Of a stretch of DNA of 28,651 nt, positions 1 to 28,651 are shown piece after piece. The stretch comes from a virus. Where the stretch lies: the IMG/VR virus record IMGVR_UViG_3300025585_000134, positions 1 through 28,651 of that record, one strand, 5' to 3'. A program made the position numbers and the translations under genes. The notes under the pieces were generated by a model that saw only the letters and a list, made by a program, of their open reading frames with translations, ran no database searches and had not been told where the DNA came from. Each line of letters begins with the position of its first letter. Within the stretch, counting starts at the first letter, position 1.

Positions 1-1
1 T

Positions 2-2182
2 GATAGTAAAGATTTAGGAGTTCTTAGTGTAGTAGCAGCAAATTATTATACTGCTGCATCAATAGTTGAAAATTACTATAATAAAACTCAAGTTGATGCT
101 ACAATACCCGCTTACGTAAATGCTACATTAGCTAACTACTATACTAAAACTCAAGTTGATGCTACAATACCTGGTTATGTTAATGCTACACTAGCAAATT
201 ATCAAATTTATTTAGGACTACTCCAGAAAAATATATTCCCATTAAATGGATTAAAAATTACGTCCCCAACTATTGGACAATATTTATATTATAATGGAAG
301 TCAATGGGTTAATAGAGCCGTAAGTCCTTTAGGAGTCCCAGACGAGCAAACTTTTGGAAAAATAGCTTTGATGGGACAAGATACAATCGTAAGTTCTTCG
401 TATCTTGATCCATCAAGTTTGATAACTGTTTCTGGTGGTAGTATAAGTGGTTCACTATACTCTAATTATTTAAGTTCAACTAGTTCTGTCGCTGGAACTG
501 TATCAGCAACAACGTATTTAAATCTTCCAGGGTCATCAACTGTAGGTGGATCTAATACTCAAGTTCAATTTAATAATAATGGAGTATTTAGTGGAAGCCC
601 AGCATTAACTTGGGGTTCAACTGTAAGCTCTTTAAGTGCAACTAATTATTATGTTGCATCTGCAATACAATTTAATACTAATCCAAGTGCAGCATTAGCA
701 GTTGGTCAGATATCTTGGAATGCAACTGATCAAACGTTGGATATCCAAACTACCACTGATACTACATTGCAAGTCGGACAAGAACAAGTAATGCTTGTTG
801 AAAATAAATCCGGCGCTACGATTGCTAATGGTAAAGTAATATATGTAAGCGGAACTACTGGTGGATCAGGTAAGTTGAATGTTGCACTTGCAGCAGCATC
901 ATCAACTAATTCTGAAACTGCATTCATTATCGGTGTAACTACTCAAGAAATTTCTGATAATAGTTCAGGATTTGTTACCACCTTTGGTAAGGTAAATGGA
1001 ATTCCACTTCCAACCTCTGCATTCAATGATGGTGACATTGTATACTTAGGTGATACTCCAGGCGAACTTAGAAACTATAGACCAAGTAAACCTGGACATG
1101 GATATTTCCAGATGGGTCGTGTTATAAGAGCGCACAACACTAATGGAACTCTATTTGTAACAATTCGTGGCTCATTTGACATGGATGAGATTCATGATGT
1201 TGCATCCTCCATTCCAGGAAACAATCAGACGTTAGTTTATAATTCAACTTCTGGATTATACATTCCAACTAATTACGCTCTTAGCACTGTATCAGATGTT
1301 TCAAGTCCTTTAAATCCAAGTACTGGAAAGGTATTAACTTATAGCGGAACTAAGTGGATTGCGTCGTCCGTTCCATTAGCTGCCGGTGGATCTAATACTC
1401 AAATACAATTTAATAGTAGTGGATTACTTGCAGGAGACTCTTCATTTACTTATAACTCATTAACAGACAGTTTACTTGCGGGGAATGAAATAATCACTAA
1501 TGTAGTAAATGCAAACTCTATAGTTGGCGCTGCTGCTAGTGGTAATGTAATAAACTTATTAGGTGAAAGCCGCGCTATTGAAATAACCGCAGATCCACTA
1601 CAAGGTGATGGAACTATAGGATTCCTTAGTGATGCTGGATTTGATGGTAATGTTACTATTAACGGACTAGGTAAAATACTGTATGCGAATACTGCGGAAA
1701 TTCCTAATTTAGGAACAGGTAATATATACAATACGGTTAATTCAAACACCATTAATATTGATGGCGGGACTCATGCAATAATAATAACTCCAGATCCTAG
1801 CGTAGGAACTGGTAGAGTTAAAATTGATGGAACCTTAGAGGCCACAACTTATTATGGTTTGCCTACGGGATCATTAAGTGGATTAAGTGATGTTTCAAGT
1901 CCATTAAGCCCATCAAATGGTAAAGTTTTAACTTGGAGTTCAACTAAATGGATTGCATCATCTATATCTTCCGGCGGAACTCCAGGCGGATCTACTACAC
2001 AAGTACAATTTAATAATGCCGGGTCATTCTCTGGTAGTCCAGGAATGACTTATGATAATTCAACTAGCACTTTAACTATAACTAGTGTTAGTGCTTCAAA
2101 TTACTATAATATTAATGCAAGTATTGTTCCAAATTATTTTGGAGTAATAAATGCTATGATAAAAGGTTTAGTGTCTCCATAA
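2..2182 (+). CDS. Tail fibre protein, 5'-truncated by the window
   Basis: The frame is open from base 2 to a TAA at 2180-2182, so the gene begins upstream and the internal ATG at 368 is not its start. About 726 residues are visible. The sequence is rich in Ser, Thr, Asn and Gly and is modular. It has two 21-residue tandem repeats at 71-196 (NYY-KTQVDATIP core), three GGSxTQxQFN modules at 545, 1385 and 1985, and two DVSSPL..GKVL..TKWIASS modules at about 1295 and 1889. Between them, at about 779-1170, lies a conserved-looking block (LVENKSGATIANGKVIYVSG, then GDIVYLGDTPGELR) that I recognise from many marine phage fibres. Such modules form long trimeric beta-rich shafts with receptor-binding parts. 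No intramolecular chaperone or peptidase domain is visible at the C-terminus. The next gene follows after 12 bases, which suggests one late transcript. The fibre call is confident; the receptor is unknown. Confidence 0.85.
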   Translation, partial: DSKDLGVLSVVAANYYTAASIVENYYNKTQVDATIPAYVNATLANYYTKTQVDATIPGYVNATLANYQIYLGLLQKNIFPLNGLKITSPTIGQYLYYNGSQWVNRAVSPLGVPDEQTFGKIALMGQDTIVSSSYLDPSSLITVSGGSISGSLYSNYLSSTSSVAGTVSATTYLNLPGSSTVGGSNTQVQFNNNGVFSGSPALTWGSTVSSLSATNYYVASAIQFNTNPSAALAVGQISWNATDQTLDIQTTTDTTLQVGQEQVMLVENKSGATIANGKVIYVSGTTGGSGKLNVALAAASSTNSETAFIIGVTTQEISDNSSGFVTTFGKVNGIPLPTSAFNDGDIVYLGDTPGELRNYRPSKPGHGYFQMGRVIRAHNTNGTLFVTIRGSFDMDEIHDVASSIPGNNQTLVYNSTSGLYIPTNYALSTVSDVSSPLNPSTGKVLTYSGTKWIASSVPLAAGGSNTQIQFNSSGLLAGDSSFTYNSLTDSLLAGNEIITNVVNANSIVGAAASGNVINLLGESRAIEITADPLQGDGTIGFLSDAGFDGNVTINGLGKILYANTAEIPNLGTGNIYNTVNSNTINIDGGTHAIIITPDPSVGTGRVKIDGTLEATTYYGLPTGSLSGLSDVSSPLSPSNGKVLTWSSTKWIASSISSGGTPGGSTTQVQFNNAGSFSGSPGMTYDNSTSTLTITSVSASNYYNINASIVPNYFGVINAMIKGLVSP
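71..196 (+). repeat. Tandem 63-bp repeat (two copies) in the tail fibre gene
   Basis: Units 71-133 and 134-196 are in frame and encode NYYNKTQVDATIPAYVNATLA-type 21-residue units that differ at only two residues (N/T and A/G). The DNA copies differ mainly at third codon positions. A partial related unit (NYYTAASIVE) precedes them at 41-70, and a third begins as NYQ at 197, so the array probably extends upstream of the window. Confidence 0.85.
545..2103 (+). repeat. Dispersed fibre modules (three GGSxTQxQFN copies, two DVSSPL copies)
   Basis: In-frame modules starting GGSNTQVQFNN recur at 545, 1385 and 1985. Each is followed by a short S/A-G-S/D-P-type stretch, and copies one and three end in SA(T/S)NYY. 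A second module, DVSSPL..GKVLT..TKWIASS, occurs at about 1295 and 1889, shortly before the second and third GGS modules. The pattern suggests growth of the fibre shaft by duplication. Confidence 0.75.
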
Positions 2183-2194
2183 AAGGAAATTAAA

Positions 2195-2641
2195 ATGCCA
2201 GCAAATACAAGTCCAATTTTTACTATTACCCCAAGATTTTCATGGCCTAGTTCTAATCCAATAGGGACTTTAGCAGTAACTGCGACTGTATCAAGTGCCT
2301 ACGATGGAACTAATACTAATTCAACTTTAGTTTTTAGTGGTGCATCAAATGGATCATTTTTACAAAAATTAATTTTTGAATCTGGTGGAACTAACTCTAC
2401 AGCTTCTGTTGCAAGAGTATTTATTAATAATGGTAGCAATCCAACTACAGCAACCAATAACTCATTATTAATGCAGTATTCTTTACCAACAACTACAGCA
2501 AGTAATACACAAAGCGTTGGACATATAGAATTGCCAATGATGATTCAAATTCCATCAAGTTATAGAGTTTATGTTATGATAAGCTCAAGTTCAAACTTAG
2601 GTGGTGGATGGTATGTTACGGCTGTTGGTGGTGATTACTGA
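2195..2641 (+). CDS. Small Ser/Thr/Asn-rich phage virion protein, function unknown
   Basis: This 148-residue protein starts at an ATG preceded by AAAGGAAA. It begins MPANTSPIFTITPRF and contains blocks such as SVARVFINNGSNPTTATNN, then a closing segment ending VTAVGGDY. From memory, this pattern (an xANTSPIF start, RxFINNGS in the middle, a (V/A)xGGDY end) recurs as a small beta-rich protein beside tail-fibre genes in many environmental phages, without a proven role. A decoration protein or fibre-associated head-like trimer is possible. Its stop TGA overlaps the ATG of the next gene (TGATG at 2639-2643), so the two are probably translationally coupled. It lies in the host-recognition block, which supports a role on the virion surface. 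Confidence 0.6.
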   Translation: MPANTSPIFTITPRFSWPSSNPIGTLAVTATVSSAYDGTNTNSTLVFSGASNGSFLQKLIFESGGTNSTASVARVFINNGSNPTTATNNSLLMQYSLPTTTASNTQSVGHIELPMMIQIPSSYRVYVMISSSSNLGGGWYVTAVGGDY

Positions 2642-3747
2642 TGCAGCAACTGTATTCAGATTTAAAAGATACTGATAATATTAAAGTATACCAAGGCAGT
2701 ATTACTAACACTGCGATAATGCCAACATATATTTGGAAAAAACCTAGAGATTGTCAAATAGTTTATATTTATGCAGTAGGTGGTGGGGGCGGTGGGGGCG
2801 GTGGATTGTGCCAAACTAAACCAACTAATACCTACAACTGTGGTGGAAGTGGTGGTGGAGCAGGCGGATCTTATGTATCTTTAATACCTGCAAATTTATT
2901 ACCGGATATACTTTATGTGTCGCCTGGGTATGGGGGATCAGGGTCACCTGGAGGCAGTTATGGTAGCACAAGTTTTACGAATTCCACTGGAGGTGGATCT
3001 TCAAGAGTAACTTTTGCTGCCCCAGCAAATGGGACATTTGATGATTCTTGGAATGGTATTGTTATTGCTTATGGGGGTAATGGGGGTGCTAACGGAAGTA
3101 GCAATGGAACATCTCCTGCTGGATTAGCTGCTGATACTGCTGGAGGACTACCCCCTGGTGCAACAGGCGGAGCATTTCCGGCGAGCACCAGAATTCCTAA
3201 TTTCTTAGCAATAGACACAGCTAGTGGTGGACCAAATGGTTTAGGATATAATATCAGAAACGTTACTTCTACTAGCTATTCAACAAATTTATCTTTTTTG
3301 CCTAGTGGTATGGGTAAAAACATTATTTGCACTGGAGGCACTGCTGGCGGTGCAGCATTCACAAGTACATCATCATTTCCTGGAGGAGATATTTTATTAA
3401 ATAATACAATATTATCATCCTTATATGCACAATTTAGTGCAGGAGTAATTCCTGGTGGTCCTAGTGGAGTTAGTGGTAATTTAAATGGTTCTAATGGTAT
3501 TGGATATGGGATGGATTTAACAGATGCCAATAATATAAATACATTAAATTTATTTCATCCATTATTTTTTACTGGAGGCACTGGTGGTGGTGGGTGTTAT
3601 GGATCTTCTGGAGATGGTGGAAATGGTGGGCATGGAGGTCTTGGATGTGGGGGTGGTGGAGGTGGTGGAAGTAATGGAGGAAGTGGTAATAAAGGTGGGG
3701 CCGGTGGAAACGGAGGCCCTGGATTTGTAATCATAATAGCTATATAA
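2641..3747 (+). CDS. Glycine-rich tail-tip adhesin-like protein, paralogue 1
   Basis: This 368-residue protein is dominated by glycine runs. The N-terminal third has a W-x-K-P segment (IWKKPRDCQIVYIYAVGG) leading into a nine-glycine run. It is followed by the LLPDILYVSPGYGGSGSPGG motif, a variable middle (about 120-300), and a C-terminal glycine lattice (GDGGNGGHGGLGCGGGGGGG near 320-345) closed by a hydrophobic strand FVIIIAI. The architecture is shared with the next two genes. Such polyglycine stretches resemble the polyglycine II sandwich seen in the gp38 adhesin of T4-like phage S16, where loops between glycine helices contact the receptor. That comparison is by pattern only. The start overlaps the stop of the preceding gene. 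Confidence 0.65.
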   Translation: MQQLYSDLKDTDNIKVYQGSITNTAIMPTYIWKKPRDCQIVYIYAVGGGGGGGGGLCQTKPTNTYNCGGSGGGAGGSYVSLIPANLLPDILYVSPGYGGSGSPGGSYGSTSFTNSTGGGSSRVTFAAPANGTFDDSWNGIVIAYGGNGGANGSSNGTSPAGLAADTAGGLPPGATGGAFPASTRIPNFLAIDTASGGPNGLGYNIRNVTSTSYSTNLSFLPSGMGKNIICTGGTAGGAAFTSTSSFPGGDILLNNTILSSLYAQFSAGVIPGGPSGVSGNLNGSNGIGYGMDLTDANNINTLNLFHPLFFTGGTGGGGCYGSSGDGGNGGHGGLGCGGGGGGGSNGGSGNKGGAGGNGGPGFVIIIAI

Positions 3748-3751
3748 ATTT

Positions 3752-4879
3752 ATGGTATATCAAACTTATAATTCTGCACAAAATATTAATGATAATTTTA
3801 GAGCTTATGTTGGGGGGATAAGAGCTGCTTCAGGACCATTTAATGGATTAAATGAAGGTAGTAATTACCCTAATTATGAAACACATTTTCCCACGACTCA
3901 CATTTGGTTAAAACCTAAAGGATCAAAATTTATTATTATTGGTGGGATTGGTGCTGGAGGTGGGGGTGCCGGGGGTGCAGCGTCCCCAACTGGATTTGCC
4001 GCTGGAGGTGGAGGTGGAGGAGGTCATGGACAATCTTTTTTAAGTTTTCTTCCATCTTTTATGGTTCCAAATCGTTTATACGTTGCTCCTGGGGAAGGTG
4101 GCCAAGGTGGACTTGGGGGTGTATTAGGCGCGTCTGGTAATGATGTATCTGTATCGGGGTCCTGTGGTGGTATGAGCACCTATGGAATTCTTAAAACTTT
4201 TCCAACCCCATTAAGAATGTTTATTTCCCCTAATAATCAAGTAAATAGTGCGAATACTTTAGCTATACTAGGTTATCCAAATCTAAATCCTAGAAAATCA
4301 TCTGGGGGAACTAGTGCTACGGCAGGAACTGGTGAAGGAGGCGGAGGAGGAGGATCTTCTTCCGATAATGCATACAATATATGTCGAATTGGTCTTGGTA
4401 GTTGTAACACAGTTAGATATAATGGTAGAAATGGATCAATTACGTCTGATGGACCTATTAGTTATCCTGGTAACTTATTACTTAAATATGGAACAGGAGG
4501 AGGGGGAGCATCATCAAATGCTTATCGGGGAGGATATTTATCCAGCCTTTCAATTTTTACAAATTATTCGACTTATGGTGATGTAAATTATGGCTCTGTT
4601 TCCGGTGCTGCTGGGGCTGGAAGTAATTATTATGGACCTGTAAATTTTTCAAATGGATTCGATAAAATTTTTACAAATTATTTACCATTTTATGGGTTTG
4701 GAGCAGCAAATGGTGGAGCAGGAAATATAAATGGTAATGGAGGGGATGGTGGACATGGGGGTATTGGGTGTGGTGGAGGTGGTGGAGGGGGAGCCATAGG
4801 ATCTAATGGGAGTGGTATAAAGGGTGGGGATGGTGGAAATGGTGGACCAGGAGCATTTTTGTTTTGGAGTATAAAATAA
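3752..4879 (+). CDS. Glycine-rich tail-tip adhesin-like protein, paralogue 2
   Basis: This 375-residue protein has the same architecture as its neighbours. An extended N-terminus (about 45 residues before IWLKPKGSKFIIIGGIG) leads into glycine runs, the MVPNRLYVAPGEGGQGGLGG motif at about 107-128, a variable central region with several Tyr/Asn-rich loops, and a C-terminal lattice (GDGGHGGIGCGGGGGGG) ending in AFLFWSIK. It starts four bases after the previous stop and ends one base before the next start, so the three genes form a compact cassette. The divergent middle with conserved ends is what diversifying receptor-binding loops would look like. A structural rather than adhesive role cannot be excluded. 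Confidence 0.65.
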   Translation: MVYQTYNSAQNINDNFRAYVGGIRAASGPFNGLNEGSNYPNYETHFPTTHIWLKPKGSKFIIIGGIGAGGGGAGGAASPTGFAAGGGGGGGHGQSFLSFLPSFMVPNRLYVAPGEGGQGGLGGVLGASGNDVSVSGSCGGMSTYGILKTFPTPLRMFISPNNQVNSANTLAILGYPNLNPRKSSGGTSATAGTGEGGGGGGSSSDNAYNICRIGLGSCNTVRYNGRNGSITSDGPISYPGNLLLKYGTGGGGASSNAYRGGYLSSLSIFTNYSTYGDVNYGSVSGAAGAGSNYYGPVNFSNGFDKIFTNYLPFYGFGAANGGAGNINGNGGDGGHGGIGCGGGGGGGAIGSNGSGIKGGDGGNGGPGAFLFWSIK

Positions 4880-4880
4880 T

Positions 4881-5930
4881 ATGAGTCATCAAGATTACAA
4901 TAGTTTTGGTGGGAATATTTATGAAACTACTAAACATTTCGTTGGCACTGACAGTGAATCTCCCTGGATAACTTGGAATAAACCAAATAATTGTAAATTA
5001 GTTTATTTTCTGTGTATTGGTGGTGGCGGTGGTGGAGCGGGCGGCCCAGCTATGGCGTCAGGAACTTATGCTTCCGGTGCCGTTCCCGGAGGTGGCGCAG
5101 GAACGATGTCAATGTTAATCCCTGCCATGTTTCTCCCTAATACATTATATATAAAGCCAGGTTATTGTGGTTCTGCTGGATCTGGTGCAATATTTGGCTC
5201 TGTTATAGAAACTTCAGGTGGGCCAGGGGGATCTAGCTTTGTATGTTATTATCCTGATTCCTCACAGGGAAATAGAATATGTTTTGCTAATGGTGGAACG
5301 GGTGGTGCCGTCTCTGGTCATCAGGTTTCTTCCAGTGTAATTGATGGTACTATGGTTGATGCAAGTAATATATTTTATGGCCACGCAGGAATTAGACAAC
5401 ATATGATGCCTCAACTTACTAAAGACAGAACTAATACTAATACTTATGCTGGATTATATAGTTTTGATATAAACAATTCTAATACTATGGGTCGGGATAA
5501 CAATATTTGTACACCAGGATTATTTGGAAATAGCACTACATCTGCCGGAGCCTCAGTATTTGATACAAAATATATATTGTTTGGGGATAATTCTACTAGC
5601 TATCCTTATCCTTTCCCCGCATTATCTAACAGTAATTCACTTACAACACCAATCAATGGATTGGGCTATGGATTAGATCTTTCTTATACTGGAGATGATT
5701 TTTTCTATGGAAATATTGAGGGGGGACCTAATAGTAATCATGGATTCTATTTTTGTGGGGGTGGTGGTGGATATTTTAATACTCTAAGTGGAACCGCAGG
5801 GCATGGTGGCCATGGTGGAATTGGCAGCGGAGGTGGTGGGGGTGGAGCTTGTGGTAATGCAATAACAAATGGTAGAGGTGGAAATGGTGGTAGAGGTGGT
5901 CCCGGATTGATAAGTATAGTATGTATTTAA
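4881..5930 (+). CDS. Glycine-rich tail-tip adhesin-like protein, paralogue 3
   Basis: This 349-residue protein is the third member of the cassette. It has ITWNKPNNCKLVYFLCIGG followed by glycine runs, then FLPNTLYIKPGYCGSAGSG at about 87-105, a variable centre (about 130-290), and the C-terminal lattice (GHGGHGGIGSGGGGGGACG) closed by LISIVCI. It carries more cysteines than paralogue 2 (C36, C98 and others). A GGAG about 11 bases upstream of the ATG may serve as ribosome binding site. Its TAA stop overlaps the stop of the opposing 75-residue gene, marking the end of this plus-strand block. Confidence 0.65.
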   Translation: MSHQDYNSFGGNIYETTKHFVGTDSESPWITWNKPNNCKLVYFLCIGGGGGGAGGPAMASGTYASGAVPGGGAGTMSMLIPAMFLPNTLYIKPGYCGSAGSGAIFGSVIETSGGPGGSSFVCYYPDSSQGNRICFANGGTGGAVSGHQVSSSVIDGTMVDASNIFYGHAGIRQHMMPQLTKDRTNTNTYAGLYSFDINNSNTMGRDNNICTPGLFGNSTTSAGASVFDTKYILFGDNSTSYPYPFPALSNSNSLTTPINGLGYGLDLSYTGDDFFYGNIEGGPNSNHGFYFCGGGGGYFNTLSGTAGHGGHGGIGSGGGGGGACGNAITNGRGGNGGRGGPGLISIVCI

Positions 5931-6154
5931 TCTACTTTATCACCACGCTTTAAAGAAGAAACCAATCTAAGCATTACATTTTCTCTTATACCATCTAACT
6001 CTCTGTAAATGCTAGTTAATGAGTTCAAAGTATCCAATCCAATCCTCTTACTTTTAAGTGCCTTAATCTCATCACCTAGACGCTCTAACGTGGTTTGTTG
6101 AGTTGGAGTAAAGTTATACAAAGAATCTAATAGAGTTTCAGCTTTTATAGTCAT
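5927..6154 (-). CDS. Small helical protein downstream of uvsW (UvsW.1 positional analogue)
   Basis: This 75-residue, charged, probably all-helical protein (TLLDSLYNFTPTQQTTLERL, then a second helix-like stretch with LDTLNSLTSIYRELDGIREN) is not recognised by sequence. Its ATG overlaps the helicase stop as ATGA (6154-6151 on the minus strand), which implies translational coupling. In T4, uvsW is followed by uvsW.1, a 76-residue helical protein. The match in size and position makes a UvsW.1 analogue the best guess, but it rests on context rather than shared motifs. It converges with the third glycine-rich gene, the two stop codons overlapping within TTTAA. Confidence 0.5.
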   Translation of the reverse strand: MTIKAETLLDSLYNFTPTQQTTLERLGDEIKALKSKRIGLDTLNSLTSIYRELDGIRENVMLRLVSSLKRGDKVD

Positions 6155-7524
6155 AGTTTAATCCACGAAATGTCGTGGCCTTCTTTTCGATAGTGTTTGA
6201 TTCTAGCCTTGGAATGCTCGCGCATGTAAGGTATTTCATCCATAAAATCGTATACCATTACTGAGCTTTTGTCTTTAGCCTTTCGCATACCACGACCAAG
6301 CCCTTGGATCGTAGGTATCTTATCCTTCAATCCACGAGCGTTGATAAGATGGCTGATCTCTTCAATATTAATTCCAGTCTGAAGGACTTTGGTGCCGATG
6401 AGGAAGGCAGCTTTCTTGGACTTGAGGAAGCCTTTAATAGCCCCCTGTCGCTCTGAAAGGGAGTTCACACCCTCCAAGGTGAAGGAGTTTGGAATGGCCT
6501 TCCTAAGCGTTTCTAGGTGTGCTAGGTTCTTTACCAGGATACACACCTTAGCTTCAGAGCTAGCAGCAGCAATCTTAGCAGCTAATTCTATGATCATCTT
6601 ATTGCGCTTCTCTGAGTTTACAATAAACTTATCATAGAGATTAGCATATGTATCATCCATATCCTCGGGTTTGAGGTCATCTGTGTATTCAATAATTTGA
6701 ATAACAGGCTTTGCTAACTTGTTCTCCTCAATAAGCTCCTGGGTTGTCTTGGTGCTTATCTTATCCCCAAACGCGCCTCGTAATGTGAGTTGACCAATAG
6801 GATCGTCTGGAAGAGTAGCTGTGAATCCGAAACGGTATTGAGCATTAGGAAAGCTCTGAATAGCAGCGACCGCAATCTCACCTCTACAGAATTTATGAAC
6901 TTCGTCAACAATCAACACCTCCGCTTCTTCTAAATGCGTATCAAATATCTTTTCGATACTTTGAACGGTGGACAACATTATCCTACCATCTTTGTAATCT
7001 CCACCGAGATTAATTCCAACGTCTTTGAATCCGCACTTCTTAGTTAGGTATTCAAAGGTTTGAGTTAGAATACTACGCTCATCGAATAGAATCACAACCT
7101 TATCCTCAGAGAAGGCCGTAAGGAGAGCGGCCAGAATTAAAGTCTTGCCCGATCCCGTTGGCGATAGTATCAAAGCCCTTTGAGCCTTAAGAGCTTCGTA
7201 AACAGCTTTCTCTTGATAATCAAAAAGCTTGAACTCTTTAATCTGAGTTTCAAATACAAATCCAGATCGAGGTTCGTAATCTCTTATTATACTAGGCTTG
7301 CAACCTACTTTCTCAAGATCAGCTAGGATACCATTTAAAAGCCCAGTTTTAAATCTCCCTGTGGCGGTTATAAATCGTTTTTTACCATCCCAACCCCGTC
7401 TTTGATAGGCCGGGGTATACTGATATCCCTGGACTGGGAAGGCCCAATTATCTGATAAAACTTTTATAATTTGGGGGTTATCAGTTTCTATTAAGGAGTC
7501 TATAATACCTACGCGAATTTGCAT
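6151..7524 (-). CDS. uvsW: UvsW-like superfamily 2 DNA helicase
   Basis: This is a superfamily 2 ATPase of 457 residues from the ATG at 7524, or 459 from an in-frame GTG at 7530. Numbering from the GTG, an N-terminal domain carries a TPAYQRRGWDGKKRF motif (39-53), then a Q-motif-like LFDYQEKA (102-109), Walker A SPTGSGKT (123-130), DEVH box (209-212), motif III FTATL (236-240) and motif VI QGLGRGMR (409-416). T4 UvsW remodels branched DNA, drives fork regression, and switches replication from origin- to recombination-dependent initiation. No convincing Shine-Dalgarno precedes either start. Sampled stretches are about 43% G+C, above the neighbouring structural genes. The helicase call is certain; assignment to UvsW rather than another phage SF2 helicase is likely. 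Confidence 0.88.
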   Translation of the reverse strand: MQIRVGIIDSLIETDNPQIIKVLSDNWAFPVQGYQYTPAYQRRGWDGKKRFITATGRFKTGLLNGILADLEKVGCKPSIIRDYEPRSGFVFETQIKEFKLFDYQEKAVYEALKAQRALILSPTGSGKTLILAALLTAFSEDKVVILFDERSILTQTFEYLTKKCGFKDVGINLGGDYKDGRIMLSTVQSIEKIFDTHLEEAEVLIVDEVHKFCRGEIAVAAIQSFPNAQYRFGFTATLPDDPIGQLTLRGAFGDKISTKTTQELIEENKLAKPVIQIIEYTDDLKPEDMDDTYANLYDKFIVNSEKRNKMIIELAAKIAAASSEAKVCILVKNLAHLETLRKAIPNSFTLEGVNSLSERQGAIKGFLKSKKAAFLIGTKVLQTGINIEEISHLINARGLKDKIPTIQGLGRGMRKAKDKSSVMVYDFMDEIPYMREHSKARIKHYRKEGHDISWIKL

Positions 7525-7544
7525 ACACACTATAATAGTGTGTA
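7524..7544. promoter_or_regulatory. Perfect palindrome between divergent uvsW-like and gp26-like genes
   Basis: Ten-base arms TACACACTAT (7524-7533) and ATAGTGTGTA (7535-7544) flank a single A. The left end overlaps the ATG and GTG starts of the minus-strand helicase, and the right end touches the AAAGGAA ribosome binding site of the plus-strand gene. The centre holds TATAATA on the plus strand and TATTATA on the minus strand, so it could be a shared -10 element or an operator for a dimeric repressor. This is inference from symmetry and position. Confidence 0.5.
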
Positions 7545-7554
7545 AAGGAATTAT

Positions 7555-8298
7555 ATGAAAGAATTAGATCCAAATCAAGAGAATAGAGATTCAAGATTAG
7601 AGCAACTATTTGGTGAGTTGCCACTTGAAGCCGAAACGATGATAAATCTACCTTCTGAGGGTAGATTTTATTCTAGTAAAGTATCTCAGGTAACTATTTC
7701 ACCAATTACTTTTGAAGACGAGAAGCAGCTATCCACAAGTGTTAAAAATAAGATAAACCCTGTAAATTTAATTATATCTAAATGCACTAAGGGTATTGAT
7801 ACTAATAATTTATTATTAATGGATAAGCTTTATCTTTTATTAAAAATAAGAGAAATTTCTTATGGGTCAAAGTATCCTGCATCAATAAGCTGCCCTAAGT
7901 GCTCTGCCGAGTCAGAAGTTACTATTGATCTATCTGATTTAATTATAAATAAATTAGATGTGGACATTACCGATCCAAGAGAAATACAGCTTCCAAAACT
8001 TAAAAAGACCGCCAAGGTAAGGTTCCCCAGGGTAAGCGATGAGCAGTATTTAAATAACCAAGAACAAATTTATAATAATATCTGGAGATTCGTAATAGAA
8101 CTTAATGGAATTAAAGATCCAGTATTTATTAATAAAGCCATCCCAAAAATGCATATTATGGACATTAAATTTATGATAAACCATATTATGCGCCCAGATC
8201 TAGGTTTAGACCCAAGATTTATTTATGACTGTGGCTTCTGCGGGGCAACCTCGGAAATGGCGGTGCCAATTAGCGAAAATTTTTTTTCAGTGACCTAG
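7555..8298 (+). CDS. 26: gp26-like baseplate hub assembly protein (T4_baseplate family), zero-frame product
   Basis: This 247-residue protein has the features I know from the T4 gp26/T4_baseplate family. The N-terminal part has INLPSEGRFY and the ITFEDEKQL segment, and a central region has LLLKIREISYG followed by CPKC (C113, C116). A second CGFC pair (C226, C229) near the end completes a four-cysteine zinc ribbon. The start ATG follows AAAGGAA by four bases. The gene closes with AAT TTT TTT TCA GTG ACC TAG, and a slippery run there gives access to a coding -1 frame, so this zero-frame protein is probably the short form of a pair. In T4, gp26 acts in hub assembly and gene 51 lies just downstream, the same order as here. 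Confidence 0.75.
   Translation: MKELDPNQENRDSRLEQLFGELPLEAETMINLPSEGRFYSSKVSQVTISPITFEDEKQLSTSVKNKINPVNLIISKCTKGIDTNNLLLMDKLYLLLKIREISYGSKYPASISCPKCSAESEVTIDLSDLIINKLDVDITDPREIQLPKLKKTAKVRFPRVSDEQYLNNQEQIYNNIWRFVIELNGIKDPVFINKAIPKMHIMDIKFMINHIMRPDLGLDPRFIYDCGFCGATSEMAVPISENFFSVT
8277..8287 (+). promoter_or_regulatory. Candidate -1 ribosomal frameshift slippery site
   Basis: In the zero frame the codons are GAA AAT TTT TTT TCA. Both A AAT TTT (8277-8283) and T TTT TTT (8280-8286) fit the X XXY YYZ slippery pattern. The zero frame stops four codons after the run (TAG at 8296-8298), while the -1 frame stays open to 8477. The -1 frame has a stop at 8271-8273, just upstream, and no ATG, GTG or TTG before 8343. 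No strong stimulatory structure is obvious immediately downstream. Confidence 0.65.
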
Positions 8299-8477
8299 TA
8301 GATCAATTAAATTTAGAAAATATACTGTTTGAAGCCTACATATTGGTAAGTAAATGTAATTTTACTTATCAAGATGTTAAGAGTATGACCAGGATAGAAA
8401 GGGCCGTATTCTTAAAACTTTATTCCGACCAAGTAAAGGCTGAGAACGATGCTATTGAACAATATAAACATAGATGA
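8286..8477 (+). CDS. gp51-like C-terminal extension reached by -1 frameshift from the gp26-like gene
   Basis: After slippage the reading continues FSDLVDQLNLENILFEAYIL and ends with a TGA at 8475-8477, adding 63 residues to give a fusion of about 307. The extension is helical and has a YQDVKSMTRIERAVFLKLYS stretch followed by a charged tail. This resembles, by pattern, the Y-x-D-(V/L)...M...ER..F helices of small phage hub-assembly and tail-assembly chaperones. The frame has no suitable start codon or ribosome binding site of its own, and it fills the otherwise non-coding gap before the next gene, overlapping that gene by 29 bases. In T4, gene 51 occupies this position as a separate gene. An alternative is independent initiation at CTG 8325 or TTG 8343, which I consider unlikely. 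Confidence 0.65.
   Translation, partial: FSDLVDQLNLENILFEAYILVSKCNFTYQDVKSMTRIERAVFLKLYSDQVKAENDAIEQYKHR
8347..8368 (+). other. Weak AT-rich inverted repeat downstream of the slippery site
   Basis: TAAGTAAA (8347-8354) and TTTACTTA (8361-8368) form a perfect eight-base stem with a six-base loop. It lies about 60 bases beyond the slippery run, too far for a classical frameshift stimulator, and the pairing is mostly A-T. It is recorded because it is the clearest fold in this region. Confidence 0.3.
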
Positions 8478-9396
8478 GCGGCACAATAGGCCAGCAGTCC
8501 TATCTAAAGTGGGGTTGCAGGCCCATTTTATTAGTGATGGGCAGTATGTCGATCCTTATCAAATAAGTTCTGTAACTATATTTAATAAATCACTAGATTT
8601 ATATCCATACTCAATTTTAAATAGCCAAACTCAGCTTATTGATACCTCTTCGGTAAGCGGATCAATTTTAATGAGTTTTACTAGTGATTATCCTGAAACT
8701 AGTAATTTTAAATCTGGTTCACAATATAGTTCTGGAGATGATGATATATTTAAATTATCAACTGGAAAATATATTGTTGTTTTAGACGGTTCTAAAAATT
8801 CAAATCAAACTGGTAAAATAAATTTGGATGGAATGTCAACTACAATCCCTAATACAGTATCAAATACGGGAGACTACATTGATGCTTGGACAGTCAGAAT
8901 GTATCAAAATTCTGATCTACAAGTAGTAATAAATGATTTTACCCTTAGAAAAGGTGGATTTACTGTTCTAACTGAACCCATAATGATTAAATCTAAGAAT
9001 AGATTAATTAATAGTAAAGTAAATTTAGGTTCAATATCAGATATAAAAGTTGCAACAGATATCCATGTAGAAAATACTCAAATAAATGAATCAGTGAAAA
9101 ATTTATTTAGAGATACAGTTGTAACTAGTGGAGCATTTGAAATCCAAAAATTAAATGAAGCTGCAAATTTACCGGCTAGAGTAACTGTTTCTTCATTCAA
9201 TGAAACTAGTTCTTTAGTCAGTATAACTGCGGATAATGTTTTACTATTTAATTGGGATACCACTAAATTATCAACCCACCCTCAATTAGTTGCCGGTAAT
9301 TTTGGATCTATCCAAGGTGTATATGCTATTCGTGTAAGATACACAATATTTAAAGATACAATTATTTCTGATCCAATGTATCTAACTCTCTCATAG
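8449..9396 (+). CDS. Putative virion structural protein, unrecognised
   Basis: This 315-residue, beta-rich protein is rich in Ser, Thr, Asn and Ile, with no signal peptide or membrane segment. Visible landmarks are an opening region with HNRPAVLSKVGLQAHFISDG and VDPYQISSVTIFNKS, a middle SNTGDYIDAWTVRMYQNSDL, and a C-terminal strand pattern (GVYAIRVRYTIFKDTIISDP). I do not recognise the family. It reads like a baseplate or tail-associated protein with immunoglobulin-like sandwich domains, and its place directly after the hub assembly gene supports that. The ATG lies inside the end of the frameshift frame, so translation is probably coupled. Its 3' end overlaps the opposing primase gene by 35 bases. 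Confidence 0.6.
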   Translation: MLLNNINIDERHNRPAVLSKVGLQAHFISDGQYVDPYQISSVTIFNKSLDLYPYSILNSQTQLIDTSSVSGSILMSFTSDYPETSNFKSGSQYSSGDDDIFKLSTGKYIVVLDGSKNSNQTGKINLDGMSTTIPNTVSNTGDYIDAWTVRMYQNSDLQVVINDFTLRKGGFTVLTEPIMIKSKNRLINSKVNLGSISDIKVATDIHVENTQINESVKNLFRDTVVTSGAFEIQKLNEAANLPARVTVSSFNETSSLVSITADNVLLFNWDTTKLSTHPQLVAGNFGSIQGVYAIRVRYTIFKDTIISDPMYLTLS

Positions 9397-10342
9397 TATC
9401 CCACTCATTCAAATGAAATTGTTGGTGGCTTTTTAGATGATCGTGAAGCATTCGTTTATCTTTGACGAATGCTTCATTCCAATCCTTGAATCCTGAGGGC
9501 GGAAAGCAATAGTTAAATCCTGGCATCCTAGCTCTTCTACGACGAAGCTCAAACGTGCGCAAACCATCTAATCCGGCACGATCATTATCGTAAGCCACTA
9601 TGATCTTGCCCTGATAGTATTTCAGTTGTTCTAGCTGCGCCATCGAAACATGGCAGGAGATCGTAGTTGTGGCGTTGAATCCCATCAACTGCAATGACAT
9701 CGCATCAATAGCGCCCTCGCACACGTAGAGATGATCAGTTGAATCATATTTGAAAGGAAATAGAACTGACGATGACTTCATGCCCTTGAAGTTCAAATAC
9801 TTGGGATTCTGATTAGATAAGGTTCTGCCCTGAAAGAAGAATACCTTGTCTCGGTTTCGATAGGGTATAATTAATCTTCCGTAATAAAGACCTTGATTAG
9901 CGACGTAAAAGTCGCCATACTCCACGATGCCACGGTCGATTAGAGCCGTAATTGCCTGAGAATTATAATGGCAAGAAGTATTGGCAAAGTCTAGTTTTTT
10001 AAAGTCTTGATCAAATAACTTGTTAAGTTCTTCCTCGGTATTATTTTTACTCTCTGGGGCAGGCTTAATTTCTTCGGCAAAGAATTCATCGACCAGGAAC
10101 TTCTGATATGCTAACTTGTAAGTTAATCTTTCAAGTTGGGCATACAGGTGAATAAAGTTGCCCTTTTCACCAGATTTAAAGCACTGCCAAAGCCCAGTAT
10201 CTAAATTAATCGACATGTGGCGTTTGGTATCACTATCTAAAAAGATAGATGGGATAATCATTTCCCGGCCACTGCTAATTAATTTATATTTTCCCTCGAA
10301 TTTTTTAATTAAGTAGTCTCTAATATAGTTTGAGGAAATCAT
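9362..10342 (-). CDS. DnaG/gp61-like DNA primase with TOPRIM domain
   Basis: This 326-residue protein has a recognisable TOPRIM core: LYVCEGAIDAMSL (E209 in EGAIDA, 209-214) and IIVAYDNDRAG (D252 and D254). The catalytic stretch before it includes GRLIIPYRNRDKVFFFQGR (155-173). The N-terminal region aligns by pattern with a CHC2 zinc ribbon (INLDTGLWQCFKSGEKGNF, 45-63), but only one of the usual ligands remains (C54; the expected C57 is Ser), so it probably does not bind zinc. Primases of this type make RNA primers for lagging-strand synthesis with a replicative helicase. At 326 residues it is close to T4 gp61 in size. Its ATG shares two bases with the divergent nuclease start (CATG). The one G+C-rich line I counted in this gene was 29 of 60. 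Confidence 0.82.
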   Translation of the reverse strand: MISSNYIRDYLIKKFEGKYKLISSGREMIIPSIFLDSDTKRHMSINLDTGLWQCFKSGEKGNFIHLYAQLERLTYKLAYQKFLVDEFFAEEIKPAPESKNNTEEELNKLFDQDFKKLDFANTSCHYNSQAITALIDRGIVEYGDFYVANQGLYYGRLIIPYRNRDKVFFFQGRTLSNQNPKYLNFKGMKSSSVLFPFKYDSTDHLYVCEGAIDAMSLQLMGFNATTTISCHVSMAQLEQLKYYQGKIIVAYDNDRAGLDGLRTFELRRRRARMPGFNYCFPPSGFKDWNEAFVKDKRMLHDHLKSHQQFHLNEWDTMRELDTLDQK

Positions 10343-11147
10343 GTTTTTAGACCGATTAAGTAATTCAAAATCCGACGTAATAGATCAGTGTTTGCTCAAG
10401 TATGACTATAGATATATTAGGAAGCTTCCGGGCTACCCATCAAAAAACGAGGACGCAGTGGACTTCGGAACCTATATTCATAGAATCTTTGAGCTTGGCC
10501 ATACCGAGAATCATATCACACAGCTAGAGAAAATTGCAGAAAATATTAAAAAAGATTATAAAGTCCCGCTAGTCTATAAAGATAGGATAGACCAATGTTT
10601 ACGTAACTTCCTAAGGTTCAATAAGGGCCTAGGAGAGACGATGGCAGTGGAGCATGAGTTCTCGGTCGATTTAGCTGATGGAGTGAAATACAATGGCTTT
10701 ATTGACCGTATAGTCAAAGGAGAAAAAGGTGGTATTTTAATTATTGACTATAAGACTTCTAAGAAAGAAAAGACTAAAATAGATTTATCTAGAGACAAGC
10801 AGCTTATTGGGTATGCTTTTGCAGTTTCTAAAGAGTTTAATATACCTATAAATGATATCTGGTGTGCTCACTATTACCCATTAACTGATAATCTAGTTTC
10901 AGTTAAATTCCCTCAATCTGCCATAAATATGTGGAGGGAAAAAGAAATTAGTAAAGTTTGGAAGATCCGCAAAAAGAAGAAGGAGGATTTCCCGCCAATG
11001 CAAAATGAGTTCTGTGATTGGTGTGAGTATAAGCCCGTATGCCCTCTATTTAATGAAGAGTGCGAAGTAAAGAAAAGATTGGATGAGCAGGAGCTTTTAA
11101 AGAAAACTCAATCTAAGCCAGAAAGCTTACCCAAAATAACAGGGTAA
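10341..11147 (+). CDS. Cas4/RecB-family PD-(D/E)XK nuclease with Fe-S cluster cysteines
   Basis: This 268-residue protein carries the RecB-type nuclease motifs in order: H47 (GTYIHRIFELGH), D122 (NGFIDRIV), D136 and K138 (ILIIDYKTSKK), then Q154..Y158 (KQLIGYAFAV). C17 near the N-terminus together with C225, C228 and C234 (FCDWCEYKPVC) fits the 4Fe-4S pattern of Cas4 and AddB nucleases; C241 is extra. Proteins of this type cut or resect DNA ends, and in phages they are assigned to recombination or DNA processing. No CRISPR genes are nearby, so a phage exonuclease role is most likely. A GAGGA at 10332-10336, inside the primase coding region, is a good ribosome binding site for this start. The 3' end overlaps the opposing 97-residue gene by 40 bases. 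Confidence 0.82.
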   Translation: MFLDRLSNSKSDVIDQCLLKYDYRYIRKLPGYPSKNEDAVDFGTYIHRIFELGHTENHITQLEKIAENIKKDYKVPLVYKDRIDQCLRNFLRFNKGLGETMAVEHEFSVDLADGVKYNGFIDRIVKGEKGGILIIDYKTSKKEKTKIDLSRDKQLIGYAFAVSKEFNIPINDIWCAHYYPLTDNLVSVKFPQSAINMWREKEISKVWKIRKKKKEDFPPMQNEFCDWCEYKPVCPLFNEECEVKKRLDEQELLKKTQSKPESLPKITG

Positions 11148-11401
11148 TAGATAGAAACATCTATAGCTTCAAAGAAGTTTTTAACTTGAAATGTGGAATA
11201 TCCACATTTATTTGACAGATGTTTGTATAAAGATTCAATTTTTATTGGCTTTCTGTCTTTTAATGACTTGATTATCTTGGCCTGAAACTCTTTTAAGAAC
11301 TTACCACTAAATCTATATTTCCACTTATCCAGGAAGTCATCACTTAAAGTAAAGTTAATTAAATCTATAAATTCAACAATTTCTGTATCTATATTGCTCA
11401 T
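11108..11401 (-). CDS. Small helical protein of unknown function
   Basis: This 97-residue protein is rich in Lys, Phe and Ile (DKWKYRFSGKFLKEFQAKII, then IESLYKHLSNKCGYSTFQVK). It appears mostly helical, with a possible winged-helix or HTH-like centre at about 54-80. I do not recognise it. Its composition is AT-rich (17 of 60 G+C in the line at 11161-11220), unlike the primase. It overlaps the 3' end of the nuclease gene by 40 bases on the opposite strand and is transcribed away from the tape-measure operon. A DNA-binding or recombination accessory role would fit the neighbours but is a guess. Confidence 0.5.
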   Translation of the reverse strand: MSNIDTEIVEFIDLINFTLSDDFLDKWKYRFSGKFLKEFQAKIIKSLKDRKPIKIESLYKHLSNKCGYSTFQVKNFFEAIDVSIYYPVILGKLSGLD

Positions 11402-11433
11402 AAGTAGTTAAATATATCAAAATTAAATAGATA

Positions 11434-11440
11434 TATAATA
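11434..11440 (+). promoter_or_regulatory. Possible late promoter -10 element (TATAATA)
   Basis: The divergent gap 11402-11485 is AT-rich and must hold promoters for the minus-strand 97-residue gene and the plus-strand tail operon. TATAATA here matches the heptamer at 7531-7537 and resembles TATAATT at 22899-22905. T4 late promoters use TATAAATA at this position. In such AT-rich DNA chance matches are common, so support is modest. Confidence 0.35.
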
Positions 11441-11471
11441 CATATTAGAGGCAAGTGCCATTTAAATTTTT

Positions 11472-11477
11472 AAGGAA
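11472..11477 (+). promoter_or_regulatory. Ribosome binding site AAGGAA that suggests an upstream AUA start
   Basis: AAGGAA sits eight bases before ATA at 11486-11488. From that ATA the frame is open into the next gene (IVNKLQVPVDFEVAY, then the GTG at 11531). The ribosome binding site is well placed for 11486 and much too far for 11531. Confidence 0.5.
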
Positions 11478-11530
11478 TTTTTAAAATAGTTAATAAATTA
11501 CAAGTCCCTGTAGACTTTGAAGTAGCTTAC

Positions 11531-11914
11531 GTGGAAGCTGGACACCATGATTCTACCCTTGGGTTTAGGAATAATGATGCCGCCTCCCTGCAAGCTGGGG
11601 ATATTGCTTTTTTTAACTATAAAGGTGATAGAGGTTCAAGTTTTAGACAAGTTTTGGTGGTGAATACTGAAGTTAGTAAAAATGGTAAATGGAGATCTAT
11701 GAGAGGCAATAACTTAATTAATTGTTTTGAAGTATACGGTTCAACCTCTAAATTAGATTTATTATTTACTTATTTCTATAAAAATAGAATTGGTTCTAGT
11801 TACAAAAAAGGTTTAAATTTATTTTTTGGCGAAAGTAAGTTTAGAACTTTTAATCTAAATAAAATTGGGACGGTGTATGAGTTAGTCCCCAGGAAGGTAA
11901 TCAGTGGCAGATAA
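11531..11914 (+). CDS. Small beta-rich tail protein before the tape measure; start uncertain
   Basis: From the GTG at 11531 the protein has 127 residues. The frame is open further upstream to just after a stop at 11471-11473, and a good AAGGAA lies eight bases before an ATA at 11486, which would add 15 protein-like residues. I give the conservative GTG start, but the longer form may be the real one. The body contains LQAGDIAFFNYKGDRGSSFR and a following VLVVNTEV strand, then GKWRSMRGNN. This reads like a small SH3-like barrel. I do not recognise the family. The stop overlaps the start of the tape measure gene, so the two are coupled, and the gene is the first of the long tail operon. Confidence 0.6.
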   Translation: MEAGHHDSTLGFRNNDAASLQAGDIAFFNYKGDRGSSFRQVLVVNTEVSKNGKWRSMRGNNLINCFEVYGSTSKLDLLFTYFYKNRIGSSYKKGLNLFFGESKFRTFNLNKIGTVYELVPRKVISGR

Positions 11915-14348
11915 TGATAAAATTGATAAAAATCTAAAAAAGTTCAATAAAGAACTTGAAGATGCTATTGATCCTTTAACTAGCGTTGTAACTCAAATAA
12001 AGGTGTTTGATAAAGTATTCTTAAAATTTTCAAACAACTTTATAGAAAGCACCAAACATTTAAACTTAAAAAGTTTTGGAACTAAGATAACTTCATTAGT
12101 TGATAAGCTGGGTGGTAGTGCAAAACAACTAGGATCAGCATTTAATAAACTTAAAAAAATAAATGAGCAGTTAACTAATTTTAAACTTCCAACAGGCATA
12201 GTTGGTAACCCGGCAGACTCAGGAACTAAGGGAACGGGAAATAAAACTCAAAATTACAATGATGCAATAAATGCCTTAGTCTCTAAAATGTCTGGAGTTA
12301 GAGGAAGAAGATCTGGGCAGATGGATGCTGCTTTTGATCAATTAGCATTACTTGATCAAGAATTAAAGAAAGCAGTCCCAGATATTACTGCGGTAAATGC
12401 TGCTTTTGATGCAATATTTACAACTCTGCAATCATCAAACAATAAAGGAGTTTTGAAAGCATTCCAAGATTACTTTGATGCGCTATCTAATGATCCAGCA
12501 TTAGCAGCAAAATTAGCCGCTGCAGCACAGTTGGCAAATGCTCCCGCTCCAGTTGCACCGCTGCCAGCACCAATAACTCCTCCTTTACCACCACCCCCAA
12601 ATAATCCACCAGGAAATCCCCCAGGCAACCCACCAGGAAATCCTCCTGGTAATCCCCCTCCCGGACAGAACCCTCCTGTAACTAGAAACCCAGTTCAATC
12701 TTGGTTTGGGAAGTTAATAAATAATATTCAACCCTCTGTGACTCCACTTTCTAGATCTTTTGACAATTTAGCAAGAAAAACTGAGTTAATTAACAGAAGG
12801 ATGGGTAGATTCCAAAGTAATATAGACTTAGCTGGAACTGATATTAAAAATCGTTTGGCTGGTGCTATAGCCAGACTACAGCTATCAACCACGGTTAAAA
12901 ATCCTAGAGATCCTAATTTTAGAAGAGTTGGTGTAGATGAGATGAGATCTGCAGTTTTGGCTGCAAGATCTTTAATAGATAGTGCATTAAAAAAACTTAC
13001 TGCTGCCTTTGATGAGATGACCGATAAATTCCAAGAGATGAATTTAAATGCTCTTAGAACTGGAACTACTCAAGGTCAAATTAGAGGTGAGGGTGCGGAT
13101 GTTCAAGGCGTTGCTTTAAACGACATGATGGAAGAGTTGATTGCTTTCAGAGAATCAGGAATTAAAAATTTAAATCAATCAACTAAAAATTTAATTGGAA
13201 CTATGAGGATGACTGGGCAAAACACCCAGACATTAATAAAATTCTTAGGGTCTAATGCAAATGAAACGCTTCTTTCCAGAGAGGCTTCAGAGAAGTTTGC
13301 AAGCGTTGTAGCTGATTCTGCACAAAAGTATGGTCAGTCTGCAGAAAATGTTATCAATGGTTTGAATGCGATGTCCAATGTTATAAAAAGATCAGAGGCA
13401 ATTGGATCAACTCAAATCAAAGAAGGTTTAGCGATATTACAAGCTCAAGCAGGCCCTGAGAATGCTCAAGCTATAAATGAGGCAATAAAATTTGCACTAG
13501 ACCCTGCAAACCTCGGTGCTGCGATAAGTATGGGACTTGGAGACAGTATTACCAAGTTACAAACGGCATCAACCGGACAAGGTGCCGCTATGGCAATTAA
13601 AGAAATAATTGCAAAAGGTGGTGCAGCGGTTGCCTCAAGAACTCAGGATGTTGGAACTGGTCCTGATGCTCAAATGAGATTGCTTGCTTCTTTGGAGACG
13701 CTGGGTGGTGAACAGGCACTGTCACTACAGCAAGCTAACGTTGCAATGCAAAATCTTACAACGACAATGCAGCCAATGAAGCAGATTGCTGATACGTTGC
13801 AAGCTATTTGGAATGAAATTAAAAAACCATTAGAACAGATGGCAAGTATGTTTGCACAACTTCTACAAGTTGTTGTAGAGATTTTATCCCCTATTCTTAA
13901 ATTACTTGCTCCAGTAATTGGTTTTATTGCTAGCTTAGTTGTTTTCTTTGCAAAAATTTATATTTATATATCATTTTTAAGAAAAATAGTAACAATTATC
14001 TCTTGGGTCTGGAGAGGTATATCTTTACTAGTATCTATACTAAATCCAATAGGTTTAGCTATAGCTGCAATAGTTGCAATAGCTGCTGGTATTTGGTGGT
14101 TAGTTGGAACTACTAAGAAAATTGAAAAGAAGATTCCAGATCCAAAAATGGATGATAACAGACAAAGATTTGATAATTTATTATTAAGATCTTTGAACTC
14201 ATCTATTCAAGCTATTAGCGAAAATCAAAGATACAGTGATGCAGCTTTAGGTTTATTGGCTGAAGTTGCAGGGCATGGAAAGAATACTAATGAACAACTA
14301 AATGATATACAAAGAGCTAAAAAGTTTACTCCAAGTGAGGCGAGATAA
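11904..14348 (+). CDS. Tail tape measure protein
   Basis: This 814-residue protein is the longest helical protein in the run. It has a coiled-coil-like N-terminal half, a Pro-rich linker at about 220-262 including four PPGN units, a second helical region, and a hydrophobic stretch at 650-734 (with VVEILSPILKLLAPVIGFIA and AIAAIVAIAAGIWWLV) that could insert into the host membrane. This layout, and its position before tube-initiator and baseplate genes, is typical of tape measures, which set tail length and are ejected on infection. T4 gp29 is 590 residues, so this tail may be longer, though the Pro-rich linker complicates any estimate. The start is GTG at 11904 with AGGAAGG six bases upstream, overlapping the previous stop. 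No peptidase or muramidase motif was seen. Confidence 0.75.
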   Translation: MADNDKIDKNLKKFNKELEDAIDPLTSVVTQIKVFDKVFLKFSNNFIESTKHLNLKSFGTKITSLVDKLGGSAKQLGSAFNKLKKINEQLTNFKLPTGIVGNPADSGTKGTGNKTQNYNDAINALVSKMSGVRGRRSGQMDAAFDQLALLDQELKKAVPDITAVNAAFDAIFTTLQSSNNKGVLKAFQDYFDALSNDPALAAKLAAAAQLANAPAPVAPLPAPITPPLPPPPNNPPGNPPGNPPGNPPGNPPPGQNPPVTRNPVQSWFGKLINNIQPSVTPLSRSFDNLARKTELINRRMGRFQSNIDLAGTDIKNRLAGAIARLQLSTTVKNPRDPNFRRVGVDEMRSAVLAARSLIDSALKKLTAAFDEMTDKFQEMNLNALRTGTTQGQIRGEGADVQGVALNDMMEELIAFRESGIKNLNQSTKNLIGTMRMTGQNTQTLIKFLGSNANETLLSREASEKFASVVADSAQKYGQSAENVINGLNAMSNVIKRSEAIGSTQIKEGLAILQAQAGPENAQAINEAIKFALDPANLGAAISMGLGDSITKLQTASTGQGAAMAIKEIIAKGGAAVASRTQDVGTGPDAQMRLLASLETLGGEQALSLQQANVAMQNLTTTMQPMKQIADTLQAIWNEIKKPLEQMASMFAQLLQVVVEILSPILKLLAPVIGFIASLVVFFAKIYIYISFLRKIVTIISWVWRGISLLVSILNPIGLAIAAIVAIAAGIWWLVGTTKKIEKKIPDPKMDDNRQRFDNLLLRSLNSSIQAISENQRYSDAALGLLAEVAGHGKNTNEQLNDIQRAKKFTPSEAR
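12606..12653 (+). repeat. Four 12-bp units encoding PPGN in the tape measure linker
   Basis: The codons CCN CCN GGN AAY repeat four times in frame (residues 235-250) and are flanked by further Pro/Gly/Asn. The period of four residues excludes a collagen G-X-Y triplet. It reads as a flexible or extended linker that can change in length by slippage. Confidence 0.8.
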
Positions 14349-14350
14349 TA

Positions 14351-15619
14351 ATGTTTAATCAAAATATAAAACCTAGAGCATTACCAGAAAGATCTTTTTT
14401 GTATTTTAGATATCCTCAACCGGAGACAAATAAGTTTTTAGATTTTTATATTCCGATGTTAGAAAATTGTCAAATATCTGAATCACAAAAACCAAATTTA
14501 AATACTTATGAATTGGTAGGGAGACCAGGAAGTTTATTTTCTTATCATGGTTCAAAGTCTAGAGATATTAAATTAAATTTTAATATTACTCTCGCTAACG
14601 TTGTTGAATATTTAACTTTGTATAGTATGGATTCAAGATTTGATCCTCAGTTTAGAATGTATAAAGAAGATAAAGAGCAGAGAAAATCTTTATTTTTTAG
14701 AGGAAAACAATATACTAGTAAGTACATACCATTTTTTAATTTAACTTCCGATGAATTTGCTGAACATTTAAAATCTAAATTAAGTATACCACAAAGAACA
14801 ACTTCACCTTTAAATTTAAACACACTTAGAACTGCACTTAGTGATAGTAATAGAGCTTTGAGGAAAGCTGTAGATTTGATTATTCTTTGGACTGCTACAC
14901 TTAGATCTAGTGTTATTAATAACTCTTTAGATACTAGTTTAGGGCCACCATCTATTTATTTAACTCACGGGTCTATGTATAGAAATATACCTTGTGTTTG
15001 CACCGGAGTTAGTATAAAAATAAAAGAAAATTACGGATACGATATAATTTCATTTACTCCTAAAGTTATTGAAGTTAGTTTAGATTTATCAGAGAACAGA
15101 GTCGGTGACTTTGGTAAGTATGAACCATTTGAAAGAATCTCAGGGGATAATGTTACTGGATGGGAGTCTGTTATAAAGTATGGAACCATGGACCCTTGGA
15201 GTAATATTTCTGATAGATACACTGGATCTATAAATTCTTTATATGATGAAATAATGAAAAGAACTTTAAACCAGGATGAACGTGCGGCACCTAAAGAACT
15301 TGAATCTGGCCCACAAGCTAGAGAGGGTCAGATAGAGGGAGCACAGAATGATGTTGTCGATTTCAATAGAATAGAAATTCAATTAGAAGGTAAAGAATCT
15401 GGATTAAATGAATCTGTTAGATTACCTTTGAAGTCTGGAGATACATCCCAGAAAGATACAGACTTTACACAGAATCCAATATTTAGACCAAGAGATCCAC
15501 TGACTATGGGAGATAATGAAGGTAGGATTAAAGACACTGATCCTAACCCTCAACCTAGACTAGTGGAGCAGCGTAAAAAGGGATTGGGTAGAAATGTTGG
15601 TCCATATTTTAGGTATTAA
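14351..15619 (+). CDS. Probable tail tube initiator / baseplate tube-cap protein
   Basis: This 422-residue protein has two structured parts and a long polar tail. The N-terminal part carries FLDFYIPMLENCQISESQKP, YELVGRPGSLFSYHGSKSRD and IKLNFNITL (about 28-80). The second part (about 200-250) carries GPPSIYLTHGSMYRNIPCVC and IKENYGYDIISFTPKVIEVS. Paired beta strands of this kind resemble tube-like hub, tube-cap and tube-initiator proteins (T4 gp48/gp54 role). The gene lies between the tape measure and a gp53/LysM-like gene, where tube-initiator genes are found in contractile tail systems. From about residue 300 the sequence is charged and probably disordered. The assignment rests on fold impression and synteny. 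Confidence 0.5.
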   Translation: MFNQNIKPRALPERSFLYFRYPQPETNKFLDFYIPMLENCQISESQKPNLNTYELVGRPGSLFSYHGSKSRDIKLNFNITLANVVEYLTLYSMDSRFDPQFRMYKEDKEQRKSLFFRGKQYTSKYIPFFNLTSDEFAEHLKSKLSIPQRTTSPLNLNTLRTALSDSNRALRKAVDLIILWTATLRSSVINNSLDTSLGPPSIYLTHGSMYRNIPCVCTGVSIKIKENYGYDIISFTPKVIEVSLDLSENRVGDFGKYEPFERISGDNVTGWESVIKYGTMDPWSNISDRYTGSINSLYDEIMKRTLNQDERAAPKELESGPQAREGQIEGAQNDVVDFNRIEIQLEGKESGLNESVRLPLKSGDTSQKDTDFTQNPIFRPRDPLTMGDNEGRIKDTDPNPQPRLVEQRKKGLGRNVGPYFRY

Positions 15620-15621
15620 TT

Positions 15622-15912
15622 ATGAGATACATTAATCATTATACTATTGGATTTAATGAAATAAATCATAGAAATAAAACCATAGCAACATCATTAATTT
15701 CATCTAAATTTCAAGATTATATGGAAGATTTAAAAAATAAAGAATTTGATGTTGGCTTTATTCCTGCAGGTTATGAACATAGACCTGATTTAATTTCTGA
15801 TTTGTTCTATAATACAGTAACTAATGATTGGATTATTATGGCTTTTAATAATATATCAGATCCATTTCAAGAGTTGAACGTTGGTGATAAGATACTAATA
15901 CCTAAGTTGTAA
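15622..15912 (+). CDS. 53: gp53-like baseplate wedge protein (LysM-like)
   Basis: This 96-residue protein ends with a LysM-like module, EHRPDLISDLFYNTVTNDWI followed by IMAFNNISDPFQELNVGDKI and LIPKL (about 52-96). The R-P-D-x-(I/L)-S...F-Y...W...N-x-I-x-D-P-F-x-E-L...G-x-x-I-x-I-P pattern is the one I know from gp53-type wedge proteins and their short phage relatives. In T4, gp53 is larger (about 196 residues) and helps join wedges around the hub. This shorter version may correspond to tail LysM proteins that bridge tube initiator and hub. It lies two bases after the tube-initiator-like gene and one base before the hub gene. Confidence 0.7.
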   Translation: MRYINHYTIGFNEINHRNKTIATSLISSKFQDYMEDLKNKEFDVGFIPAGYEHRPDLISDLFYNTVTNDWIIMAFNNISDPFQELNVGDKILIPKL

Positions 15913-15913
15913 A

Positions 15914-18900
15914 ATGTCAAAAATATTTGTACCTAATGTTATTATAAGCACAAAATACGATCATTTTTTGCCATTTATATCAAGTGAAAAATCTAAATCA
16001 TTTTCATTTGAAAACATTAAGGAAGACGAGAATACTTTAGTAATAAGCCCAGCTAACAATAGATATCTAAATTCTTTTGAGTATGGTATAGGGATGCCAG
16101 AACAAAAGACTGCAAAACTTGTATTGAAGTTGATTGATACTGATAATTATATTCAAAGTAAATTTTTAAGTAATTCCGTAATAACGGACATGCTTGCCCA
16201 CCAGCTTGAGGAATCAATAAGAAAAAAAGAGTATTTTGGAAATGATCCTGATTACTACAATGACAGAATTAATACTGATTTAAAAATTTATTTTGCTTTT
16301 GGAATTGGTAATGATTTAAATAATTGGGCTGGACCATATATTGCAACTTTGTTTAATTCCACGTTGGATATTAGCAAAGGTGTTAGAGAAGTTACTTTAG
16401 AATTTTTTCCAACAACTTCATATTTATTTAGAAAAAGATTAGATGGGGATAAGCACGACCCACAACCCTATGAGCAATTTAACGCTGGTGGAGCCAATAT
16501 AAAGACTATAGGTATTTATCATTTTGATGTTGGTAAAGTTAAGAACGGTGAAGAAATAACTTCGATAGCTTCAGATATAATAAAAAATGTTTATTCTAAT
16601 TATTTAAAACAAATTTGTAAAACTAATAACATCATATTTCTTTTCCCAAGTTTAGAAAGCACAGAGGGTGGAAACATAAGTGATTATTTCCACCTTAAAG
16701 CTAAACAGTGGAAGGATTCTCACCCATTCAAGAATACTTTTAGATGGGCATCAACTCTTAGATTTGATATGTTTGCCAAAGTGATGAGGGAATTAGGAAT
16801 AAAAATTAAAGAAGATAATAGTGAGGAAAATAAAGCAACAAGAGAATATGTTGTTGAAACTTTAAAAAATCCAAAAATAGGATTTACTGATATAAAGAAT
16901 GAGCAGTTACAGTCAGAGCAAACCAAAGATGGTAATGGAGTTGCTATAGTTGATTGCCAATCTTCTGATGAAGGTAATAATGCTAATGCAGCAAATAAAG
17001 ATGACACCAATATACCTAACTGGTGGAGACCATTACAGACATTTGAAGAAGGACTTCAAAAAATTATTCCCGGTTTAGCAGGGTCAATAACTTGTTTCCA
17101 AGAAAACGATTTACAATGGATTTCCCTTTGGAATAAGCAGGGTTTAATACCTAATGCAAACGAACCTTGCACAATAATAGGTGTTGATCAAATGATATAT
17201 GATCATTTGTATCAAAATCAGGGTGGGCAAACAGTAGAGACAAAAGATAAATATAAATCAAAATATAAATTTAATTCTACCGACAAAAAGATTGAGCAAG
17301 TATTGACTAGTGATGCATATAAGCAAGCTGCTATCAAATTAAATTATAAAAATAAAAATAACTCATCATTTAATGAAAAATTAATTACTGATGAATTAAG
17401 TTTTAGTGAGCAATCAAATGAGTATAATATAATGGCAAATGCTATTGAATTAACTAAAAAAACAGATATACCTTTGTTCACTTACAATTTATTTAATTCA
17501 AATGTTTTAGATGTTAATGTTGAAATAAATCAAAATTATTTCAATGCAATGAACTTTGCTGTAAGAGAAGATAGGCACAAAAAATTTGGCCACATAATTT
17601 TAGAAAAGAATAATCAAATAAAAGATATTATCGACCCTGATGGTCAGGTATCCCTAGCATTGCAGGAAGTTGATAAGAGAATGGGTCCTGGATCAAAAGA
17701 AAAATTAGATACCAGAGAAATTGAATTAATTAAAGATGATAAACTTCCTGACCCACAACTAATAAAGTTAAAACCATATCTTACAAAATTAAATGAACAG
17801 GGAATAACATACAGGCAAATAGCTTATTTAAATGTTCTTATAGATTTAAAAAACAATGGTAAGCTATCAAAAGTAAATCCAGATGCATTGGTATCTGTTG
17901 CACAATTTTTGGAACGTAGGAATGAAGCTTTAACTTTAAATTCAGGTAACTTTGCAATTCCAAAAGACAGGGGTGCTTCTAAAGATACTGTAATGGGTGA
18001 AATTTTTGATTATATGTATAAATCTTTTTTATCAATACAATTAAGAACTTTGCCATTCTTTCATCTTTCTGGCTGGAACTTACTACAAAGACCAGCGATT
18101 ATATTAGCTAAAAGAGTAAACATAATTAATCCATTAAATTCTAATTGGAGTAGAGATAACCTGTTTGAATTTTATAATGGAATTTACACTATCACAGGAT
18201 TTAAACACGTAATAAATACTAAAGAAGCTTATTCAGAATTTAAATTAATTAAGAATCAAATATCTTTAGATGATTCCACTACTTTAAATAATAAATCTTA
18301 TAATTTAAATGAACAACAAATAAAAGATTTTGAAGAAAATGGAAATACTAGAAAAGTCATATCAGATAGACTTAAAGGAAAACTTGGAATTAAATCACCT
18401 GATGAATTAGCTCTTGAAAATGAGCAAAAGAAAAAAACATCAGATCGACCAAAATCTAAATCAAGTAAAACTCCAACCTTTGGCAAGCCCTCTGGTTATG
18501 ATAGATTAAGTGAGGGGGATAAAAAACTTTGGGATTCTTTAAGTGCTGAAGAACAAGATGAAATTATTTCTCAAACTCCATATCTTACCTATGATTCTTT
18601 TTATGCTTATAGAAATGCAAAAATTAAAAAATCAAACGAAGATAATGATAAAATTGAAAAAAATCCTGCAAGAATTGATAGACCACTAGGATATGATAAA
18701 TTAACCGAAATTAATAAACAAGGCTGGGATTTCATTAATCCAGACCACAAACAAAGGATATTATCCGAAAAACATCGTAGTACCTTTGACGGGAACATTA
18801 ATGGTAATTATTTTCGTTTTATTTACGATGGAAAAACTAAATCATTATATAATTCAGAAGTGGATATTCCACAGCCCCCACCGCCATCACCGCCACCACC

Positions 18901-18946
18901 AAATCCGGCGATGGGCACGGGATCTTCAAGTCGTGCAACGCCATAG
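15914..18946 (+). CDS. Baseplate central hub protein, enlarged
   Basis: This 1010-residue protein precedes the spike gene and has hub-like beta-barrel segments. The N-terminal region (about 1-180) includes a strand-rich TAKLVLKLIDTDNY and VREVTLEFFPTTSYLF. A C-terminal hub segment includes LPFFHLSGWNLLQRPAII (about 712-729) and LFEFYNGIYTITGFKHVINT (about 753-775), the loop-and-strand pattern that binds a gp5-type spike in T4 gp27 and P2 gpD. T4 gp27 is 391 residues, so this one carries a large insertion (about 200-700) plus a polar C-terminal region with an internal duplication (857-886 and 922-951) and a Pro-rich end (PPPPSPPPPNP). The roles of the added parts are unknown. Confidence 0.65.
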   Translation: MSKIFVPNVIISTKYDHFLPFISSEKSKSFSFENIKEDENTLVISPANNRYLNSFEYGIGMPEQKTAKLVLKLIDTDNYIQSKFLSNSVITDMLAHQLEESIRKKEYFGNDPDYYNDRINTDLKIYFAFGIGNDLNNWAGPYIATLFNSTLDISKGVREVTLEFFPTTSYLFRKRLDGDKHDPQPYEQFNAGGANIKTIGIYHFDVGKVKNGEEITSIASDIIKNVYSNYLKQICKTNNIIFLFPSLESTEGGNISDYFHLKAKQWKDSHPFKNTFRWASTLRFDMFAKVMRELGIKIKEDNSEENKATREYVVETLKNPKIGFTDIKNEQLQSEQTKDGNGVAIVDCQSSDEGNNANAANKDDTNIPNWWRPLQTFEEGLQKIIPGLAGSITCFQENDLQWISLWNKQGLIPNANEPCTIIGVDQMIYDHLYQNQGGQTVETKDKYKSKYKFNSTDKKIEQVLTSDAYKQAAIKLNYKNKNNSSFNEKLITDELSFSEQSNEYNIMANAIELTKKTDIPLFTYNLFNSNVLDVNVEINQNYFNAMNFAVREDRHKKFGHIILEKNNQIKDIIDPDGQVSLALQEVDKRMGPGSKEKLDTREIELIKDDKLPDPQLIKLKPYLTKLNEQGITYRQIAYLNVLIDLKNNGKLSKVNPDALVSVAQFLERRNEALTLNSGNFAIPKDRGASKDTVMGEIFDYMYKSFLSIQLRTLPFFHLSGWNLLQRPAIILAKRVNIINPLNSNWSRDNLFEFYNGIYTITGFKHVINTKEAYSEFKLIKNQISLDDSTTLNNKSYNLNEQQIKDFEENGNTRKVISDRLKGKLGIKSPDELALENEQKKKTSDRPKSKSSKTPTFGKPSGYDRLSEGDKKLWDSLSAEEQDEIISQTPYLTYDSFYAYRNAKIKKSNEDNDKIEKNPARIDRPLGYDKLTEINKQGWDFINPDHKQRILSEKHRSTFDGNINGNYFRFIYDGKTKSLYNSEVDIPQPPPPSPPPPNPAMGTGSSSRATP

Positions 18947-18960
18947 AATAGGTAAATACA

Positions 18961-20067
18961 ATGAAAATTTATAGAGGAGTTGTAACATCAAATGCTGACT
19001 CTACCAGATCTGGCAGATTAAAAGCAAAACAAGTAAATGCGGGATCTTCAGATGATAATTCAATCTTAAATATAATTTATACCTCACCTTATTTTAATAG
19101 AAATGAAGGTGGAGTATTGGCGATACCTGAGGTTGGTTCTGAAATTTTATTTGTGTATGATGAAGAATATCAAGAGTATTATTACTTATCAACTATAGTA
19201 AATCAATCAGATTCTCTTGGAGTTCATAACTCAAAAATAAATGTTCCATTAATTAATGAAACTATTCTTTATAATGAGAATGATATACCTCAAGCGATAA
19301 CATTTAAAGATGCTAAGGGAGCAGGGCTGAAGGTATCAAATTACTATACCCCTGAGCAAATTTCTGCGAGAGTTGAACTAGAGAGTGCAGCTAATCACAA
19401 GCTGCTTCTAAGTGATTCCCCAAAAATGGATGGAGTAATTCTTAGAAACAGAAGTGGTGATGGTATTGTTATAACTGATCAAGCGAATGACCAGCACTCA
19501 GCTAGAAGTATTGAGACTAAAACTAAAGGTGCTCAAAGAAGTATAGTTAGGGAATCTGAATATTTAGTAGTTGTTGCTGATGGAAGAGATTTAACTTTAT
19601 ATAACCATTCAACTGGAAAATTTAAAGATGATAATGCTCCAAGACAGTATGGGAACATAAATCTTAATAGTAACAATAAAGACGTTAATTTATTTACTAA
19701 TGGGACTTCTGGATGTATCTATGTTACTACCCACGGGGGAGATAGCTTAGTCCAAATTAATTCTTTGGGAGAGATCAAAATTTATTCTAAAAAGAATTTA
19801 AGCATCAAAGTTGATGGAGATATTTTAATGAAATCAAAAAATATATCCATGGACGCTGAAAATATCAATCTCAAAGCTAGCCAAAATATTCAAATTAAAG
19901 CTACTAGTAAAGTAAAGGCAGAGGGAACTGGGGGTATGGACTTTGGTAACGGTAGCAGCCCCTTACACTTAAACAAGGTAGGGGGTGCTCAGGCTACCCC
20001 GCCAGCCGTAAATATACCAAGTCCAACCACCCACCCATATGAGGATAAACCACTATTACCTCAATAG
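18961..20067 (+). CDS. gp5/VgrG-like baseplate central spike protein
   Basis: This 368-residue protein starts with an OB-fold of the gp5/VgrG type: MKIYRGVVTSNADSTRSGRL, then a glycine-bearing GGVLAIPEVGSEILFVYDEE (about 50-69). The C-terminal half (about 220-325) is a run of short alternating strands, including EIKIYSKKNLSIKVDGDILM and ISMDAENINLKASQNIQIKA, the triple-stranded beta-helix pattern of membrane-piercing spikes. It ends in a Pro-rich stretch. Unlike T4 gp5 there is no lysozyme domain between the OB-fold and the helix, and no separate PAAR tip protein follows. An AGGT about eight bases before the ATG may be its ribosome binding site. It probably sits as a trimer on the preceding hub protein. 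Confidence 0.82.
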   Translation: MKIYRGVVTSNADSTRSGRLKAKQVNAGSSDDNSILNIIYTSPYFNRNEGGVLAIPEVGSEILFVYDEEYQEYYYLSTIVNQSDSLGVHNSKINVPLINETILYNENDIPQAITFKDAKGAGLKVSNYYTPEQISARVELESAANHKLLLSDSPKMDGVILRNRSGDGIVITDQANDQHSARSIETKTKGAQRSIVRESEYLVVVADGRDLTLYNHSTGKFKDDNAPRQYGNINLNSNNKDVNLFTNGTSGCIYVTTHGGDSLVQINSLGEIKIYSKKNLSIKVDGDILMKSKNISMDAENINLKASQNIQIKATSKVKAEGTGGMDFGNGSSPLHLNKVGGAQATPPAVNIPSPTTHPYEDKPLLPQ

Positions 20068-20081
20068 GGACCTAACTAGTT

Positions 20082-20087
20082 AAGGAG
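20082..20087 (+). promoter_or_regulatory. Consensus ribosome binding site (AAGGAG) of the LamG baseplate gene
   Basis: AAGGAG lies nine bases before the ATG at 20097 and is the strongest Shine-Dalgarno seen in this operon. It fixes the start of the 928-residue gene and supports a host with canonical initiation. The 29-base gap before this gene also holds the eight-base palindrome AACTAGTT. Confidence 0.7.
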
Positions 20088-20096
20088 AAATTATAA

Positions 20097-22883
20097 ATGG
20101 CTGTTTTTGATATTAAAACTTTTCTTTCAATGTCCGCAAGAGCGCCAAACGGTGTTCGCGGTCTCGCTACGTCCATAGGAACCTCCTTTGGATTTCCAAG
20201 CTGTTTATTAAATTTAACACAAGACTTACTTAACTTAATACCATCCAAGATTTTAAATGGTGTATCAAAAGATGCTAAGAATGGCCGAGATAGGGCAGAC
20301 GATGTTATAAAGGGTGTAATATCCAAAGTTCGATGGCTAAATGGCATTATTGAATTTGACACTGATGAGGGGATATTTAAGTTTATATCAGATACTTCTG
20401 AAGATGGAATGGATAGAGATGAGGGCGAAGAATCCAATAACCTAGGTGGATTTTTAAATGGCATTGCTACCGCTGCTCAGTTTGCAGGAAGAATGTATCA
20501 AAATATTCAGTCTGGTATTAATCAAATTAATAACATTAGAGAATGTTTTAAAAGTTACAAAGATTATTTGGACCATAGCGGTGGAAATGGAGCTAAGAAA
20601 AGAGAAGAGTTATTTAATTTAGATCCTGAGGAATACAAGAGAACTGTAGAAGCTGCTTATGAAGTTGATAGACAAAACGTTGATAATGCAATAAGATTTA
20701 TTGAAAAAGCTGATTCTTTAATTGATAGTATTGCTAAGACTCTATTAGATAGACAATTAAATCCTAGCCTAGAGCCTGTATTCACTTCCGATTATATTGA
20801 TGCTCTGTCTGGAACTACCCTGTTCATAGCGATGCCAGACACGTATAACACTATTAGAAGTGTCTACGGTAGAGACGCTAGTGGAATGCAAGCAGGTATG
20901 GAATCTGAGGTATTTAGACTTGTATATGGTCCACCTAAATCTAAGACCGGGCAGTTTGTATTCTCAAAAGACGGGCTGTATTATGATTCCCAAGTTAGTG
21001 GGCTATACCCTGCACTGTTAGAACTTAATGTAAGAAATAAACAAATAGATCCTGGGGATAGGTGGAAGTTTGAGCAAGATCCTAACTTGGGTGGAAGAGG
21101 TAAAGGATTCTCTACAAAAGATCTAAATTTATATTTTAATACAATATTAGATCCAAACATAATTGACAACTCAGTATCGTTACAAGCTTATTATAATAAA
21201 GATGGTTATTTACAAGATTTGATCGGAGAAAGAAATAAAAGAATTTACGATCTATCTGCTCAAATTACCCAACTTGAGGTTAACAGCCAGCCACAGTCAG
21301 TAATTTATAATCACAAGCAAGCGTTGATATCTGAGAATGCAAACCATCAAGAGAAGATAAATAAGAGAAAGAAGCAAATTGAATTAGCTATAAAAATACC
21401 GGGAATATACAAAAATAAAATTTTATATAATCCTGGAGAAGTCCCATTAAATGATTTCTCTTACTTGGAAGGTTTGAATATTTCTTTAGATATTCAAAAA
21501 CAAAAATCAATAGTTATTACTCAGGATGATGTTAGAGGTAGTGTATTACCTATAACTGCACCGACTTACGTAATAGCTCCAGAGCATAGTAAGAATACTG
21601 TAATTGACCATCTAATATTGACTGATATTGGAGAGGGCGCAATCCTACGCGAGGGTAATACTGTAAACTCAGTGTCTGCCCAGACTTACGAAATAACTGA
21701 TGAGGTTGTTAATGATTCTCTCTATGCAATGTATAACTTCTTAGAAACTAATATTGAAACTCCAAGTTCAACTGCTAACCTTTTAAGAAATTATGCATCT
21801 GAAACTAACTTAGGTTATGGGCAATTAGTTGCAAATAATATACAGGATGTATTTAGTAAGGGATTAGGTATTGCTTATTTAAGCGGAATAACTAGACATT
21901 CAACTACCGATGCTAGGTATCCAAGTGCTTTAGGTTCTTATGTTAAGTTGCCAGATGAGGCAGATTTCAACGATTTATTATACCACAAAAACGGAGCTAC
22001 TATAGACTTCTGGGTTCACTTACCTAAGTTTAATGATCCCGATGCTGGCTTTGGTGGTGGAACTAACGTTTCTGGATTGTATAGATTAATTTTAGCAAAT
22101 GAAAATGTTGGTGTAACTGGAAACCTGAGTTCATCAACAAACGATGACGCTAAGTTCTTTAATTTTAGTGATAATGTTGTTAATGGATTTGTGATGGGAT
22201 TTACCAGAGATAGAAGACTGGTAAGTTCTGAAGCTCCTAGCAATGATAGCTCTTTAAATCCAAGTTCAAATATTTCTTTCTTCTTAGCTCCAACTCAATC
22301 TCTAAGTGTTTCATCTGCAGGATTTATTAATAGAAACTTTAAAGATTATTTAAACTGTAATTCTGGAACTACTTATCACTGCATGGTTCAGAATATATAC
22401 GATAGATTTAATGGTAATGCATACTCAGCTTGTGGTAATACCTTCTGCCATATAAGTGTTACGTTTGATCCAAATAATGATCAGGTTAGGTTTTACTTAG
22501 ATGGTGTTAATACTACAACCTCATCTTTATCTAATATCTTTGGTGTTGAGCCTTATGAGATGCCTAAGATACCCTCATTTAAGAAAGGTAATAGCTTTGA
22601 ATATAAATCTACCACTGTAGGTTCCTTAGCACCAAACTCTTTGAAATCAGGTCCAAAATTAAATACTTACTTTACTCCTTGGATAGTTGGTGGTGGCTAT
22701 ACTGACGGGATGTCTCAGTATGGAAACTTTATGGGTGGTAAGTATGGCGGAATCATAAGTGGATTAAAAGGCTATTTAGGTAGTTTTAAATTATATAAAA
22801 AGCCATTAAGTTCCGATGAGGTTGCCACTAACTACAGGGCACAAAAAGAATTCTTTAAAAATATAGACACGTTACTACTTTAA
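20097..22883 (+). CDS. Baseplate-associated structural protein with C-terminal LamG-like domain
   Basis: This 928-residue protein lies between spike and gp25. Residues 1-600 contain helical and coiled-coil stretches (about 175-215 and 375-425). Residues about 625-925 form a concanavalin/LamG-like sandwich: NGATIDFWVHLPKF, a variable middle, CHISVTFDPNNDQVRFYLDG (about 786-805) and the closing YLGSFKLYKKPLSSDEVATN pattern usual for LamG-type domains. Such domains bind carbohydrates or proteins. I recall large LamG-containing proteins at this position in other environmental myoviruses, where their role is not settled. A baseplate component that touches the cell surface is plausible. The cysteine-rich loop near 756-786 may be stabilised by disulphides or metal. 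Confidence 0.65.
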   Translation: MAVFDIKTFLSMSARAPNGVRGLATSIGTSFGFPSCLLNLTQDLLNLIPSKILNGVSKDAKNGRDRADDVIKGVISKVRWLNGIIEFDTDEGIFKFISDTSEDGMDRDEGEESNNLGGFLNGIATAAQFAGRMYQNIQSGINQINNIRECFKSYKDYLDHSGGNGAKKREELFNLDPEEYKRTVEAAYEVDRQNVDNAIRFIEKADSLIDSIAKTLLDRQLNPSLEPVFTSDYIDALSGTTLFIAMPDTYNTIRSVYGRDASGMQAGMESEVFRLVYGPPKSKTGQFVFSKDGLYYDSQVSGLYPALLELNVRNKQIDPGDRWKFEQDPNLGGRGKGFSTKDLNLYFNTILDPNIIDNSVSLQAYYNKDGYLQDLIGERNKRIYDLSAQITQLEVNSQPQSVIYNHKQALISENANHQEKINKRKKQIELAIKIPGIYKNKILYNPGEVPLNDFSYLEGLNISLDIQKQKSIVITQDDVRGSVLPITAPTYVIAPEHSKNTVIDHLILTDIGEGAILREGNTVNSVSAQTYEITDEVVNDSLYAMYNFLETNIETPSSTANLLRNYASETNLGYGQLVANNIQDVFSKGLGIAYLSGITRHSTTDARYPSALGSYVKLPDEADFNDLLYHKNGATIDFWVHLPKFNDPDAGFGGGTNVSGLYRLILANENVGVTGNLSSSTNDDAKFFNFSDNVVNGFVMGFTRDRRLVSSEAPSNDSSLNPSSNISFFLAPTQSLSVSSAGFINRNFKDYLNCNSGTTYHCMVQNIYDRFNGNAYSACGNTFCHISVTFDPNNDQVRFYLDGVNTTTSSLSNIFGVEPYEMPKIPSFKKGNSFEYKSTTVGSLAPNSLKSGPKLNTYFTPWIVGGGYTDGMSQYGNFMGGKYGGIISGLKGYLGSFKLYKKPLSSDEVATNYRAQKEFFKNIDTLLL

Positions 22884-22898
22884 AATAACCACACTATA

Positions 22899-22905
22899 TA
22901 TAATT
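22899..22905 (+). promoter_or_regulatory. Possible promoter -10 element upstream of gp25 (TATAATT)
   Basis: The 37-base gap 22884-22920 contains CACTATATATAATTAATTGG. The TATAATT heptamer resembles the TATAATA motifs at 7531 and 11434, and a CACTAT precedes it as at 7528. It could be an internal late promoter for the wedge genes. Evidence is limited to sequence likeness. Confidence 0.3.
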
Positions 22906-22920
22906 AATTGGATTAATTAA

Positions 22921-23478
22921 ATGGCAAACCCAGGAAATTTAGAAGAAGAGGAAGACCCAGGATACCCAGGAGGTGTTGATGGTGTTGAAGACTTTTACGG
23001 TGGCGTAGGTGCTGCATCAAGGCAAGGCACCACGACACTATACGGTATCAATCCCTCTAAAATTGCTAAACAGGATATAATAAATACTAAAAATAAAGCT
23101 TTTGGTATGTTATTTCCTATGGGCCATGATCCTAGAAGTGGTTACGTAGCTAAAAGCTCAGGATTAAATTTAATAAAACAAAATTTAAGGCAGTTGCTTT
23201 TAACTACCCGAGGCCAAAGAGTTATGCTTCCAAATTTTGGAACAAACTTAAAAAGATATTTAATGGAGCCATTAGACCAAGTTCTATTAAATCAAATTAA
23301 AGAAGAAATTTTAGAAACCCTCGCTGGATATGCCCGTAATGTAAATGTATTAAAATTACAAGTAATTCCAGGAGAGGATAGTAGACTTGGTGGTGGGCAC
23401 TATATTCTTATAAATTTATTCTGTTCTCTTAGAGAGCAAGAAGAAGTTACTTTTGAACTTAAGGTTAATTTATTCTAA
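22921..23478 (+). CDS. 25: gp25-like baseplate wedge protein
   Basis: This 185-residue protein contains the gp25/GPW core from about residue 80: SGLNLIKQNLRQLLLTTRGQ followed by RVMLPNFGTNLKRYLMEP, then the helix VLLNQIKEEILETLAGYARN and strands ending FELKVNLF. The core includes the family pattern of helix, TxxGxRxMxPxFG turn and strand. In contractile systems gp25 anchors the sheath to the baseplate and contacts the gp6 dimer. The first about 70 residues, acidic and glycine-rich, are an extra not needed for the family fold (T4 gp25 is 132 residues). The stop and the next start overlap as TAATG, fitting stoichiometric expression with gp6. Confidence 0.9.
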   Translation: MANPGNLEEEEDPGYPGGVDGVEDFYGGVGAASRQGTTTLYGINPSKIAKQDIINTKNKAFGMLFPMGHDPRSGYVAKSSGLNLIKQNLRQLLLTTRGQRVMLPNFGTNLKRYLMEPLDQVLLNQIKEEILETLAGYARNVNVLKLQVIPGEDSRLGGGHYILINLFCSLREQEEVTFELKVNLF

Positions 23479-25091
23479 TGGTTTACACTGGTCAAATACA
23501 ATCAGATTTTTTAAAGTTAGCTAAGGTAGAGGATGTTGATAAGGAACGTCTTATTAACTATGCTGCCACAGATTTTATTAGCTTAAGAGAATCTTTAGTA
23601 GAATATATTAAAGCTGTTTATCCATTAGATTATAACTATTTCTCTGAATCTGATTTGGGTATGATGCTAGTTGAGTTAGTGGCCTATATGGGGCATGTAT
23701 TGTCATATAAATCAGATTTACTCGCTAATGAAAACTATTTAAAAACAGCTAGACAAAGAGACAGTGTTCGTAAGTTATTAGAGTTGATTGGAGTTAGAAT
23801 AAAAGGCCCCATAGCTGCTGCTGCTAATGCCAGAATAACTTTAGACTCTAATCCATGGACTACTGAAGACGATAGTCAAAGTTTAACTTTCTTTCCACAA
23901 AATAGAGTAATCACTATAAATTCTCCCCAAGATGGATTACCAATAACTTATACCTTGTATAAAGTTGCTCCAGATGGTGACATTGACGTAGCTAACAGCA
24001 CTGGGAATATAACTGTTTATAATAGTGAAAAAGCTTCGGATACAGTATTAGAAAATCTGATATTATTAGAAGGTTCTTTGGTTATTGATAGCGGAACTTT
24101 TTCTAATGTTGAACAAATTAAAAGTATAACTTTGGAGAGAGCCCCTGTTATTGAGGGTAGTGTTCAAGTATTTATAACTGGTGATTCTAATACTAGCGGA
24201 GTCTATCGACAAGTTGATAGTTTCTTCTATGCTTCTGGTGCTAATGATAAGATATTTCAAGTTATTCCAAGTGAAAACTATCAAGCCAAGATAATATTTG
24301 GAGACTCTAATCTTGGAAAAAATCCAAATCTTGGAGATTCATATACCGTAGTTTATAGAATTGGTGGGGGAACTAGAGGTAATATTAGAAGTGAAGTTAT
24401 TGATGCCAGATCTTCGGTGGTATTTGATCCAGGTGGTGGTAATCCAACTAGTATCATAGATGTCACAGTAGAAAATTCTGGGCAAGCTACTGGAGGATCT
24501 GATGCAGAAACTTTAGAGCACGCAAAAAGATATGCACCTTTAATGTTTAGATCCCAGAATAGATTAGTAACTTTACAAGATTACAAAGCTTTCGCTAATA
24601 GCTACATAACTTCCTATGGGTCAGTTGGTAAAGCTAATGCAATAGTTAGAAGAGCTTATTCATCTGCTAATATTATTGATGTTTATGTATTAGAAAAGGC
24701 TAATAATATACAGTTAAGAAGAGCAACCCAAGAGTTTAAACATCAATTAGTAGAAGCCATGAATGAACTTAAGATGATGACTGATGAGGTCATTGTCGTT
24801 GATGGTCTTATTAGAACTTTAGATTTAGTTATAACTGCCAGACTAGATAGAAAGTATGCAACTAGAGAAGATGTAATAAAAACTAAAATACGTTCTAAAA
24901 TATTACAATATTTTAATGTTGATAATAATGATTTTGGAAAGCAATTTGATCCTCAAGATTTAGTAAATTATATATTTTCAATACCCGAAGTTAGATTTGC
25001 TACAGTTGATAATGTAGCTGAAGTAATAAAATTAAACTTTAATGAAATTGTTCAATTAAATAATTTTACTGTAAATATAGTATATGTCTAG
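23478..25091 (+). CDS. 6: gp6/gpJ-like baseplate wedge protein
   Basis: This 537-residue protein matches the wedge protein that forms the inner baseplate ring. Near the N-terminus it has SLRESLVEYIKAVYPLDYNY and then SDLGMMLVELVAYMGHVLSY KSDLLANE, the family hallmark in which an acidic residue precedes a long helix. The centre includes FGDSNLGKNPNLGDSYTVVY RIGGGTRGN (about 274-302). The C-terminal part has SDAETLEHAKRYAPLMFRSQ and VTLQDYKAFANSY, then helices for ring closure. It directly follows gp25, the usual partner. T4 gp6 is 660 residues. The next gene starts within its last codons (ATG at 25084). Identification is firm. Confidence 0.9.
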   Translation: MVYTGQIQSDFLKLAKVEDVDKERLINYAATDFISLRESLVEYIKAVYPLDYNYFSESDLGMMLVELVAYMGHVLSYKSDLLANENYLKTARQRDSVRKLLELIGVRIKGPIAAAANARITLDSNPWTTEDDSQSLTFFPQNRVITINSPQDGLPITYTLYKVAPDGDIDVANSTGNITVYNSEKASDTVLENLILLEGSLVIDSGTFSNVEQIKSITLERAPVIEGSVQVFITGDSNTSGVYRQVDSFFYASGANDKIFQVIPSENYQAKIIFGDSNLGKNPNLGDSYTVVYRIGGGTRGNIRSEVIDARSSVVFDPGGGNPTSIIDVTVENSGQATGGSDAETLEHAKRYAPLMFRSQNRLVTLQDYKAFANSYITSYGSVGKANAIVRRAYSSANIIDVYVLEKANNIQLRRATQEFKHQLVEAMNELKMMTDEVIVVDGLIRTLDLVITARLDRKYATREDVIKTKIRSKILQYFNVDNNDFGKQFDPQDLVNYIFSIPEVRFATVDNVAEVIKLNFNEIVQLNNFTVNIVYV

Positions 25092-28000
25092 TCCTACTCA
25101 ATTTATTGATAACAGAAAATACTACAAGTCTAATTTTGATCAGGCTTTAAGATATACTATACCTTCTATCTATTTTGAAGAAGATGAATTGCTTGTTAGT
25201 GGTTTGGGAGAACTTGATATTATTGATCAAGTAGTTAATTCACAGGTAAGTATTCTAGCTAATTTTAGTTCAATAATTAATATACCTTTAACATACCTAA
25301 CTCAAACAGTATTTAGCTCTATAAACTCCCCATCTACTATGGCTCAGTATTTTATCAAACAAAATGACTTGTTTGATATTGAGCCTATAGAATTTGAGAG
25401 GCAAATATTAAATGCTCTTTCTGGAGATTCTTATAAAGGAAAATCATTTAATCAATTTGAAACTAGTGCAGACTTCTCTTACTATGTTACGAATGAACTT
25501 TTACCAGGAATAAAATTAGGTTCACCTTCAATATCTTTTGGAAATTTATCTAATCAAGATGATAGAAGTGCTTATCTAATAGAAACTATACCTTGGTTAT
25601 ATTTTCTTAATTTACCTTACAGACCTTGTTATAATTCTTCTGCATATGTGCATGATTTAATAGTTGGAAAACTATACGCAGGACAGCCAATTCATTTAGT
25701 TGATGCCATGAAAGGTGTCACTGAATATATATGGAGGAATTATACTACATCCACTACTTGGCAATCAAAAGGATTTATACCAAAAGCTTTTGAGCCTGAT
25801 TTAACAACCGTTGATCCGTTTACTAGTTCAACAGCAAAACTAGATGCCCTTAAAACTTTAATTGATATTGTATACTCACCACTTTATTCTGACAGAGGTG
25901 ATATCAGAGTTCAAACAGCAATTCAAGATTATTTAGATAGCAATATCAGGATAACTCAAAAAGTTAAGCATGGCCCTTTTACTAGGTTAATGAAAGCCTT
26001 TTCTTTTGGATTTGCTGATTATGATAGTAATGTAGAAAAATTAAAAATACTAGATGATATAAATAAATGTCCATCTGAGTATTTACCATATTTAGCAGAC
26101 CTTATAGGTTGGAAATTATTTGGATCGGACCCTGATCGGTGGAGACTTCAAATTGTAAACGCTGTCGATGTTTACAAAAGAATAGGAACCAAAAAGTCTA
26201 TTCAATACGCTATAAATTCCGTATTCCCTAATGGTCAGTTCGATGTAAGCTCCAGAATATCAGAGCTTTGGGAATCATATGTTCCATTCTTAATATACTA
26301 TTCTTTAGCAACTGAGTCCACTATGTTATCAAGTTTTGATACATGGACAAGAGACTTAGCATTAAAACTTCAAGTATCATCCTACAACTTTAGTAGCATA
26401 GATGAAAATGTTAAGCTGGTAGTAGATCAAATAATGTATGAGCTAGCTAAGGAATACCCTTCAAACTTTATAGTAGCTAATAATCCTGAATATTATGACA
26501 CTGAAAGTTTTGTAGCTAGCTTTAGTAAATTCCCAATAGGGACATCTTCTTTCGTATTTAATTACAGAGGAAGAAAGTTCCCAGTCCCTCCATTTGAAGA
26601 ATATCCATACTATGCTAATACAATTCTAACAAATGATTTAATAACTACCATAGCAGATAAGTTAGTTTGTTTTGGAGTTCCAAATAGTTTTGCATTTAAA
26701 GTATCTGATTTTATACGTGACAACAGTGTTCTAGCTCAGGATGACATAAGATCTGATAATAGGTTTTTACTATTCACTTCCGCTGCCCAATACCCACCAA
26801 ACTGGTCGGATATTATTAAAGACATCTCTAATAGAAAAGTAGAATATTTTCCTCTTTGGAATAGTAAATCATCTCACTTCAATGTTGTTTTTCACTCTAA
26901 TGAATTTGATTTTACTAAAAATTCATTAGAGACTGATTCAAGAGAAGCATTTGGTATAGTTGCTGATATCATTAAAGAGTTCTCACCAGCCCACTCAATA
27001 CCAAATATAACTGCAGATCTAAGTTCAGCCGATACAGATGAGTTTGTAAATATTATTTTGCCTTATGTTGGTGCAGACAAACTTGAATTTACACAAGTAA
27101 ATTATTCTAGTGGAACATCTGTAGCTGGATTTGTTGGATCTGGATTATTAATGGATACCTACAAGAGAGGTATTGCGACTGGGAAGCCACCATTTAAAAG
27201 ATGGCAAGCAGACTCAATAATAGATCCTTTATTAGCTGCAAGTGGAACTTTAGCATACTTACCAAGAAGAAACCATAGAAGAAGAAGCTTTAAATTTACA
27301 TTACCTAAGGATGGATTCTACGATAGAACTGGATTCAATATGCCAGTAACTATGGATGTTTCTACTGTCGAAATATCATTACCATCTTCTCTTGGGTTCT
27401 TGCCTTTAGGATTGATACCATCTTCACAACAATACGTACCAATACCTGATTACAAAAATATACCAGCCATCTATGATCGTTGTGAAAATTTAACATCTAA
27501 AAATTATTACTCTGGTCTTTGGGTAAGCAATACATTCCCATGCCGAGGGTGGAGGCGGGTAGAATCAAACGGTAAGTATCCGCAGCAAGGATCAAGACCA
27601 GACTATTATCATGATTTAAATCAATTACATCCCTTAATAGCTGTTATGCATTATATAAAAGAAAAGAAAAAATTATATGATGCTTCAACTTATTATTATA
27701 ATAACCCAAATTATTTATATGAAAATAGTTATTGGAAAAATGTAATACAAAGTTATGCTAATAGTTCAACAGAATTAAGTGGTAACTTTCCTAATTCTTT
27801 TGAAGATTATACTAATTTTGAGTTTGGAAGAGACTTCCATAAGTTCTATTCAGACTACAGAAAAAATTTCTCTAGCGGGACGGTGCCAGGAAGACTTATC
27901 CCAAATGTATTGTATTTAGATGGTCCAACTATTTTCGGGCATACCTTTGGTTCAATATTTAAAAATTCTAAATTAAATGAAAATGGAAGTCTAACTAAAG

Positions 28001-28651
28001 TTAGAACTGATCTAATTGTCTCATCACTTGATTATGTTCCAGTATTTTATAATGGAACTGGGGTGTTTTCAAGTTCTGGTGTTAGCTATTCTGGAACATT
28101 TATTGCTAGTAGTTTGTCATCTATAACTATTGAAGGATTTGAATATAGAAATTCAGGAATATTGGATCATATAGAGCTTTGCCAAAGTGTAAGCTCAGGG
28201 CAAAATAATTCATTTACAATCTATAGATTAGATAAGAATCAAAAAGACCCAAGAAAAATAAATCCATTACTTTATAATAATACACTAATAAAGCAAACTT
28301 CTAAAAATGGATTCGGTAGAATTAGATTTGATTTGAGTAGGTATACCTGCTTAGGATCAGAACTTTATGATACCTCTACAAATTTCTTAACACCAGAACA
28401 TAACTTTAAATTAACTTTTAAAACTTTAATTAGTAATACTGATGGGGACTTATTGGGTGATGGTGCTGTAGGAGTATGGATTCATACTCAAGAGGAAGAT
28501 GGTAATATTTGGAGTTACTCCAAGGATGGTAAATGGGTTCAGCATTCTGCATCTGCAATAACTATTTTAGACCTAGTTACTAAATTTGCAAATTTATCTA
28601 CTTTTGTTCCAGGAAGAAGAGGCCCAGTATTAAAGTGTGCAAAGTATATTG
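25084..28651 (+). CDS. Giant baseplate wedge protein with P2 gpI-type domain, 3' end beyond the window
   Basis: The frame is open from ATG 25084 to the last base, giving at least 1,189 residues and no stop. A P2 gpI-like tail domain is visible at about residues 296-385: HGPFTRLMKAFSFGFADYDS, then CPSEYLPYLADLIGWKLFGS, and IVNAVDVYKRIGTKKSIQYA. This L-P-x-L-A-x-x-I-G...R...K..GT..I.. pattern is typical of the family. The order gp25, gp6, gpI-domain protein mirrors W-J-I in P2 and the gp25/gp6/gp7 trio of the T4 wedge, so this is probably the gp7-like arm of the wedge. The remaining sequence is large, Tyr/Asn/Ser-rich and beta-like, with a basic patch (RRNHRRRSFKF) near 735. Its C-terminal functions are not recognised. 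Confidence 0.78.
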   Translation, partial: MSSPTQFIDNRKYYKSNFDQALRYTIPSIYFEEDELLVSGLGELDIIDQVVNSQVSILANFSSIINIPLTYLTQTVFSSINSPSTMAQYFIKQNDLFDIEPIEFERQILNALSGDSYKGKSFNQFETSADFSYYVTNELLPGIKLGSPSISFGNLSNQDDRSAYLIETIPWLYFLNLPYRPCYNSSAYVHDLIVGKLYAGQPIHLVDAMKGVTEYIWRNYTTSTTWQSKGFIPKAFEPDLTTVDPFTSSTAKLDALKTLIDIVYSPLYSDRGDIRVQTAIQDYLDSNIRITQKVKHGPFTRLMKAFSFGFADYDSNVEKLKILDDINKCPSEYLPYLADLIGWKLFGSDPDRWRLQIVNAVDVYKRIGTKKSIQYAINSVFPNGQFDVSSRISELWESYVPFLIYYSLATESTMLSSFDTWTRDLALKLQVSSYNFSSIDENVKLVVDQIMYELAKEYPSNFIVANNPEYYDTESFVASFSKFPIGTSSFVFNYRGRKFPVPPFEEYPYYANTILTNDLITTIADKLVCFGVPNSFAFKVSDFIRDNSVLAQDDIRSDNRFLLFTSAAQYPPNWSDIIKDISNRKVEYFPLWNSKSSHFNVVFHSNEFDFTKNSLETDSREAFGIVADIIKEFSPAHSIPNITADLSSADTDEFVNIILPYVGADKLEFTQVNYSSGTSVAGFVGSGLLMDTYKRGIATGKPPFKRWQADSIIDPLLAASGTLAYLPRRNHRRRSFKFTLPKDGFYDRTGFNMPVTMDVSTVEISLPSSLGFLPLGLIPSSQQYVPIPDYKNIPAIYDRCENLTSKNYYSGLWVSNTFPCRGWRRVESNGKYPQQGSRPDYYHDLNQLHPLIAVMHYIKEKKKLYDASTYYYNNPNYLYENSYWKNVIQSYANSSTELSGNFPNSFEDYTNFEFGRDFHKFYSDYRKNFSSGTVPGRLIPNVLYLDGPTIFGHTFGSIFKNSKLNENGSLTKVRTDLIVSSLDYVPVFYNGTGVFSSSGVSYSGTFIASSLSSITIEGFEYRNSGILDHIELCQSVSSGQNNSFTIYRLDKNQKDPRKINPLLYNNTLIKQTSKNGFGRIRFDLSRYTCLGSELYDTSTNFLTPEHNFKLTFKTLISNTDGDLLGDGAVGVWIHTQEEDGNIWSYSKDGKWVQHSASAITILDLVTKFANLSTFVPGRRGPVLKCAKYI

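Follow-up and report, generated by a model that had tools for sequence, protein, structure and literature searches.

The phage represented by the window, a stretch of 28,651 nucleotides spanning positions 1 to 28,651 of IMG/VR virus record IMGVR_UViG_3300025585_000134, very probably makes a TAC-N/TAC-NC pair by -1 ribosomal frameshifting on U_UUU_UUU, as judged from its sequence and those of its relatives. The locus would be the tail assembly chaperone (TAC) of a T4-related contractile-tailed phage. Most ribosomes would terminate at the zero-frame stop and release TAC-N, a gp26-like protein of 247 aa. In a minority, the P- and A-site tRNAs on TTT TTT would move one base backwards on U_UUU_UUU and pair anew in the -1 frame, so that translation continues to the TGA and gives a TAC-NC of 307 aa, presumably the counterpart of T4 gp51. 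If they act as lambda G and GT do, the two forms would form a coat on the tape measure protein and bring in tube subunits before departing from the finished tail. We base this reading on what the analysis shows directly, namely the slip site and its conservation, coding in each of the two frames, a domain match to gp51 and a TAC-like fold; we infer tandem tRNA slippage in infected cells and a short-to-long ratio, as well as, by analogy, the action of the chaperone on the tape measure protein. A -1 frameshift joining gp26-like and gp51-like parts in the manner of lambda G/GT had been proposed in the preliminary description, and it is still the best explanation, the slippery run and the -1 ORF being kept in homologues.

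Table. Features of the putative chaperone locus and of the likely tape measure gene, in positions of the window
Feature	Position	Strand	Basis or remark
gp26-like gene, putative TAC-N (short form, 247 aa)	7555..8298	+	ORF, PF12322, phrog_150, AlphaFold model
TAG stop of the -1 frame, just before the slip site	8271..8273	+	sequence
Slippery site A_AAT_TTT_TTT	8277..8286	+	A_AAU_UUU (8277-8283) overlaps the conserved U_UUU_UUU (8280-8286)
-1 frame extension, predicted gp51-like C-terminal domain (TAC-C), 63 aa, ending at TGA 8475-8477	8286..8477	+	translation TTC AGT GAC CTA..., phrog_634, 30-sequence conservation
Zero-frame stop TAG, end of the short form, 9 nt past the slip site	8296..8298	+	sequence
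Inverted repeat, 17-nt arms, 88% complementary, 51 nt past the slip site	8338..8377	+	doubtful stimulator
Likely tape measure protein, presumed chaperone client	11904..14348	+	phrog_305 tail length tape measure, E 8e-5

The gp26-like ORF matches Pfam PF12322 (E 1.1e-15; 58.4 bits, cut-off 24.5) and phrog_150 (E 8e-18), and its 3' end reads GAA AAT TTT TTT TCA GTG ACC TAG in the zero frame. As the preliminary description had noticed, two in-frame heptamers, A_AAT_TTT and T_TTT_TTT, overlap here, and a slip on either gives an identical 307-aa product (244 + 63). A scan of 21 ORFs of the window located no other in-frame U_UUU_UUU, and every other homopolymer in the window is shorter than the T8 run. 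The earlier account of the -1 frame also agrees with the letters: a stop closes it just upstream, no ATG, GTG or TTG occurs before a TTG at 8343, and 63 residues are encoded up to 8477. Two details needed correction. The gp26-like gene had been said to end four codons after the slippery site, but the stop itself is the fourth codon past TTT TTT, and the -1 ORF, rather than exactly filling the gap to the next gene, overlaps the next ORF, whose first ATG lies at 8449, by 29 nt. A_AAU_UUU as the main slip site was rejected; it is present in the window's nearest relatives and lost in others, which carry C AAT, C GAT or C GGT.

The comparison set comprised 30 distinct sequences, window included, taken from two scans of viral contigs, with relatives 35-76% identical to the window. 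The preliminary description had proposed a search of homologues for the slippery run and the downstream -1 ORF, and both are kept throughout the set. NNT TTT TTT occurs at the equivalent position in 30/30 sequences, and both Phe codons of the slip site are TTT in every one (entropy 0). Elsewhere in the gp26-like gene, four other conserved Phe codons are a mixture of TTT and TTC, with entropies of 0.72-0.95, and none of 48 other conserved codons of the N part shows zero entropy. Additionally, the base before TTT TTT is T in all 30 sequences, and the residue encoded there varies (N, D, G, S, H); the third base is T in 55% of comparable codons elsewhere in these genes, the sequences being related rather than independent. 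The -1 ORF is open in 30/30 sequences over 55-66 codons and contains the conserved motif AYILVxK..F.YSDVK.MTK.ER..F.KFY. Its differences amount to 0.35, 0.23 and 0.52 at the three codon positions, and thus fall mostly at third positions. Collectively, the site and the extension show conservation under selection for both frames. As a separate observation, a second block conserved at the nucleotide level lies at 8331-8350 of the window, 45-60 nt past the slip site (AAGCCTACATATTAGTAA); its Ile codon, ATA, is invariant (30/30), which exceeds the protein-level requirement.

Long homopolymer runs can cause polymerase slippage, and the run is a T8 homopolymer in 28 of the 30 sequences. RNA polymerase stuttering on T8 could produce extra-U mRNAs that join the frames without ribosomal frameshifting. 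We regard this as unlikely, since the arrangement persists in relatives whose run is only T6 or T7. The run is T7 in two homologues, and in cyanophages sharing the arrangement the site reads NNT TTT TTC, with six T; polymerase slippage should be weak there, yet the canonical heptamer U_UUU_UUC is intact. Moreover, the phase of the run is fixed to the codons by the constant preceding T, as tandem tRNA slippage requires. Homopolymers are also error-prone, and if the T run had been misread or misassembled, which the preliminary description had named as its possible undoing, the two frames would truly be one ORF. However, both the run and the two frames recur in about 30 metagenome contigs whose proteins diverge by as much as 65%, the T run is equally long in independent assemblies, and the zero-frame stop lies at an equal offset from the slip site in 26 of the 28 sequences tabulated. 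Because the T run recurs across many independent assemblies, such an error can be taken as excluded.

The gp51-like residues might also come from a separate small gene with its own start, translationally coupled to gp26. Phage S-RSM4 is annotated in this way, with g51 as a small ORF, and an ATG at extension codon 33 is conserved. However, codon 33 is the first start codon (ATG, GTG or TTG) of the extension in most members, by which point more than half of the conserved domain has been passed, and a Shine-Dalgarno-like sequence seldom accompanies the possible starts. In particular, the segment from the zero-frame stop to the first usable start already differs by 0.36, 0.23 and 0.52 at the three codon positions; this third-position bias before any start codon argues that the extension is translated from upstream. 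A separate gene would furthermore leave the invariant TTT TTT unexplained, and we consider it highly improbable compared with ribosomal frameshifting.

The 63-residue extension matches phrog_634, "baseplate hub assembly catalyst", with a modest E of 1.8e-4 over profile positions 61-117 of 121. T4 gp26 is a PF12322 protein; in T4 gp51, residues 1-201 match PF12322 and residues 147-246 match phrog_634. As T4 gp51 consists of a gp26 domain and this C-terminal part, its counterpart is the frameshift product in full, all 307 aa. The preliminary description had called the 63 residues themselves gp51-like; the profile match bears this out for the C-terminal domain only, since T4 gp51 also has a full gp26-like domain. 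Compared directly by profile, the extension and T4 gp51 matched only marginally, a tblastn search with the -1 extension returned a single, insignificant match, and a DNA-level search of phage records returned no match. On these domain assignments, the short form is the predicted equivalent of gp26 and the 307-aa long form that of gp51.

An AlphaFold2 model of the window's gp26-like protein was built from 49 sequences and reached a mean pLDDT of 87.5. Among 699 PDB chains realigned with VIA-align, the best match was Bacillus YqbN (3klu; Z 7.4, 78 residues, 3.2 A), followed by the HK97 tail assembly chaperone gp13 (2ob9; Z 6.8, 91 residues, 4.7 A). Together these two matches cover model residues 9-109, and the third-ranked chain has a Z of 4.2. 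YqbN and the HK97 protein are both described as tail assembly chaperones (PMC9603447). These matches stand out only in VIA-align; Foldseek of the model against the PDB gave no significant match, and neither gp26 nor T4 gp51 matched any solved structure by sequence. Against viral models, the gp26 model matches gp26-like hub proteins, for example that of SP-15 (E 2.5e-17). The model thus suggests a TAC fold for the N-terminal domain at a middling Z of about 7. The protein also carries a CxxC...CxxC unit, with C113, C116, C226 and C229 nearly invariant, and this insertion resembles zinc ribbons.

Downstream of the slip site, a 9-bp hairpin starting after about 50 nt is strong in the window's nearest relatives but not consistently conserved. 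Pairing in the hairpin region is 80.6%, versus 25-48% in slid controls. Against synonymous-codon shuffles, the mean z of folding is only -0.86, with differing registers, and an RNAalifold consensus structure of the region downstream of the slip site contains no pairs; on these grounds, the hairpin is not claimed as a conserved stimulator.

The likely tape measure gene lies 3.6 kb downstream of the chaperone gene, with other genes between, and its phrog_305 match is weaker than its match to phrog_971, "endolysin" (E 8e-11). Helicase, primase and exonuclease genes are found among the tail genes at 5927-7530 and 9362-11401, some of them on the minus strand; those for the primase and the exonuclease stand between the chaperone gene and the likely tape measure gene. 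The gp26-like gene of SP-15, LIS04 and immuto is situated between the tail tube and tape measure genes, which is the position of lambda G/GT.

Related arrangements occur in other phages. Cyanophages S-RSM4 and Sf-CH1b, marine virus AG-345-E15 and Atu_ph07 have NNT TTT TTC G(G/C)A followed by a stop, and their -1 ORF measures 176-224 nt. Part of this ORF in S-RSM4 (locus L097, 3142-3360) is annotated as a separate small gene, g51, yet the -1 frame is already open ahead of the g26 stop, and this g51 is probably a mis-annotated frameshift extension. In a sister clade, 20/20 distinct sequences have a non-T base, exactly T7 and then GG; here the conserved extension lies in the +1 (or -2) frame, and its differences fall mostly at third codon positions (loci L046, L051, L059, L061-L063, L065-L067, L069, L074, L078-L080, L082, L084, L085, L087, L089 and L096, the last being Microcystis phage Mel-JY01). 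In the -1 clade, the context is T before TTT TTT and then TC. It is quite possible, and we propose it tentatively, that the sister clades join the same two domains at the same Phe-Phe T run in opposite directions and that the preceding base helps to set the direction.

Further candidates were seen beyond these two clades. In LIS04 (L008, 3650-3930), GXN1 (L009, 3680-4000) and SP-15 (L010, 3620-3875), the end of the gp26-like gene is near NCC CGA TTY, and the +1 frame holds an open gp51-like extension, which makes them candidates for +1 frameshifting; the extension occupies an unannotated gap before the tape measure gene or, in SP-15, surrounds a small hypothetical ORF there. In a third clade, the gp26-like ORF continues beyond a T/C-rich site to encode a charged tail, and a conserved -1 extension (FFLP...EEIFFFQYH...LP...RKWMI.RFI.QKE.EN) reaches about 176-197 nt past the stop (loci L040, L041, L043-L045, L047-L049, L052, L054, L057, L058, L060, L064, L068, L070-L072, L075-L077, L086, L088, L090 and L091).

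If this reading holds, the seemingly missing gp51 of uncultured T4-related phages would be present and reached by frameshifting. This would correct annotations that omit gp51 or name a separate tiny gene, such as g51 of S-RSM4 and the gaps in Sf-CH1b and LIS04, and would support the view that gp26 and gp51, long listed as baseplate hub proteins, are tail assembly chaperones. Moreover, the -1 and +1 (or -2) sister clades, if truly so, would offer a ready-made series in which to study what encodes the direction of slippage.

T4 gp26 and gp51 match the window's TAC-N and TAC-NC in domains (PF12322, and PF12322 plus phrog_634, respectively). Unlike in the window, they are two genes in T4, and the statement in the preliminary description that gene 51 comes right after gene 26 does not hold, as the two are on opposite strands about 50 bp apart. 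T4 is said to encode TAC-N and TAC-NC separately in this way, as genes 26 and 51, and frameshifting is reportedly conserved in several T4-like groups. Lambda G/GT consists of a short chaperone and a longer form made by a -1 frameshift near the gene end, at the slippery site G_GGA_AAG, and its client is the tape measure protein. The window resembles it in having a short chaperone and a longer -1 form. However, the protein family is different, and the window has U_UUU_UUU, a zinc-ribbon-like insertion and genes between the chaperone and the tape measure.

TAC genes of T4-like phages have been reported by Vladimirov, Gautam and Davidson (Virology 2022, 566:9-15). Citing that work, PMC12846349 states that TAC-N genes of T4-like phages are known to carry poly-T -1 signals, and PMC10885494 that in some T4-like phages a separate short gene and a fused long gene replace frameshifting. 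The arrangement had been thought not established for gp26/gp51; going by these accounts, both the T4-like TAC genes and the poly-T signals were already described. The frameshift switch is thus known for tail chaperones, including those of T4-like phages, and the window case is not new in kind. Like the window, the T4-like TAC genes of Vladimirov et al. are described as having short and long forms, although the window's uncultured lineage may fall outside those covered there. In the TAC locus of Vandenendeviridae (phage Adele), a -1 frameshift occurs near the end of TAC-N on the T run GTTTTT, and the downstream frame is open in all genomes (PMC12846349). This locus shares with the window a T-run -1 site near the TAC-N end, while the slippery sequence and the phage family differ.
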